Source: Leptolyngbya sp. 'hensonii'
GTDB lineage: Bacteria; Cyanobacteriota; Cyanobacteriia; GCF-001939115
Direction of reading: 5' to 3'
DNA length: 64,000 nt
Assembly (NCBI RefSeq): GCF_001939115.1
Contig: NZ_MQTZ01000043.1
Location: 62,001 to 126,000, forward strand
Positions 1 to 64,000 of the stretch are shown one piece after another (position 1 is the first letter of the stretch; the number at the start of each line of letters is the position of its first letter). The translations under genes and the position numbers were made by a program. The notes under the pieces were generated by a model that was not told the DNA's origin, searched no databases, and worked only from the letters and a program-made list of their open reading frames with translations.

Positions 1-1338
<1,338 letters not shown>

Positions 1339-1348
1339 GGTTAGAATA

Positions 1349-1384
1349 GGGCATTACTCGTCGATCGATGGGTAATGCCCTTTC
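1349..1384 (+). terminator. Rho-independent terminator after the vWA gene
   Basis: Perfect 9-bp inverted repeat GGGCATTAC (1349-1357) / GTAATGCCC (1372-1380), followed by TTTCC, starting 11 bases after the stop of the upstream gene. Confidence 0.75.
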
Positions 1385-1415
1385 CATTGGTGCTCCTTAA
1401 CCCAGGAAAGAACTG

Positions 1416-1700
1416 TATGCTCCAAATACCAATATTTTCCAAACTCATCCAGACTAGACAATTGAGATTCTTGCTCCTGATCAAAATCAGAACAGAGTCA
1501 CGGGCAATATTCTGCATTATCTGAATTTTGGCTGTCCTTCAGGTTGGTTGATTGATCCAGAGAGCCGATCGCTGCTCATTTACTTACCCCACCAGCAACC
1601 TCTATTTTTTGAAGCTGTCCAGGAAGTCTTGCCCATCCCCGACCAGATGGCTGATTTCCACCTCACTGTTGGAGAATTATTTGGCTGGCTGCAGCTCTAG
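1416..1700 (+). pseudogene. Uma2 (DUF820) family gene remnant
   Basis: No start codon is usable, but one reading frame encodes the C-terminal half of a Uma2-type (restriction-endonuclease-like fold) protein. It reads ...PD-stop-TIEILAPDQNQ, then VTGNILHYL, GWLIDPESRSLLIYLP and LTVGELFGWLQL-stop, all recognisable Uma2 segments. The TAG at 1455-1457 sits where the family has tryptophan (PDW-IEIL), so a single TGG to TAG change explains it. The N-terminal half is missing; the sequence upstream of about 1416 is unrelated. An intact Uma2 gene is present at 60612-61214. The remnant fills the gap between the terminator at 1384 and the SDR gene. Confidence 0.8.
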
Positions 1701-1736
1701 GCTGTATTCTTGCTATCGCAGCCCTTTCGCTGAATT

Positions 1737-2465
1737 ATGGGTAATGTTCTGAACACCAGTTCTCCATTTCAAGGTAAAGTTATCGCAATTACTGGGGCAT
1801 CGGGCACTCTGGGACGGGCTCTGATCCGGGAACTGAGCGATCGGGGGGCCAGGGTGATTGGCCTAACCACTTCTGCGGAGGCTACGTTCGATCGCCCGAT
1901 CGAGGTGCTCCAGTGGCACCTGGGTCAGGAGGCTGAGTTGGGATCCCACCTGGAAACAGTGGATATTTTGATTCTGAACCACGGTATTAATGTGTACAGT
2001 GATCGTTCACCAGCGGCCATCCAGAAGTCTCTGGAGGTGAATACGCTATCAGTCTGGCGCTGGCTGGAACTATTTCTGAAGACGGTTTCTCCGGCCCAGC
2101 AGGGGGCTATGAAAGAGGTCTGGGTCAACACATCAGAAGCTGAGGTGGGTCCAGCGTTGAGTCCCCTATATGAATGGTCCAAGCGGGCGATCGGAGACCT
2201 GATTACCCTGCGCCGTCTGGACGCTCCCTGCACTATCCGCAAGTTAATCCTGGGACCGTTCAAGAGTCAGTTGAATCCCTATGGGGTGATGTCAGCTTCC
2301 TGGGTAGCCTGGGCAGTGGTTTCCCTGGCCCAACGGGGTGTTCGGGATATCATTATTACGGTCAATCCCCTGACGTACCTGTTCTTTCCCTTAAAGGAAG
2401 CGGGACGATCGCGCTACTTCCGTCTTTTCTCCCGTCCCTCGCTACCGGAGCACAATCATGGATAA
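1737..2465 (+). CDS. Short-chain dehydrogenase/reductase, like the SDR half of cyanobacterial sterol desaturase-SDR fusions
   Basis: 242 residues with a Rossmann nucleotide-binding motif TGASGTLG (near residues 20-27), NHG at about residue 82 and a catalytic YEWSK (Y-x3-K) near residue 147. The C-terminal segment IRKLILGPFKSQLNP...NPLTYLFFPLKE is the pattern I know from cyanobacterial proteins annotated as bifunctional sterol desaturase/short-chain dehydrogenase, but the membrane desaturase half is absent. Substrate unknown. The start ATG 1737 has no strong Shine-Dalgarno site. The stop overlaps the next gene by 8 nt (2458-2465), so the two are probably translationally coupled. Confidence 0.8.
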   Translation: MGNVLNTSSPFQGKVIAITGASGTLGRALIRELSDRGARVIGLTTSAEATFDRPIEVLQWHLGQEAELGSHLETVDILILNHGINVYSDRSPAAIQKSLEVNTLSVWRWLELFLKTVSPAQQGAMKEVWVNTSEAEVGPALSPLYEWSKRAIGDLITLRRLDAPCTIRKLILGPFKSQLNPYGVMSASWVAWAVVSLAQRGVRDIIITVNPLTYLFFPLKEAGRSRYFRLFSRPSLPEHNHG

Positions 2466-2985
2466 CGCTGTTCTGCCTTCTACATTTTTCCTCACCTTGC
2501 TGTTGATGATCGGGTTGTTCTTCTTTATTCGAGCTTCTGTCAAAGATAGAACTCAGAGGGTCAGACTTATTTCAGAGCAACCGGAAGATTTACTCCTGCC
2601 CCAACTCAAGCAATATTTCGCCCAGCGGGCTTACCAGGTGACGCACATTGATGGCGAACAGAATCAGGTCACACTGGAGGGTTTTGTAAAGCCCAGCCTT
2701 CCTCTGGCGGTATTTCTGGCCGCTCTTGCAGCTACTGGAATGCTTTGTCTGGCGCTGGTTCTAGCCATCCTCCTGCCTGAATGGACATCCATCCTAATGG
2801 GGCTGGTGCTGCTTTCCCCCGCTGCCGGACTCTTCTACTGGCAAAAAGCGGGTAGAGTTGAGCAGGTTTCCTTCAAGGTTGAGGAGACCACTCCTGCTGG
2901 CCAGAGTGCCATTTCGGTCACGGCCCATCGGGATGAACTAGCAGAGCTGTGTCGAGGGCTTAACCTGAAGCAGGTCGAAGAGTAA
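2458..2985 (+). CDS. Cofactor assembly of complex C subunit B, CCB1-like
   Basis: 175-residue membrane protein. One transmembrane helix lies at residues about 6-24 (FFLTLLLMIGLFFFIRASVKDRT), followed by a soluble stretch with LPQLKQYF, then a helical hairpin at residues about 80-125 and a C-terminal beta-rich tail. This matches the cyanobacterial/plastid CCB1 family, which takes part in covalent attachment of haem c(i) to cytochrome b6 on the stromal side of the thylakoid. The gene overlaps the upstream SDR gene by 8 nt. A second CCB-type gene is at 28117-28770, so two parts of the same maturation pathway lie in one window but are unlinked. Confidence 0.75.
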   Translation: MDNAVLPSTFFLTLLLMIGLFFFIRASVKDRTQRVRLISEQPEDLLLPQLKQYFAQRAYQVTHIDGEQNQVTLEGFVKPSLPLAVFLAALAATGMLCLALVLAILLPEWTSILMGLVLLSPAAGLFYWQKAGRVEQVSFKVEETTPAGQSAISVTAHRDELAELCRGLNLKQVEE

Positions 2986-3292
2986 CACCGGCAAGGACTC
3001 CTGGCCGCCATCCCCATCCAGATGGCCACTGCCCCCCATATTATCTTAAACTTTTGTTAATTTCTTCAGAATTGGCCCAGGGCAGCGATCGTTTCAGGGC
3101 ATGAACTGGGTATTTAAAGAGGAGGATTAGAACCCGAGGTCGGAGACAAAATATCCTCACCTGAGGAGGTCTCAAATGAGGATGCTTACGCTATGTCATT
3201 GAATTAAACAAAACGGTGCGTAGTAACTCAGCTTCCCGAAAGATACCTGTAAATCGAAATAAATCGCATGAAATAAATCGAACTTTTGTACT
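2986..3292. other. Convergent intergenic region with competing hairpins
   Basis: No gene recognised. CCTCA (3155-3159) can pair with TGAGG (3162-3166), and ATCCTCA (3153-3159) can instead pair with TGAGGAT (3177-3183), so two exclusive hairpins are possible. No clear T-tract terminator is visible. Confidence 0.4.
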
Positions 3293-3607
3293 TTAACGGC
3301 TATTTAGGGTTACGCGAGCATCTTCATCATTTAGCAATAGTCTTAAACTTGGGAACAGAAAGTGGTTTTCTTCCACATACTGAGCACCAAAAAGACCCTT
3401 CTCAGCCCAGAAGTACCGATCCGTGGTATGCTCATTACGCTTAACCAGCAGTAGCGCAGGTGGTGCGATGCCCTGGTCTTGGATAAATTTGCGAGCTGCC
3501 GTAACCGGTTTCTCCTCACCGCTCTCAATGCTGAACTGCGGCACTAACTCCAGAACCCTGCGCCCTTCTTGACGGCGACGGCTTTTTCTCTTACGTCTCC
3601 TAGCCAA
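3293..3607 (-). CDS. DUF3155 family protein
   Basis: 104-residue protein conserved across cyanobacteria, function unknown. The N-terminus is very basic (MARRRKRKSRRRQEGRR), followed by the family core KPVTAARKFI, PPALLLVKRNEHTTDRYFW and KGLFGAQYVEENHFLFPSLR. The basic head suggests contact with nucleic acid or ribosomes, which is inference only. It is a single gene, transcribed away from the Hik2-like kinase gene and convergent with the CCB1-like gene. The upstream side (3608-3680) is AT-rich and probably holds its promoter. Confidence 0.85.
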   Translation of the reverse strand: MARRRKRKSRRRQEGRRVLELVPQFSIESGEEKPVTAARKFIQDQGIAPPALLLVKRNEHTTDRYFWAEKGLFGAQYVEENHFLFPSLRLLLNDEDARVTLNSR

Positions 3608-4089
3608 CCCCCTTACCTCCTCTCTAAGCGTTCAGGTGTAGTGATAGTTACAAAACCGTTGAAAGTATATCGGTTTGACTTTAAAACTTCAACTTCTCTT
3701 AATTCCTTGATACAGATTTAAGAATCTCTTCAAAAGCCTATACAGCTTATATTCTGGACGATCCTGAGGGAGATCTACCTGGAAGTTTCACAGAAATTTT
3801 ACAAAACTTAATCTCTTTTTGGTAACGAACCTTGCGCGATCGGGGTTGGATAGAACAGGGATACCTGCAACATCCCGATTTGAGCTGGGACGTTTGGGGT
3901 TCAGTGGGAGTCGGGAGTGAGCAACGAGACTGGCTTCTGAGTCCTGACGCTCCTCCTGGTATTGCTATCCTCAAGTTGAGTGAATGGTCACCCTGCAAAT
4001 CCGTATTACTCTAGATTTAGGGATATCGAATTGTTGAATATCGGTATTTGATCTAAGATTCGCTTTGCTGTTCTCTCCGGTCGGCACCC
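3608..4089. other. Divergent intergenic region, no gene recognised
   Basis: 482 bases between DUF3155 and the GAF kinase. AT-rich near both ends, which fits divergent promoters. Short open frames on both strands (3832-4014 and 3747-3998) show no known motif or ribosome site. No tRNA or repeat seen. Confidence 0.4.
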
Positions 4090-5424
4090 ATGTTAATGGC
4101 TGCAAGCACTGAATTTATTTCTCTCTGTCGATCGCAACTGGTCCTGTTAACCCAGGCGTTGGGGGCCTCCATGAGTGTGGTTTATCTGACCGAGCAGTTA
4201 ACGGAGGGCGCAGAACCGAAGCTGATTCCAGTCGTCACCTATCCCGAAACGGAGGAATCTCCGCTGGGATATAGTTCTCATCTGTTGCCCGCCGATCGAC
4301 TTCGCTTAGATACAGGTAGGCCCGACCGGTCCCGATCGGCTCTGCTAGCCCCCCAAAACTCCTCTGCTGATGGGCCTGTACCATTAGAGCAATCCCCGAT
4401 CGTGGTGCCACTGATTCATGGGGAGATGGTGATGGGCCTGCTGGTGACAGGGCGGGATGATCGACCCTGGAATGAGCGAGAACAGACTCAAATTGATCGA
4501 ATTGCCGATACCCTGGCGATCGCCTGTATCCTGGATCAGCGCTCTCAATGGCTGACACAGAGCCACCAGCAACGGCTTTTGCTCGATACCCGCCAACAGG
4601 ATTTGCTGGACAATCTGCTGCACCAGTTTCGCAATCCCCTCACGGCCCTCCGCACCTTTGGCAAACTCCTGCTGAAGCGACTGCTGCCGGATGACCCCAA
4701 CCGGGATATTGGGACGGGTATTGTGCGGGAGAGCGATCGTCTGCAAGACCTACTGAAACAATTTGAGCAGGTTATGACTGTGGATGACTTTGAAGTTGCT
4801 CCCCTCAGCCTTGGCCCCGCAACTTCAGTCCCGCCCCTCCTGCTCCCCTCTGCGCCGCCCCTGGGGGATGCGCTGGTTCTGCAAGCCTGCTCCTTGGCAA
4901 CGGTGCTACAGCCCTTGCTCATGTCGGTGGCTGCGATCGCCCAGGAACGGGATCTCCGCATAGAAGTTCCCGATCTGCAGACCTTGCCTTGGGTTTGGGC
5001 TGATGCTGGAGCCCTGCGGGAAGTGCTAAGCAATCTGATCGACAATGCTCTTAAATACACCCCTGCGGATGGGCAGATTGAGATTCAGGTGATGACGGAT
5101 CCGCAACCCACCTTTGCCCATGAGGGACCTTCACCCTGGGTCGGGATTGCCATCAGGGATACGGGTCCTGGTATTCCAACCGCAGATCAGTCCCACCTCT
5201 TCGAGCGGCATTACCGGGGCATTCAGGCTGATGGCAAGATCCCAGGAAGTGGGCTGGGGCTGGCGATCGCCCGTGATCTGACCCGACAGATGCAAGGGGA
5301 GATTCAGCTCATCAGTTCTGCCCCAAGCGCAGAACCGGAGGCCCATTCCCTCACAGAACAGCCCTCCGGTTCAACCTTCATTGTGTGGCTACCTCTAGCC
5401 CCGCCGCCCCAAGGAGACGATTAA
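4090..5424 (+). CDS. GAF-domain sensor histidine kinase, Hik2/chloroplast sensor kinase type
   Basis: 444 residues. A GAF domain covers residues about 8-155 and starts with a cysteine (SLCRSQLVLL, Cys13). The dimerisation/phospho-acceptor segment is LLHQFRNPLTALRTFGKLLLKRL (about 177-200, H-box histidine in LLHQFRNP). The ATPase domain has an N-box (LSNLIDNALKYTP), G1 (DTGPGI) and G2 (GSGLGLAIA). The H-box and the N-terminal GAF cysteine resemble cyanobacterial Hik2 and plant CSK, which sense plastoquinone redox and salt and carry a 3Fe-4S cluster on such a cysteine. The Hik2 assignment is from recall of the family. No receiver gene is adjacent. The stop shares the palindrome TTAA with the stop of the convergent SLH gene. 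Confidence 0.75.
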   Translation: MLMAASTEFISLCRSQLVLLTQALGASMSVVYLTEQLTEGAEPKLIPVVTYPETEESPLGYSSHLLPADRLRLDTGRPDRSRSALLAPQNSSADGPVPLEQSPIVVPLIHGEMVMGLLVTGRDDRPWNEREQTQIDRIADTLAIACILDQRSQWLTQSHQQRLLLDTRQQDLLDNLLHQFRNPLTALRTFGKLLLKRLLPDDPNRDIGTGIVRESDRLQDLLKQFEQVMTVDDFEVAPLSLGPATSVPPLLLPSAPPLGDALVLQACSLATVLQPLLMSVAAIAQERDLRIEVPDLQTLPWVWADAGALREVLSNLIDNALKYTPADGQIEIQVMTDPQPTFAHEGPSPWVGIAIRDTGPGIPTADQSHLFERHYRGIQADGKIPGSGLGLAIARDLTRQMQGEIQLISSAPSAEPEAHSLTEQPSGSTFIVWLPLAPPPQGDD

Positions 5425-6671
5425 TTCACCAACAAATCTGAATTTAGGGTCAGATTCAAATCGGTGTTGGGATTAATCGAAATCAACGTGACCCGATCGC
5501 GGCCCAGGAACAGCCCGATCAGGGTGCCGACCCCTGCACCACCCAGCACTTCCTCGGTCGCGATGGCCCGATCTCCAGTGACGGCAGCAATTCCAGCGGC
5601 TGCGGCTGCCCCGATCGCAGCATTCTGAATCACCGAACCTGCATTGATGCCCTTATCAATATTCTCGGTTCTGGTCACGACAGCGGAGGATGCACTCATG
5701 CTCAGGCGGCGATTGTTAGGAAGCACCAGTTCCTTGGCCACAAATTGGGAGCCACCCTGGGCTGGACGTAACTCTCCCACTACCTGGCTGCCGGCCGGGA
5801 TCAGAACAGTTCCCTGAGAGGTAACCAAATTCTGGGCCACAATCAAGGTGACAGGGGCAGTTTCGTCCTTAGAAACCAGGATCTTTTCCTTGTCATACCG
5901 AACGGGAATCACGGTTCCAGCAGGGATCCGAACCTGGGTCTGGGGTGGAGAGGTGGGAGCCTGCCCCACAATGTAAGGTGATGTAATCGCGTTGGCCTGC
6001 CCTACACTATTCAGCGCCTGGTAGATGAAGGCCGCCACATCCGCCCGGGTCGCGGTCTGGTTTGGGTTCAAGAAACGAACATTGGGATAGCTGACAACCA
6101 GACGGTTTTCAGTCGCTGCAGCCACACTGGTCCGGGCATAGTCAGGAATAGTTGCGGCATCTTGATAATACTGCTGCAGGGTCGTTTCAATGGCACTGCT
6201 GGTTGTATAGTTAAGCCCATTCGACAGGGAAACCAGAACCTGAACCCGTGGAATATTTTGCTCTGGATTAAAGCGAAATCCTGGATAACCAGCCATAAAT
6301 CCAGTCGTATAAGCTTCCTGAATTGCTGTCGCGGCCCAGTAACTGGAGGAAACATCGACAAAACTGCTGCTCTGGCGGATGGTAGTTCTATTGAATGCCT
6401 TACTCACCATGGCGGCAAACTGAGCCCTTGTCACAGGCTCATCTGGACGGAAACTCCCGTCTGGAAAACCTTTGATAATGTCTCGTGAGGCCAGTTCACG
6501 AATAAACTCCTGCGCCCAGTAATTGGATGGCACATCATAGAAGGATGCCTGAGCCGCCGCAGGCGCAGGAGACACCACAGGGGCGATCGCAACACCGGTT
6601 AAGCCCAACGCCACTAGTAATGCAGTGCTGGATCGGAGGTTGTGAGAGTGAAACATAGGAAAGATCCTCAC
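5421..6671 (-). CDS. Secreted S-layer-homology (SLH) protein
   Basis: 416 residues. A signal peptide at residues about 1-40 ends in APAAAQA. Three SLH repeats follow: FYDVPSNYWAQEFI...RPDEPVTRAQFAAM (about 44-90), FVDVSSSYWAATAI (about 102-150) and YYQDAATIPDYA...TRADVAAFI (about 165-217). The C-terminal 180 residues have a beta-rich domain (IPAGTVIPVRY...VLIPAGSQVVGEL) and a Gly/Ala-rich segment (GSVIQNAAIGAAAAAGIAAV, GGAGVGTLIGLFLG) that may be a glycine-zipper membrane segment. SLH domains bind cell-wall polymers, so it probably links envelope and wall. Single gene, overlapping the convergent kinase gene by 4 nt. Confidence 0.85.
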   Translation of the reverse strand: MRIFPMFHSHNLRSSTALLVALGLTGVAIAPVVSPAPAAAQASFYDVPSNYWAQEFIRELASRDIIKGFPDGSFRPDEPVTRAQFAAMVSKAFNRTTIRQSSSFVDVSSSYWAATAIQEAYTTGFMAGYPGFRFNPEQNIPRVQVLVSLSNGLNYTTSSAIETTLQQYYQDAATIPDYARTSVAAATENRLVVSYPNVRFLNPNQTATRADVAAFIYQALNSVGQANAITSPYIVGQAPTSPPQTQVRIPAGTVIPVRYDKEKILVSKDETAPVTLIVAQNLVTSQGTVLIPAGSQVVGELRPAQGGSQFVAKELVLPNNRRLSMSASSAVVTRTENIDKGINAGSVIQNAAIGAAAAAGIAAVTGDRAIATEEVLGGAGVGTLIGLFLGRDRVTLISINPNTDLNLTLNSDLLVN

Positions 6672-7134
6672 AGAATAAAATCTCTACTTCTCAACCGAAT
6701 GACCCTGAAATTTAAGCGCTTGTTCCAAGATTTTCTACCTAAAAAGGAGGAACAAAAACATGAGCGGGAGAGTCAAAAACCTTCCCCAGGGGTGATTTGA
6801 ATTTCTCCAACCATCTGCTGATTTTTCAATTTTATGGTTCTAAGCCGTAGCATAATTGCAAATGTTTTGTATTCCTATCCTCTCTTCCTGTTCCCTATTC
6901 CCTGCGGGGACACTTTGTGAATGACTCCGCTCAGGAAGCAAGGCGGTAAACTTGAAACAGAGGCTGCTTGAAAAGGCACCAGCGTCCTGAAAGAAGCTGA
7001 GTGATTGTTCTTGGCGATTTTGATGCTAATTGACTAATACAAATCCCTCAGAAGATGGCCAACTCCTTGGAAAATTAGAGGCGGTAGAGATATCTTGTGG
7101 TTAAGCGATGTAGTTTGTCTGGGGAGAGTTTTCT
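6672..7134. other. Divergent intergenic region, no gene recognised
   Basis: 463 bases between the SLH gene and a small unknown gene. It must hold promoters for both. No tRNA, repeat or conserved frame recognised. Confidence 0.4.
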
Positions 7135-7359
7135 ATGACTGTACTGACTTCCTATCCATTCACAAGTGGTGCCTTTGAAGTATGGCTGAAAGAGCAAATC
7201 CAACAACTGAGCGTTGACACCTTAAAGTCGCGGGCAGTCACCTGCACCGCCTGTGGAGAGGTCGTGGGAACCTACATTGTGGAGTATCAGGGGCATCGAT
7301 CGCGCTATTCTCCTGCTGAGACCTATGCCTTACTCAAATTCATTGCTGAGCAGGCTTAA
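7135..7359 (+). CDS. Small hypothetical protein with a CxxC pair
   Basis: 74 residues, function not recognised. The sequence has TCTACGEVVGTYIVEY near the middle; the CTAC pair could bind metal, but only one pair is present. It has no signal peptide or membrane segment. The start ATG 7135 follows a good ribosome site (GGGGAG, 7120-7125). Codon use resembles the neighbours, so this is probably a real gene. It stands alone, 144 bases before the next gene on the same strand. Confidence 0.6.
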   Translation: MTVLTSYPFTSGAFEVWLKEQIQQLSVDTLKSRAVTCTACGEVVGTYIVEYQGHRSRYSPAETYALLKFIAEQA

Positions 7360-7488
7360 GTTTTCATGTCAGAGAGCGGATAAGTGGGGTTGTATGGTCT
7401 GCGTCCGATCGCCCCATATCTGGCTGCCATGGCCTGCGCTCAGGAAGAACATGTCAGGATGATTGTAGACTGGCGGCTGATGGTTTAG

Positions 7489-8277
<789 letters not shown>

Positions 8278-8485
8278 CCTATGGTGATGCCGGTTGTCTC
8301 CTTTCAACGGTAACTGGCCCCAAGAAAACCAGAACAGGATCTCGGGGGATGGGTTGATTGGCGAGGCAGAGTAATCGTCAGGGGAGCGTCGCTGATCTGA
8401 CTTTTAAACAATCTTGTAATGGACTGACAACAAATCTGCTGCAAGAATGGAATAGGCGATTTTATCACTTCGGTATTGCGACTGA

Positions 8486-9829
8486 ATGGCTTCCAATAGT
8501 TCGATCGACGACCTCCTGGAACAGGCTCAGCTAGCTGCTCAACAGGGACAATGGTCCTGGCTGGCTCAGTGTCTGCAGCAGATTCAAACTCTCTCCAGAG
8601 GGGTCCCTGATATGACGGTAGCCTGGTCAGAATCCAGTCCAGATTGTCGTTATCAACAACTGCTGGCCTTCGCGCTGAATGTGCTGGAGATGGGGGATTT
8701 CTACGATCGCTGGGAAATCACCAAGGTCTTCCCAGCCTTTGGGACAGTGGCGATTCCGGCTCTGGTTGAGATCCTCCAGGATGCAGATGCAGATTGGGAA
8801 CTGCGCTGGTTCGCAGCCCGCATTTTGGGAGAGTGTAACCACCCGACGGTAATTGACTCCTTGATGGGTCTACTGCAGGCCGAGACTTCCCAGGATGAGG
8901 AATTGACGGCCATTATTGCTGAGGCCCTGGCTAATCTGGGTACCCCTGCTGTAGCTGCATTGGCCGAATTACTGACCAGTAGTACCACACGTTTAGTCGC
9001 TGTAAAAGCTCTGGCCCAGATTCACCAGCCTGAGATCATTCCACCTCTGCTAGCAATTGTGTCCGACCCCCAGATTTCTGTCCGAATGACGGCCATCGAA
9101 GCTCTGAGCAGCTTTTCTGATGTCCGGGTTATTCCTGTCTTGTTTGCCGCCCTGGACGATCCAGTGGCCTCTGTGCGGCGAGAGGCTGTGATTGGGGTGG
9201 GGCTCCGGGCTGATCTGGTCGATGCTGGGCAACTGGTGGAACTACTCCACGATCGTTTGCAAGATGCCAATTTAGCTGTCAGACAGCAGGCCATCATTAC
9301 TCTGGGGCGATTGGGTACTGTAGCAGCAGCCACTGTGCTGTTTCAGAATTTAACGCATCTGGAAACCCCGGCAGCCTTGCACCTTGAAATCATCCGCGCC
9401 CTCAGTTGGATCAGAGTCCCTGAATCGCTCAGCTATTTACGTCAGGCCCTGCTGCAATATACGGCCAATTCCTCCCTCACCCGAGAAATTGTAGTGGCTC
9501 TGGGACGGTTTAAACAGCCAGAATTGCAACCGATTGCCGTTGAAACGTTGCTTGATCTCTGTTATTCCAGTCGTTATCAGGGCTGTGAACTGGAGATCAA
9601 ACAGGCCATAACGGTTAGTCTGGGAGAATTAGGCCACCCCCAGGGGATCGAATGTTTGATTCAACTGATGGCAGACCCAGATCTGAGTGTGCAACTCCAT
9701 GCCATCGCAGCCCTGAAAAAACTGGATTTTGGGGGTACCAGTCGGCAATACCTTCAGACCCTGGCCCATGACACCTCTGTCAGTCCAGAACTACGGCAGA
9801 CTGTAGCCCTGGCCCTTCAAGAGTGGTAG
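8486..9829 (+). CDS. HEAT-repeat protein (PBS-lyase-type repeats)
   Basis: 447 residues made almost wholly of helical HEAT pairs of about 30 residues, for example IPALVEILQDADADWELRWFAARILG, AVKALAQIHQPEIIPPLLAIVSDPQISVRMTAIEALSSF and VRREAVIGVGLRADLVDAGQLVELL. The N-terminal 90 residues are less regular. Such repeats give protein-binding scaffolds; in cyanobacteria related repeats occur in phycobilin lyases, but no phycobiliprotein gene is nearby and no catalytic residue is visible, so no function is assigned. It converges on a kinase gene with only 7 bases between the stops and no room for a terminator. Confidence 0.8.
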   Translation: MASNSSIDDLLEQAQLAAQQGQWSWLAQCLQQIQTLSRGVPDMTVAWSESSPDCRYQQLLAFALNVLEMGDFYDRWEITKVFPAFGTVAIPALVEILQDADADWELRWFAARILGECNHPTVIDSLMGLLQAETSQDEELTAIIAEALANLGTPAVAALAELLTSSTTRLVAVKALAQIHQPEIIPPLLAIVSDPQISVRMTAIEALSSFSDVRVIPVLFAALDDPVASVRREAVIGVGLRADLVDAGQLVELLHDRLQDANLAVRQQAIITLGRLGTVAAATVLFQNLTHLETPAALHLEIIRALSWIRVPESLSYLRQALLQYTANSSLTREIVVALGRFKQPELQPIAVETLLDLCYSSRYQGCELEIKQAITVSLGELGHPQGIECLIQLMADPDLSVQLHAIAALKKLDFGGTSRQYLQTLAHDTSVSPELRQTVALALQEW

Positions 9830-9836
9830 ATCTGGC

Positions 9837-11969
9837 CTAAGCCTGCGGTAGGGTGACCCAGAATCTAGCGCCTTGACCGAGTTGGCTCTCTACTCCAATC
9901 TGTCCGCCATGGGCCAGAATAATCTGACGGCAGAGATACAGCCCCAAGCCAATTCCCGTAGAATAACGGCACTGCCGCCCTTTCGTGTAGAGATCAAATA
10001 ACCGATCCTGATGGGCAGGCTTGATGCCAACTCCATTATCCTGCACGGTGCAACGAATCAGGGTGCCAGTGGATTCGGCGGTGAGGGTCAGGGTAATGCC
10101 GGGTGGGTTGTGCTGAATAGCATTCACCATTAAATTCTCAAAGACACGCTGAAGTTGTAGCGGATCAGCGTTCACGATCGGTAGACAATCCGGTAACAGA
10201 CCGATTACAGTTACCTGGCTTTTGTCCAGTAAAGGCTTCAGGTCAGAAATTGTGGCCTGGATCAGGGTACAGATCTGGGTCGGTTCTGGATGGAGGACGA
10301 CCCCGCGGACTTCACAGGAATGGGCCTCCAAAAGGGAGTTAATCATCTTTAACTGGCGATCGCTCCCCTGCACCATTCGTTCCAGTATGGATCTGGGCAC
10401 TGGGACAACAGAACATTGGGACGGACAGTCCCCAGCCTGATGGAATTCCAGTTTCAACAGGTTCTGTAGCACCATCAGCGTCCCCATCACGGGCGTTCGC
10501 AAATCGTGGGACATGCTGTGAATAAATACATCCTTCAACTGGTTGAGTTCTTGTAACTCCTGCATTTTTTGCTGCAGTTCTAGGGTACGCTCCTCTACCT
10601 GCCGTTCCAGACTCGCTGAGAAGGTGGCCAATTGCTGATACAGGCTGGCCTGCTGAATTGCGATCGCAATTTGGGTTCCCAATCGCTCCAGTAAATCCAC
10701 TTCAAAAGGTTTCCAGCGTCGGGTTCCGCTACATTGATGGGCCACCAGTAACCCATAGACCTGATTATCCAGCACAACTGGCACGGCCAGCCCAGCTTTG
10801 ACCTGCAAACGGGCAAAATCAAGCTGACAGAGGGGTTCGTCCAGCAGGGCTACATCTTCAAACATCTGGGTGCCTCCCTGCTCAAACATCGTTCGCATTT
10901 GTTTGAGCTGATCCTGTTCCATCGCCAGCCCTAAGGTAGAGGGCCAGCCTGGACCTACCGACTCCGCCAGAACCTTTCCCCCTGGTACACTGCTGATGTC
11001 CCCAATCAGAACCCGATCGGCCTTGAGGAATTGACGCACCTCGGTCACGGTCGTATGGAGGATCTGATCCAGATCGAGGGACTGCCGGATGCGCAGAGCA
11101 ATCTCTGCCAGTAACCGATCCCGTTCGGCTGCCAGATTCAGCTCCACCTCCGCCCGTTTTCGTTCTGTAATGTCGTTCGTCGTGGCCAGAATGCAGGCTT
11201 CCCCATTGAGTTCAATAATCTCGGCGGAGAGCAATATTGTTCGAATGTCGCCAGACTTGATCCGGGCCTCGCACTCCAAATTACTAACAGCCCCTTCTGC
11301 CTTCAGCAATTGCAAAACTTTGCCACGATCGTCCAGATTTTGCCAGATCCCAAGGTCTAGGGTGGTACGTCCAATGACCTCCTCTCGCTGGTAGCCCGTC
11401 AACTCAACAAAACTGTCATTCACCTCAATCAGCCGACCTTCTCGCAGGGTGGTGATGGTAATGGCACCTGGGCTGGAGCGAAAGGCCTTGGCAAATTTCT
11501 GTTCCGAGACCCGCAGGGCGGCCTCCGATTGCTTCCGTTCTGTAATATCCCGCACGATCGCCAGAACCTCATCCCGGCCACTGACCACCAGGCGGGCCTC
11601 ATAATCGCGCAGCCCCTGGGAATTGGCGAGCTGGTACTCATAGGTTTGTAGGGTTTGGGTATCAAGAGTGCGGCCAATTGCCTGCAAAGCCTGTGCAGCT
11701 ACATTTTGGGGAAGCAGATCATAAACACTTTTACCAATGATCTGAGCTTCTGTATTCTCGCCATCGGACGTATCTCCCTTAGAGTCGAGGTAGATGCCTT
11801 CTCGATTGAGACGGAACATCCGATCGGGCATCGCATCCAGTAATGCTTTATACCGAGTTTCGCTGGGATGAAGAACCAAGGAAGAAAGCATCTCGCGCAA
11901 TCGATGGTAGGCTGCTGCATCCCGGCAGCAATCTTGCAGAGCCTGTAGGTGTTCCGGTTCCAGAATCAT
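9837..11969 (-). CDS. PAS-PAS-GAF sensor histidine kinase
   Basis: 710 residues from ATG 11969; a TTG at 11999 would add ten. PAS 1 is near residues 35-145 (ALLDAMPDRMFRLNREGIYL), PAS 2 near 155-270 (AFRSSPGAITITTLREGRLIEVNDSFVELTGY) and GAF near 285-450. The GAF domain has phytochrome-like features (VAHQCSGTRRWKPFEVDLLERLGTQ) but no obvious chromophore cysteine. A short coiled coil leads to the H-box (SMSHDLRTPVMG) and an ATPase domain (N-box VFENLMVNAIQHNP, G1 DNGVGI, G2 GIGLGLYLC). No membrane segment, so it is cytosolic. No partner receiver is adjacent. A 12-bp palindrome TGTACTAGTACA at 12069-12080 lies upstream and could be an operator. Confidence 0.85.
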   Translation of the reverse strand: MILEPEHLQALQDCCRDAAAYHRLREMLSSLVLHPSETRYKALLDAMPDRMFRLNREGIYLDSKGDTSDGENTEAQIIGKSVYDLLPQNVAAQALQAIGRTLDTQTLQTYEYQLANSQGLRDYEARLVVSGRDEVLAIVRDITERKQSEAALRVSEQKFAKAFRSSPGAITITTLREGRLIEVNDSFVELTGYQREEVIGRTTLDLGIWQNLDDRGKVLQLLKAEGAVSNLECEARIKSGDIRTILLSAEIIELNGEACILATTNDITERKRAEVELNLAAERDRLLAEIALRIRQSLDLDQILHTTVTEVRQFLKADRVLIGDISSVPGGKVLAESVGPGWPSTLGLAMEQDQLKQMRTMFEQGGTQMFEDVALLDEPLCQLDFARLQVKAGLAVPVVLDNQVYGLLVAHQCSGTRRWKPFEVDLLERLGTQIAIAIQQASLYQQLATFSASLERQVEERTLELQQKMQELQELNQLKDVFIHSMSHDLRTPVMGTLMVLQNLLKLEFHQAGDCPSQCSVVPVPRSILERMVQGSDRQLKMINSLLEAHSCEVRGVVLHPEPTQICTLIQATISDLKPLLDKSQVTVIGLLPDCLPIVNADPLQLQRVFENLMVNAIQHNPPGITLTLTAESTGTLIRCTVQDNGVGIKPAHQDRLFDLYTKGRQCRYSTGIGLGLYLCRQIILAHGGQIGVESQLGQGARFWVTLPQA

Positions 11970-12068
11970 CTTTATAGATATGGGCAGAAGAGTTTTCAAG
12001 CTCTACGATTCCAGACAGCTCAACATTTCTATTGAACTGCCCATGGCCAGGATTTGCCTTCACCCTAC

Positions 12069-12080
12069 TGTACTAGTACA
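12069..12080. promoter_or_regulatory. 12-bp perfect palindrome upstream of the PAS-GAF kinase
   Basis: TGTACTAGTACA, about 100 bases before the kinase start. The symmetry fits a dimeric regulator site, but it does not match the NtcA spacing (GTA-N8-TAC), and no regulator is assigned. Confidence 0.3.
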
Positions 12081-12093
12081 AAGTGGTGAGTAT

Positions 12094-12128
12094 GGCATTG
12101 GCCATTGGTCATTAGTCATTTGTTACTC
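12094..12128. repeat. Tandem heptamer repeat (STRR type)
   Basis: Five back-to-back heptamers: GGCATTG GCCATTG GTCATTA GTCATTT GTTACTC. The same unit recurs at 14932-14959. Short tandem heptamers are a known cyanobacterial repeat class with no settled function. Confidence 0.7.
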
Positions 12129-12209
12129 AATAACTCGCTACTTTCACTGAATTTTTATGAAATCCAGGAATAAAATCATTTGTCTCATCTTAAGACCGAC
12201 AAGCAATGA

Positions 12210-12695
12210 CTAATAGGCTAATTCCTGCTCGATCGCTGCAATCAATTCTGGCGATTCTGGCGAAACGCTACTCTTATATCGGGCTACAACGTCCCCAGTC
12301 TTGCTGACCAAAAACTTTTCAAAGTTCCAGCCCACATCCCCTGTGGGCTCAATGGCACTGGTCAGACGGGCATAAAGGGGATGTTTTTCTGTGCCTTTAG
12401 CCCGCACCTTATCAAATAGTTCGAAGTTGACCCCATAGTTCAGGGTACAGAATTGCACAATTTCTTCATTGCTACCAGGTTCCTGGGCCCCGAAATCATT
12501 GCAGGGGAAACCCAATACCCGCAGACCCTGACTGGCATATTTTTGGTGTAGCTGTTCTAACCCTTTGTATTGGGGGGTATACCCGCAGTAGGATGCAACA
12601 TTGACGATGAGCAAGACCTGTCCGGTGTACTCTGACAGGGACTTCTCTTGACCGTCGATCGTTTTCACTACAATGTCTGTGATTGATTTGCTCAT
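12210..12695 (-). CDS. Glutathione peroxidase family (thiol peroxidase)
   Basis: 161 residues, the usual length for non-selenium GPx. The peroxidatic motif NVASYCGYTPQY carries Cys36 in place of selenocysteine; FPCNDFGAQEPGSNEEI holds the conserved Cys/Gln region and WNFEKFLV the conserved Trp-Asn. Cyanobacterial members reduce lipid and alkyl hydroperoxides, and those studied use NADPH/thioredoxin-type electron supply rather than glutathione. Cytosolic, no signal peptide. Single gene, divergent from atpB, with about 270 bases between them. Confidence 0.92.
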   Translation of the reverse strand: MSKSITDIVVKTIDGQEKSLSEYTGQVLLIVNVASYCGYTPQYKGLEQLHQKYASQGLRVLGFPCNDFGAQEPGSNEEIVQFCTLNYGVNFELFDKVRAKGTEKHPLYARLTSAIEPTGDVGWNFEKFLVSKTGDVVARYKSSVSPESPELIAAIEQELAY

Positions 12696-12903
12696 CCGGT
12701 ACCCTTCAATACGTGATACGTGACTGATTCAATCATCATAATGCAGCAATCATGCAGCAGCCTTCGATGGGTGGGGATACCTTAGCGCTTCCCCCGACAA
12801 GGTCTCTCGAATTCCGAAGATTTATTCACAACCTTCCTGGAATTCAGAAATTATTGATTCCCCCTGGTGGTAAGCTGAAGAGTGGAATTCTTAAGATTAT
12901 TAA

Positions 12904-14424
<1,521 letters not shown>

Positions 14425-14435
14425 AGGCGACAGGG

Positions 14436-14478
14436 GATAGGTCATGGATGGTTGCATGCCAATGACCCATGACCTATC
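14436..14478 (+). repeat. 12-bp inverted repeat in the atpB-atpC gap
   Basis: GATAGGTCATGG (14436-14447) and CCATGACCTATC (14467-14478) pair perfectly around a 19-base loop. No T-tract follows, so it looks more like an mRNA-processing or stability hairpin between cotranscribed genes than a terminator. Its core resembles the GTCATTA heptamers nearby. Confidence 0.6.
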
Positions 14479-14510
14479 GCCAATAAACCCAATTCAGGTT
14501 GAGACAATTT

Positions 14511-14930
14511 ATGACGTTAACTGTACGTGTCATTGCACCAGACCGGACGGTCTGGGATGCCAAAGCTGATGAGGTCATTCTGCCCAGTACAACCGGACAA
14601 TTGGGTGTATTGACCGGTCACGCTCCTCTGCTGAGTGCCCTGGATACCGGGGTGATGCGGGTACGGGTAACCGGTAGCCGCGACTGGACGGCGATCGCCC
14701 TGATGGGTGGGTTTGCCGAAGTCGAGAATGATGAAGTCACCATTCTGGTGAATGGGGCTGAACGGGGCGATGCCATCAGCCTGGAAGAAGCCAAGGCCAA
14801 TTTTGCTCAAGCAGAGGCTCGTCTGAGCCAGGTACCCGTTGGCGATCGGGAAGAGCAAATCCAAGCAACCCAGGCATTCAAGCGGGCAAGAGCTCGGCTA
14901 CAGGCTGCGGGTGGCGTTGTCCAAGCATAG
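14511..14930 (+). CDS. atpC: ATP synthase F1 subunit epsilon
   Basis: 139 residues from ATG 14511 ([11 protein letters not shown]). An in-frame TTG at 14499 would add four residues, but the ATG matches the family start. The N-terminal beta-sandwich ([36 protein letters not shown]) and C-terminal helical hairpin ([15 protein letters not shown]...[12 protein letters not shown]) are complete. Epsilon joins the central stalk to the c-ring and, in cyanobacteria, limits ATP hydrolysis. Cotranscribed with atpB. The operon ends at the terminator 15040-15062. Confidence 0.96.
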
Positions 14931-14931
14931 G

Positions 14932-14959
14932 GTCATTAGTCATTAGTCATTGGTTATTC
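14932..14959. repeat. Tandem heptamer repeat (STRR type)
   Basis: Four heptamers directly after the atpC stop: GTCATTA GTCATTA GTCATTG GTTATTC. Same unit as at 12094-12128. Confidence 0.7.
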
Positions 14960-15030
14960 AGGTGAATGGCTTTCATCCTGGGCATCTTTGTATCCATGAC
15001 AACTTACCTACAAATGACCCATGCCCCAAT

Positions 15031-15062
15031 AAAAAATCAGCCGCCGAATCTCGGCGGCTTTT
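15031..15062. terminator. Bidirectional terminator between atpC and psrp3
   Basis: GCCGCCGA (15040-15047), loop ATC, TCGGCGGC (15051-15058), then TTTT; AAAAAA lies on the other side (15031-15036). It therefore works for atpB-atpC on + and for the psrp3 gene on -. Confidence 0.9.
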
Positions 15063-15069
15063 CCATGGC

Positions 15070-15369
15070 TCAGGTGCTACCGGTAAAGGTAACTTCCGGA
15101 AACTTGGCTTGTGCTTCTGCCATCGGGCGGCGTCTGCCTTCCTCCTGCCAGTAATTGATCACCTCAGTGGCCTTGTTAAGTAACTCAACGCGGTCAGATT
15201 CCACGATCCAATGCTTGGCCTCCAGTTCAGATTTCAACTGCTCCCAGGCATCGTTGCGTGGCCAGAAAAAGTAAGAGGTGAGAGGACTTGTCCCCTTACC
15301 AACCACTTGATCCACTGCCAGTGCGACGTTTTCATCTAACCAGAGTACTTTCAAAATAAACTTCGACAA
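15070..15369 (-). CDS. PSRP-3/Ycf65 ribosomal protein
   Basis: 99 residues matching plastid-specific ribosomal protein 3 (Ycf65), a 30S subunit protein shared by cyanobacteria and chloroplasts: [49 protein letters not shown]. The start is TTG at 15367-15369; there is no in-frame ATG, and the TTG gives the family N-terminus [10 protein letters not shown]. An AG-rich site (GGGAGG) lies upstream on the coding strand. The gene is convergent with atpC and shares its terminator. Confidence 0.92.
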
Positions 15370-15477
15370 ACCTAACCTCCCCGAACAGCCCCAGCTTTGT
15401 CAGTAATATTACAATCCATCATTCTACCGTACTGCTTTGAAGATAGGCAAATTCTGTCATAAGGACCTATAACGCTG

Positions 15478-16275
15478 ATGGTTTCTGCGATCGTGATCTT
15501 TGATATTGACGGTGTGATTCGAGACGTAGGCGGGTCCTATCGCCGAGCCCTGGCCGACACAGTAGAGCACTTTACTGCCGGGGCCTATCGACCGTCTCAA
15601 GAAGATATCGATGATCTGAAGGCTGAAGGGATCTGGAACAATGATTGGGAAGCCTCCCAGGAACTGATCCGGCGGTACTTTCAGGATCAGGAGGAGGGGC
15701 AACCTGAGCTGGCTTACGCGGCGATCGTGGCTTTCTTTCAGAGCCGCTATCGAGGGCCTGACCCGGAACGCTGGACCGGCTATATCTGTGATGAACCGTT
15801 GCTGGTGAAACCGGCCTATTTTGCCGCACTGGAAGCAGCCGGTCTGCAATGGGGGTTTTTCAGTGGGGCCACTAGAGGGTCTGCCTCCTATGTGGTGGAG
15901 AGCCGCCTGGGTCTACAGCCACCGGTGTTGATTGCCATGGAGGATGCCCCCGGCAAACCCGATCCCACCGGATTGTTGGATGCCGTCCGCCAATGTAGAG
16001 ACAGGATTAATCCCGTCTCTACATTGGCGGTGATTTACGCGGGGGATACGGTGGCGGATATTCGGACGGTGGTGAATGCCCGATCGGTACAACCTGATAT
16101 CACCTGGATTGCGGTGGGAATTTTGCCTCCCCATGTGCAGGATAGGGATGCCCATCGGATTTCCTATACCGATCGACTGCACCAGGCCGGGGCTGCGGTG
16201 GTTTTTGACCATATCGAACAGTTGACTCCAGAGCAAATTCAGCGCTTAATCATTTCGCAACAATCCATTGGGTGA
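15478..16275 (+). CDS. HAD-superfamily hydrolase of the TIGR01548 type
   Basis: 265 residues. HAD motif I is FDIDGVIRD (Asp nucleophile near residue 8), the motif III lysine is in GKPDPTG and motif IV in YAGDTVADI. The N-terminal part and WNNDWEASQELI match a HAD-IA subfamily (TIGR01548) found in cyanobacteria; its substrate is unknown. A near-perfect 44-bp palindrome (15987-16030) is inserted in frame between motifs III and IV and encodes CRDRINPVSTL, a surface loop absent from the family pattern as I know it. The last 26 nt overlap the convergent cobL gene. No cobalamin role is implied by position alone. Confidence 0.8.
   Translation: MVSAIVIFDIDGVIRDVGGSYRRALADTVEHFTAGAYRPSQEDIDDLKAEGIWNNDWEASQELIRRYFQDQEEGQPELAYAAIVAFFQSRYRGPDPERWTGYICDEPLLVKPAYFAALEAAGLQWGFFSGATRGSASYVVESRLGLQPPVLIAMEDAPGKPDPTGLLDAVRQCRDRINPVSTLAVIYAGDTVADIRTVVNARSVQPDITWIAVGILPPHVQDRDAHRISYTDRLHQAGAAVVFDHIEQLTPEQIQRLIISQQSIG
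15987..16030. repeat. Palindromic GTAGAGAC repeat inside the HAD gene
   Basis: 16-bp perfect arms CCGCCAATGTAGAGAC (15987-16002) / GTCTCTACATTGGCGG (16015-16030) around AGGATTAATCCC, itself palindromic but for its end bases. The core GTAGAGAC...GTCTCTAC belongs to the same type as 55323-55348. It keeps the reading frame. Confidence 0.9.
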
Positions 16276-17470
16276 TGGGGGCCATAGCCCGCCAGCCTAA
16301 AAATCCACCAACCGGTTCTGCCCGTTGAATGGCAATGCGGCTCAAGGTGCCACCGACCTGGGTTTGCCACTGGAAGAGTTTTTGCTCCGTTTCCACGGTA
16401 ACCGCATTCACCACCAACCGTCCGCCGGGAGGGAGGGCCTGCCAGCATTGTTCCAGCACGCCAGCGGCTGAGGCCCCACCACCAATAAAAATGGCATCGG
16501 GCGTGGGCAAATCCTGCAGGGCGAGTGGGGCCTTCCCTGCGATCGTCTGCAGATTGGGAACCCCTAGGGCAGTAGCATTATCAGCGATATGTCTTAAGCG
16601 GGAAGTATTTGGCTCAATCGCGATCGCCCGACACCGGGGATGGCTGCGCATCCATTCAATCCCGATCGAGCCACATCCTGCCCCCACATCCCACAGGAGC
16701 TGACCCGGCAGGGGAGCCAGAGCTGCCAGGGTCATCGCCCGCACTTCTCGCTTGGTCAGTTGACCGTCATGGTGATAGGCCGTATCGGGCAGGCCGGCCA
16801 GTCGGGGCAGGGGAACCACACCTGGATCGGCAACACAGTTGACTGCGATCGTATTCAGGTCTGCCAGGTCAGTTCTGGCCCAGGTTTTTGCCTGTCCTGC
16901 CAGGATGCGCTCCTGATGCCCACCCATATGTTCCAGCACCGTCATGGGACTGTGGCCAAACCCCCGGCGGGTCAACAGATCAGCAACAATCGGGGGCGTT
17001 TGCCGTCCCCCACTCAGGATCAGCAACCGGGCACCTGCATAAATGAACGGCTGCAGCAGAGCCGGGTCACGGCCATTCAGGCTGAGGGTTTCTACGTCCG
17101 GAAGGGACCAGCCCAGTCGGGCACAGGCGAGACTGAAGGCTGAGGGGGCAGGCACAATCGTCATTTCTGAGGCGGGCACATAGCGCAATAGGGTCGTGCC
17201 GATGCCGTAGCAGAGGGGATCACCACTGGCCAGGATGCAGATGGCACGCCCTCGCTGGTGCACGATCGTCTCCACTGTCTCCACCAGGGGGGAAGCCCAG
17301 GGCAATCGCTCCTGCCGATCGTTGGGTGGGAGCAGGGCCAGATGACGGTTGCCCCCAACCAGGAGTTCTGACTGCTCCAGTAGGGACCGAGCCACCGGAT
17401 TCAGTCCGGCCAAGCCATCCTCGCCGATGCCAATGATGGACAACCACTTGTGCATTGAATTCTCTTCCAT
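16250..17470 (-). CDS. cobL: Precorrin-6Y C5,15-methyltransferase (decarboxylating), CbiE-CbiT fusion
   Basis: 406 residues with two fused enzymes of corrin-ring synthesis. Residues about 1-200 are the CbiE-type tetrapyrrole methylase (SIIGIGEDGLAGL, ASGDPLCYGIG). Residues about 205-400 are the CbiT-type SAM methyltransferase and decarboxylase (LLWDVGAGCGSIGIEWMR, AIEPN, IFIGGG). Together they methylate C5 and C15 and remove the C12 acetate carboxyl of precorrin-6B. Starts ATG 17470 or ATG 17455 (MHKW) are both possible. The gene is divergent from the riboswitch-cobG transcript and overlaps the HAD gene by 26 nt. The visible riboswitch faces away from it. Confidence 0.93.
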   Translation of the reverse strand: MEENSMHKWLSIIGIGEDGLAGLNPVARSLLEQSELLVGGNRHLALLPPNDRQERLPWASPLVETVETIVHQRGRAICILASGDPLCYGIGTTLLRYVPASEMTIVPAPSAFSLACARLGWSLPDVETLSLNGRDPALLQPFIYAGARLLILSGGRQTPPIVADLLTRRGFGHSPMTVLEHMGGHQERILAGQAKTWARTDLADLNTIAVNCVADPGVVPLPRLAGLPDTAYHHDGQLTKREVRAMTLAALAPLPGQLLWDVGAGCGSIGIEWMRSHPRCRAIAIEPNTSRLRHIADNATALGVPNLQTIAGKAPLALQDLPTPDAIFIGGGASAAGVLEQCWQALPPGGRLVVNAVTVETEQKLFQWQTQVGGTLSRIAIQRAEPVGGFLGWRAMAPITQWIVAK

Positions 17471-17534
17471 AACCCTTACTTTTAAGAAAATCAGGCCGCG
17501 CCAGGAACAATCTGCGGCTTATGTTAAACTTCAT

Positions 17535-17685
17535 AAGCCTGGGTTGGGAAAGTCCGGTGAAAGTCCGGCACTGTGCCGCAACTGTAATTTGAATTCAAAA
17601 TTAAGCATTCAAAATTAAAACTTGAATCGGTGAGTTGAATTTTGAATTTTGAATTGATCAAGTCAGAATGCCAGTCCTGGTCACT
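17535..17685 (+). ncRNA. Cobalamin riboswitch
   Basis: Conserved core GGGAAAGTCCGGTGAAAGT (17546-17564), then GTGCCGCAACTGTAA (17573-17587), and a B12 box AGTCAGAATGCCAGTCC (17661-17677). These are the order and spacing of AdoCbl riboswitches. The variable arm between them (17588-17658) is AT-rich repeat DNA: AATTCAAAATT (17592-17602) is complementary to two copies of AATTTTGAATT (17638-17648 and 17645-17655), giving a long hairpin. It lies in front of cobG-cobI-cobJ and predicts their repression by B12. The probable cobG ribosome site (GAGGAAG, about 17718-17724) lies about 40 bases after the B12 box, so control of translation is plausible. Confidence 0.92.
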
Positions 17686-17727
17686 CAAGTCCACTATGCC
17701 CTGCGTTGCACGGGGAAGAGGAAGCCA

Positions 17728-19158
17728 TTGTTGCATGAATCGTCGTCTCAATCCTCTGTTTCGGCCTGCCCTGGCTTGTTTTATCACACACCTGCTCTGG
17801 ATGGAACGCTCCTGCGAGTTCGAATTCCAGGCGGGCTTCTGAATAGTCTGCAGAGTCAGGTGCTGGCTGACCTAGCTACAGATTATGGGGATGGGCATCT
17901 CTATGTCACCAATCGGGCCAACCTGCAGATTCGGGCTGTTGAAACCAGGTTGCCTCCTGATCGGTTGCAGGAACTCCAGCGTTTCGGCCTAGCCGCCCGC
18001 GATCCCGATCTGGATCCGCTTCGAAATATTATGACCAGTCCGACGGCTGGCATTGATCCGACCGAGCGGTACGATACCCGATTTCTGGTCAGTATTCTGG
18101 ACGAGTATATCCAGTCTCGCCCGGATTGGGCCGGGCTACCCCCCAAGTTCAGTGTCTGCTTTGATGGGGGGGGCACGGTGTCAGTTGCCGATCGCCCTAA
18201 CGATATCAGTCTGGTGGCGATCGAAAGCTCTGCAGGAGTCCTGTTTCGCCTACGTCTGGGGGGTGAGGCTGGCCAACTGTGGGATACGGGTCTGCTCCTG
18301 CAGCCAGAGCACTGTATTTTAATGGTGATTGCGATCTCTGAGCTTTATCTGGAGTACATCCAGCATGGGGGCTGGCGGCAGGATCTGGCTCTGGGGCGGC
18401 GAGTCAAGGTACGTCGTCCTCGTTTACGACATCTGATCACGGCTTGGGGTCGGGAACAGTTTCTGGAACGGGCGATCGAGGGAAGCACTGTGCCTGTAAT
18501 TCGGACAATTCCTACCCCCCTACCCTGCGCCTCGACTCCCTCGGCCCACCTGGGAGCACATCCCCAACGTCAGCCAGAATTCTCTTATCTGGGCATCGTC
18601 CTTCCCCTGGGGCAGTTATCCTCTGGGCAAATGCGGGAATTGGCGGCATTGTCTGAGACTTACGGCTCAGGCACCCTGCGCTTAACCCCCTGGCAGAATC
18701 TGCTGATTGGTGACCTGCCCACGGAGCAGGTAGCCCAGGTGCGGACAGAAATTGCCCAGATGGGTCTGGATTGTTCTCCTGAAAACTATTATGGGGCGCT
18801 GATGGCCTGTCCTGGGCGTCTGGGTTGTGCCGCCGCCGCAACGGATACCCCCAGTCACGCTGTTGCTCTGGCCCAATACCTGCAGCCCCGTCTGAGCCCA
18901 CCTCAACCTGTGAGCATCCACTTCAGCGGGTGTGAGAAATCCTGCGCTCAATCCCTTTCCAGTGACATTACTCTGTTAGGCACTCCCCTGGCAGGGGAAG
19001 AGGGCTCAGAGGGCTATGACATCTATATCCAGGGGCACTCCAACCGGGAAACCCGGTTTGGTCACCTCCTCCATGAGGCCATTCCGGCTCACCAGGTGCC
19101 CCAGGTTGTGGAGGAAATACTGCGAAATAATCCGTTTGATGGACAGGATAACAGATAG
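17728..19158 (+). CDS. cobG: Precorrin-3B synthase-like Fe-S/sirohaem protein
   Basis: 476 residues from the proposed TTG 17728. The first in-frame ATG (17668) lies inside the riboswitch B12 box and would add 20 unlike residues; TTG 17728 follows GAGGAAG and leads quickly to the family start CPGLFYHTPALDGTLLRVRIPGG. It has two halves of the nitrite/sulfite reductase type. The cluster and sirohaem motif is ACPGRLGCAAA (C-x5-C) plus SGCEKSCAQ (C-x3-C). CobG uses oxygen to form the ring lactone in the aerobic B12 route. Two bases separate it from cobI, so the genes are one operon. Confidence 0.9.
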   Translation: MLHESSSQSSVSACPGLFYHTPALDGTLLRVRIPGGLLNSLQSQVLADLATDYGDGHLYVTNRANLQIRAVETRLPPDRLQELQRFGLAARDPDLDPLRNIMTSPTAGIDPTERYDTRFLVSILDEYIQSRPDWAGLPPKFSVCFDGGGTVSVADRPNDISLVAIESSAGVLFRLRLGGEAGQLWDTGLLLQPEHCILMVIAISELYLEYIQHGGWRQDLALGRRVKVRRPRLRHLITAWGREQFLERAIEGSTVPVIRTIPTPLPCASTPSAHLGAHPQRQPEFSYLGIVLPLGQLSSGQMRELAALSETYGSGTLRLTPWQNLLIGDLPTEQVAQVRTEIAQMGLDCSPENYYGALMACPGRLGCAAAATDTPSHAVALAQYLQPRLSPPQPVSIHFSGCEKSCAQSLSSDITLLGTPLAGEEGSEGYDIYIQGHSNRETRFGHLLHEAIPAHQVPQVVEEILRNNPFDGQDNR

Positions 19159-19160
19159 GA

Positions 19161-19871
19161 ATGACTGAACAAGTTGGACGACTGTATGGCATCGGGATTG
19201 GTCCCGGGGATCCAGAATTACTCACGTTGAAAGCCTTTCGCCTGCTTCAGGCTGCGCCTGTGGTGGCCTATCCAGTTTCAGAGCACCATAAAAGTCTAGC
19301 CCGATCGATCGTGGCCGACTACTTAACGGGTAACCCGATCGAAGTCCCGATGTACTTTCCCTTTAAAGTGGATCAATCTGCTCAGCCCTTTTATGACCAG
19401 GCGGCTGAAACCCTAGCGAATCACCTGGCCGCAGGCCGGGACGTGGTGGTGTTATGTGAAGGGGACCCTTTTCTCTATGGAACCTTCATGTATCTCTTCA
19501 CCCGCCTGTCCGATCGGTTTCCGACGGAAGTGGTGCCCGGCGTTTCCTCCGTGATGGCCAGTGCTGCCATGTTAGGAGTGCCCCTGACCTACCGTAATGA
19601 TGTCCTGAGCGTCATCCCCGCTCCCTTGCCCGCAGAAGTGCTGAAGACCCGTCTAGCCAATGCAGAAGCGGCTGCTATCATCAAGCTAGGGAGGCATTTT
19701 GCCAAAGTTCGAGCTGTGCTGGCCCAATTAAATCTTTTGCACCGGGCCATCTATATTGAACGAGCGACAATGCAGAATCAGCGTGTGGTTCCAATCACAG
19801 AGGTTGATCCGGCTGCCGTCCCCTACTTCTCCCAGATCTTACTGCCCAGTCAGTGGCAACCCCATGAGTAG
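19161..19871 (+). CDS. cobI: Precorrin-2 C20-methyltransferase
   Basis: 236 residues, the normal length. The tetrapyrrole methylase fold shows GIGIGPGDPELLTLKAF (SAM loop), VVVLCEGDPFLYGTFMYL and EVVPGVSSVMASAA. It methylates C20 of precorrin-2, the first step that commits uroporphyrinogen-derived tetrapyrrole to B12. It starts two bases after the cobG stop, and its last eight bases overlap the cobJ start. Control is expected from the upstream riboswitch. Confidence 0.95.
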   Translation: MTEQVGRLYGIGIGPGDPELLTLKAFRLLQAAPVVAYPVSEHHKSLARSIVADYLTGNPIEVPMYFPFKVDQSAQPFYDQAAETLANHLAAGRDVVVLCEGDPFLYGTFMYLFTRLSDRFPTEVVPGVSSVMASAAMLGVPLTYRNDVLSVIPAPLPAEVLKTRLANAEAAAIIKLGRHFAKVRAVLAQLNLLHRAIYIERATMQNQRVVPITEVDPAAVPYFSQILLPSQWQPHE

Positions 19872-21741
19872 CCCTGCTCCTGCTGTTGTTGTCTTAGGTC
19901 AAACCGCTGTTTCCACTGCTCGGCAACTGATGACAGTATTGCCGGGGTCCAGATTGTATGGGCTGGTGGGACGCACAACTGGCGTAGACATTCCATTTAC
20001 AGATTTTGGTACCACCCTACGAGAGCTATTTGCCATCGGCACCCCTCTGATTGGGATTTGTGCCACGGGAATTTTGATCCGGACGCTGGCTCCGCTGCTA
20101 ACAGATAAATTTCAGGAGCCACCTGTGATTGCGGTGGCTGAAGATGGCACGGTTGTCGTGCCCTTGTTGGGTGGATTACAGGGTGTGAATGATCTGGCCC
20201 GACAGATCAGCATTGCCCTGGGAACCACAGCAGCCATCACCACGACTGGCGATATTCGATTTCGCACTGCCTTGCTGGCTCCCCCCCCAGGCTATCACCT
20301 GGCTAACCCCGAGGATGCCAAGGGCTTCATCGCCGATCTGCTGGCAGGAGCAACGGTGCACCTGGAAGGAACGGCCCCCTGGTTGGAACAAAGTCGCTTG
20401 CCGATCGCACCGGAAGGCCCCCTCACCCTCCGGGTCACAACTCAGGCGGTTGCGGCTGAACCCCACTGCCTGGTCTATCACCCAGCAACACTGGCAGTGG
20501 GGTTCAGCCGCATCTCAATCTCCGAGCCGATTCCTGAGCCAGAGGCCACTGTACAGTTTTTGCGCCAGATTCTGGCCCAAGCAAGCTTAACTCCGGCTGC
20601 CCTGGCTGGAATTTTTGCCTGCGATCGAGAGATGGCGGATCCTGCCATTGAAGCGATTGCCCGTGCCTTTCAGATTCCTGCCCGCTTTCTAATGCTGCCT
20701 GCTGCCGAGGACCGGCCTCTGGCTGAACAGTTGGCCCATCTAGCTACCGGCCCCTCAGGCCAGTTGCTGATTCCAATGCACCGACAGGATGGGGTCGCCC
20801 TTGCGATCGCGGCGGCCCCTCTTCCTTTTGATCCGCAGGAGATTGGTCATTCCCGGGGACGGCTGGCGATCGTCGGAACCGGGCCTGGGGGACCACAGTG
20901 GATGTCCCCGGAAGTACGGGACCTGCTGCAAACAGCTACAGACCTGGTGGGTTATCGGTTCTACCTGGATTTAGCCGGTCCTCTACAGCCGGGTCAACAA
21001 CGGCACGAATTTGACAACCGGGAAGAACTCGATCGAGCCCGGTGGGCGCTGGATCTGGCAGCAACCGGTCGCTCGGTGGTTCTGGTTTCATCCGGAGATC
21101 CTGGGATCTATGCCATGGCAGCAGCGGTGTTCGAAGTGCTGGATCAGACGGTTAACTCGGCCTGGGAGGGGGTAGAAATTCAGGTCGCCCCCGGTATTTC
21201 CGCCATCCAGGCGGCTGCAGCTCTGGCTGGAGCCCCCATTGGCCACGATTTTTGTGCCATTTCCCTCTCCGATATCCTGAAGCCCTGGTCGGTGATTGAG
21301 CACCGAATTACTACCGCTGCGGTGGCTGATCTGGTCATTGCTTTTTACAACCCTGCTTCCAGGGAGCGGTCCTGGCAACTGACTCGAGCCCAGGAGATTC
21401 TGTTGCAACAGCGATCGCCCCAAACCCCTGTAGTCCTGGGGCGCGATCTGGGGAGACCGGGCCAATCTGTGCGGGTCGTCACCCTGGAAGCCCTGAATCC
21501 CGCAGAGGTCGATATGCGGACCCTGGTGCTGGTAGGCTCCTCCCATACCCGATTGCTATCCGACAAATATGGCAAAACCTGGGTTTATACCCCTCGCCGC
21601 TATGATCCGATCGAGGTCAAGGGTGAATGTGACGGGTTAACCAGGCCATCGCTGCAGGGATATCCGGTGCCACCTCTGCCGCTGGCAACATCGGACGACG
21701 GACCATCACCACAGGGAGACCCAGCTCACGGGCAGCTCTGA
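19864..21741 (+). CDS. cobJ: CbiG-CbiH fusion: precorrin-3B C17-methyltransferase with cobalt-precorrin-5A hydrolase-like N-terminus
   Basis: 625 residues from ATG 19864 (MSSPAPAVVV), which overlaps the cobI stop by 8 nt. Residues about 1-320 are CbiG-like (GTTGVDIPFTDFG, IGICATGILIRTLAPLL, LAGIFACDREMADPAIEAIA). Residues about 330-580 are the ring-contracting methyltransferase (LAIVGTGPGGPQWMSPE, VVLVSSGDPGIYAMAAAVFE, QVAPGISAIQAAAALAG). This fusion is common in cyanobacteria. The usual end is near YTPRRY (about residue 580); here the frame continues about 45 residues more, 125 nt of it antisense to cobK, with no earlier stop. The tail is low in recognisable structure and may be non-functional. 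Confidence 0.92.
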   Translation: MSSPAPAVVVLGQTAVSTARQLMTVLPGSRLYGLVGRTTGVDIPFTDFGTTLRELFAIGTPLIGICATGILIRTLAPLLTDKFQEPPVIAVAEDGTVVVPLLGGLQGVNDLARQISIALGTTAAITTTGDIRFRTALLAPPPGYHLANPEDAKGFIADLLAGATVHLEGTAPWLEQSRLPIAPEGPLTLRVTTQAVAAEPHCLVYHPATLAVGFSRISISEPIPEPEATVQFLRQILAQASLTPAALAGIFACDREMADPAIEAIARAFQIPARFLMLPAAEDRPLAEQLAHLATGPSGQLLIPMHRQDGVALAIAAAPLPFDPQEIGHSRGRLAIVGTGPGGPQWMSPEVRDLLQTATDLVGYRFYLDLAGPLQPGQQRHEFDNREELDRARWALDLAATGRSVVLVSSGDPGIYAMAAAVFEVLDQTVNSAWEGVEIQVAPGISAIQAAAALAGAPIGHDFCAISLSDILKPWSVIEHRITTAAVADLVIAFYNPASRERSWQLTRAQEILLQQRSPQTPVVLGRDLGRPGQSVRVVTLEALNPAEVDMRTLVLVGSSHTRLLSDKYGKTWVYTPRRYDPIEVKGECDGLTRPSLQGYPVPPLPLATSDDGPSPQGDPAHGQL

Positions 21742-22399
21742 TCTTGGCATAGGTAGCCTCTCCGCCGCTGTTTTTCGAGACCACGGTGTCAATACCATAG
21801 TGGGTCATCAGGGTTAGCTCATCCTGGAGCGAAAACGGTCCCCGATCGAAGAGCAATTCTCCTGGCGGTACCGCCGTTCCCGATAAGGGGGGATCAATCA
21901 TGCGCATCAGGAACCAGAGGGACTCCAGATGGGCAAAAGCTGCGAGCTGCTGGCGGCCTGTGGTTAAGAATACCCGTTTGGCCCGATCGGGCAAGATTGT
22001 CGCTGCTGCTTCAATCCTCTCAACGTCCAGCCAGCGATCGCCAGGGACGGGTTGCCAGGCTGGTCGGCTCAAAATCAGGTGGGGAATGCCACAGGCCGCA
22101 GCCGCAGCCGCAGCATGGTGAGAAATCTGGGCGGCAAAGGGATGGGTGGCATCAATCAACAGATCAATCTGGTGTTGCTGCAGGTAGGTAACCAGACCCT
22201 CTACGCCGCCAAAGCCACCGATCCGGACTGCACCTGCAGGGACAACAGGATGCTGGGTACGTCCGGCCAGAGACGTCATAATCTGGAGCTGTGGTAGCAA
22301 AGAAGCTTTAGCCAATAGTTCTGTTGCATCTCCCGTGCCCCCCAGAATCAGGAGCCGCAGATGATCCAGATTAATTCCAATCGTCTCGTTGGCCCCCAA
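21617..22399 (-). CDS. cobK: Precorrin-6A reductase
   Basis: 260 residues. The N-terminal NAD(P) site is LRLLILGGTGDATELLAKA; DLLIDATHPFAAQISHHAA is the family signature. Near the C-terminus, VVSKNSGGEATYAKIRAARELGLPVVMVRRP is the conserved closing segment. It reduces precorrin-6A to 6B, directly before the CobL step. The start is TTG 22399; no in-frame ATG precedes the Rossmann motif. The start overlaps the upstream DUF3288 gene by 29 nt, so the two are coupled. The 3' end overlaps the extended cobJ tail by 125 nt. Confidence 0.93.
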   Translation of the reverse strand: MGANETIGINLDHLRLLILGGTGDATELLAKASLLPQLQIMTSLAGRTQHPVVPAGAVRIGGFGGVEGLVTYLQQHQIDLLIDATHPFAAQISHHAAAAAAACGIPHLILSRPAWQPVPGDRWLDVERIEAAATILPDRAKRVFLTTGRQQLAAFAHLESLWFLMRMIDPPLSGTAVPPGELLFDRGPFSLQDELTLMTHYGIDTVVSKNSGGEATYAKIRAARELGLPVVMVRRPMLPAAEVAPDIPAAMAWLTRHIHP

Positions 22400-22664
22400 G
22401 TCCTCGATAAACCTCTCCTAAGGCATGAATCTCACGGGTTCTAGCATATAACTCAGCTTCTGTGAGTTGCCAGCGCTGTAACACATTGTCCAGGTCGCGC
22501 TGGATATCCCTGGCTCCAGGAAAATCCTGATAGCGGATGCGGAGCCGCCCTAACTCTACCAGATTGTAATCTGTGGGTTCCCCCTGGAGGAGACTATCAA
22601 CAACCTGACGATCGCGGCTCCATAACGGATGTTGTTGATCTTTGCCTTCAGAGTCTGTCGCCAT
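22371..22664 (-). CDS. DUF3288 family protein
   Basis: 97 residues, a cyanobacterial family of unknown function. The family core is DQQHPLWSRDRQVVDSLL, DYNLVELGRLRIRYQDFPGARDIQRDLDNVLQRW and ELYARTREIH. Mostly helical and charged, with no signal or membrane segment. It precedes and overlaps cobK by 29 nt, so it is cotranscribed with a B12 gene, but I know of no proven link to B12. Confidence 0.85.
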   Translation of the reverse strand: MATDSEGKDQQHPLWSRDRQVVDSLLQGEPTDYNLVELGRLRIRYQDFPGARDIQRDLDNVLQRWQLTEAELYARTREIHALGEVYRGLGGQRDDWN

Positions 22665-23012
22665 ATTGAGTCAGGGGTGATCGATCGACAGCTTTATTCT
22701 GCCTTGTATCCAAAGATTTCGTCTATCCTCTTGCGTTAACTGAAATCAGTGCTTAAGATGTTTCACTTATAAATCGTCCCTTGATCTGAAATTTTATTTC
22801 ATGTCTTTTCCAGGAAAAGCGCAAAATTTGCAGATTGTTGTGCTATTAAGTGGAGGACATTGCAGCCACTAAAAGGTCAACTTGTTGATTTTACCTATAA
22901 GAAAGTAGGGATCACCTGGAATGGCAATGAAATCCGTCATTGTTCATCTCAGTTAATCCAGTTCAGTATTATTCGAAGTCAGTTATGCGTTGTTTTGGTA
23001 GGAGTGAGGGTT
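22665..23012. other. Divergent intergenic region, no gene recognised
   Basis: 348 bases between DUF3288 and the ftsL-like gene. AT-rich, probably two promoters. An open frame upstream of 23013 joins the ftsL-like gene but lacks a ribosome site and is not conserved-looking. Confidence 0.4.
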
Positions 23013-23573
23013 ATGACTGCCGGTCTAAAATACGAATCTGATATCCGCAATCGCAAATCCAGGACCGATCGATCCTGGAATAGGCTAGCAGTAAGATCCC
23101 GAGCTAATTCAGGCATGACGCCTCGCCCACTAACCCTGTTAGAGCGGCCTTCATCGACAGTCATGCCACTAGAACGGGGCAATCCGTCCGTTAGGCGTTT
23201 GCCCAAACCTCAACCTCTGCCCCTCTGGTTGAAGTTTTTGGTGGGTGCTCAAAAAGGAATCACGGTTTTAACGCTGCCTGTTGCGGCGATCGCCCTAGCT
23301 CTCTATGCTCAAACGGTTTATACACAACAACTCTGGAACCGTGATTATCACAAGCTGGAAACCCTGAAACGGCATGAACGACAGTTAATCGCAGCCAATG
23401 AAGCCTTGAAAAACCAGCTCGCTCAACAGGCAGAACGTCCTATGACGGGCCTGGTATCCGTCACTCCAGCGAATACCATCTTCCTCAAGTCAGCGCCAAA
23501 AACTCAGCCTTCTCCAGCCAATCATCCTCCTGAAGAAACAGAACCTGAGGCTATTCGACCCATGGGCTACTAA
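23013..23573 (+). CDS. FtsL-like divisome protein
   Basis: 186 residues from ATG 23013, which follows GGAGTGAGGG. A basic N-terminal cytoplasmic region of about 85 residues leads to one membrane helix (GITVLTLPVAAIALALYAQTV, about 88-108) and a periplasmic coiled coil (LETLKRHERQLIAANEALKNQLAQQAE). The tail is Pro/Glu-rich. Size, topology and position directly before ftsI are those of FtsL, which recruits FtsW/FtsI to the division septum. FtsL sequences diverge widely, so the name rests on context and topology. The gap to ftsI is 19 bases: one operon. Confidence 0.7.
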   Translation: MTAGLKYESDIRNRKSRTDRSWNRLAVRSRANSGMTPRPLTLLERPSSTVMPLERGNPSVRRLPKPQPLPLWLKFLVGAQKGITVLTLPVAAIALALYAQTVYTQQLWNRDYHKLETLKRHERQLIAANEALKNQLAQQAERPMTGLVSVTPANTIFLKSAPKTQPSPANHPPEETEPEAIRPMGY

Positions 23574-23592
23574 TTTTGCAGTTAAATTTTTT

Positions 23593-25413
23593 ATGAGCTT
23601 CCCCCGCCCCCCTGTCTCCCCCGGCAAGCCTCGTCGCTTATCTGTTGTCAGTCAGCCACCAGCAAAGGGTTCTAGGCCACCTGCCCCTTTCTTGATTAAG
23701 GCGTCTTCTAACAGGCTGGCTCTCGTCTGGGGAATTTTGTTGCTCAGTACTCTGGGGTTGGGGTGCAATCTGTTCCGGTTACAGGTATTGCAGGCTCCCC
23801 TGTTGCTGCAACAGGCCAGACAGCAACAAATCGTTGCCCTTCGTCCTTTTGTGCCCCGACGCCAGATTGTCGATCGTCGCGGCAATGTCCTGGCTTTTGA
23901 CCAACCGGTTTATACCCTTTACGCCCATCCCAGATTGTTCAAGCAGCCCAAGTCTGAACTGGCAGATCAATTGGCTCCCATACTTGGCAAACGACCTGCT
24001 GATCTGATGACCCAGTTTAATCAGGGGCCTACAGGGGTACAGATAGAATTCTCCCTTCCAGAGGGAGCGGCCCAACAGATTGAGGCCATGGAACTGGATG
24101 GCCTGGAGCTTATCCGTCGTCAACAACGAATTTATCCCCAGCAAAATCTGGCTTCCAGTGTTCTGGGCTATGTGAACCTTGACCGTCAGGGGCAGGCGGG
24201 GGTGGAGTATAGCCAGCAAAGCTTCCTGGAACGGGTTGTGAAGGTTCTACACCTGACTCGTACTGGAAGTGGTAGCTTGATCCCCAATCAGGAGCGAACT
24301 GTGCCTTTACAGGTGGATGAGCAGCGGTTGCAGCTGACCCTGGATTTGAGGCTGCAGCGGGTCGCCCGATCGTCTCTGCAAAAACAACTGAAGCAATATC
24401 AGGCTAAACGAGGCGCTGTTATTGTGATGGATGCCATGGATGGTTCAATTCTTTCTCTGGTGGTAGAGCCCTCCTACGATCCGAATGAGTATTCCAGGTT
24501 CAATCTGGAGTTATTTAAGAATTGGGCTGTGACAGATTTGTACGAGCCCGGATCTACCTTTAAGCCTTTGAATGTGGCGATCGCCCTGGAGAGTAAGGCC
24601 ATTCAAGCAGATGATGTCTTCAATGACGAGGGCCGGATTTTCGTGGGGGGATGGCCGATTGAAGATTATGACTACTCCTCAGTGGGAGCCAGAGGTCCCC
24701 TAACTGTGACGGAAATTCTCCAGAACTCCAGCAATGTGGGCATGGTGCGGATTGTCCAACAAATGAAGCGGGAGTCCTACTATCGCTGGTTAGAGCGACT
24801 GGGCCTGGGACAGAAATCAGGCATTGATTTACCTTTTGAGATTGCTAGCCAACTGAAACCCAGAGAGCAATTTATTGCTTCACCGATTGAATCTGCTACC
24901 ACTGCTTTTGGCCAGGGATTTTCCATAACCCCCATCCAGTTGGTCCAAATGCACGCAACCCTGGCCAATGGAGGCAAACGGGTAACACCCCATGTAGTGC
25001 GGGGGTTAATTGATGCCAGCAACCAACTGCAGGAACAGCCCGATCGTGCAGGCAGCAAACGAGTCTTTTCATCACGAACAACCCGAACCGTCCTGGCTAT
25101 GATGGAGGCAGTTGTGGAGCGAGGGACTGGAAAACCAGGTCGCATTGCTGGCTATCGAATTGCAGGTAAAACAGGTACCGCTCAGAAAGCGAATTCCGCA
25201 GGTGGATATTCCAGCCATGCCAAGATCACCAGCTTTGTGAGCATCTTTCCAGTTGAGGCTCCCCGCTATGTTGTGCTGGCTGTGGTAGATGAACCGAAGG
25301 GGGACAATGCTTTTGGGGCAACAGTTGCTGCCCCAATCGTGAAGTCGGTGATTGAAACCCTAATTCCCCTGGAAGGGGTTGCCCCGGCCAAGGTGGGATC
25401 GAGTACTCGATAG
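23593..25413 (+). CDS. ftsI: Septal peptidoglycan D,D-transpeptidase (class B PBP)
   Basis: 606 residues. A short cytoplasmic tail and one membrane helix (LALVWGILLLSTLGLGCNLFRLQVL, about 38-62) precede the PBP dimerisation domain (RQIVDRRGNVLAFDQPVYTLYAHP). The transpeptidase domain has the active serine in PGSTFKPLN (SxxK), the SSN motif in QNSSNVG and the KTG motif in AGKTGTAQK. It cross-links septal peptidoglycan. It follows the ftsL-like gene by 19 bases. No PASTA domain is present, so FtsI rather than an SpoVD-like protein. Confidence 0.93.
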   Translation: MSFPRPPVSPGKPRRLSVVSQPPAKGSRPPAPFLIKASSNRLALVWGILLLSTLGLGCNLFRLQVLQAPLLLQQARQQQIVALRPFVPRRQIVDRRGNVLAFDQPVYTLYAHPRLFKQPKSELADQLAPILGKRPADLMTQFNQGPTGVQIEFSLPEGAAQQIEAMELDGLELIRRQQRIYPQQNLASSVLGYVNLDRQGQAGVEYSQQSFLERVVKVLHLTRTGSGSLIPNQERTVPLQVDEQRLQLTLDLRLQRVARSSLQKQLKQYQAKRGAVIVMDAMDGSILSLVVEPSYDPNEYSRFNLELFKNWAVTDLYEPGSTFKPLNVAIALESKAIQADDVFNDEGRIFVGGWPIEDYDYSSVGARGPLTVTEILQNSSNVGMVRIVQQMKRESYYRWLERLGLGQKSGIDLPFEIASQLKPREQFIASPIESATTAFGQGFSITPIQLVQMHATLANGGKRVTPHVVRGLIDASNQLQEQPDRAGSKRVFSSRTTRTVLAMMEAVVERGTGKPGRIAGYRIAGKTGTAQKANSAGGYSSHAKITSFVSIFPVEAPRYVVLAVVDEPKGDNAFGATVAAPIVKSVIETLIPLEGVAPAKVGSSTR

Positions 25414-25450
25414 AGACTTGCCTGCAACACCTCTATCGGACCGGCGGGGA

Positions 25451-25771
25451 TTAATAATCTAGGGTCAGCGTTTCGTACCCTTCCACCTGTAGGGAGGGGT
25501 GAATCTCTACCTTGGGGGATTGGGAAACCGGTTCTTCGGCCTGACGCATAACCTGAATCTCACGATCCAGTTGGGTAATCTGGCCATCCAGTTGGTGGAT
25601 ACGATCGACCATAATCTGCCGTCGTTCATCCAATTTCTTCAACTCCAGCTTCAACCGCTTCCGTTCTACAACCAACTTGTAAACATCCAGGCAAGCGGTA
25701 TCCTCAGATTTCTGCCGGGGCATGCTGCTGATCTTGGGACGAATTCGTCCCTGAGGTGGAAAGCGGCGCAT
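25451..25771 (-). CDS. Hypothetical coiled-coil protein
   Basis: 106 residues, family not recognised. Residues about 30-80 (LVVERKRLKLELKKLDERRQIMVDRIHQLDGQITQLDREI) form a strong coiled coil with heptad leucines; the N-terminus is basic and the C-terminus (VEGYETLTLDY) acidic. No signal peptide or membrane helix. It is convergent with ftsI, 37 bases between stops, and is followed upstream by a repeat element. Confidence 0.6.
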   Translation of the reverse strand: MRRFPPQGRIRPKISSMPRQKSEDTACLDVYKLVVERKRLKLELKKLDERRQIMVDRIHQLDGQITQLDREIQVMRQAEEPVSQSPKVEIHPSLQVEGYETLTLDY

Positions 25772-25815
25772 CAGAGAGTACCTCCTCGAAGGTGGAGTTG
25801 GATTTTACAGGTGCT

Positions 25816-25953
25816 AAGGAACGGGAATTAAATAACCTGGATTTCTTCAGCCCTCACCCCCAACCCCCAACCCCTCCCCCTCTCCCGGCGAGAGAGGGGG
25901 CAGGGGGGTGAGGGCAATCAGGAGTTTGACACTTTATTTAATTCTCATTCCTA
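25816..25953. mobile_element. MITE-like element with AT-rich ends and GC-rich hairpin core
   Basis: Imperfect terminal inverted repeats, 17 of 19 matching: AGGAACGGGAATTAAATAA (25817-25835) and the complement of the right end (25934-25952), which reads AGGAATGAGAATTAAATAA. Inside are nested inverted repeats: GCCCTCACCCCC (25850-25861) with GGGGGTGAGGGC (25904-25915), and CCCCCTCTC (25876-25884) with GAGAGGGGG (25892-25900). No coding capacity, and no clear target duplication read. The core resembles that of the 156-bp MITE family in this window, but the ends differ. Confidence 0.6.
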
Positions 25954-25999
25954 AATAGATAGATCTAATTAAACGATCGGTATCTTCAGAATACCCGGC

Positions 26000-26614
26000 T
26001 TAGCGGGAGAGCAGCTTGAATGAGTTCAAATATCCTTCCACACTCTTTACCAGATACTTCTCCTTGTCTTTACCAACGACGACGACCACCTGATAAAGAC
26101 GCTGGTTGACCAGAAAAATCCGGTTTCTGGCCTTGCGATCTCGGGGTAATTCCAACCAGATTTCCCGTCCCGGATAACCAGCCAGTGTAATCTGGCGCTC
26201 ATCTAAAATCTTGCCTTTAATACTCTCGACAAATCCATCTCGCACACCGCGAAATAGCTGTTCAACATTGGCTTCCCCTTTACTGACCTGTTGCACCAAA
26301 TTGGGGGGGAGATCAGAATAGGCCACCATGTAAGCGACAGAATCCTGTTGGCGCTCGACCACAAACATCTGGGTGTCGATCGCGCCCATCTGGGTATTCT
26401 GGGTTTGCTTACTTGCCAGAGGATCTCCTGGCATCAGAATTGTGAAGCCACCGGTTTGGGACAGAAACGATTTCCAGACGGATTTTTTTGCCTCACTGGC
26501 CTGGGCAAGAACAGTCTGGGCTGGCTGGAGTTGGTTGGCCTCAGGGGAAGCAACCGCAAATCCGCCTATCAGTACTACTGATAGGAAAGACGACACCATT
26601 ATTTCAAGCTTCAT
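26000..26614 (-). CDS. Secreted hypothetical protein
   Basis: 204 residues. The signal peptide is MKLEIMVSSFLSVVLIGGFAVA. The mature part has WKSFLSQTGGFTILMPGDP, AYMVAYSDLP, GYPGREIWLELP and a C-terminal RIFLVNQRLYQVVVVVG...FLNSF-like segment. This two-layer alpha/beta pattern (a fungal-Mog1p/PsbP-like fold is possible) is common in cyanobacterial secreted proteins of unknown role. Predicted location periplasm or thylakoid lumen. Single gene, divergent from the MFS gene. Confidence 0.65.
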   Translation of the reverse strand: MKLEIMVSSFLSVVLIGGFAVASPEANQLQPAQTVLAQASEAKKSVWKSFLSQTGGFTILMPGDPLASKQTQNTQMGAIDTQMFVVERQQDSVAYMVAYSDLPPNLVQQVSKGEANVEQLFRGVRDGFVESIKGKILDERQITLAGYPGREIWLELPRDRKARNRIFLVNQRLYQVVVVVGKDKEKYLVKSVEGYLNSFKLLSR

Positions 26615-26768
26615 AGGATAAATCCAGTCTTCAAAAGCGTACGTATGTTGTTAAGTCTTGCCCGTAGAGGCGTCAATCTTGCCTGTACAATATGGCTGAC
26701 AAAATTGAAAACGGCAATAACAGAGATGCACAATTCAGGCAATCAGTGTATCTCAGATTTTCAAAACC

Positions 26769-27974
26769 ATGGGATCCAACATGAAATCCTTAACCTCTGA
26801 TCAGGCAGTTCTATGGCGACAGGTTTGGGGGCTGGCGGCCTTGCTGGCTGCGATCGTATTCAGTTGGATGGTTTACGGGTTTTACCAGCCCCGAATTCTG
26901 GAACAATTGGGATTTTCGGGACTGGCAGCTTATCTGGGGGTAATTCAGGGGATTTTGGGAGCCGGGATTGAGCCGATCGTGGGGATTGGGTCTGACCGCA
27001 TGATGCAGCGCATCGGCAGTCGCCTGCCCCTGATTGCGGTGGGGGTGACCCTGGCCGGGATCATCTTTGTCCTGGCGTCCCTACTCCTCCAGGTTCAGGT
27101 GCCTGTAGCGATGCGCTGGCTGATTCCTGTTCTGATGACGCTCTGGGTAATTGCCATGATTATCTTCCGAGGGCCTGCGATCGCTCTGCTGATGCAGTTT
27201 GCGCCCACCTCCAAATTGCCCAGAGCCAGTTCTATCCTGGTGTTTGTTTTTGGCCTAGTGGGAGCCCTGGGACCCCTTCTGGGTTCCCTGATCCAGGCAT
27301 TGGGCACGTCCCTGACTTTTGCCCTGGGGGCAATCGTCTTGCTGGCTGGGGCGATGCTGCTCTGGTCTACCAACCTACAGACACCCCTGCCACCCATGAC
27401 ATCCGTGGGGCCGAGCCCATCTGCCTGGCAGTCTACCCTGATTTTCGGCGTTGGGGTCGGGGTCGGTTTGGAGGTTAACTTCCTCCTGCGCTGTTTTCCA
27501 ACAGTTTTACAGCCCCTGATCCGAGGGAGCAATGCAGACTATATTGCCGCTGCTATCCTTTTGGTGTCTGCCCTGGTGGCACTCCCCATAGAACGAGTTA
27601 CCCGAAAGCTGGGTTTACGGAACGCTATGCTAACGGGGTTAGGGACGATGGTTGCTCTGATGGGGGTAGCGCTTCAGACGAGTGATCCGGGTCTGGCGAT
27701 CGCCCTCACCTTAGGATTTGGGGTGGCCCTGGGGTTGCTATTCATTACCCAGATTCCCTTCACCCTGGCGCTGGTGCCTCCCACCGAGGCAGGCTGGGGA
27801 ACAGGGCTCTATTTTGGGGGCATGGGAGCAGCAACGGCTCTGGTGAGTCTGCTCCTTCAAAGTGCTTCAGCCTTCCCAAGCATGTCGGCACTGGTGGGGA
27901 GTGCGATCGGATTTTCCGCTAATGCATTGTGCATCAGTCAGGTCAGTTACTGGAAGTGCAGCGTCAGGGAATAA
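26769..27974 (+). CDS. MFS transporter
   Basis: 401 residues with about 12 hydrophobic helices and short loops. The loop after helix 2 (GSDRMMQRIGSR) holds the MFS signature GxxxDRxGRR in a looser form. Two six-helix halves are joined near residue 205 (TNLQTPLPPMTSVGPSPSAWQST). Substrate cannot be read. Start ATG 26769, or ATG 26781 (MKSLTSDQ). The stop is two bases from tRNA-Gln, which is on the opposite strand. Confidence 0.8.
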   Translation: MGSNMKSLTSDQAVLWRQVWGLAALLAAIVFSWMVYGFYQPRILEQLGFSGLAAYLGVIQGILGAGIEPIVGIGSDRMMQRIGSRLPLIAVGVTLAGIIFVLASLLLQVQVPVAMRWLIPVLMTLWVIAMIIFRGPAIALLMQFAPTSKLPRASSILVFVFGLVGALGPLLGSLIQALGTSLTFALGAIVLLAGAMLLWSTNLQTPLPPMTSVGPSPSAWQSTLIFGVGVGVGLEVNFLLRCFPTVLQPLIRGSNADYIAAAILLVSALVALPIERVTRKLGLRNAMLTGLGTMVALMGVALQTSDPGLAIALTLGFGVALGLLFITQIPFTLALVPPTEAGWGTGLYFGGMGAATALVSLLLQSASAFPSMSALVGSAIGFSANALCISQVSYWKCSVRE

Positions 27975-27975
27975 A

Positions 27976-28047
27976 CTGGGGCGCTAGGGTTCGAACCTAG
28001 GAATGGCGGGACCAAAACCCGCTGCCTTACCACTTGGCTACGCCCCA
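27976..28047 (-). tRNA. tRNA-Gln (anticodon TTG)
   Basis: 72 nt. Acceptor stem TGGGGCG (5' end at 28047) pairs with CGCCCCA; discriminator G. Anticodon stem GCGGG/CCCGC with loop TTTTGGT gives anticodon TTG. T-arm CCTAGGTTCGAACCCTAGC-like with the invariant GTTCGAA. CCA is not encoded. Confidence 0.96.
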
Positions 28048-28116
28048 TTGGTAGACCTCAACTATATTAGCAATTATCCGCCGGGGTGTGTCAAGCCCTA
28101 CAAAATTGAAATCTCT

Positions 28117-28770
28117 CTATTCGCCGTAGAGGTGTTGGCCCAGGCTATTAGCCAGTTTCTCCGCGATCGCTTCTACCCAATTCTCATCCTGCTGGGTATA
28201 ACTACGGGGCGCATTGGCCCCTAGAATGAGGACCCCTTCCCCCCCAATGGGCTGACAAATCACGCCCTGGGTATTCTCGGGCAGATAGTTAAACTCGATG
28301 CGCCCCGGATAGACCTTCAGGTCAACCAGATAGACGGGCTTCTGCTGGGTCAGCACCCGCTGCAGAATCGGCCCCGGCTGCACCTCTGGGACTGGCCCCA
28401 GAATACCCCGTCGCAGCAGCACCTGTCCTCCATACCAGACTACCAATGAGCGGGTTGCTGTGTTGGTTAGAAGGATCCGCGAGGCCCAGGCCAATTCTAT
28501 CTTCACCACCTCTGGCAGGTCAGATGCTAGTTCAAACCCTTCTTCTCCGGTCAGAAGCACCACATCTGGAGAGCGGGGCTGCACCCGTTCCCAGAGCAAG
28601 CCAGTCAAGATCAGCAGGGCGCTGAGGATCACACCCAGAGCATCCGATCGAGCCTGAGAATCGGTTAATTCGGCTGTCCATAATCGGTTCAACAACAACA
28701 ACCCGGCAGCCAAGCCCCCAGCCACCAGGGGTAAACGCCGCAGGACCTGATTTCGATCGGGTTTCGCCAT
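28117..28770 (-). CDS. Cofactor assembly of complex C subunit B, CCB2/CCB4-like
   Basis: 217 residues from ATG 28770 (MAKPDRN). Two membrane helices lie near residues 12-28 (LPLVAGGLAAGLLLLNRL) and 45-62 (ALGVILSALLILTGLLW). A soluble GAF-like domain follows, ending GGEGVLILGANAPRSYTQQDENWVEAIAEKLANSLG. This is the cyanobacterial/plastid CCB2/CCB4 family, needed with CCB1 to attach haem c(i) to cytochrome b6. It matches the CCB1-like gene at 2458-2985. A MITE is inserted about 30 bases upstream of its start and may affect its promoter. Confidence 0.75.
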   Translation of the reverse strand: MAKPDRNQVLRRLPLVAGGLAAGLLLLNRLWTAELTDSQARSDALGVILSALLILTGLLWERVQPRSPDVVLLTGEEGFELASDLPEVVKIELAWASRILLTNTATRSLVVWYGGQVLLRRGILGPVPEVQPGPILQRVLTQQKPVYLVDLKVYPGRIEFNYLPENTQGVICQPIGGEGVLILGANAPRSYTQQDENWVEAIAEKLANSLGQHLYGE

Positions 28771-28802
28771 AACAATCCTGCAAAATTCAACCTGTATCCT
28801 CC

Positions 28803-28958
28803 GGCTTTGCTGAATGCAAATATGAATTACCCTCATCCCCAACCTTCTCCCGCAGGAGAAGGGAGCTAAAACTCTTGTTCCCTCTCCTTTGGGAGAGGGC
28901 TAGGGTGAGGGCTGCATAAGGCTCAAGCACGAAAATCATCCTTCTATTCAGCAACGCC
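28803..28958 (+). mobile_element. MITE copy 1 (156 bp)
   Basis: Ends GGCTTTGCTGAAT (left) and ATTCAGCAACGCC (right) are 13-bp terminal inverted repeats with one mismatch. An exact 8-bp direct repeat TATCCTCC flanks it (28795-28802 and 28959-28966). The interior holds CTTCTCC/GGAGAAG and CCTCTCC/GGGAGAGG hairpins and no gene. Almost identical to 44097-44253 and to the inverted copy at 61311-61466. Confidence 0.93.
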
Positions 28959-28969
28959 TATCCTCCTCA

Positions 28970-29011
28970 CCCCGGAGTAGAAGGGCGATTAATCCCGCTT
29001 CTACTCTGGGG
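28970..29011. repeat. Palindromic repeat downstream of psaL
   Basis: CCCCGGAGTAGAAG (28970-28983) pairs with CTTCTACTCTGGGG (28998-29011) but for one mismatch; the centre contains GATTAATC. It resembles the GTAGAGAC-type palindromes. It starts 4 bases after the MITE target duplication and may act as the psaFJL 3' hairpin, although no T-tract follows. Confidence 0.6.
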
Positions 29012-29090
29012 AATGCCCCATGATGGCATCAAAAGCAAAACAGGGCAGACGATCGTCCACCCTGATTGCAATTGATTCAGTCGTTCGATC

Positions 29091-29534
29091 TTAGGAAAGA
29101 CTGCTGGCGATACCGCTGAGCACACCCAGATTAACCATCAGGGCATGAGCAATAGCAGCACCACCGATGCCACCGATTAAGAAGCCACCGGCAAATTCAT
29201 TCCAGCCTTCTGCCGTTTTCATCGGATCAGACGCATCAGCAGAGCTGGAGGGATAGCTACTGGCGTAGATGGACAGAGCGATCGTCAGCAGGACAACCAA
29301 CCCAGAGGCAGCCAGTAAGCCAGCCAAGCCTCCAACATCAGAACCCCGCAGGGGACCCAGTGTGGCAAAGGGACCATACACCAGGTAACCATGAGCCATA
29401 CCAATTTCCAGAGCTCTCCGGAAAGGAGAAAGTCCGCGACGGTAGGCAGGCAAATTATTAATAAAAGCCTTAGAGAAGGGAGAAGAGTTGATCGGAGTCG
29501 CCAGATTACCAGCTAGTGGAGTTGTTGAAGTCAT
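29091..29534 (-). CDS. psaL: Photosystem I reaction centre subunit XI
   Basis: 147 residues from ATG 29534 (MTSTTPLAG). It follows GGAAGAAACGACT, a good ribosome site; an ATG at 29549 would add five residues. Conserved features are SPFSKAFINNLPAYRRGLSPFRRALEIGMAHGY, chlorophyll-ligand helices and the C-terminal GGFLIGGIGGAAIAHALM. PsaL holds PSI trimers or tetramers together. It is the last gene of psaF-psaJ-psaL, an order linked in the literature to tetrameric PSI. Confidence 0.96.
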   Translation of the reverse strand: MTSTTPLAGNLATPINSSPFSKAFINNLPAYRRGLSPFRRALEIGMAHGYLVYGPFATLGPLRGSDVGGLAGLLAASGLVVLLTIALSIYASSYPSSSADASDPMKTAEGWNEFAGGFLIGGIGGAAIAHALMVNLGVLSGIASSLS

Positions 29535-29606
29535 AGTCGTTTCTTCCAAATAATAAGCTTCAGGATGTTCTTGAAAGTGCTTCCCAACTTGATTTCAACC
29601 GGGCCA

Positions 29607-29735
29607 CTAGGGCATGGGATGGAACAACAAATCGGGGAAGAAGCGATTGAATTCAATCACAATACCGGCAGTAATCGTGATCCAGACCGCAGCCAGCACA
29701 GGCGCACTAGAAAGATACTTCAGCAAATAGTTCAT
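29607..29735 (-). CDS. psaJ: Photosystem I reaction centre subunit IX
   Basis: 42-residue one-helix membrane protein: [38 protein letters not shown]. This matches PsaJ throughout, including the [11 protein letters not shown] end. PsaJ sits next to PsaF at the edge of PSI and stabilises it. It starts 18 bases after psaF and ends about 70 bases before psaL, so all three are on one transcript. Confidence 0.96.
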
Positions 29736-29753
29736 CGTTTAACTCTCTTGTGA

Positions 29754-30239
29754 CTAACGGGGTGAAACAGTAATCTCATCATCTTTGGCCAACAGTTCAC
29801 CGGTGGTAAATTCCTTAACTGCCAGAAGCGGCCAGGAAAATCCGGTCAGCATCAGACCAACGGCTGCAGGAACATCAATGATGATTTCCTTCTCTTCCGG
29901 AGAGTCGCTCTTCTTAGCTTTCTGGATGTAGGCCCGACCGACCCAACCAATCCAACCGGCAATGTACAAGAAGAGAATGCTGGGAATCGTAAATTCACCA
30001 GCGTGGCTGAACCGACCATCTACAATAAGATGGGGTAGACCATCGGTCCCGCAAAGGACTCCCGAATCGGCGTAAGACTTGAAGCGCTGCGGAGCAGTCG
30101 CACTCTTAGAATTCTTAGCGCGCTGGGCAAAAGCTGGAGAATCTTTGCAGGGGACAAGACCAGCAACATCAGCCGATGCGGGCAGGGTAAAACCAACCCA
30201 CAGACAAAGGACAATCAGCAGAGCAAACAATCGACGCAT
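29754..30239 (-). CDS. psaF: Photosystem I reaction centre subunit III
   Basis: 161 residues. A lumenal signal peptide ([23 protein letters not shown]) is followed by the mature start [19 protein letters not shown] with conserved cysteines and the lumenal helix region. A membrane helix ([21 protein letters not shown]) and a C-terminal stroma-side part ([23 protein letters not shown]) follow. PsaF takes part in docking plastocyanin or cytochrome c6. It is the first gene of psaF-psaJ-psaL and divergent from tsaD, with 106 bases between. Confidence 0.97.
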
Positions 30240-30345
30240 GAAATTGTTTCCCTCTATTACAAAGTTTTTTGCAGATACAAAATGTGTTGAAGAAGCCGAG
30301 TTTATCTTCGGTTAGAGTGAACTCATCCACCAAAATTACCAGTAA

Positions 30346-31554
30346 ATGGCAACGGTTTTGGCAATTGAAACAAGTTGTGACGAAACTGCAGTGGCGATTG
30401 TTAAAAATCGTCAAGTTCTAAGCAGTATTGTTTCGTCTCAAATGGATCTCCACCGTCAGTATGGTGGAGTGGTGCCCGAAGTGGCCTCCCGACAGCATCT
30501 GGAAACAGTGAATTTGGCGATCGCTGAGGCTCTCGCAGCCACCCCTCTCTCCTGGGCTGACATTGATGGGGTGGCAGCCACCTGTGCTCCCGGTCTGGTG
30601 GGAGCATTGTTGGTAGGTCTGACCGCAGCCAAAACCCTGGCCCTGGTCCATCAGAAACCTTTTCTGGGGGTGCATCACCTGGAAGGACACCTCTATGCCA
30701 CCTATCTCAGTGAACCAGAACTCCAGCCTCCTTTTCTCTGCTTACTGGTCTCCGGAGGGCATACCAGTCTGATTCAGGTTCGGGCCTGTGGAGATTATGT
30801 CACCCTGGGGCAAACCCGGGATGATGCTGCGGGTGAAGCGTTCGATAAGGTGGCCCGACTTTTGCACCTCGGCTATCCCGGGGGGCCGGAGATTGATCGT
30901 CTGGCCCAGATCGGCAATCCCAGGGCTTTTGCCCTGCCGGAAGGAGCTATTTCCCTGCCGGAGGGGGGATATCACCCCTATGACTCCAGTTTTAGTGGGC
31001 TGAAAACAGCGATGTTGCGTCTGACCCAAAAATTACAGCAGGAAAGCTCTTCTCTGCCTATCGCTGACCTGGCCGCCAGTTTTCAGGATACCGTTGCCCG
31101 ATCGCTGACTCGACGGGCGATCGCCTGCGCTTTAGACCACGGCCTGGATACGATCGCGATCGGGGGCGGGGTGGCTGCCAATAGTGGTCTGCGCCGTCAT
31201 TTGCAGGCTGCGGCAGCGGAGCACCAACTCCGGGTCTTATTCCCACCGCTAAAGCTGTGTACAGACAACGCGGCTATGATCGCCTGTGCGGCTGCCGAGC
31301 ATTTGGAACAGGGCCATCGATCGGCCCTGACCTTGGGCACCCAATCCCGCATGGCCATCTCCGAAGTGATGCAATTGTACCGAGATGCTACAGCCCATGC
31401 CGGTACAGGATCGATCGCACCTGATCGGCCACCTGGCCAGATTGCTCAATCATGGCAAAGTGTCCACAATCAGGGATTTCAATCACATTCTCCCCGCAAT
31501 CACCAAACAGGGTGTGAAAGCTGGCCAGGTGGCGCACATAGCGAGGCTCCATAA
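30346..31554 (+). CDS. tsaD: tRNA N6-adenosine threonylcarbamoyltransferase, with long C-terminal tail
   Basis: 402 residues; the family is about 345. Core features are all present: [11 protein letters not shown], the metal site HHLEGH (near residue 110), [20 protein letters not shown] and [10 protein letters not shown]. It makes t6A37 in tRNAs that read ANN codons. The family end (ISEVMQLYR) falls near residue 346; the frame then runs about 56 residues further with no stop, and the last 167 nt are antisense to the convergent hydrolase gene. The tail ([17 protein letters not shown]...) looks like chance translation, so loss of the old stop is likely. Confidence 0.95.
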
Positions 31555-32380
31555 TGTTGTCCTGGGAACCTGTAATAAAGTAAGCGGGTTGCTGAAGCTG
31601 GGCCACAACCTGGGGCAACTTATGGACCTCTGCTTCAGTGGTGGAATCCAGCAGGGTTCCCAGGGCGGCCTCCGGCTGAGCTGCGACAAAGTCAATGATG
31701 CGCTGCCGACCCCAGCGGCGGGCTATGGGATGGCAGACATTGGCACGGGAGAACACCAGATCAACCAGAGGCAGTTGCCTGAGCCAGGGGGGACGAAACT
31801 GGAGCATCTGTTGCCCTGCCGCTCGGAATTTTTCAAACTCCCGTTCCAGGTAAATGCCCCCCCCTGAATTAATGCAGATGACGCCTTTCACCCGATCGAA
31901 CAGTTGAGCCGCACCCCACAGGGCAATGCTCCCACCCAGGGAATGGCCAATCAACCAGGCATTAGAGATATTCAACTGATCAAGCAAGATGGCTAAGTCC
32001 TGGACATAGGCAGCAGGGGTAAAGGTCTGGGGCGCTGTATGGGTCAGAGGATCAGGAATGGGACTACTACTCTGCAGCGGGTCAACAGGGGCTGAAGCAG
32101 GATAGCCCGATCGATCGGATGCCACCAACGCCAGTGTTGGTGGCATGGAAAGGGTGTCTTGCCAAGGAATCTGACTTCCAGCAGGCTGAGAGGCTCCAAA
32201 ACCACGGAGATCGTAGGCCAGACAGGTATAGCTGGAGACCAGATGCTCTATCAGAGGCTGCCAGTACGATCGGCTCAGGAGCCAACCGTGAATAAAGACT
32301 AGGGTACAGGGGGATTCAACCGAGGGAGCCACCACCAGATCATAGGCATGGGGTGTTCCAGAAACATTAATCATGGCCAT
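31388..32380 (-). CDS. Alpha/beta hydrolase
   Basis: 330 residues. The oxyanion region is [15 protein letters not shown], the nucleophile elbow GHSLGGS, the acid in TGSQDNIM and the histidine in DCGHFAM. Residues about 75-110 ([36 protein letters not shown]) form a proline-rich insertion before the usual strand, and a helical cap ([12 protein letters not shown]...) follows the elbow. Substrate unknown. Start ATG 32380, or ATG 32374. The 3' end overlaps the tsaD tail by 167 nt, and this overlapped part contains the catalytic histidine and acid, so it is under real coding constraint. It follows the ACT gene by 9 bases. Confidence 0.85.
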
Positions 32381-32389
32381 AGGTCTATT

Positions 32390-33115
32390 CTAGAACCTTC
32401 GACCGAGCAATCGCTGACGAACCCCCTCGGCAATTTTTTGGCCCAGGTATTCTGGAATCAGATTTTCATTGGGACCTAACAGATACAAGATCAATCGAGT
32501 CCGGCCCCGCCAGACCAGTAAGTTTGCATTCACCACCAGCAGATCTTCCTGCCAGATGGCATACATCACCTTATAAAATAACCCTGGTTGGTTATCTGCT
32601 TCGATCAATAGGGCGGGCAGGTGAAAAACTGGATCAACATAAAACTCAGTTTCTACCTGTTCCAGACCTGCATCCAGATTGAACTCGACCGCTAGCATCT
32701 CCTCTACCTCAAACCTACCAGCCAGGGCCTCCCGGATGGCCCGTCCGACATTCTCTGCAGTCTTATCCGTTAGAGTTTTGCCTCCCCGGGAAACCACCAG
32801 CTTAATAAACACCAGCATGGGGGGATAGATCTGGCCATAGAGGCTGAGGCTATGAATGGTTAACCCATAGGCTGCCAGAACCCCGAAAATGTCGCTGAGT
32901 AAAAAGGATTGGTTACGGTAAGCAAAGTGCAGGGCGCTTTTATTTCCCTCTGGTTTTAACTCAATCACAGCCTGCCGACTCTTATAAAGCTGATAGGCCA
33001 GCCTCAGGTTCTGGAGTTGAATCTCACTACTGACAAACTGCTCATAGAACTGGGGAAACGCCCGGTTGAAGCGTTTGAGAAGCTCTATTGTCTGTGATTT
33101 CAAGCCTGAGGTCAT
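32390..33115 (-). CDS. ACT-domain-like conserved cyanobacterial protein
   Basis: 241 residues. Two regions look like ACT regulatory folds: about 60-135 (YRNQSFLLSDIFGVLAAYGLTIHSLSLYG) and about 165-235 (PALLIEADNQPGLFYKVMYAIWQEDLLVVNANLLVWRGRTRLILYLLG). The pattern DNQPGLFYKV is typical of ACT domains such as those of GlnD. No catalytic domain is attached, so it is probably a ligand-binding regulator. It lies 9 bases upstream of the hydrolase gene: one operon. Confidence 0.65.
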   Translation of the reverse strand: MTSGLKSQTIELLKRFNRAFPQFYEQFVSSEIQLQNLRLAYQLYKSRQAVIELKPEGNKSALHFAYRNQSFLLSDIFGVLAAYGLTIHSLSLYGQIYPPMLVFIKLVVSRGGKTLTDKTAENVGRAIREALAGRFEVEEMLAVEFNLDAGLEQVETEFYVDPVFHLPALLIEADNQPGLFYKVMYAIWQEDLLVVNANLLVWRGRTRLILYLLGPNENLIPEYLGQKIAEGVRQRLLGRRF

Positions 33116-33290
33116 AGGAATTGAGCTTGCTTACCTGATCGAGGAATTATCGGGATAGATGGAATTCTGCGACTGAGTTAAAATGTGCACGGACTATTCC
33201 CTAGAGTTTTATCATTATTTATCTTTAGTGTTCTCATTTCCTGTTCAGAATCTTCAGATCACTTATGAGAACGCAGGAGGGAGAAAGGCA

Positions 33291-33413
33291 TTGATTGACT
33301 GACAAAACTGTTAAAAATCGCATTTTATTGTAGAGGTGGGTTGATCAGCTTGCTGACCACGAGTCGGGGAAAATTTGTCAACCCAACGCTATGGAGATCT
33401 GTCGGTCAATCAG
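33291..33413. repeat. Nested inverted repeats upstream of the GNAT gene
   Basis: Outer arms TTGATTGACTGACA (33291-33304) and the complement of 33400-33413 match at 12 of 14. Inside, GGGTTGA (33338-33344) pairs with TCAACCC (33378-33384), and TCAGC-TT-GCTGA (33345-33356) makes a small hairpin. It could be a small mobile repeat or a structured RNA. The rest of 33116-33498 shows nothing recognisable. Confidence 0.45.
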
Positions 33414-33444
33414 GGTAATAGCCTATCCAAAATCTAACTTTTGA

Positions 33445-34062
<618 letters not shown>

Positions 34063-34390
34063 AAACCTCCTCCCACCGTTTGTCAACCAGGACGGAGCGA
34101 GCTTTGGTGGACCCAGGGCTTCACAGTTGGTCTCGCACCCCAGCGTTTCTGCAGAGCAGATCTGACGATTTCCTGGAGAGAGGATACCGCCCTTCATCTC
34201 CCCTGACTTCAATCAAATTGGCCATCGCTCCGATCTTTCTAGTCAGATCGGAAATTGACGTTATGGGCCAGTTATGGTATATATGTACTATATACTCAGA
34301 TTCCAATTAATCAGGCCGTTGGGGAGTCTGAAGGAAAAGGGATTGAACAAGGGATAGCGAGAACGAGCTAGGGGACATGAGGTAGAGAAA
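34063..34390. other. Intergenic region with one hairpin
   Basis: CCGATCT (34230-34236) pairs with AGATCGG (34245-34251). The AT-rich stretch 34278-34310 may be the promoter of the next gene. No gene recognised. Confidence 0.4.
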
Positions 34391-34783
34391 ATGAGGCGTC
34401 AAAAAAGGTTACGTAAGGTTGGCGCAAGTTATCTTCTGGCAGGTGGAACTGTACTTGCGGCAGCCGGGTTACTCATTAATCCACAGGAATTTTTTAATAA
34501 CGATCGAGTCGTCAAAGACGTTTGCCAGGAAATTATTCAGCCCAAGGCCACCTTGAGTCGAGAGGAGTTGCTGCGGTTACTGTCTATTCCAGAACGATCG
34601 AACAAGACCAGGGTCAGGCAGATCGTTCGAGATCCTTACTGCAACCTGCCCAGTATTGAAGTGCGGGAGGGGATTACGGCCGATCGAGAAGCCTATCCCC
34701 TATCCTTTGACAACCAGATTCGGGTTGTTTTGCTATATGAGGGCAATGAGTATGCAGGGTATAGCTTTGCCTTTCAACCATAG
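34391..34783 (+). CDS. Hypothetical protein with N-terminal membrane segment
   Basis: 130 residues. A basic N-terminus (MRRQKRLRKVG) and a hydrophobic segment (ASYLLAGGTVLAAAGLLI) suggest a signal anchor. The soluble part has DVCQEIIQPKATLSREELLRLLSIPERS, DPYCNLP and VVLLYEGNEYAGYSFAFQ. Two cysteines (in DVCQE and PYCNL) could form a disulfide outside the cytoplasm. Family name not recognised, though the pattern looks like a conserved cyanobacterial protein. It ends one base before the start of the next gene: one operon. Confidence 0.65.
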   Translation: MRRQKRLRKVGASYLLAGGTVLAAAGLLINPQEFFNNDRVVKDVCQEIIQPKATLSREELLRLLSIPERSNKTRVRQIVRDPYCNLPSIEVREGITADREAYPLSFDNQIRVVLLYEGNEYAGYSFAFQP

Positions 34784-34784
34784 G

Positions 34785-35252
34785 ATGCATCGAGTTTACC
34801 TTCGATGGGTGGGAATCCTGTTCTGGCTCGGGCTGGTTGTGGCTATCAGTGGTTGTAGTAGCAGTGAAGCCAATATGGAGCCTAGGCGGGTGAAGCTCTT
34901 TCAAAACTGGCAACTCCAGCCTGGTGATGAAATTGCAGGTTATCCGATCGTCAGCAGTTTGGGAGACATCTCCATTCAATTACGAGGGAAACCAGTCTAT
35001 GCACCATTCCAGGGACGGATTGAGCCGTTTACTTCCCATTGTGTGGTGTTCTCCAGCCCTGAGGTGCCAGCCTACCTGTTTCGTCTCTGTGGTCTGAACC
35101 GTCCCCGGTTGGGAACTGTGAAAGCAGGGGAAAAAATCGGGTCTGGCCCTGCCCTCCAATTTGCAGCTCTCCGAAAACAGCCCAACGGGACCTGGGCTTT
35201 CGTTGAACCATCCCAGAGTATTCTGGAGAAGGTTTTGACCCGCCAACCCTAG
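34785..35252 (+). CDS. Putative lipoprotein
   Basis: 155 residues from ATG 34785, one base after the previous stop. A signal peptide with lipobox AISGCSS gives the lipidated Cys near residue 23. The mature part is beta-rich: WQLQPGDEIAGYPIVSSLGDISIQLRGKPVYAPFQGRIEP, then CVVFSSPEVPAYLFRLCGLNRPRLGTVKAGEKIGSG. Motifs such as VYAPFQGRI and VKAGEKIG resemble the barrel-sandwich (LytM/biotinyl-like) fold, but no catalytic site is visible. Probably membrane-attached. Cotranscribed with the preceding membrane protein. Confidence 0.7.
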   Translation: MHRVYLRWVGILFWLGLVVAISGCSSSEANMEPRRVKLFQNWQLQPGDEIAGYPIVSSLGDISIQLRGKPVYAPFQGRIEPFTSHCVVFSSPEVPAYLFRLCGLNRPRLGTVKAGEKIGSGPALQFAALRKQPNGTWAFVEPSQSILEKVLTRQP

Positions 35253-35376
35253 GAGTTAGTCAATTGGGATATTAACCATTGAGGTCAAATCTTTAATTTT
35301 GGATGCAAAATTTTTGATATGGAGCCATGATAGTTATCAGAATTCGTGATCTCTCCTAGGTTGCCACCTATCACCA

Positions 35377-38300
35377 ATGGTTTCCATTCCTGATGCAGAT
35401 CCATCGATTTCCTTTATGGAAATTGATTTAGAGCCTGCCATTGTGAGCAATCCTTTAATGCTGCCGCAGGAGGCATCTGTGATGGCGGCACTCCTGCAAA
35501 TGAGTGCTGGCCGAGCAATGTGCCCTAACTTAAAGGAAAACAACCGGGAGATAGCTCAAATCCATGCGTCCCTGAGGTCCAGTTGTGTCTTGATTTTGCA
35601 AGGGAGGGCTCTGGTTGGCATCTTGACTGAAAAGGATATCGTTCGTCTCAGTGCCACAGGACGATCGCTGGCAGAGCTTTCCCTCGGAGAGGTGATGGCC
35701 CATCCTGTCATCACCCTGCGTCGGTCTGAGTTGAACGATCCCTTCCTAGCACTCAATCTTTTACAACACCATGGGATTCACCACCTGCCCATTCTGGAAC
35801 AACAGGATCAGGTTGTGGGGGTGCTGACGTCTGAAACCTTGCATCACCTGCTGCGCCCGATCGATCTGCTGCGGCTGCGATTGGTCAGCGAGGTGATGAC
35901 CCGCGAGGTCGTCTGTGCTCATCCAGATGAGTCTGTCTTGACGATCGCACAGCTCATGACAGCTCATCAGGTGAGTGCAGTGGTGCTGGTAGAAGCACAG
36001 GAACAACCATCGTCCGGCTCCTTGCTCCAGTTTCCCCTTGGGATACTGACAGAGCGGGATATCGTTCAGTTTCAAGCTCTGGGCCTGAACTTTGAGCAGC
36101 TTCAGTCCCGGAGCGTCATGAGTGCCCCGGTCTTCTCCGTTGATGCAGAGGATTCTCTCTGGACCGTCCAGAACATGATGCGGCGGCAACTCATCCGCCG
36201 AGTCGTGGTGATCGGAGCACAGGGAGAATTGGTTGGCACAATAACCCAGCCAGATATCCTCAAGGCCCTCAATCCGTTAGAACTCTATAAGTTGGTCGAG
36301 GTGCTGGAGCAACAGGTCTGTCGCCTGGAAGCAGAAACACTGAAGCTGACACGAAATTACAATGTTGAGCTAGAAAATCAAATCCGCTCCCAGACCGCTA
36401 AATTGCAAGCCAGGTTAAAACAGGAACGGCTGATCGCCACGATTACGGGGCAGATCCATACGTCTCGGGATTTGCAGGATATTTTTGAGACGATCGTCAC
36501 TTCAGTGCAATCCCTACTGAACTGCGATCACGTCATCATCGGTCAGTTTCAGCCGGATTGGAGCATGACTGTGGTCGCAGAATCCCCTCCTGGGGAAGGC
36601 AAAACCTACCTGGGCCTACAAATTCAGGATCCCTGCTTTGCCCCCGATTGGGTGCAGTCTTATTCTGAAGGACGGATTCGGGTCGTCCCAGATATTTACC
36701 TGACAGAGATGAGTGCCTGTCAGCAGCAATTCCTGGAGCAGTTGCAGATCCGGGCTAAGATCCTGGCTCCTGTATTCCAGGAAAATATCTTGTGGGGCCT
36801 GATCGGGGTTCTGGAAGAACAGAACTCCCGATCCTGGACGGATGAAGAGGTTGCCTTAATGGAGCACCTGGCAGCTCAATTGGCGATCGCCATCCGGCAA
36901 ACCAGCTCATATCAGCAGCTCCAGAAGGAACTGGCGGAACGCCATCGGGTAGAAGCAATCCTGCAACAGAGTCAACAGAGTTATGCGTCCCTGGCAGACG
37001 CTGCTCCCGTGGGAATTTTTCGGACGGATGTGGAAGGCTACTGTCTCTACGTCAATGAGCGGTGGTGTCAGATGGCCGGAATGAGTTTTGGCGATGCCAT
37101 GGGTTTTGGTTGGGCGCAGGCTTTGCATCCAGACGATCGCGATCATGTGGCGGCAGAGTGGTACAAAGCAGCCCGAGATCGGCGACCATTCAAGCTGGAG
37201 TATCGATTTGAAAGGCCTGATGGGCACATCACCTGGGTTTATGGACAGGCCGTCGCAGAACGGGGAGAGAAGGGCAGTATTGTTGGCTATGTCGGCACTA
37301 TTACCGATATTACCGATCGTAAGCAGACAGAGGAAGCGGCCCAGTACCGACTGGATATTCTGGAAGCCGCCCGCGACATTATTGCATCCGCCAGGCCGAC
37401 CGGTCGGTTGACCTATCTGAATCAGTCGGGCCGGGCTTTGCTGAGGATTGACCCGGCTGAGGATATTACCCAAACCTATATTCCGGATTACCATCCACCT
37501 CAGGTCGCAGAGCACATTCTGCACGAAGCCCTGCCTCAGTGTTTACAGCAGGGGTTTTGGGCTGGGGAAACCCTGTTCCGCCGCCGGGATGGGAGCGATA
37601 TGCCAGCCTGGCAGGTGATCGTTGCCCACCGTCGTCAGGATGGGACGGTCAGTCATTTCTCTACCATTGCCCGGGATCTGACCGATCGCAAACAGGCTGA
37701 AGCCACTTTAAGAGATAACGAAGAACGGCTCCGGCTGGCGTTGTTAGCAGCCAATCAGGGGCTTTATGACCTGAATGTGCAAACGGGTGATGCGATCGTG
37801 AATCCCATCTACGCCACCATGCTGGGCTATGATCCGGCAGAATTTCAGGAGACGAACGCCCGCTGGATTGAACGTTTACATCCAGATGATCTGGAACGGG
37901 TAGGCCAGATCTACCAAGCCTATGTGGCTGGAACGACACCAGAATACAAGGTGGAGTTCCGTCAGCGGACTCGATCAGGGGATTGGAAGTGGATTCTTTC
38001 CCTGGGCAAGATTGTGGCCTGGGATCAGGAGGGCCAGCCACTGCGGATGTTGGGGACCCATACGGATATCACCGATCGCAAAGAGGCCGAACTGCAGCGG
38101 CAGCAGGCTCTAGAGGAACTCCACCAACTGAATCAGGAGTTGGAAATCAGGGTGGAAGAACGGACTGTAGCCCTGCGAGAATCGGCAGCAGAACTGGAAC
38201 GCTTCTTTACAGTGGCTCTGGATTTGCTCTGTATCGCTGATGTGAACGGCTATTTTCGTCGCTTGAACCGCGCCTGGGAGACAACCCTGGGTTATACCCT

Positions 38301-39645
38301 GGATGAACTGGAAGGGCGGCTGTTTTTGGACTTCGTCCATCCCGATGATCTGGCAGCAACCCTGGAGTCCCTCTCAACCCTGGAACAGCAGGAAACCGTT
38401 CGCAGCTTTGTCAACCGCTATCGCCGTAAGGATGGCAGTTATCGCTATATCGAATGGTATTCTCGCCCTTATGGACAGCTTATCTATGCTGCCGCCCGTG
38501 ACGTAACGGAGCAAAAGCTGACAGAACAACAACTGCGCCATACGTCCGATCGGCTCACCCTGGCGATTAAATCGGGAGCGATCGGCATCTGGGACTGGGA
38601 TGTTCAGAGCAATATTCTGACCTGGGATCAGCGGATGCATGAGATGTATGGCATTAAGCCCGATGGTTTTGGGGGTATCTATCAAGCCTGGAGCAACAGT
38701 TTGCACCCTGACGATCGCGCAGCGACTGAAGGGGCGATTCAACAGGCGTTAACGGGAGAGAAGGACTACGACCCCGAATTTCGGGTGATCCATCCAGATG
38801 GGACGATCCACTTCATTAAGGCCTATGGCCTGGTGCAGCGTAATAGTCAGGGAGAGCCCCAGCGCATGATTGGGATCAATTTTGATATTACCGATCGCAG
38901 GCAGGCAGATGAGCAACTCCGTAAAACGACCGCTCAATTAGAGGCCGCAAATCGGGAACTGGAGGCCTTTGCCTATTCGGTGTCCCACGATCTGCGGGCT
39001 CCCCTGCGGGCGATCGATGGCTTCAGCACAGCCCTGTTAGAAGACTATGGGGACCTCTTCAATGACGAAGCCAGGGAGTATTTTGGCTACATTCGGGGCG
39101 GTGTGCAGCGCATGGGTCTGTTGATTGATGACCTGCTTCGCCTCTCCAGAATTTCTCGAAGTAATCTGCAGCATTCAGAGGTGAATCTGAGTGACCTGGC
39201 GCAGGGAATTATAACAGAGTTACAGCAATCCCAGCCCAATCGCCAGATTGAGGTGGGGATCACCCCAAATGCGATCGTCTGGGCTGACCTTAACCTGATG
39301 CGGATTGTTCTGGAAAACCTGCTCCAGAATGCCTGGAAATTTACCAGTCACCATGCCACGGCCCACATTGAATTCGGTCAACTTGCCCACAATGCAGAAA
39401 TGACCTACTTTGTCCGGGATGACGGGGCAGGGTTTGATATGGCTTATGCATCCCTGCTGTTTGGCGTGTTCCAGCGATTGCATGATACCCATGAGTTTCC
39501 GGGAACTGGCATTGGTCTGGCCACTGTGCAACGGATTCTTCACCGTCATGGGGGGCGGGTATGGGCCGAAGGGGCTGTGGAACAGGGTGCAACAATTTAC
39601 TTTACGCTACCGCCAATACAGCAAGGTTCAGGAATTTCAGGATGA
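35377..39645 (+). CDS. CBS-GAF-PAS multi-domain sensor histidine kinase
   Basis: 1422 residues. Four CBS motifs form two pairs: about 20-165 (GILTEKDIVRLSATG, EVMAHPVITLRR) and about 170-305 (SEVMTREVVCAHPDES, GILTERDIVQFQALG, SVMSAPVFSVDAED). Then come a short coiled coil, a GAF domain (about 355-500), five PAS domains (about 530-1175, each ending near DITDRK or DVTEQK), an H-box (FAYSVSHDLRAPLRAIDGFS) and an ATPase (LENLLQNAWKFT, GTGIGLATVQRI). The H-box is of the bacteriophytochrome/Cph1 kind. CBS pairs usually bind adenylates, so an energy signal may be joined with PAS/GAF inputs (inference). The stop overlaps the receiver gene in ATGA, so kinase and receiver are a pair. Confidence 0.92.
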   Translation: MVSIPDADPSISFMEIDLEPAIVSNPLMLPQEASVMAALLQMSAGRAMCPNLKENNREIAQIHASLRSSCVLILQGRALVGILTEKDIVRLSATGRSLAELSLGEVMAHPVITLRRSELNDPFLALNLLQHHGIHHLPILEQQDQVVGVLTSETLHHLLRPIDLLRLRLVSEVMTREVVCAHPDESVLTIAQLMTAHQVSAVVLVEAQEQPSSGSLLQFPLGILTERDIVQFQALGLNFEQLQSRSVMSAPVFSVDAEDSLWTVQNMMRRQLIRRVVVIGAQGELVGTITQPDILKALNPLELYKLVEVLEQQVCRLEAETLKLTRNYNVELENQIRSQTAKLQARLKQERLIATITGQIHTSRDLQDIFETIVTSVQSLLNCDHVIIGQFQPDWSMTVVAESPPGEGKTYLGLQIQDPCFAPDWVQSYSEGRIRVVPDIYLTEMSACQQQFLEQLQIRAKILAPVFQENILWGLIGVLEEQNSRSWTDEEVALMEHLAAQLAIAIRQTSSYQQLQKELAERHRVEAILQQSQQSYASLADAAPVGIFRTDVEGYCLYVNERWCQMAGMSFGDAMGFGWAQALHPDDRDHVAAEWYKAARDRRPFKLEYRFERPDGHITWVYGQAVAERGEKGSIVGYVGTITDITDRKQTEEAAQYRLDILEAARDIIASARPTGRLTYLNQSGRALLRIDPAEDITQTYIPDYHPPQVAEHILHEALPQCLQQGFWAGETLFRRRDGSDMPAWQVIVAHRRQDGTVSHFSTIARDLTDRKQAEATLRDNEERLRLALLAANQGLYDLNVQTGDAIVNPIYATMLGYDPAEFQETNARWIERLHPDDLERVGQIYQAYVAGTTPEYKVEFRQRTRSGDWKWILSLGKIVAWDQEGQPLRMLGTHTDITDRKEAELQRQQALEELHQLNQELEIRVEERTVALRESAAELERFFTVALDLLCIADVNGYFRRLNRAWETTLGYTLDELEGRLFLDFVHPDDLAATLESLSTLEQQETVRSFVNRYRRKDGSYRYIEWYSRPYGQLIYAAARDVTEQKLTEQQLRHTSDRLTLAIKSGAIGIWDWDVQSNILTWDQRMHEMYGIKPDGFGGIYQAWSNSLHPDDRAATEGAIQQALTGEKDYDPEFRVIHPDGTIHFIKAYGLVQRNSQGEPQRMIGINFDITDRRQADEQLRKTTAQLEAANRELEAFAYSVSHDLRAPLRAIDGFSTALLEDYGDLFNDEAREYFGYIRGGVQRMGLLIDDLLRLSRISRSNLQHSEVNLSDLAQGIITELQQSQPNRQIEVGITPNAIVWADLNLMRIVLENLLQNAWKFTSHHATAHIEFGQLAHNAEMTYFVRDDGAGFDMAYASLLFGVFQRLHDTHEFPGTGIGLATVQRILHRHGGRVWAEGAVEQGATIYFTLPPIQQGSGISG

Positions 39646-40091
39646 CTCAGGAACGTGTAATTTTACTGGTTGAGGATAACCCAACGGATGAGAAGCTTAC
39701 GGTTCGGACCCTGCGACGGAGCAATATTGCGAATGAAATTATCGTGGCTCATAACGGGGAAGAGGCGTTGAATATTTTATTTGGTTCAGAGGATGAAGCA
39801 GGGAAAGAGTTGGGGATCTTACCGACGGTGATGCTTCTAGACTTAAAACTCCCTAAAATTAATGGGCTGGAAGTGTTGCGGCGAGTTCGGGCCCACGAAC
39901 GCACCCATCTCCTGCCCGTGGTAGTACTAACGTCATCCACTGAGGAATGCGACATTATCCAGAGCTATAACCTTGGTGCCAATAGTTATGTGCGCAAACC
40001 TGTAGATTTTGACCAGTTTAGTGAAGCGGTTCGCCAGCTTGGGCTCTACTGGGTGTTGGTGAATCAACCTTTACCCAAACAATCGCCCTAG
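39642..40091 (+). CDS. Rcp1-like single-domain response regulator
   Basis: 149 residues from ATG 39642, overlapping the kinase stop by 4 nt (ATGA). CheY fold: acidic pair VEDNPTDEKL, phospho-acceptor in MLLDLKLPKINGLE, VVVLTSSTEE and the lysine in VRKPVDF. The extended loop between the acceptor and the next helix and the NPTDE motif are those of Rcp1, the partner of phytochrome-type kinases. No output domain, so it works by phosphotransfer or protein contact. Coupled with the upstream CBS-PAS kinase. Confidence 0.93.
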   Translation: MTQERVILLVEDNPTDEKLTVRTLRRSNIANEIIVAHNGEEALNILFGSEDEAGKELGILPTVMLLDLKLPKINGLEVLRRVRAHERTHLLPVVVLTSSTEECDIIQSYNLGANSYVRKPVDFDQFSEAVRQLGLYWVLVNQPLPKQSP

Positions 40092-40170
40092 AGGACCAGA
40101 CTGCGATCGAAGGGAGTGCAGCGGTCCTGCTTTTCCATGGCATGAAGAGATAGGTTTCTCGGAGGTCTCC

Positions 40171-42735
40171 ATGAGTGAGCTACTGAATGTCTTAATTGTT
40201 GAGGACATGAAAGAAGATGCCATTTTGGTCATCCGAGAATTGCGGCATAGTGGCTTTAATCCCATCTGGGAGCGGGTTCAAACTGCTGAAGAACTCAGGA
40301 CAGCTTTGGTCAGCCGCACCTGGAATGTGATCATTTCAGACTACTGTTTGCCCCGATTCAGCGCCCCTGCAGCCCTGGAGGTGGTCACCCAGAGTGGGCA
40401 GGATATTCCGTTTATTGTGGTGTCTGGCACGATCGGGGAAGAGTCTGCGGTGGAAATGATGAAGGCAGGTGCCCATGACTATGTCATGAAGGACAACCTG
40501 AAACGACTTCCGGAAGCGGTGCGGCGAGAAATTCGAGAGGCCCGTATGCGGGCTGAGCGTCAGCAGGCGCAGACAACCCTCGATCGAACCCAGGAACGAC
40601 TGCAACTGGCGATTGAGGGGTCGGGGATTGGGTTATGGGATTGGTATGTTCAGCAACAAACCATCATTTTCAATGAGCACTGGGCTGAAATGATTGGCTA
40701 TACCCTGCAAGAACTGGAACCTATCGGCTCCCCAACCTGGATGGACTTCCTCCATCCCGATGATGTCAGAAAATCCTACGAGGCGTTAGAGCGTCACTTC
40801 CGGCAGGAAACCCCAGTCTATGAGTGTGAAGTCCGAATGCGCCACCGATCGGGCGAGTGGGTCTGGGTCCTGGCTCGCGGCAAGGTAGTGGAGCGGGACG
40901 GGAGCGGAAAACCAGTCCGCATGCTTGGCACCCATCTGGATGTGACAGAACGTAAACGGGCCGAAACCGCCTTACAAAATTTGATTGAGGGAACCGCTTC
41001 GGTCACGGGAGCAAATTTCTTTTCTGCCCTGGTGAAACATATTGCAATGGCACTTAATGTGGCCTATGTTCTGGTCAGTGAACGGATCGGCGATCGCCTG
41101 CAAACCCTGGCTTTTTGGGGTGAGGGAGAATTGCAGGACAATACCTCCTATGGGATCCCCCAGACTCCCTGTGAACGAGTACTGGAGGCAGGATGCTATG
41201 CCTGTTTGCATGCTATCCAGACCATCTTTCCTGACAATCAAGATCTGGTTGAAATGCAGGCAGAAAGCTATCTGGGTATTGCTTTGCGGGATGCTAATGG
41301 AAAAGCCTTAGGGAATCTCTGTATTCTGGATACTTGCCCCTTAACGGATCTGGATCGGACTGAAGCTATCCTGCGGGTATTTGCAGCCCGGGCAGGGGCA
41401 GAGTTGGAGCGGCAGCGGGCGATCAATGCCCTGCACCAGATGAACCGGGAATTGGAAGATATTGTGCAGCAGCGCACGGCTGAACTGCGTCAGAGTAATG
41501 AGCAACTCGCAACGACAAACCTTGAACTCGCCCGGGCAACCCGGCTAAAAGATGAATTTCTGGCCAATATGAGTCATGAGCTGCGGACTCCCCTCAATGC
41601 CATCCTGGGATTGTCTGAATCTTTGCAAGAACAAATTTTTGGTCCCGTGAATGAACGGCAACAGAAAGCCATCTCAATGGTTGAACAGAGTGGCCAACAT
41701 CTGCTGTCCCTGATTAATGACATCCTGGATCTCTCTAAAATTGGTTCTGGGAAATTAGAGCTTTATCCCACTTCCGTTTCGGTTGAACACCTTTGTGAGT
41801 CCAGTTTGGTCTTTGTCCGTCAGCAAGCTTTGCAGAAGGATATTCAATTGGTCAGCCAGATTCCCACAGATCTGCAGGACATCGTTGTGGATGAGCTGCG
41901 GATGCGACAGGCCCTGATTAATTTACTGACTAATGCGGTTAAATTCACGCCCGAAGGTGGCCAGGTCACCTTTAAGGTCAGTCAGGCGTCAGGATCTGAA
42001 CCAGGTCCAGTCAAATTGGTCAATCCTCGGTCACCAGGTTTGGTGTTTACAGTGGAAGACACTGGTATTGGGATTGCGTCCGAAAATCTCGATCGCTTGT
42101 TTAAACCATTTGTGCAGATTGATAGCAGTCTAAATCGTCAGTATACGGGGACTGGCCTGGGCTTAGCCCTGGTCAAGCAGATTACTGAACTCCATGGGGG
42201 ATGGGTTGGGGTAGAGAGTCGCCTCGGCCAGGGAAGTCAATTTACAATTACATTGCCCAGCCAAGTGCTGGGAGTGAGGTCTTCCTCTCTAGGCCAGCCA
42301 ATCTATGAGGCCCCTGAATCACTCTCGTTTTCTTCCAACGAATTGCAGGCTGCAGCCATGCCCCCGCTGATTCTGCTGGCAGAAGACAATGAAGCCAATA
42401 TTGACATGTTCACCACCTATCTGATGGCCCAGGGTTATCGTTTGTTGCTGGCCAAGGATGGACAGCAGGCGATCGCTCTGTCAGCAGCGCAAAAACCGGA
42501 TGTCATTTTGATGGATGTGCAGTTGCCGGGTACGGATGGGCTGGAAGCAACCCGTCAGATCCGCAGCAATGGGCAATTGAACCATATTCCTATCATTGCC
42601 TTGACTGCTCTAGCCATGCCAGGAGATCAGGAGCGGTGTATGGCGGCAGGGGTGGATGCCTATCTGGCAAAACCCGTCAAAATGAAACAACTCGTAGCTG
42701 TGATCCAGCAGCTTTTGAATCAAGAGAGCCTCTAG
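40171..42735 (+). CDS. Hybrid histidine kinase REC-PAS-GAF-HisKA-HATPase-REC
   Basis: 854 residues. An N-terminal receiver (about 3-125; NVLIVEDMKEDAIL, NVIISDYCLPRF, VMKDNLKRLP) is followed by PAS (about 140-265), GAF (about 270-430), a coiled coil, an H-box (FLANMSHELRTPLNAI), an ATPase domain (LINLLTNAVKFTPEG, DTGIGI, GTGLGLALVKQ) and a C-terminal receiver (LILLAEDNEANIDMF, VILMDVQLPGTDG, YLAKPVKM). Receivers at both ends suggest it takes phosphate from another kinase and passes it on. ATG 40171 follows GGAGG. It is 79 bases after the Rcp1-like gene, so the three genes form one signalling locus. Confidence 0.92.
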   Translation: MSELLNVLIVEDMKEDAILVIRELRHSGFNPIWERVQTAEELRTALVSRTWNVIISDYCLPRFSAPAALEVVTQSGQDIPFIVVSGTIGEESAVEMMKAGAHDYVMKDNLKRLPEAVRREIREARMRAERQQAQTTLDRTQERLQLAIEGSGIGLWDWYVQQQTIIFNEHWAEMIGYTLQELEPIGSPTWMDFLHPDDVRKSYEALERHFRQETPVYECEVRMRHRSGEWVWVLARGKVVERDGSGKPVRMLGTHLDVTERKRAETALQNLIEGTASVTGANFFSALVKHIAMALNVAYVLVSERIGDRLQTLAFWGEGELQDNTSYGIPQTPCERVLEAGCYACLHAIQTIFPDNQDLVEMQAESYLGIALRDANGKALGNLCILDTCPLTDLDRTEAILRVFAARAGAELERQRAINALHQMNRELEDIVQQRTAELRQSNEQLATTNLELARATRLKDEFLANMSHELRTPLNAILGLSESLQEQIFGPVNERQQKAISMVEQSGQHLLSLINDILDLSKIGSGKLELYPTSVSVEHLCESSLVFVRQQALQKDIQLVSQIPTDLQDIVVDELRMRQALINLLTNAVKFTPEGGQVTFKVSQASGSEPGPVKLVNPRSPGLVFTVEDTGIGIASENLDRLFKPFVQIDSSLNRQYTGTGLGLALVKQITELHGGWVGVESRLGQGSQFTITLPSQVLGVRSSSLGQPIYEAPESLSFSSNELQAAAMPPLILLAEDNEANIDMFTTYLMAQGYRLLLAKDGQQAIALSAAQKPDVILMDVQLPGTDGLEATRQIRSNGQLNHIPIIALTALAMPGDQERCMAAGVDAYLAKPVKMKQLVAVIQQLLNQESL

Positions 42736-42864
42736 CAAGGCTACGATCGGGTCATCCCCCTTCAAGATCTGAAGTATGTTTTGGGCTGCGCCCCCAAGAG
42801 GGGGTGTAACCCCCTCCCCCCCTTCCAAAACGTTTAATTTGGTGTACTAGTGTTCCGTCAGGAA

Positions 42865-42894
42865 AATTTTGACGGGTCGAAGACCCGCAAAATT
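42865..42894. terminator. Strong hairpin between convergent genes
   Basis: AATTTTG-a-CGGGTC, loop GAA, GACCCG-CAAAATT: 13 pairs with one bulged A. It lies between the hybrid kinase and esterase genes, where a bidirectional terminator is expected. It sits within a segment flanked by ACTAGT (42847-42852 and 42951-42956), so it may instead be part of a small repeat. G-rich inverted sequence lies at 42785-42825. Confidence 0.55.
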
Positions 42895-42958
42895 TAACCC
42901 CAATCAACAACCTGGATTTTGGCTGCCCGTCAATCATTGATTGACTTACCACTAGTTC

Positions 42959-43837
42959 CTATCGCTGATAAAACTGTTTGAGAACGAATCCCAGTCGGTC
43001 AGACCAGGCTCGTTCATCATGGCCTCCAGTCTCGTCTTCGTACTGGAACAGGTCAAGCCCCTGAACATAGCCATAATCCCGTTGCAGCAATTCGACCATT
43101 TTGCGCCCCCATCGGGTTGCTTGCTGCTCGATCACAAAATTATGAAAGCCCCCAGTCCGTTTCAGTCCCCAGTCAATCCAGAGGCGCGGTCGATTTTGAT
43201 CGCCCGACTGCAGAGATCCCTTAACTGCTGCGATCAGGGGCGTCTCTGACAGGTTGAAAACGCCCCCCACCCAGAAGGAAGGGGAGATGGCCCCCACATT
43301 GCCGAAATACTGAGCATAAAGACAACCGATATAGAAGGCTGCCAGTCCCCCATGGGAGGAACCCAAGATGGTCGTCTGCTGTCGATCGCCCAGGGTGCGG
43401 TAATGCTGATCGATGAATTGCTTCAGCCTGACCACATATTTGGCATAATCCGGCAATCCTCCCCCTTCTTTCTGGAAGGGGGCAGAGAACTCCAGGACAT
43501 GGAGATACTCCTGGGATCGATTGAGAGGATGGATAGCCACCACAATGATTGGCGGAATAGCCCGCTGCTGGTAGAGTTCCCCTAAGACCTTGGGCACTTC
43601 CCAGGAATAGGGACTTAAGCCACCGGGCCAGAATGCCGTATTGCCATCATTCAGGTAAAGAACAGGGAAGCGATCGGCACTCTCCTCGTAAGGTCTGGGT
43701 AGAAAAACATGAATTTTGCGTGGAGGATCTCGGCTAGGGTCTAGCTGCAAGCCATCATAGGTGTGGAAATAGCCACTGGCGTGGTTCTCATCGTGATAGT
43801 AGACCTGTTGCCCAGCCAGAGTAAAAGGATGTCCCAT
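42959..43837 (-). CDS. Esterase D/enterochelin-esterase-like alpha/beta hydrolase
   Basis: 292 residues from ATG 43837 (MGHPFTLAGQQVYY). A longer open frame upstream runs through tRNA-Pro and is rejected. Features are KIHVFLPRPYEESADRFPVLYLNDGNTAFW, IPPIIVVAIHP, the nucleophile elbow LGSSHGGLAAFYIG, WIDWGLKRTGG and the C-terminal GGHDERAW with the catalytic histidine. This is the esterase D/Fes-like family, which acts on small esters; it has no signal peptide. The substrate cannot be read, and no siderophore genes are adjacent. Single gene, just downstream of tRNA-Pro. Confidence 0.85.
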   Translation of the reverse strand: MGHPFTLAGQQVYYHDENHASGYFHTYDGLQLDPSRDPPRKIHVFLPRPYEESADRFPVLYLNDGNTAFWPGGLSPYSWEVPKVLGELYQQRAIPPIIVVAIHPLNRSQEYLHVLEFSAPFQKEGGGLPDYAKYVVRLKQFIDQHYRTLGDRQQTTILGSSHGGLAAFYIGCLYAQYFGNVGAISPSFWVGGVFNLSETPLIAAVKGSLQSGDQNRPRLWIDWGLKRTGGFHNFVIEQQATRWGRKMVELLQRDYGYVQGLDLFQYEDETGGHDERAWSDRLGFVLKQFYQR

Positions 43838-43890
43838 CGGATTGCCCCCTGCCCTGAGGTCGTTCAGGTTAAATTCAGCTTTATGATCAA

Positions 43891-43964
43891 TCGGGATGAC
43901 AGGATTTGAACCTGCGACATCCTGCTCCCAAAGCAGGCGCGCTACCAAGCTGCGCTACATCCCG
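43891..43964 (-). tRNA. tRNA-Pro (anticodon TGG)
   Basis: 74 nt. Acceptor CGGGATG (5' end 43964) pairs with CATCCCG; discriminator A. Anticodon stem CCTGC/GCAGG with loop TTTGGGA gives TGG. T-loop GTTCAAATC. CCA is not encoded. Confidence 0.96.
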
Positions 43965-44096
43965 ATGTGGCCTGTTACTACTTTAGCCATCAGCTTCTCT
44001 TGTAGAAGAAGCAGTTCAGATTCTAACACTTTTTAGCAATCTCCCAAATTTTAGCTCAGGCTGCACAATTTTGCTGCTATTCAGACAATCAACAGC

Positions 44097-44253
44097 GGCT
44101 TTGCTGAATGCAAATATGAATTACCCTCATCCCCAACCCTTCTCCCGCAGGAGAAGGGAGCTAAAACTCTGGTTCCCTCTCCTTTGGGAGAGGGCTAGGG
44201 TGAGGGCTGCATAAGGCTCAAGCACGAAAATCATCCTTCTATTCAGCAGCGCC
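44097..44253 (+). mobile_element. MITE copy 2 (157 bp)
   Basis: Ends GGCTTTGCTGAAT and ATTCAGCAGCGCC. An exact 8-bp target duplication TCAACAGC lies at 44089-44096 and 44254-44261. It differs from copy 1 by only a few bases and has the same hairpins inside. It lies between tRNA-Pro and uvrA. Confidence 0.94.
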
Positions 44254-44323
44254 TCAACAGCCAGGGAACTGGAGGTGGCCTGGATGCAACCCTGATGGCA
44301 AAGGCAGTTTGAAGCCAATTGTC

Positions 44324-47300
44324 TTATAGAACCTGTTGCAGATAGTGACCCGTGAAGGATTGTGGCACTTGCGCCACCTGCTCTGGAGTACCCAGAGCGA
44401 TCACCTCACCGCCCCGATCGCCCCCCTCCGGTCCCAGGTCAATCACCCAGTCGGCACAACGGATCACATCCAGGTTGTGTTCAATCACCAGTACGGAATT
44501 CCCCTTGTCCACCAGCCGCTGCACCACATCCAGCAACTTATGGACATCGTAAAAAGACAGCCCCGTTGTCGGCTCATCGATCAGATAGAGGGTCTTACCC
44601 GTGGCCCGTCGAGATAACTCTGTTGCCAGCTTCACCCGCTGGGCCTCTCCGCCGGAGAGGGTGGGGGCGGTCTGCCCTAGGCGAATATAGCCCAGCCCCA
44701 CATCCAACAGGGTCTGGAGTTTGGCTGCAGCCTGGGGGATATTGCAGCAGAATTCCAGCGCCTCCTCCACCGTCATGCTTAGGACATCAGCGATCGACTT
44801 GTCCTTATATTTCACCTGCAATGTTTCTCGGTTATAGCGGGCTCCCTTGCAGACCTCACACTGGACATACACATCCGGCAGGAAGTTCATCTCGATCACA
44901 TTCACCCCCTGACCGCTACAGGCTTCACAGCGCCCCCCTTTAACATTAAAGGAGAACTGTCCTGGTTTATAACCCCTGGCCTTGGCCTCGATCGTCTCCG
45001 CAAAGATATCCCGAATCACATCGAAGGTGCCCGTGTAGGTGGCTGGGTTAGACCGGGGAGTGCGTCCGATCGGCGACTGGTCAATCACAATCACCTTATC
45101 CAGGGTATTAAGCCCTTCGATCGCCCCAATTTCCTTGGGAAATGGCACCTTCTGCCCAAAATGGTGTTGCAGAGCGGGCAACAGCAGCTCATTCACCAGG
45201 GTAGACTTGCCCGAACCCGAGACACCGGTAATGCTGACCAGCTTGCCCAGGGGAATTTCCACATCGATGTGTTTGAGATTATTGCGGTGGGCATCTTTCA
45301 GGCGCAGCGATCGGCCATTGCCCTTGCGCCGCTGTTCCGGGGTCCGGATGACCTCTCGGCCTGACAGGTAGGCTCCCGTCAGGGAATCCGGGGCCTGGAG
45401 CAGGGTTTCCAGATCCCCCTGGGCAATCACCCGGCCCCCATGAATCCCGGCACCAGGACCAATATCCACCAGGTGATCAGCAGCCCGAATGGTTTCCTCA
45501 TCGTGCTCCACCACAATCAGGGTATTGCCGAGGTCCCGCAGCCGGGTCAGGGTTTTGAGCAATCGGCCATTATCCCGCTGGTGCAGGCCGATGCTGGGTT
45601 CATCCAGGACATATAACACCCCCGTCAGGCCAGATCCAATCTGAGTCGCCAATCGAATCCGCTGCGCTTCCCCACCAGACAGAGTCATGGCGGTGCGATC
45701 CAGGGTGAGATAGTCCAGCCCCACATCCAACAGAAACTGGAGGCGAGCCTTGACTTCCCGCAACACCAGATCGGCAATTTGGGCCTGCCGATCGCTCAGG
45801 GTGAGACTGTTAACCCGGTTCAGACATTCCCGAATCGAGACACCGGTCAGGTCCACGATCGTAAACTGGCCCAGCCGCACCGCCAGGGATTCAGGCTTTA
45901 AGCGGCGACCCCGGCAAACCTCACAGGGTTGGTCCACCAGGTACTGCTCCAGCTTTTGTTTATAGACTTCTGACCCAGCTTCCTGATACTGGCGGTCCAG
46001 AATTGGGATCACCCCTTCATAGCGACGGTGATACCCTTTGTTCTCCCGGTAGCGCGAATCCACTTCAATCCAGATCGGGTCCTGAGAGCCGTGGAGCAAC
46101 ACCTGCTGTTGTTCTGGGGTGAGTTGGTTCCAGGGGGTTTTGATATCGAACTTGAAGGCTTCAGCTACACTGCAAATCAGGGACAGGTAGTAGGTATTGT
46201 CCTTTTCGGACCAGGGGGCGATCGCCGCATACACGGGCAAAGCCGGATTGGGGATTACCAGATCTGGGGCAAAGGTGCGGTGGCTCCCCAGGCCATGGCA
46301 GTTGGGACAGGCCCCATAGGGGGAGTTAAACGAGAACAGACGGGGAGACAATTCCTCCATCACAGCCCCATGTTCCGGACAGGCAAAATTCTCGGAGAAC
46401 ACCAGTTCCTGACCTGACTTAGAATTTTTCCCCTTCCCCTTAAGGCTTTCTGCAGCAGCATACTCCCCTCCCTCCTCTGCCGCCAGTTGGGTAACACCAG
46501 GGTTTAGGGGAATCACATTGTTGGCTGCCGTCCCTTCCCCTTCCGCTGCCATTACGTCAATCATGGCAATGCCTTCCGAGTGGCGCAGGCAGGTGGTGAG
46601 GGAGTCTACCAGTCGTTCTTCCAGGCCCGCCTTCTTGACCAGGCGATCGACCACAATCTCAATGTGGTGAAACTGGTTCTTGTCCAGTTCGATCGAGTCA
46701 CTCAGCTCCCGCACTTCCCCGTCGATTCGGACCCGGACAAAGCCTTCCGATGCAAGGCCGGAGAGCAATTTGCGATGGGTGCCTTTCTTGCCCCGCACCA
46801 CTGGAGCCAGAATTTGAAATCGGGTGCGATCGGGCAGTTCCATAATCCGATCCACCATCTGGTCAATCGTCTGGGGGGCGATCGACCGATCGCAGTGGGG
46901 ACAGTGGGGTTCCCCAGCCCGACCGAACAGCAGCCGCAGGTAGTCGTAGATCTCGGTGACGGTGCCTACGGTGGAGCGGGGGTTGTGGGAGGTAGATTTC
47001 TGGTCGATGGAAATGGCTGGACTCAGCCCTTCGATCGAATCCACGTCGGGTTTGTCCACCTGGCCCAGAAACTGGCGGGCGTAGGCGCTGAGGGACTCCA
47101 CGTAGCGGCGCTGCCCCTCTGCAAAGATCGTGTCAAAAGCCAGGGAAGACTTGCCGGAACCGGAAACCCCAGTGAACACAATCAGGCGATCACGGGGCAA
47201 ATCCAGATCGATGTTCTTCAAATTGTGCTGGCGGGCTCCCCGAATCCGGATGGTGCTGAGGGTGCCGGGATGGATCACCGTCTGCCCCTTGGGCGACTGA

Positions 47301-47404
47301 TTTTCAGTATTGGAGCGTGTTTTCTTGCTACGAGATCCATTTCGGCTGGTCGGCTCAGAACTTTGCCGGTCCTGGTTATTTGAAATGTCAGTGGCTTTGG
47401 ACAT
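44324..47404 (-). CDS. uvrA: Excinuclease ABC subunit A
   Basis: 1026 residues; the family is about 940-960. Two ABC ATPases: Walker A GVSGSGKSSLAFDT (near residue 80) and GVSGSGKSTLVNELL; signatures LSGGEAQRIRLA and LSGGEAQRVKLA. Zinc modules are CPEHG...CPNCHG (one Cys replaced by His345) and CEACSGQG...CEVCKG. Extra length comes from a basic N-terminal tail of about 48 residues and a low-complexity insertion at residues about 284-330 (EGEGTAANNV...KGKGKNSKSG). UvrA scans DNA for bulky and UV damage and loads UvrB. Single gene; no LexA-type box recognised upstream. Confidence 0.97.
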   Translation of the reverse strand: MSKATDISNNQDRQSSEPTSRNGSRSKKTRSNTENQSPKGQTVIHPGTLSTIRIRGARQHNLKNIDLDLPRDRLIVFTGVSGSGKSSLAFDTIFAEGQRRYVESLSAYARQFLGQVDKPDVDSIEGLSPAISIDQKSTSHNPRSTVGTVTEIYDYLRLLFGRAGEPHCPHCDRSIAPQTIDQMVDRIMELPDRTRFQILAPVVRGKKGTHRKLLSGLASEGFVRVRIDGEVRELSDSIELDKNQFHHIEIVVDRLVKKAGLEERLVDSLTTCLRHSEGIAMIDVMAAEGEGTAANNVIPLNPGVTQLAAEEGGEYAAAESLKGKGKNSKSGQELVFSENFACPEHGAVMEELSPRLFSFNSPYGACPNCHGLGSHRTFAPDLVIPNPALPVYAAIAPWSEKDNTYYLSLICSVAEAFKFDIKTPWNQLTPEQQQVLLHGSQDPIWIEVDSRYRENKGYHRRYEGVIPILDRQYQEAGSEVYKQKLEQYLVDQPCEVCRGRRLKPESLAVRLGQFTIVDLTGVSIRECLNRVNSLTLSDRQAQIADLVLREVKARLQFLLDVGLDYLTLDRTAMTLSGGEAQRIRLATQIGSGLTGVLYVLDEPSIGLHQRDNGRLLKTLTRLRDLGNTLIVVEHDEETIRAADHLVDIGPGAGIHGGRVIAQGDLETLLQAPDSLTGAYLSGREVIRTPEQRRKGNGRSLRLKDAHRNNLKHIDVEIPLGKLVSITGVSGSGKSTLVNELLLPALQHHFGQKVPFPKEIGAIEGLNTLDKVIVIDQSPIGRTPRSNPATYTGTFDVIRDIFAETIEAKARGYKPGQFSFNVKGGRCEACSGQGVNVIEMNFLPDVYVQCEVCKGARYNRETLQVKYKDKSIADVLSMTVEEALEFCCNIPQAAAKLQTLLDVGLGYIRLGQTAPTLSGGEAQRVKLATELSRRATGKTLYLIDEPTTGLSFYDVHKLLDVVQRLVDKGNSVLVIEHNLDVIRCADWVIDLGPEGGDRGGEVIALGTPEQVAQVPQSFTGHYLQQVL

Positions 47405-47600
47405 AGCAAAGTTGCGAAATGGTTCTTAACGATTCTACCGCTTGCGTTCCTGCGGATGCAGCAACCTGGTTGGAGCACCATCGCCGATCGGCGGAAACTG
47501 ATCGAAATACAATCGTACTACGTTTTTCCTTTTTACGGCTTGATTACCCGTTCTACATCCGCTACGCTACACGGCATTGCCCATTAATCAAGGCGTAGGG

Positions 47601-49280
47601 ATGCAAGGGATGAACCTGTGGACTGAAGCACGTTACTGGATAGGATGGCTGTTGCGAATATCCCGACGTCTGCATCTGCGGTTTGCACTACTGGCCGCGA
47701 TCGTGGGCTTGACGATCGTCCTCACCAACTGCACTGGCTCCAGTCCAGGCCCCTCCAGTTCACCAGCGCTGGTCTATGGTTCGGGCGGGCAACCGGTCAA
47801 CCTGGAACCGGGCAATATCACAGACGGGAACTCGGTGGTGGTGCAGGAGCAGATTTACAATCGCCTGCTGGAGTTTAAACCGGGAACCACAGAACTAGAA
47901 CCCGGACTGGCCACCTCCTGGACTGCTTCCGAACGGGGCCGGATCTGGACGTTCAAATTGCGCCGAGGCGTGAAGTTTCAGGATGGGACAGACTTCAATG
48001 CCGCCGCTGTCCAGTTCAATGTCGAGCGGTGGTGGGACCGCCAGCATCCCCAGGGGTATCGGGAAGCGGGCAAGACCTACGACATCTGGAAGGACTTTTT
48101 TGGCGGCTTCCGAGGAGAACCGGATTCCCTGTTGCAGGACCTGGTCATCGAGGATGATTTCACGATCAAATTCGTGCTGAAGCAGCCCTTTGCAGCCTTT
48201 CCGGCGGCAATCGGCTCAGGGTATTTCGGGATTGCCAGTCCAGCAGCCATCAAGCAGGCCGGAGCAAAATATGGAACGCCGGGTTCGATCGCCGTTGGCA
48301 CCGGGGCATTTCTGTTCAAGGAGTGGCGCACGGGCGATCGGCTGGTCCTGCAACGCAATCCCACCTACTGGCGGCAGGGGCTACCCCGGTCAGAACAACT
48401 GGTGATTCGCTTCATTACTGATCCGGCGGCTCGATTGGCCCAACTGCGAGCCGGACAGATTGACTTTACCGTCGATTTTTCCCCCGACCAAGCCCAGGAA
48501 ATTCGGCAGGATGCCAACCTGGACACGGTGGCTCGCCCCTCTTTCAATGTCGGCTTCCTGGCCCTGAATCCCACCTATAAGCCCCTGGCGGATGTGCGGG
48601 TACGACGGGCGATCGCCCATGGGATCAATCGCCAGAACATTGTGCAGGCTTTCTGGGGCGATCTAGGCCAGAACAGCCCCCACTTTACGCCCCCAGCCCT
48701 GGCCTGGTCCCAATCCTCCAAAATGACTGACTACGGTTTCAATCCTCAGAAAGCGAAACAACTCCTGGCCGAGGCGGGCTATCCCAACGGCTTTGACCTA
48801 GACCTGTGGTACATGCCTGTATCCCGTCCGTACTTTCCGACACCAAAACCAATCGCCGAGGCCATGGCCGCCGACCTCACCGCGATCGGCATTCGGGTCA
48901 ACCTGCAGACGAAAGACTGGGCAGCCTATCTGGCCGATCGCCGACGCCCACCAGGATTCCAGTCCTTTATGCTGGGTTGGACAGGAGACTATGGGGATCC
49001 AGACAATTTCTACTATCCCCACTTTGGTCCGAATTCCACGACAGACCTGGGGGGCTGGCGCAACGATCGCCTGATCCAGCTCCTGATCCAGGGCCGTGCC
49101 ACGGACAATCAAGCCGCAAGGGCCAAGATTTACGCTGAGATCGACGAAATTCTCCAATCTGAGGTGGTGCGCTTGCCGATCGTCCATTCCCAACCATTAC
49201 TGGCAAAACGCAAGACTATCCAGGGATGGATTCCCAGTCCCTTAGGCTCGGAACCCTTCGAGACAGTTCACAAGGGATGA
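47601..49280 (+). CDS. ABC transporter substrate-binding lipoprotein (family 5, peptide/nickel type)
   Basis: 559 residues from ATG 47601; ATG 47610 and TTG 47577 are alternatives. A basic N-terminus and hydrophobic core end in lipobox LTNCTGS. The mature protein shows the SBP_bac_5 pattern: ALVYGSGGQPVNLEPGNITDGNS, QIYNRLLEFKPGTTELEPGLATSW, WTFKLRRGVKFQDGTDFNAAAVQFNVERW and VRRAIAHGINRQNIVQAFWGDLG. It binds oligopeptides or similar solutes in the periplasm. No permease or ATPase gene is adjacent, so its transporter is encoded elsewhere. Divergent from uvrA, about 200 bases between starts. Confidence 0.9.
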   Translation: MQGMNLWTEARYWIGWLLRISRRLHLRFALLAAIVGLTIVLTNCTGSSPGPSSSPALVYGSGGQPVNLEPGNITDGNSVVVQEQIYNRLLEFKPGTTELEPGLATSWTASERGRIWTFKLRRGVKFQDGTDFNAAAVQFNVERWWDRQHPQGYREAGKTYDIWKDFFGGFRGEPDSLLQDLVIEDDFTIKFVLKQPFAAFPAAIGSGYFGIASPAAIKQAGAKYGTPGSIAVGTGAFLFKEWRTGDRLVLQRNPTYWRQGLPRSEQLVIRFITDPAARLAQLRAGQIDFTVDFSPDQAQEIRQDANLDTVARPSFNVGFLALNPTYKPLADVRVRRAIAHGINRQNIVQAFWGDLGQNSPHFTPPALAWSQSSKMTDYGFNPQKAKQLLAEAGYPNGFDLDLWYMPVSRPYFPTPKPIAEAMAADLTAIGIRVNLQTKDWAAYLADRRRPPGFQSFMLGWTGDYGDPDNFYYPHFGPNSTTDLGGWRNDRLIQLLIQGRATDNQAARAKIYAEIDEILQSEVVRLPIVHSQPLLAKRKTIQGWIPSPLGSEPFETVHKG

Positions 49281-49298
49281 ATTTAGAATTCAGAAGGT

Positions 49299-49437
49299 AA
49301 GTAATCGGGTGAGATTAATTATAAGAAGGGGGGTCTGGGGGCTTTTGCTGGCGCAACGCTTCGCGAACGCCCCCAGGAAGGGGGCACGCCCCCTTCACCC
49401 CGACTCTCATCCTTAATTTAATTGTGCCGACCTACTT
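49299..49437. repeat. Possible degenerate MITE-like repeat
   Basis: The ends (AAGTAATCGGGTGAGATTAA on the left; complement of the right end AAGTAGGTCGGCACAATTAA) are similar but poorly matched. Inside are GGGGGC/GCCCCC stretches and the palindromic piece GCTTCGCGAACGC. No coding capacity. Confidence 0.35.
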
Positions 49438-49504
49438 AGGAGACAGGCGCTGGGGGGTATAGGTTGGAGGGGAATGTCGCGAAACCCAAGATTCAATTAA
49501 GTCT

Positions 49505-50296
49505 TTGAGAAAAGGATATTTGGGGGAATTGAGTTTGGTTCACATTCTGGGTAGTCGCGTTGATCCCACCAGTTATGCAGATGCCTGCGATCTCATCCAA
49601 TCCTGGGCTGAGGCTGGAGCCTCCCGCTATGTGATTGCCGCTAATGTGCATGTGGTGATGACGGCCTACGGGCAGCCTCACTTTCAAGAAGTCCTGAATC
49701 GAGCCGATCTGGTTACTCCCGATGGCATGCCACTGGTCTGGGGCTTGCGCCTGCTGGGAAACAAAGACCAATCTCGGGTCTATGGCCCTGATCTGATGCT
49801 GGCCTGGTGCGATCGGGCGGCCAAACTGGGGATTCCCCTCTATTTGTATGGCAGCACAATAGCAACGCTAACCAAACTCCGGCACAATCTAGAGCAGCAG
49901 TTTCCCGGTCTGATTATTGCTGGAACCCATGCCCCTCCGTTTCGCCCCCTGTCTGAAGTGGAGGAAGCCAGCGATCGGGATCGCATCCGGGCTTCGGGGG
50001 CGCGGGTGATTCTGGTGGGATTGGGGTGTCCCAAACAAGAACTGTGGATGGCCCGCCAGCAGGGACGACTGCCTACTGTGATGCTGGGCGTTGGAGCCGC
50101 CTTCAGCTTTTTTAGTGGTGAGGTTTCCCAGGCTCCCCGCTGGATGATGGGACTGGGCTTGGAGTGGCTCTATCGATTTGGGATGGAGCCCGGTCGCTTA
50201 TGGCAGCGCTACTTAATTCACAACCCGACCTTCATGATCCTGTTTAGTTGGCAGCTCTTGAAAACCTGGATGGGTCAGATTGACAAACAACCCTGA
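49505..50296 (+). CDS. WecG/TagA/CpsF family glycosyltransferase
   Basis: 263 residues starting with TTG (49505, 49520 or 49529; no in-frame ATG precedes the core). Family motifs are VIAANVHVVMTAYG, LVTPDGMPLVWGLRLLG, RVYGPDLMLAWC, LYLYGSTIATLTKL, VILVGLGCPKQELWMARQQ and GVGAAFSFFSGEVSQAPRWMMGLGLEWLYR. TPDGM and GCPKQE are the signatures of family GT26, which adds N-acetylmannosaminuronic acid or N-acetylmannosamine to lipid-linked precursors. It probably serves an envelope or exopolysaccharide. No other polysaccharide genes are next to it. Confidence 0.92.
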   Translation: MRKGYLGELSLVHILGSRVDPTSYADACDLIQSWAEAGASRYVIAANVHVVMTAYGQPHFQEVLNRADLVTPDGMPLVWGLRLLGNKDQSRVYGPDLMLAWCDRAAKLGIPLYLYGSTIATLTKLRHNLEQQFPGLIIAGTHAPPFRPLSEVEEASDRDRIRASGARVILVGLGCPKQELWMARQQGRLPTVMLGVGAAFSFFSGEVSQAPRWMMGLGLEWLYRFGMEPGRLWQRYLIHNPTFMILFSWQLLKTWMGQIDKQP

Positions 50297-50436
50297 CTCT
50301 AAAGCTGGGATCAGGTTGTCTCGAAACTGAACAGATACAGCGTTCGAATAACTGACAGACTTGCTCCCAGGATTGGGAAGTTTTAGCACTTTTAAGAGGA
50401 ACAACCAGAACAAGCATAGGCTTGATTAGATCTAAA

Positions 50437-51396
50437 TCAATTAGGTAACGAATCAATTCCAGATCGAATCATTTGAATGCCCAGATACAAAACCAGACTT
50501 CCCAAAGCCAGGAGTCCGATCGGGCGAAGAATGGCCTGAATCAACTGCAGGTTTTTCTCCAGTTCGGTCCCGTAATACCTGGCCATGCTCTGCAGCATCT
50601 CATCCAGTTCGCCGGTTTCCTCGCCAGTTCGGACCATGCTCAATGCAATCCCAGGTAAGCAGCCCTGTAGACCCTGACTTAAAGGCTGCCCCCCCCGAAT
50701 TTGCCGGGCGGCGACCCCTAACCCAGCGGCCAGATCTGGATCGGGCATCCGATCGCGAATCAGTTCTACCGCCGTCAGTAATGGAACCCCGCACCCTAAA
50801 GGCAATGCCAGTTCTGTAAAGTGGAGCACCGCCCGAATCTGGATCAATTGGCCGATGACCGGTACCTTCAAGAGCAGGCGATAGAGCTTCGTATCCAGAC
50901 GACGGGAGGCCAATCCGTAAATCAAAACCATAATCAGACCCAGAAGCAACAAGAAGGCAACCCAGAAACCAAGGCGGAGCAGGTGATTGTTGTTGCCCTG
51001 TACCAGGACAACGCCCAACGTAACCAGACTGATCAGGGTCAAAACCAGAGTCCAACTGGCAGATCGGTACAGCTTCTGCCGTCGCTGCTGTCGATCCAGA
51101 TTTTGGGCAATTCTATGGCACCCTTCAGCCAGAGAGCCACTATATTCTGCCAACCGGATCAGACTCACAGTCCAGCCATCAAAGTATTGGGGATAGCGGG
51201 ATAGGGTCGTGGCCAAATTCTGACCCGCCGCGATCGACTGAGCCATCGCTTCCAGATGGCGTTGAAAAGAGTCCTCTCCAGTCTGACCAGCCATGCTCAA
51301 ACTCCGCTCCAGGGGCAGCCCCGCATTCAGCAAAGTGCCAAGTTGCTCAAAAAACTCGATCGTCTGGCGATGGTTGATGCTCAAGGATAAAGACAC
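50437..51396 (-). CDS. Type II secretion/type IV pilus inner-membrane F-family protein
   Basis: 319 residues from GTG 51396. Two F domains: residues about 12-115 (FFEQLGTLLNAGLPLERSL, LSRYPQYFDGWTVSLIRLAEYSGSLAEGCHRIA) and about 185-290 (FTELALPLGCGVPLLTAVELI, SMVRTGEETGELDEMLQSMARYY). Three membrane helices lie near 120, 145 and the C-terminus. It is shorter than PilC (about 400) because the N-terminal lead is absent, and no PilB/PilT ATPase is adjacent, so it is a second, orphan GspF-type platform. Third gene of a TonB-DUF2808-F operon, 24 bases after DUF2808. Confidence 0.85.
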   Translation of the reverse strand: MSLSLSINHRQTIEFFEQLGTLLNAGLPLERSLSMAGQTGEDSFQRHLEAMAQSIAAGQNLATTLSRYPQYFDGWTVSLIRLAEYSGSLAEGCHRIAQNLDRQQRRQKLYRSASWTLVLTLISLVTLGVVLVQGNNNHLLRLGFWVAFLLLLGLIMVLIYGLASRRLDTKLYRLLLKVPVIGQLIQIRAVLHFTELALPLGCGVPLLTAVELIRDRMPDPDLAAGLGVAARQIRGGQPLSQGLQGCLPGIALSMVRTGEETGELDEMLQSMARYYGTELEKNLQLIQAILRPIGLLALGSLVLYLGIQMIRSGIDSLPN

Positions 51397-51420
51397 GCAG
51401 CCCCCCTGGGGATGAGACTT

Positions 51421-52005
51421 CTAACGGAAGAAAAAACCGGGTCCCTGGAAACGGGAGTAATCTCGATCGTTAATTTGAATCCGACCATAGCCGATAAATT
51501 GGCCGTAGGTTTTTTCTCCAGCGGGAAAAGCCGTCACCCCAAATAGGTAAACCCCACCACTGGGATTCTCGACGGGCCGCAGCTCAATCGTGACGGTTCT
51601 TCCGGGGGGCACTGGCGGATTAAATACCACCGTTACGGCCTGAGCCTCCGGTGCAAAGGTGACTTGTTCCAGGGTCAGGGTACGAGTCTGGCCATCTGGC
51701 GTGCGGGCAAAGGCACGGGTCTCCTCCAAAAAGTAACGCACCGGATCGGGAGTATCCTTCAGGGTGATGGTTACCCGTTGCAGGGGTTCCCCAGCATTCT
51801 CTAACAGGTCTAGGGTAAACGCATAGGTTGAATTCCAGGCATAGGCAGTCTTATAGGTTGCGGATGCCCCAACCAGGTCGGGGGGACGATTGAAATAGAC
51901 CGTACCATCTGCCAACTGCACCGCCGGACTTTTGCGGACGATCGGGTCTGTCACTCCCAGGGTCAAGAGCAGTACTGTTCCCAAAACAACTGGAATTGTC
52001 TTCAT
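51421..52005 (-). CDS. DUF2808 family secreted protein
   Basis: 194 residues from ATG 52005 (MKTIPVVLGTVLLL); a TTG at 52053 would overlap the upstream stop. The signal peptide is followed by YFNRPPDLVGASATYKTAYAWNSTYAFTLDLLENAGEPLQRVTITL, VTFAPEAQAVTVVFNPPVPPG and YLFGVTAFPAGEKTYGQFIGYGRIQI. This is the cyanobacterial DUF2808 family, beta-rich, extracytoplasmic and of unknown role. It lies between a TonB-family gene and an F-type secretion gene, so a function in outer-membrane assembly or export is possible, but this is inference from position. Confidence 0.85.
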   Translation of the reverse strand: MKTIPVVLGTVLLLTLGVTDPIVRKSPAVQLADGTVYFNRPPDLVGASATYKTAYAWNSTYAFTLDLLENAGEPLQRVTITLKDTPDPVRYFLEETRAFARTPDGQTRTLTLEQVTFAPEAQAVTVVFNPPVPPGRTVTIELRPVENPSGGVYLFGVTAFPAGEKTYGQFIGYGRIQINDRDYSRFQGPGFFFR

Positions 52006-52049
52006 GGTGAATGGGTCCTGTTCAAGGGATGACCCTATTCTAGAGGGAG

Positions 52050-53093
52050 TCAAGACCGAGAGGGAAACGGCTGGAAGTTAGCAGAGGACTCATCCCCAAA
52101 TCTGATCACAATCAGGTAAGCCTGCCCTTCTGCCGCAGGAGAAAAGTTATGATTCTTAGCTGCATCCAGGGCTGCCTGATCCAGAGATTCATTCCCGGAA
52201 CTTTGAATGACTTCGGCAGTTTTGTCGATCGCTTTGCCAGTGGCATCAACCGTAACCGCAACAAGAACCTTGCCCTTCAGGTTTTGCGGGCTGCTGGCCG
52301 GGATCTCCAGCGTTTTCAAATTGGATTGAATGTTGTATTTCTCCAACCACTTACTCAATTCACCGGAAGCCACACTCTCAGCCGGGTCCCCGGTTTCACC
52401 AGGTGGCGGTTGCAGGTTAGTTGCCCGGCGCTGGGCTTGCAGTTCTCGCATCCGCTCGATGGCCGTGGCCGGAATTTTGTTGGGTCGAGTAGTGGCAGTT
52501 GGGGAAGGCAAGGGGGATGGAGTTGTCCCAGGTGTGGGGGAGGGGGAGGGTTGAGGCGAGGCAGCCTGAGAGCCAATCAGCCGATCCAGGTCAGGATTCT
52601 TAACGGTCGCAGCCGTAGGAGTGGGGGGAGACTGGCTGGGGTTCTGTGGGATGGTAACGGTCGTTCTGTTAGCAGGGGGAGTGACGACATTGGGCAATGG
52701 TTGACGGGGGGGCATCGACCAGTACCAGGGGGCCGCTGATTGGGTGCCGTAGGGCAGGCTATTGGTCGATCGACCAGACGGGGGGAAAGGGGAGGCCCCC
52801 CCCGGAGGTAAGGTGGGAAACAGGTTACTCAGGCTGGGGGGCTGGTTTGTGGGTAAGGGGGTCTGGGGCACAAAAGCCTGCGGTAAGCGGGACTGGGGCA
52901 GGCGACTTCGCTCAGCAGGGGTCAGCTCAACAACCTTGACCGTCTCTGGCAGCGGCTCTGACTTTTGCGCTTGTTGGGAGAAGGTGGCTGCAAACAGGCC
53001 ATGCAAGCCCAGAGATGCCATCACCGAGATCGCGATCGGTTGACGGAGTAATTCGGGAAGGGAATGAGCCCATGCAGAGTAAGCCATAGCCAT
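52050..53093 (-). CDS. TonB-family protein
   Basis: 347 residues. An N-terminal membrane helix (PIAISVMASLGLHGLFAATF) is followed by a proline-rich periplasmic spacer (about 55-215; repeated PLP, PSPTPGTTPSP) and a C-terminal TonB-type fold with LKGKVLVAVTVDATGKAIDKTAEVIQSSGNESLDQAALDAAKNHNFSPA and YLIVIRF. TonB proteins span the periplasm and pass proton-motive energy to outer-membrane transporters. No exbB/exbD is adjacent. Start ATG 53093 or ATG 53087. Forms an operon with DUF2808 and the F-type gene. Confidence 0.85.
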   Translation of the reverse strand: MAMAYSAWAHSLPELLRQPIAISVMASLGLHGLFAATFSQQAQKSEPLPETVKVVELTPAERSRLPQSRLPQAFVPQTPLPTNQPPSLSNLFPTLPPGGASPFPPSGRSTNSLPYGTQSAAPWYWSMPPRQPLPNVVTPPANRTTVTIPQNPSQSPPTPTAATVKNPDLDRLIGSQAASPQPSPSPTPGTTPSPLPSPTATTRPNKIPATAIERMRELQAQRRATNLQPPPGETGDPAESVASGELSKWLEKYNIQSNLKTLEIPASSPQNLKGKVLVAVTVDATGKAIDKTAEVIQSSGNESLDQAALDAAKNHNFSPAAEGQAYLIVIRFGDESSANFQPFPSRS

Positions 53094-53199
53094 AATGATG
53101 CAGTAAACGGAAGGACTGTCCTGAACGAACTTTTGTTTCCCACAAGGGCAGGATTGATCACCTGTGTTCTAGACAAATATTAGCTGTAGTTTTGCCGTT

Positions 53200-53892
53200 T
53201 TAAAGCAACCCCGCATCGATTTGTGACCGGTCTGCTTGGATACAGTCGGGGGTGTCATTCCCTGGATAGTTCACTTGGGATGTAACCGGGAAAGCCGTCA
53301 TCAGAGCGGCCTCATAGGGGCGCAACAGGGACTGCAGCACATTGCCCTGGGTTGTAGTTGGAGCCAACCAGGTTGCATAGTCCTGGGGTTGGAGAATAAC
53401 GGGCATGCGATCGTGGATCGGCTTCAGTAAGGAATTAGCCTCTGTTGTCAGGATGGTACAGGTGTTGATCGCCTCCGTTGTTCCATTGCCCTGCCAGCGT
53501 TCCCATAACCCAGCAAAAGCGAAAGGACTGCCATCCTGCATCCGAAAGTAGAACGGCTGCTTACCCGTTTTTGTCCGTTGCCATTCGTAGAAGCCATCTG
53601 CCGGAATCAGACAACGACGTTGCCGGAAGGCCGATCGAAAAGAGGGCTTTTCGGCCACCGTTTCGGAGCGAGCATTAATCAGACGGGCTCCCATCTGCGG
53701 GTCTTTGGCCCAGGCTGGAATCAAGCCCCAGCGGAGTAATTTGCAGTAGCGACCAGACTCAGTTTGGAGAATCGCCGCGATCGACTGGGTTGGCGCAATG
53801 TTGTAACGCGGGGATAGGTCAGGAACTGCTGCCAGTTGAAAGACCTCGGCCAGAACTTCCGGAGATGGGCTCAGAGTGAATCGTCCACACAT
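53200..53892 (-). CDS. SRAP-family DNA-protein crosslink protein (YedK/HMCES)
   Basis: 230 residues from ATG 53892, so that the catalytic cysteine is residue 2 (MCGRFTL). Further family residues are YNIAPTQ, LLRWGLIPAWAKDP, INARSETVAEKPSFRSAFRQRRCLIPADGFYEWQ (active Asn and Glu) and HDRMPVIL (active His). The N-terminal Met must be removed to expose Cys2, which forms a thiazolidine with abasic sites in single-stranded DNA. An ATG three codons earlier (53901) would block this and is rejected. Single gene. Confidence 0.95.
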   Translation of the reverse strand: MCGRFTLSPSPEVLAEVFQLAAVPDLSPRYNIAPTQSIAAILQTESGRYCKLLRWGLIPAWAKDPQMGARLINARSETVAEKPSFRSAFRQRRCLIPADGFYEWQRTKTGKQPFYFRMQDGSPFAFAGLWERWQGNGTTEAINTCTILTTEANSLLKPIHDRMPVILQPQDYATWLAPTTTQGNVLQSLLRPYEAALMTAFPVTSQVNYPGNDTPDCIQADRSQIDAGLL

Positions 53893-53975
53893 ACTCCCCA
53901 TCCTAGCAATCCCAAAGCCACTTCGGTCAGGTGTGTTAATCTGGCGGTTGAAAATACCCTTATCAAGTTTCAGCC

Positions 53976-55226
53976 ATGCCCCTGGTTACCCCCCCGATAC
54001 TGGCTTTCCAGAAGCTTCTGAATTCTTCGATCGTGGCTCTTCTCCTAGGTTCAACTGCCCCGGTGTCCACAATTCCAGAACCTGGGATTTCCGTGGCAGG
54101 AACCTGTCAGGAAGCTCGCAAACCCTTATTTGCTGTCTTTGGGGGGGGTGGGGCTCCTTCCTACAATGAAATCGCGCTCGAAAAAAATGTGCTGTATTTT
54201 CAGCGCACCCTGAAAGCCATGGGCTATGACCCCAAAAACGCGGCGATTTTCTTCGCCAATGGTAACAGTGGTGAGGCGACCGTTCGTTATATCGACCCCT
54301 CCTCCGGTCAACAGAAATTTAAGGTGCCCCAAATTCCCAATCTATCAGGAGCCTCCAGCCCGGATAATCTGCGCCGCCTGATGCAGCAGACCGCCAAGCA
54401 GATGCAAACAGGCGATCGTCTCTTTTTCTACTTCACGGGCCATGGTGGGCACAATCGCCGGGATGAGGATAATAATGTGATGCTGCTCTGGCGTGACCAG
54501 CCGATCTCTGTGCGGCAGTTTACCCGCCTCCTGGATCAGATGCCGCAGGATACGACCTTTGTCGCCATGATGGCCCAATGCTATTCTGGGGCCTTTGCCA
54601 ACCTGATTTATGAAGGGGGAGATGCCACTCGTCCCCTAGCACCCCAGAGCCGATGCGGATTCTTTGCCACTATTAAGACTCGGCCCTCCGTCGGTTGTAC
54701 TCCTGCCGTGAATGAAGCTGATTATCGGGATTACAGTTCCAGCTTTTTTGCCGGACTCAGTGGCCGATCGCGCACCGGAACAGCCGTAGCCTCCGCTGAC
54801 TACAACCGGGATGGGCGAGTGTCCTATGCAGAAGCCCATGCCTTTGCCAAGGTCGATGAACAGACCACTGACCTGCCCATCTCCACTTCAGAAGTCTGGC
54901 TCCAGAAAGACGTTACCGAGAAAGAGGCAGACAAAATTTTGGGGCAACCGATCGTCCAGATTTTGCCTAGTGCCCGTCCCGAACAGCGGTTTGTTGTCGA
55001 GTCTCTGGCTCGCAAGTTCAGCTTCAACCTGCGCGAGTCGTTTCTGGGCAATCTGCGTAAGCTTAACCAATCCCGATACGGCAGTGAGGAAAATCAGGCT
55101 TACCTGATCCGGCTGCAATCTGAGCTGGTTAATATCAGTGTGGAGAAACAACTCCGCAGCAAAGGCGATCCGGCCAAGACATCTGACTTCGATCGTATCC
55201 TTAAATGCGAAGGTGGCTCCTGGTAA
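53976..55226 (+). CDS. Secreted caspase-like protease with an EF-hand
   Basis: 416 residues. A hydrophobic N-terminal signal (LLNSSIVALLLGSTAPV) precedes a caspase/legumain-type fold: AVFGGGGAPSYNEIALEKNV, FFYFTGHGGHN (catalytic His156) and TFVAMMAQCYSGAFAN (catalytic Cys202). An EF-hand loop, DYNRDGRVSYAE (275-286, D-x-N-x-D-G-x5-E), then suggests calcium binding. The last 110 residues (SLARKFSFNLRESFLG) are helical and unassigned. Cyanobacterial caspase homologues (orthocaspases) are mostly arginine-specific; here a signal peptide points outside the cytoplasm. The specificity pocket cannot be read. A palindrome directly after the stop may end transcription. Confidence 0.8.
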   Translation: MPLVTPPILAFQKLLNSSIVALLLGSTAPVSTIPEPGISVAGTCQEARKPLFAVFGGGGAPSYNEIALEKNVLYFQRTLKAMGYDPKNAAIFFANGNSGEATVRYIDPSSGQQKFKVPQIPNLSGASSPDNLRRLMQQTAKQMQTGDRLFFYFTGHGGHNRRDEDNNVMLLWRDQPISVRQFTRLLDQMPQDTTFVAMMAQCYSGAFANLIYEGGDATRPLAPQSRCGFFATIKTRPSVGCTPAVNEADYRDYSSSFFAGLSGRSRTGTAVASADYNRDGRVSYAEAHAFAKVDEQTTDLPISTSEVWLQKDVTEKEADKILGQPIVQILPSARPEQRFVVESLARKFSFNLRESFLGNLRKLNQSRYGSEENQAYLIRLQSELVNISVEKQLRSKGDPAKTSDFDRILKCEGGSW

Positions 55227-55246
55227 AGACGCGATAAATCGCGTCT
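55227..55246. repeat. Palindromic GACGCGAT repeat
   Basis: AGACGCGAT-AA-ATCGCGTCT starts at the base after the caspase-like gene's stop. Same type as 55323-55348; may serve as a 3' hairpin. Confidence 0.8.
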
Positions 55247-55322
55247 GTGTGATCTATCCGTCTCTGTGATCTATCCGTTTCTGCTATGTCTCCCGGTGCC
55301 CCTGCTGCATTATCTGTTGTTA

Positions 55323-55348
55323 TAGAGACGTGATTCATCACGTCTCTA
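55323..55348. repeat. Palindromic GTAGAGAC-type repeat
   Basis: TAGAGACGTGAT-TC-ATCACGTCTCTA, 12-bp perfect arms with a 2-base loop, 25 bases before the MuiA-like start. Confidence 0.85.
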
Positions 55349-55373
55349 CCGTCCACGCGCTTTGGTTGCTGCT

Positions 55374-57017
55374 ATGCAAATCACTCCTCGATCGTCTGAC
55401 CCTATTCGCCCCCTGACTCTCGATGCGCCCATTTCTGTGGTAACACTCCTGGAGGATCGGGCGCAGATCAAACGGATCGGAAATGCCGATCTGGAACCGG
55501 GACTATGGCGGTTACAGGTGGAGCGGGTGGCCCCGGTACTGTCAGATAAGTCCCTGCGGGCAGAGTTTCAGCGAGATTATCCGGGTGCCCGTATTGATGA
55601 TGTCCGGGCTAGACGACAGATGCTGGTAAAAGAAGCCGATCGACCGGCTGATATTCAGGCCCTACAATCAGAGGCTCGATCGCTGCTGCGGGCATTTGAG
55701 CAAGCGGGTGAGGACCGGTCCCAGCGAGAGTTCTGCTTCGATCGGTTGCAAGACATCCTGGAAAGGAGCTTGCAAGAGTTGCCGATGGATGCGGCCTGGG
55801 GACAGGTGGACCCCCGTTCCTGGCGAGAACAGCTCCAACCCCTGTTTCAGCGCCTGCGGGAATTGCGATCGGAGGTGCAAACAACCTATCAGACCCAGAA
55901 GGTTCTGAGGGTTCAGCTTCAAGATCTCCTGACCCGTTTGAAGGCGTTATATCGTCCTGACCTGGTTTACGTGGCTGCGATTGAAGCAGATGTGATGATT
56001 GCCCAGGCTGGCAACTATGGCATTGCCTTCGATTATGTCGTTCCAAATGCTTTGTGGCGACCTTATCACCAGGCCCGACTGTTGCCAGGAGGGAGCCGGG
56101 GCGATCGCCTGGAAGAAATCCTCTCGCCCTTGCCCCCAGCCCCCTCCCCTGAATCCTGGTGGCTGTCTTTCCAGGTCGATGGCTGCGTCTGGCAGCGCAC
56201 CGGAGAAGATTGGCAGGATGTGGAGCTGATTTTTTCCACAGCCAGAGCCTCTCTGGGAACAGAACCACCTTTGCTGGCTGATGACCTGTTGAATGTTCAG
56301 GAGAAAGCTAAACAGGTTGTGATTCAGGCTCGTGACCAGCAGGTGCAGACCACTGGCATGGGGGCTGGTGAAATCCCGGATACGGTGGAATTGCCTGGTG
56401 TGGATGATGGGGGAGAGGTGCGGAATCTGCGTTCTGCGACCCGGACTACGATTCCTGCTGATGGTCAACCCTATCGAGTGCCTCTCTTTTCCTTTGAGAC
56501 TCCGGCAGAGGTCGAATTCGTCCTGATGCCAGAGTTGTCCTGCCAGGTCATCTTTAAAAGTGTCCAGGTAAACACGGCTCAATTTCCCCTTCTGGCTGGG
56601 CCAGTAGACTTGGTGCGGCATTCTGGTTTTGTGGGTCGAACTTCATTGCTGTTTATCGCCCCCGGAGAGAAGTTTGCCCTCGGTTGGGGACCAGAGGAGT
56701 CTCTGCGGGTGCAACGCACCCAGGAGGAGAAAAAAGACCAGGATCTGCTGACCCGCTGGCGATCGGTGACAACAACCGTGAACCTATTCCTCTCCAACAT
56801 TGGTGCTGAGCCTCGGCGGATCAAAACCACTGAACGAGTGCCATTGTCAGAGCTGGAGCAAGTGAAAGTCGAAGTGATGGCAGCAGAGACTACCCATGGG
56901 GTTAAGCCCGATGAAAATGGCTTTTGTACCTGGACCTTTAACCTGGAACCTTACTCCCAGCAGCAGGCCACCCTGGTCTACAAGCTCTCCTCTGCTCCCG
57001 ATGTGCAAGGACTTTAG
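55374..57017 (+). CDS. MuiA/DUF4139 family protein
   Basis: 547 residues from ATG 55374 (MQITPRSS). The N-terminal beta domain (ISVVTLLEDRAQIKRIGNADLEPGLWRLQVERVAPVLSDKSLRAEF) is followed by a long coiled coil (about 85-190) and a C-terminal DUF4139-type beta domain (WLSFQVDGCVWQRTGEDWQDVELIFSTARASLG, LVRHSGFVGRTSLLFIAPGEKFALGWGPEESL). The family was first noted as mucoidy inhibitor A; biochemical role unknown. No signal peptide. Three copies of related palindromic repeats occur in this stretch of the window, two directly upstream. Confidence 0.8.
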   Translation: MQITPRSSDPIRPLTLDAPISVVTLLEDRAQIKRIGNADLEPGLWRLQVERVAPVLSDKSLRAEFQRDYPGARIDDVRARRQMLVKEADRPADIQALQSEARSLLRAFEQAGEDRSQREFCFDRLQDILERSLQELPMDAAWGQVDPRSWREQLQPLFQRLRELRSEVQTTYQTQKVLRVQLQDLLTRLKALYRPDLVYVAAIEADVMIAQAGNYGIAFDYVVPNALWRPYHQARLLPGGSRGDRLEEILSPLPPAPSPESWWLSFQVDGCVWQRTGEDWQDVELIFSTARASLGTEPPLLADDLLNVQEKAKQVVIQARDQQVQTTGMGAGEIPDTVELPGVDDGGEVRNLRSATRTTIPADGQPYRVPLFSFETPAEVEFVLMPELSCQVIFKSVQVNTAQFPLLAGPVDLVRHSGFVGRTSLLFIAPGEKFALGWGPEESLRVQRTQEEKKDQDLLTRWRSVTTTVNLFLSNIGAEPRRIKTTERVPLSELEQVKVEVMAAETTHGVKPDENGFCTWTFNLEPYSQQQATLVYKLSSAPDVQGL

Positions 57018-57162
57018 AGGCTCCGCCTCCTCCTGCTATGGCCGCCTGTACCTAACCGCATAACTATCCGTACTTGTCCCCAATCTCTCTAGACAGGATG
57101 ATGATGCGATGATAAATGAAGATCACACATTTAGTGACTAGATCGTTGAGGAGATCAGGCCA

Positions 57163-57528
57163 ATGACTGCTTTTTTGATTGCGGCTCTCATTACTGCTGT
57201 CAGTTTGCTGATCATTTCTAAACTGCCCCTGGGTATCCAGGTCGATAGTTTCTGGAAAGCCCTGGTGGCTGCAATTGTTTTTGGAATTCTCAATGGGATC
57301 GCTCAAAGCGTCCCCGGTTGGATTACCTTTCTGCCTAAACTGCTAACCCTCGGGTTGTTTTCCTTGATCGCCAATGCCATCATTTTTGGTCTGGCTGCCT
57401 GGCTGGTCAGAGGCTTTGACCTGCGGTGGGGATTTTGGAGTGCCCTTCTGGGATCGATCGCCCTCAGCTTTGTTAATTCCATCCTCAGTTGGGTTCTCGA
57501 TACGATTTTTCCCAATCTGATTCGGTAG
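57163..57528 (+). CDS. Holin-like (phage holin family 4 / YvlD type) membrane protein
   Basis: 121 residues with four hydrophobic helices: FLIAALITAVSLLIISKLP, ALVAAIVFGILNGIAQSV, LLTLGLFSLIANAIIFGLAAWLV and WSALLGSIALSFVNSILSWVL. This fits the four-helix holin superfamily IV/YvlD family, which is chromosomal in many bacteria and not a sign of prophage. Function unknown. ATG 57163 follows GAGGAGA. The gene ends at a strong bidirectional terminator shared with the porin gene. Confidence 0.8.
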   Translation: MTAFLIAALITAVSLLIISKLPLGIQVDSFWKALVAAIVFGILNGIAQSVPGWITFLPKLLTLGLFSLIANAIIFGLAAWLVRGFDLRWGFWSALLGSIALSFVNSILSWVLDTIFPNLIR

Positions 57529-57544
57529 GGAATCCCTGGTTTAA

Positions 57545-57584
57545 CACCCCTTGGAGAGGTTCTATGGAACGTCTCCAAGGGGTG
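57545..57584. terminator. Bidirectional terminator
   Basis: CACCCCTTGGAGA (57545-57557) pairs perfectly with TCTCCAAGGGGTG (57572-57584); GGTTC/GAAC extends the stem inside. It lies between the convergent holin-like and porin genes. Confidence 0.85.
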
Positions 57585-57589
57585 GGTCG

Positions 57590-59182
57590 TTAAAATGTAA
57601 ATGTGGTGCGAATTACCCCAATCACCGCCCCTGCATTGCGGGCATCGTGATTGGGGGCCGTGAGCCAGATCAGGCCAGGAGTAATGGTGATATTGTCATT
57701 CACCCGGTACTGGTAAAATCCTTCCACATGGAGAGAGGTGTCTCGATCGACCGAGGTAATGGTGGTACCCGCAGCTAGGGAGCCATTGTTGGCCACCGTA
57801 ATCGTTGGGAACGTTGCCCCTGCGACTCTGGGTTCCACACCCACGATAATGCCAGCCAGGTTTCCTTCTTTACCCAGATCGGGGAAGGCCAATCCCACCG
57901 CATAGGACCAAATGTCCGCATCCCCCAGGCCAATCACCCGCGCTGCCGTATAACCGCCCCAGGCATTGACGACAAAATTTGGGCTAACCTGAAAAGACCC
58001 TTGAATACCATAGGAATTGGTGACAGTGGGTAGCCCGGTGGTGAAGGCCAGGTTCGATCGCAGGCTGCCAGTGCCCGTATTGGTGTTGTAGGCATTGATA
58101 TAGGCAAAGGCCAGGTTAAATCGATCGCTCGGTTTAAATACAATCTGGCCGATCGTGCCGTAGGAGCCATTGAACAGACCATTGCCAGGAGCTGGATTAT
58201 TGGGAGTGCCCGCCAGATACCCCAGACTGATTTCCAGATAGTCGTTGAATTCGTGACGGATGCCAATACCTGCACCACTGACATAGTAGTAGATGGAATT
58301 CCGGGTCCCAAAGTTAGAGAGGGCACCGCTGCCTCCATCCCCGTCTAGGAAAGGGTTGAGGGTGAGGGCAAAGTCATCGGTGGCCCCAGCGTTCCCTTCC
58401 AGCACAACGGTGGTGCGATCGCCGATCGGGAAACTGTAGAGCAGCGCATCGAGACTGACTGTGCTGCTACCCGCAGCAAAGGGACCTGAATCAAATCTCA
58501 GCACCCCTTCCGGCAATTGACTGTTGGTTCCTGCCGGACTGGAGAAGTAGTTCAGGTTAATGGATTGAAGTCGGGTTCTGAGTAAATCTCGACCGTTGAA
58601 ACTGGTATCCAGGTTGAGACGAGTCCGATAGCCCAGCGTTGTAATTCGGGGAATGTCAGTCTGGTTAATGTCCTGCCCGGTTGCCACACCCGTTACAGCA
58701 AAAATTGCTTCTCCAAATAGTTTCGTTGTGGTTGAAAATTGTTGGGCTTCCAGGGTTGCTGTCCGGGCTTCTAAGGCATCGACCCGCCCCCGCAGAGTAG
58801 CCAGCTCAGTGGCAAATTCTTCCTGCAGTCGTTGCAGGGTCGCCAGATCCTCTTTCGTTACCAGATTGGCCGTAGCCGAGGCAATGAGCTCATTTACCCG
58901 GTCCATACAGGCATTCAGACCAGCCGCAAATTCGTAGCGGGTCATGGCCCGATTCCCCCGATAACTGCCATCGGGATAGCCTACGACGCAACCGTAGCGT
59001 TCAACCAGGGATTGTAGAGCCTGAAATGCCCAGTCAGTGGGCTGTACGTCCGATAGCTGGGAGACAGAATTGATCTGGTCTTCAGCTAGCGGATCAACCG
59101 ATGCCGCCACGGATGGAACTGCATGAAAAGCCAGCCCGGTTAGAATAGCAGATGAGATCAACAAAGATTGAACCTTTAACAT
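57590..59182 (-). CDS. SLH-OprB iron uptake porin
   Basis: 530 residues from ATG 59182 (MLKVQSLL). The signal peptide ends near VPSVAAS. One SLH domain (about 45-95, SDVQPTDWAFQALQSLVERYGCVVGYPDGSYRGNRAMTRYEFAAGL), a coiled coil (KEDLATLQRLQEEFATELATLRGRVDALEARTATLEAQQ) and a C-terminal OprB-like beta-barrel of about 350 residues ending IGVIRTTFTF, with the terminal Phe typical of outer-membrane proteins. Cyanobacterial members let inorganic ions, including iron, across the outer membrane. The gene is divergent from the FTR1 permease, with a Fur box between them. Confidence 0.92.
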   Translation of the reverse strand: MLKVQSLLISSAILTGLAFHAVPSVAASVDPLAEDQINSVSQLSDVQPTDWAFQALQSLVERYGCVVGYPDGSYRGNRAMTRYEFAAGLNACMDRVNELIASATANLVTKEDLATLQRLQEEFATELATLRGRVDALEARTATLEAQQFSTTTKLFGEAIFAVTGVATGQDINQTDIPRITTLGYRTRLNLDTSFNGRDLLRTRLQSINLNYFSSPAGTNSQLPEGVLRFDSGPFAAGSSTVSLDALLYSFPIGDRTTVVLEGNAGATDDFALTLNPFLDGDGGSGALSNFGTRNSIYYYVSGAGIGIRHEFNDYLEISLGYLAGTPNNPAPGNGLFNGSYGTIGQIVFKPSDRFNLAFAYINAYNTNTGTGSLRSNLAFTTGLPTVTNSYGIQGSFQVSPNFVVNAWGGYTAARVIGLGDADIWSYAVGLAFPDLGKEGNLAGIIVGVEPRVAGATFPTITVANNGSLAAGTTITSVDRDTSLHVEGFYQYRVNDNITITPGLIWLTAPNHDARNAGAVIGVIRTTFTF

Positions 59183-59593
59183 CACGATCCTGCCTCACAC
59201 AAATGGATAACGTTCTCTTCCAAAAACCTTCTCAGGGGAAAACCCCATCATAAAATCGCACTTATTTATTGACAGTAAGTATCAATAGCATAGAGATTAT
59301 ATTCAATTGGCCTCAGAAACAACAAACTGCATCGGAAATCTTAGAAAACATCCTGGCAACCTCAGGACAGGGTTGACCTCGGCTTTTTGCATCCATAGTT
59401 TCACAGCTTTTTAAGCAAGCAGCAATCCCCTCCCCTGGTATGTAAAAACCTGCATTGAGCCTCCCAAGTGGTCAATCCTAGGTAGTAGGGCGGGACTGAA
59501 GAAAATATGATAATGATTATCATAATTGATCTACGGTTAAATTTTCAGCCCCAATGTCAGAATAGGGTTATGCATTTCTCAGTCGCCTCAACT
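59183..59593. promoter_or_regulatory. Porin-FTR1 divergent promoter region
   Basis: 411 bases, AT-rich, with the Fur box at 59509-59530 near the FTR1 side. No gene recognised; ATG codons at 59507 and 59513 open a frame into FTR1 but overlap the Fur box and lack a ribosome site. Confidence 0.6.
59509..59530 (+). promoter_or_regulatory. Fur box
   Basis: GATAATGATTATCAT followed by AATTGAT. The first 15 bases match the Fur consensus GATAATGATAATCAT at 14 positions. It is 64 bases before the FTR1 start, a position that allows Fe-Fur to block transcription. Confidence 0.8.
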
Positions 59594-60541
59594 ATGGATA
59601 TCAGTGCAGCACTGCCGGTCTTCGTGATTACCCTGCGGGAGGGAGTGGAAGCAACCCTCGTGGTCGGAATTGTGCTGGCCTACCTGAATCAGGCTCAACA
59701 GAGTCGCCTGAATCCCTGGGTGTTCTCTGGTGTGAGTGGGGGGCTAGTGGCCAGTGCCCTGGTCGGGCTGCTCTTCACCCTGTTGATTCGGGAGGTTGGA
59801 ACGGCCAGTCAGACCTACGCCCCCGTGGTCAAGCCTTTACTGGAGGCCGTATTCAGTCTGGTGGCGATCGCCCTTCTGAGCTGGATGCTGATTTGGATGA
59901 CGCAGCAGGCCCGCCTCCTCAAGGCTCAGGTGGAAGGGGTGGTGCAGGCGACGATCGCCCAGGAATCTGGGGCCGGTTGGGGGATTTTCGGCCTCATCTT
60001 CTTTGCCGTCTTGCGGGAAGGATTTGAGACCGTGGTGTTCCTGGCCGCTCAGTTTCAAGCAGGGCTGGTTCCAGTGTTGGGAGCCATCGCAGGCATTCTC
60101 TGTGCGATCGGATTTGGGATTCTGCTCTTCACTCTAGGGGTCAAAATCAATCTCCGCCAGTTTTTCCAGATTATGGGCGTTCTGCTCTTGCTGATTGTTG
60201 GCGGGTTGGTGATTTCCTGTTTGGGGCATTTTGACCTGGCCCTACTGCGTCTGACACGGCTCCAGGCTGATTTTGGGGGACTCTGCCGTTACTTCAATAC
60301 TTCCGTGGGAATTCCAGCCTGTAACCTGGGACCGCAGATCTGGGATGGAACACACCTGTTGCCGGACGATCGCTTTCCTGGCCTCATCATCCACACCCTG
60401 TTCGGCTACACCGATACCCTTTACCTCGTCCAGGCGGTGGGCTATCTTCTGTTCCTGGTGACAGTTGGGGGAGCCTATTTCCGTAGCTTGCAGGCTCCAC
60501 CTATCCCAACTACAAGCCCTGCACCAACTGGACAAGATTGA
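59594..60541 (+). CDS. FTR1-family iron permease
   Basis: 315 residues from ATG 59594 (MDISAALPVFVITLREG). About seven membrane helices. Two REGxE motifs carry the iron route: LREGVEATLVVG (helix 1) and LREGFETVVFL (helix 4). The C-terminal part has paired cysteines (LCRYF, PACNL) that may form a disulfide. In bacteria FTR1/EfeU imports iron, often with EfeO/EfeB partners, which are not adjacent here. The upstream Fur box and the divergent iron-type porin support induction in iron limitation. Confidence 0.92.
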   Translation: MDISAALPVFVITLREGVEATLVVGIVLAYLNQAQQSRLNPWVFSGVSGGLVASALVGLLFTLLIREVGTASQTYAPVVKPLLEAVFSLVAIALLSWMLIWMTQQARLLKAQVEGVVQATIAQESGAGWGIFGLIFFAVLREGFETVVFLAAQFQAGLVPVLGAIAGILCAIGFGILLFTLGVKINLRQFFQIMGVLLLLIVGGLVISCLGHFDLALLRLTRLQADFGGLCRYFNTSVGIPACNLGPQIWDGTHLLPDDRFPGLIIHTLFGYTDTLYLVQAVGYLLFLVTVGGAYFRSLQAPPIPTTSPAPTGQD

Positions 60542-60611
60542 TTGAACTAGTTGCGGTCACTTGGTCGGTTGTGTTGGCACAGCCCCTCCGGGAGAGAATC
60601 GCTGATTCCGC

Positions 60612-61214
60612 TCATTTTTCAGTCATTTCACTGCTAGCTTCTAGAAAGTCAATATTGTCGTAGAGGTCTGCAATTTGAACTTGAAACTCAACAGTGCTGA
60701 GAGCAAGTGTGATCGTTGGGTCGTCGTATTCTGAAAACAGCCATTGATGAGCAGCAGTTTTGACATAATGCTCAACGTGAATACGATATTGATCAATGAG
60801 GAGATATTCCTGGAAATTAGGAATCGTGCGATAGGCAATGAATTTCTCACTACGATCGTAGTTTTGGGTTGATTTAGACAAGACTTCAGCAATGAAGCAA
60901 GGATTGACAATGGTATCTTTGCGTCCAATTTGGAGTTCTAGGGGCTTGGTCACCACCATGACGTCAGGATACGTATACAAATTAATGGTTGGAATCCAAA
61001 GACGTTGATCGAGAATGAACACCCGATAGGGCTTCCCTCTTAACGCCATTTTCAGGGCAGCTACAAGGTTACTGGCAATGTCATTGTGGTCAGGCGTGCC
61101 ACCCGTCATCGGAATAATTTCTCCATTGCAGTATTCACTGCGGGTTTCCGCTGCAAGTTCGAGGTCTAGATACTCTTCAATGGTGTAATTTTTTTTCTGG
61201 GTTTGAGTAATCAT
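60612..61214 (-). CDS. Uma2 family endonuclease-like protein
   Basis: 200 residues. Family features are YTIEEYLDLELAAETRSEYCNGEIIPMTGGTPDHNDI, TYPDVMVVTKP and FIAEVLSKSTQNYDRSEKFIAYRTIPNFQEYLLIDQ. The PD-(D/E)XK-like residues are D (in YPDVMVV), E (in IAEVLS) and K (in EKFIAY). Uma2 (DUF820) genes are numerous in filamentous cyanobacteria and their role is unsettled. A decayed copy is at 1416-1700. A MITE lies about 100 bases upstream of the start. Confidence 0.92.
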   Translation of the reverse strand: MITQTQKKNYTIEEYLDLELAAETRSEYCNGEIIPMTGGTPDHNDIASNLVAALKMALRGKPYRVFILDQRLWIPTINLYTYPDVMVVTKPLELQIGRKDTIVNPCFIAEVLSKSTQNYDRSEKFIAYRTIPNFQEYLLIDQYRIHVEHYVKTAAHQWLFSEYDDPTITLALSTVEFQVQIADLYDNIDFLEASSEMTEK

Positions 61215-61310
61215 GTCAATTCCACTCCCAGACAGGGCTATTTCATTTTAAAACCAGCATAGATGGAGAAGCCAGGAAAGAGATCTCTTCCCTGGCTTGC
61301 CGAACCTTCG

Positions 61311-61466
61311 GCGTTGCTGAATAGAAGTATGATTTTCGTGCTTGAGCCTTATGCAGCCCTCACCCTAGCCCTCTCCCAAAGGAGAGGGAACAAGAGTTTT
61401 AGCTCCCTTCTCCCGCGGGAGAAGGGTTGGGGATGAGGGTAATTCATATTTGCATTCAGCAAAGCC
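61311..61466 (-). mobile_element. MITE copy 3 (156 bp, inverted)
   Basis: Same element as copies 1 and 2 in opposite orientation: GGCGTTGCTGAAT at 61311 and ATTCAGCAAAGCC ending at 61466. CCGAACCTT lies at 61301-61309 and 61467-61475 as a 9-bp target repeat, with one extra C before the left end. It differs from the others by only a few bases. Confidence 0.92.
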
Positions 61467-61491
61467 CCGAACCTTACCTCTGTGTCAGAAC

Positions 61492-62955
61492 TTAGCCTTC
61501 ACTCTTCTGCCGCTTCACTAGCAAACCGCCCAGACCCAGCAGAGCCAGACCAGCCACAGTGGCGGGTTCTGGAATGTTGGCCTTGAAGGAATACAGGAAG
61601 GAGGGAACTAAGGAGAGTCCAGCCGGACAGGCTGTATTCAGGGGCACTTCTTCGAAAGTCTTCCCATCAGTACAGACATAGAACTGCTCATTGCTGGAAT
61701 TCTGGGTCACACTGAAGTCGTTATCCGTAGCCAGGATAATCGCGTGGGTGCCATCATTCAACTGGGGACCGATCGCGAGACCTTCAATCTTCTCCGGAAT
61801 GGTCTCTCCAGCCGCCAGAAGCGCCTGAGCAATGTCGATGAAGGGGGCCGCCGACTTCTTCACAGGCACAACCCCATTGGGCAGGCTGTTGGACCCGGCC
61901 AGACTGATCCCACTAACATCCGTGGCCCCCGTGATGTCAATCTTGTAGACTCGCTTGGAGCCAACCGGCAGGGTGGCTACTGATGGATCGACCCCAAGAC
62001 CCCGGTTATCCCGCTCCAGAATCAGGAACTCAGTATCGCTCAGGGCCACGATCGCGCTGATCCCAATATTACGCCCTTGAGCTGTTGCACTGAAGTCATT
62101 CGCAGTGCCAGGAATACGAGCGTTGATATCGTCCCGGCTCTCAAGCTGATAAATATACTGAGCTGTACTCTGACCCGTGGCAGTATCGAATTCGACAATT
62201 CTCAGATTCTGACTGCGACGACCGTCGTTTTGAGCCCCTTCATTCACCAGGGGATCCTGCAGCATGGCATACAGCTTCTTGCCATCTGGGCTCAGGGTGA
62301 CACCCTCAAAGCCCCGGTTGTCTTGACGACCTGTCGTGATCGTGGGACGACCGGCAACGTAATCCACAGTAGAATCTGCCTTTTTGGAAATCAAGTTCGC
62401 GGGAGTTGTAAAAGCCCGCACGAAAACACCCTGGGGTGTGAACTCGTACACTGAAGGACCGTATTCGTCAGATACATAGAAGTTGCCGTTGGGAGCAACC
62501 ACGAAACCTTCCGGGTCAAAACTGTTGCCGAGGGTAGCAGGATTGCCATTGAGCAAACCAGGATTGAGGCCATTGAAGCTGTTGCCATTGGCATCTTTGA
62601 ACAGAATGGTATCCAGCAGCTTGAAGCCACTGATGGCACCCGTGTTCAGATCCACATCAAGAGAAAACTTGTGTACCCGAGTATCGTAGGAGATCACGCC
62701 GCCCCCCGGCCCCCGATCGGCCAGACCGTAGTACACATTGTTGGCGCGATCGTAGTACAAATCCGAACCAATACTGAGCTGGTTCGTGTTCGTTCCAGCA
62801 GGCTGACCCGACAAATCCGTGGCATTTCCAGGAATCTCAATCGAGTTCACAAATGTCCCTGCGAAAGCAGTCGTCACTGATCCCACCAGACTCAAACCAG
62901 AAAGCAGAACGGAGCAGCCAACCCATGCAGACCAATGCCTTACCCGCAACATCAT
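61492..62955 (-). CDS. Phytase-like esterase with PEP-CTERM sorting signal
   Basis: 487 residues from ATG 62955 (ATG 62952 equally possible). A signal peptide ending near TTAFAG precedes a beta-propeller-like domain of the esterase-like activity of phytase family: IGSDLYYDRANNVYYGLADRGPGGG, FDPEGFVVAPNGNFYVSDEYGPSVYEF, NRGFEGVTLSPDGKKLYAMLQDP and EFLILERDNRG. The C-terminus PEPATVAGLALLGLGGLLVKRQ is a PEP-CTERM tail for sorting to the cell surface. Members studied elsewhere include alkaline-phosphatase-like enzymes; substrate here unknown. Single gene, divergent from putA. Confidence 0.9.
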   Translation of the reverse strand: MMLRVRHWSAWVGCSVLLSGLSLVGSVTTAFAGTFVNSIEIPGNATDLSGQPAGTNTNQLSIGSDLYYDRANNVYYGLADRGPGGGVISYDTRVHKFSLDVDLNTGAISGFKLLDTILFKDANGNSFNGLNPGLLNGNPATLGNSFDPEGFVVAPNGNFYVSDEYGPSVYEFTPQGVFVRAFTTPANLISKKADSTVDYVAGRPTITTGRQDNRGFEGVTLSPDGKKLYAMLQDPLVNEGAQNDGRRSQNLRIVEFDTATGQSTAQYIYQLESRDDINARIPGTANDFSATAQGRNIGISAIVALSDTEFLILERDNRGLGVDPSVATLPVGSKRVYKIDITGATDVSGISLAGSNSLPNGVVPVKKSAAPFIDIAQALLAAGETIPEKIEGLAIGPQLNDGTHAIILATDNDFSVTQNSSNEQFYVCTDGKTFEEVPLNTACPAGLSLVPSFLYSFKANIPEPATVAGLALLGLGGLLVKRQKSEG

Positions 62956-63260
62956 TATTGTCACTTTTGAAACAACAATAATTAGACTCTGGCAATCACA
63001 TTAACAAAGCATAATCTTTTGCTTAAGTAGAGATTGTGCCTCTAAGATTGCTCCAAATCTTCATACGTATGCCAGGTTTGCTTAATACCAGCTTCATATA
63101 GATCTGATAATTAACCGTTTCTTTACGGAGGACGTGACAGGGTGGCGGCAAATATCCAGATTTCCTGACAGCCCTGGCAGCCCCTGGCTCGAATGGGGTC
63201 AGGCCCATATCGGTAAAATGGAGATCCCCTCACTCCAATGCTGATAAGGAGCCTTTTTTC
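62956..63260. other. Divergent intergenic region
   Basis: 305 bases between the PEP-CTERM esterase and putA. AT-rich on the esterase side. No repeat, tRNA or operator recognised. Confidence 0.4.
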
Positions 63261-64000
63261 GTGGTTGCACCTGTGTTTGATCCCCCCTATGAATCCGCGA
63301 CTCAAGCGATCGCCCGCCAACTGCTCGCCGCAACCCGTGAGAACCGCTCTTTCCTCGCTCAAATGCGGGACCAGATGCGCTGGGACGATAAGCTCCTGGG
63401 CTGGGCCATGAGCAATCCCGGTTTGCGGGTGCAATTGTTTCGCTTCATTGACTGCTTGCCTGCTCTCCGCAGTAAAGCTGAGATTGCCCGTCACCTGCAG
63501 GAATATCTGGGGGAGGAGTCGGTTGAACTCCCCCCTACTTTAAAAACCCTGCTTAACTTCGCCCATCCGGATTCAATGCCGGGGCAGATTGCCGCCACAA
63601 CGGTTTCAACTGCCGTGGAAACCCTGGCCCATAAGTATATTTCCGGCGAACGTATTTCCCAGGTGATTAAGACCATTGAACGCCTACGGAAGGAGCGCAT
63701 GGCTTTTACCGTAGATTTACTGGGTGAAGCGGTGATTACAGAAACCGAAGCCCAGATGTATCTGGACCGCTATCTGGAATTGATCACCTGGCTGACTGAG
63801 GCGGCAAAATCCTGGTCGCAAGTGGAGGCGATCGACCGGGCTGATGGGGAAGTCCTGCCCCAAGTGCAGATTTCTGTGAAGCTGACGGCTTTCTATTCCC
63901 AGTTTGATCCTCTGGATGTGCAGGGCAGCCGGGAGCGGGTGACAGAAAAAATTCGGGTGTTGCTGCGACGAGCGCAAGCCTTGGGGGCAGCAGTTCACTT
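63261..64000 (+). CDS. putA: Proline dehydrogenase/P5C dehydrogenase N-terminal part (cut by window end)
   Basis: The frame from GTG 63261, after AAGGAG (63246-63251), runs open to base 64000: 246 residues seen. It begins VVAPVFDPPYESATQAIARQLL and continues GQIAATTVSTAVETLAHKYI, FTVDLLGEAVITETEAQMYLDRYLELI and QISVKLTAFYSQFDPLD. FTVDLLGEA and SVKLTAFYSQFDP are signatures of the proline dehydrogenase barrel of bifunctional PutA, which turns proline to glutamate with FAD and NAD+. The aldehyde dehydrogenase half would lie beyond the window. Confidence 0.88.
   Translation, partial: MVAPVFDPPYESATQAIARQLLAATRENRSFLAQMRDQMRWDDKLLGWAMSNPGLRVQLFRFIDCLPALRSKAEIARHLQEYLGEESVELPPTLKTLLNFAHPDSMPGQIAATTVSTAVETLAHKYISGERISQVIKTIERLRKERMAFTVDLLGEAVITETEAQMYLDRYLELITWLTEAAKSWSQVEAIDRADGEVLPQVQISVKLTAFYSQFDPLDVQGSRERVTEKIRVLLRRAQALGAAVH

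Follow-up and report, generated by a model that had tools for sequence, protein, structure and literature searches.

A probably exported caspase/legumain relative of cyanobacteria with a conserved putative calcium loop inside its protease fold

The most likely product of the gene at 53976..55226 (+ strand) of the window, by which we mean the whole 64,000-nucleotide stretch of DNA analysed here, is an exported protein related to caspases and legumains, with a conserved putative calcium loop built into the protease fold. The gene is an intact open reading frame of 416 aa, its product a candidate cysteine protease of clan CD (the caspase/legumain fold) that is probably exported. The explanation which joins the observations below, and to which we give a probability of roughly 0.6, is that of an exported clan CD protease at the edge of family C13 with a His/Cys dyad and a loop that very likely binds calcium and is proposed to act as an export-linked switch of stability or activity.

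A tblastn search returned matches at 56 loci. Five were set aside (L006, which is the same gene; L018 and L019, the broken gene of genome G215; L059 and L061, both truncated at the end of a contig) and three identical duplicates were removed, leaving 48 distinct homologues, all of them cyanobacterial. L056 was kept among the 48 and is cut at its C-terminus, and loci L092-L097, found later, lie outside these counts. The alignment and profile A1 comprise 46 of the 48 homologues (L024 and L032 were left out).

The putative catalytic residues are His156 (54441..54443, +), in a GHG motif, and Cys202 (54579..54581, +), in the motif QCYSG, which align with the metacaspase motifs GHG and CHSG, respectively. 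The first-pass annotation of this DNA had picked out both as caspase motifs, and each is present in 48/48 homologues, as are Cys227, Cys241, D275 and E286. From fold, motif and invariance we infer that His156 and Cys202 form a catalytic dyad.

The AlphaFold model (46 sequences) has a mean pLDDT of 83.3 and a pTM of 0.82; the five models span mean pLDDT values from 66.6 to 83.3. Confidence by block is moderate around the catalytic Cys (66) and around α4 (72), 82-91 in the calcium loop and under 50 across residues 1-46. The ends of strands E148-158 and E194-201 fall on or beside His156 and Cys202, so that the model has the clan CD arrangement of a His at the end of β3 and a Cys at the end of β4; together with the structural matches and the dyad in 48/48 homologues, this bears out the earlier reading of the protein as a caspase-like protease, at the level of a candidate with a predicted clan CD fold. 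By VIA-align, metacaspase 9 (Z 18.9, rmsd 2.8, 222 aligned) and legumain (Z 18.3, rmsd 3.3, 214 aligned) resemble the model about equally. The best Foldseek match is an asparaginyl endopeptidase (E 7.8e-7), in an alignment that is loose, given its TM of 0.38 and rmsd of 16.4 over 473 columns. A C-terminal helical region (residues 304-412; 54885..55211, +), confident in the model, ends in a conserved CExGSW tail. Two conserved cysteines, Cys227 (54654-54656) and Cys241 (54696-54698), occur in 48/48 homologues and a third, Cys411 (55206-55208), in 47/48, the single exception being a homologue cut by its contig; if the protein is exported, the three might pair in disulfides.

Among Pfam families the window protein scores best against C13 (legumain, PF01650), just below the cut-off (21.2 bits against 22.8, E 2.3e-4). 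C14 (PF00656) is likewise below its cut-off (19.8 bits against 21.4; 20.6 bits in the genome search), C25 gives a sub-threshold 15.2 bits, and NCBIfam returned sub-threshold matches only. Over 46 family members, matches at E ≤ 1 were obtained with C13 in 36, C14 in 32 and CHAT in 17; three of ten homologues scanned pass the C13 cut-off (L012, 26.7; L015, 23.6; L021, 23.2) and none of the ten passes that of C14. A search of 59 genomes of the phylum with PF01650 gave a match at E ≤ 0.001 in four and a match above the cut-off in none. Searched against PDB sequences with phmmer, the window protein finds weak metacaspase matches alone (best E 0.0014), and profile A1 finds five matches at E 0.11-0.71, no peptidase among them. 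We therefore file the protein in clan CD, as a divergent branch at the C13 edge and farther from C14.

The residue two positions before the catalytic Cys (residue 200), where metacaspases have their S1 Asp, is Ala in 38 homologues, Ser in nine and Val in one; in the phmmer alignment to PDB sequences, Ala200 faces the Asp of a Candida metacaspase. Because this Asp is missing, the sequence does not lead us to expect cleavage after Arg or Lys. Its replacement in 48/48 homologues and the C14 score below cut-off rule against identifying the protein as a metacaspase, the group with which it had at first been compared.

The N-terminus, which the first-pass annotation had likened to a signal peptide, is hydrophobic and may be one. 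The putative export signal covers about residues 1-42 (53976..54101, +), with one Lys, a hydrophobic IVALLLGSTAPV and a possible cleavage site near SVA/GTC; it was delineated by hydropathy, with cleavage placed by eye, in a segment of pLDDT < 50. By a crude Kyte-Doolittle measure, which speaks to hydropathy only, the 12-mer of highest hydrophobicity is N-terminal in 43/48 homologues, with start codons picked by script; in two of the 43 (L057 and L058) the hydrophobic segment overlaps the first core strand. The five exceptions are L011, L014, L016, L043 and L047; in L011 and L014 the start seems to have been chosen wrongly, as hydrophobic stretches occur farther upstream in the open frames of both. 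By eye, a lipobox-like Cys is seen in a few homologues (L054, L015). Taken as a sequence-based judgement, the protease family is probably exported. Passages of PMC3501461 describe prokaryotic metacaspases whose N-terminal helix could be a signal peptide.

The EF-type calcium loop, DYNRDGRVSYAE, occupies residues 275-286 (54798..54833, +), between α4 and α5, a placement and assignment supported by ligand conservation, an alignment with C14 domains, shuffles and a control model of the C14 paralogue L002. The full 12-residue loop that had been noted in the same chain is thus confirmed: it fits the strict EF pattern and is the sole strict match among the window's 149 stop-to-stop frames of at least 100 codons. 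A chance match is ruled out by composition-preserving shuffles of the protein, 30 of 100000 of which contain the strict pattern, and by retention of the ligands in 48/48 homologues. By position, the homologues keep D275 (48), N/D277 (48), D279 (46, with N in two), G280 (44), V/I282 (48) and E286 (48); loop positions 1, 3, 5 and 12 are D, N or E in 48/48, and residues 278 and 281 vary freely. Non-ligand positions in and around the loop are equally kept (Y276 and Y284, each 47/48; A287 and H288, each 48/48), so conservation alone is no proof of metal binding. We nevertheless regard it as very likely, from the conservation of the ligands, that the loop at the α4-α5 junction binds one calcium ion.

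The same annotation had called this a canonical EF-hand, which holds for the loop and, in the model, only in part for its surroundings. In the model, the helix equivalent to caspase α4 (residues 256-262, SSFFAGL; 54741..54761, +; from DSSP of the model at pLDDT of about 72-83 and the C14 alignment) ends at residue 262, 12 residues ahead of the loop, and only the exit helix, the predicted equivalent of caspase α5 (residues 284-292; 54825..54851, +), adjoins it. The modelled unit is a loop plus one adjoining helix, an incomplete EF-hand. Pfam EF-hand models give no match to the window protein at E ≤ 1, and EF-hand_5 gives weak matches, with E 0.081 at best, to five of the 46 family members. An added EF-hand domain is ruled out by the position of the loop inside the protease fold, as seen in the model, the C14 alignment and the L002 model; structure prediction, put forward earlier as a check, returned a clan CD fold and a C-terminal helical region, with the loop part of the fold.

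Of 74 cyanobacterial C14 domains sampled, ten also have a strict EF loop at the α4-α5 junction, starting in every case within offsets 192-221 of the sequence extracted; shuffles of the same 74 domains predict 0.04. Five of the domains come from this genome, 29 are the best locus of their genome and 40 were picked by hand, and because the sample is partly hand-picked 10/74 is no unbiased rate. It includes two short sequences (L005 stops before α4 and L149 ends early), and the count leaves out two loop-like stretches at the corresponding position, a degenerate one in L125 and one without the Gly in L167. In this genome, three of the five other C14 proteins (L001, L002 and L003) carry strict loops there: DRDGDGAIAVEE, DRDEDGKISIRE and DEDGDGRISISE. 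The control model of L002 (12 sequences, pTM 0.89) has a helix at 182-193, the EF loop at 197-208 and a helix at 206-220, a complete helix-loop-helix at a place equivalent to the window-protein loop, which indicates that the loop is made from the fold's own α4 and α5.

Beyond C14, the archaeon Methanomethylovorans hollandica has a C13 peptidase (WP_015313957.1; 24% identity over residues 52-291) with a loop, DTNSDGRISATE, at the same place. The peptidase is plasmid-encoded (L098:2524-4938) and has a long C-terminal extension; the archaeal domain, used as a query against plasmids, found itself only, and against PDB sequences the protein gave one match, at E 0.9. A remote relative from another class of the phylum, L075, has the loop DANRDGAITFAE, in a genome listed with 9% contamination. 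Profile A2, built from the loop-bearing C14 domains, matched solved metacaspases and MALT1 in the PDB; among the 19 A2 matches listed we see no solved relative with the loop, as the best stretch of every one lies before it. The arrangement is recurrent and far from universal, 64 of the 74 C14 domains being without a strict loop. A survey of whether it is standard, proposed at the outset, therefore gives a divided answer, and the suggestion that the EF loop makes the protein a distinct type falls: since the same loop recurs in C14 domains and in the archaeal C13 peptidase, the pairing is no new type.

The family itself is patchily distributed. Protein searches found it in 12 of 386 genomes sampled over Cyanobacteriota and in 14 of 59 related genomes, this genome included in both counts. 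Profile A1 matched 37 of the 386 genomes, the matches beyond the family itself being weak and covering part of the catalytic region. Among GTDB contigs, a scan that reaches close relatives only returned 42 loci; by their titles these belong to cyanobacteria or to genera that we take to be cyanobacterial. This patchiness suggests gene loss, and broken copies point likewise, with stop codons in G215 (L018, L073; G215:C55) and separate pieces in G414 (G414:C207). Beyond Cyanobacteriota the searches covered those GTDB contigs, plasmids and viral contigs. The plasmid search gave 13 records at E up to 10, namely the Methanomethylovorans match and 12 weak ones, and 30 pattern stretches in viral contigs yielded one relative. 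This is a stretch 55% identical to residues 240-416 on the viral-collection contig IMGVR_UViG_3300049043_000152 (L103), which may be host DNA.

The protease gene is flanked by a divergently oriented SRAP gene (53200-53901, -) and, on the other side, by a DUF4139 gene (55362-57017, +). Farther along, 57590-59185 (-) encodes an OprB-type porin that includes an SLH domain and is an unremarkable outer-membrane protein for a cyanobacterium. Nine neighbour genes of the window gave no tblastn match at E ≤ 1e-6 among 42 homologous loci, several of which have short flanks. When the flanking frames of 43 loci were compared all against all, the biggest non-gene cluster reached 19/43, and its longest member is a frame antisense to the protease gene; a second cluster of long frames (up to 1133 aa) reached 13/43, and the remaining clusters, among those listed, at most 8/43. 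A conserved gene partner is thus unsupported, as the neighbours are unmatched and, the antisense frame apart, flanking frames are common to at most 13/43 loci. A role in defence is also unsupported, the PADLOC 'caspase' match being E 0.0021 over residues 132-160.

What would the loop do? Free calcium is scarce in the cytosol and plentiful outside the cell, and for this reason a switch of stability or activity is the simplest mechanism. Calcium would tie down α5 and the loop after it: the chain would be slack until exported and would become ordered on reaching the periplasm or the cell surface, with activity or stability coupled to leaving the cytosol. According to passages of PMC4357240, the region of the loop after α5 is among the caspase substrate-binding loops and moves upon calcium binding in TbMCA2. 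Against the joint explanation stand the separation of α4 from the loop, the moderate pLDDT values (66 and 72), the spread of the five models in mean pLDDT, the replacement of G280 in 4/48 homologues, the equal conservation of some non-ligand positions, the lack of a Pfam EF-hand match at E ≤ 1 and the activation of the Microcystis orthocaspase MaOC1 without calcium, reported in passages of PMC7475262.

The main rival to a switch is a permanent structural site, in which calcium would stay bound after export and stabilise the protein as in many secreted proteases. A purely structural site would give the identical sequence picture. It would suit conserved ligands confined to a single loop with no partner EF-hand and a probable export to where calcium is always present, and in gingipains, too, calcium has a stabilising effect from fixed sites (PMC4357240, in part); we hold it to be a serious contender, at clearly less than even odds. 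What speaks for a switch is that the loop adjoins α5 and the loop that follows, a substrate-binding loop in other clan CD enzymes, which makes an effect on activity plausible, and that the same loop is found in C14 paralogues, a comparison made by loop and fold only. The loop might instead be past calcium binding and kept merely as a fold element of the α4-α5 junction. That the model has no complete helix-loop-helix would fit this, as would the loss of G280 in four homologues, the change of D279 to N in two, the near-invariance of the non-ligands Y276 and Y284 and the 64 C14 domains without the loop; yet an acidic or amide ligand at positions 1, 3, 5 and 12 throughout, beside freely varying residues 278 and 281, makes such a relic unlikely.

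Whether the window protein is a peptidase at all may also be asked, as it could be a pseudo-protease or a binding protein attached to the surface. Cyanobacteria do have pseudo-orthocaspases (PMC6426788, in part), and the S1 acid is missing here; those pseudo-orthocaspases, as described in the same passages, are without an intact His-Cys dyad, whereas the dyad is kept in every homologue of our set, and we consider an inactive protein quite improbable. Returning to the switch, a broader form of it would be that at least two prokaryotic clan CD branches, C13-like and C14, share an in-fold α4-α5 calcium switch beside the substrate-binding loop, unlike the four-Asp site of metacaspases, with the exported family acting as a location sensor that is inactive in the low-calcium cytosol and active after export. 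This generalisation is tentative, and we are inclined to doubt it.

As a domain pair the protein is of modest novelty. Of more use is the putative calcium loop that recurs within the fold, which makes the question of calcium in orthocaspases directly testable and fits awkwardly with their published calcium independence, which passages of PMC5756287 ascribe to the want of a p10. If the loop does bind calcium and control activity, the view of calcium independence would be limited to orthocaspases without the loop, and the calcium response of a prokaryotic caspase homologue could be predicted from whether it has the loop. An exported caspase-fold protease of cyanobacteria could, in that event, target the cell surface, secreted proteins or neighbours, and not intracellular cell death.

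Titles and abstract starts of the open-licence literature, among the matches listed, include none on an EF or calcium loop at the α4-α5 junction of caspase homologues; the EF-hand in the passages of PMC10888605 belongs to another protein, and two papers on cyanobacterial and bacterial caspase homologues (PMC8283722, PMC4933709) do not mention calcium. The type I/II metacaspases TbMCA2, AtMC4 and AtMC9 are like the window protein in their clan CD fold, at comparable structural Z. They differ from it in the calcium site, which in TbMCA2 is formed by four Asp residues (173, 189, 190 and 220) with no EF loop (PMC4357240, in part) where the window protein has an EF-type loop, and in having the S1 acid two before the catalytic Cys, Asp211 of TbMCA2 (passages of PMC6426788 and PMC4357240), where its family has Ala, Ser or Val. 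TbMCA2 and AtMC4 are calcium-dependent and AtMC9 is the exception (PMC5756287, in part). Seven archaeal orthocaspases carry an EF-hand motif, among additional N- or C-terminal domains, and so combine caspase domain and EF-hand in one chain as the window protein does, a likeness drawn from the description in passages of PMC6426788 only. The orthocaspases L001-L003 of this genome have the same fold and the same position of the strict EF loop as the window protein; unlike it, they retain the Asp at the second position ahead of the catalytic Cys and reach at least 57 bits against PF00656. With C13 the window protein has the clan CD fold and the His/Cys dyad in common, and the M. hollandica peptidase, which has the loop at the same place, lies over the C13 cut-off.
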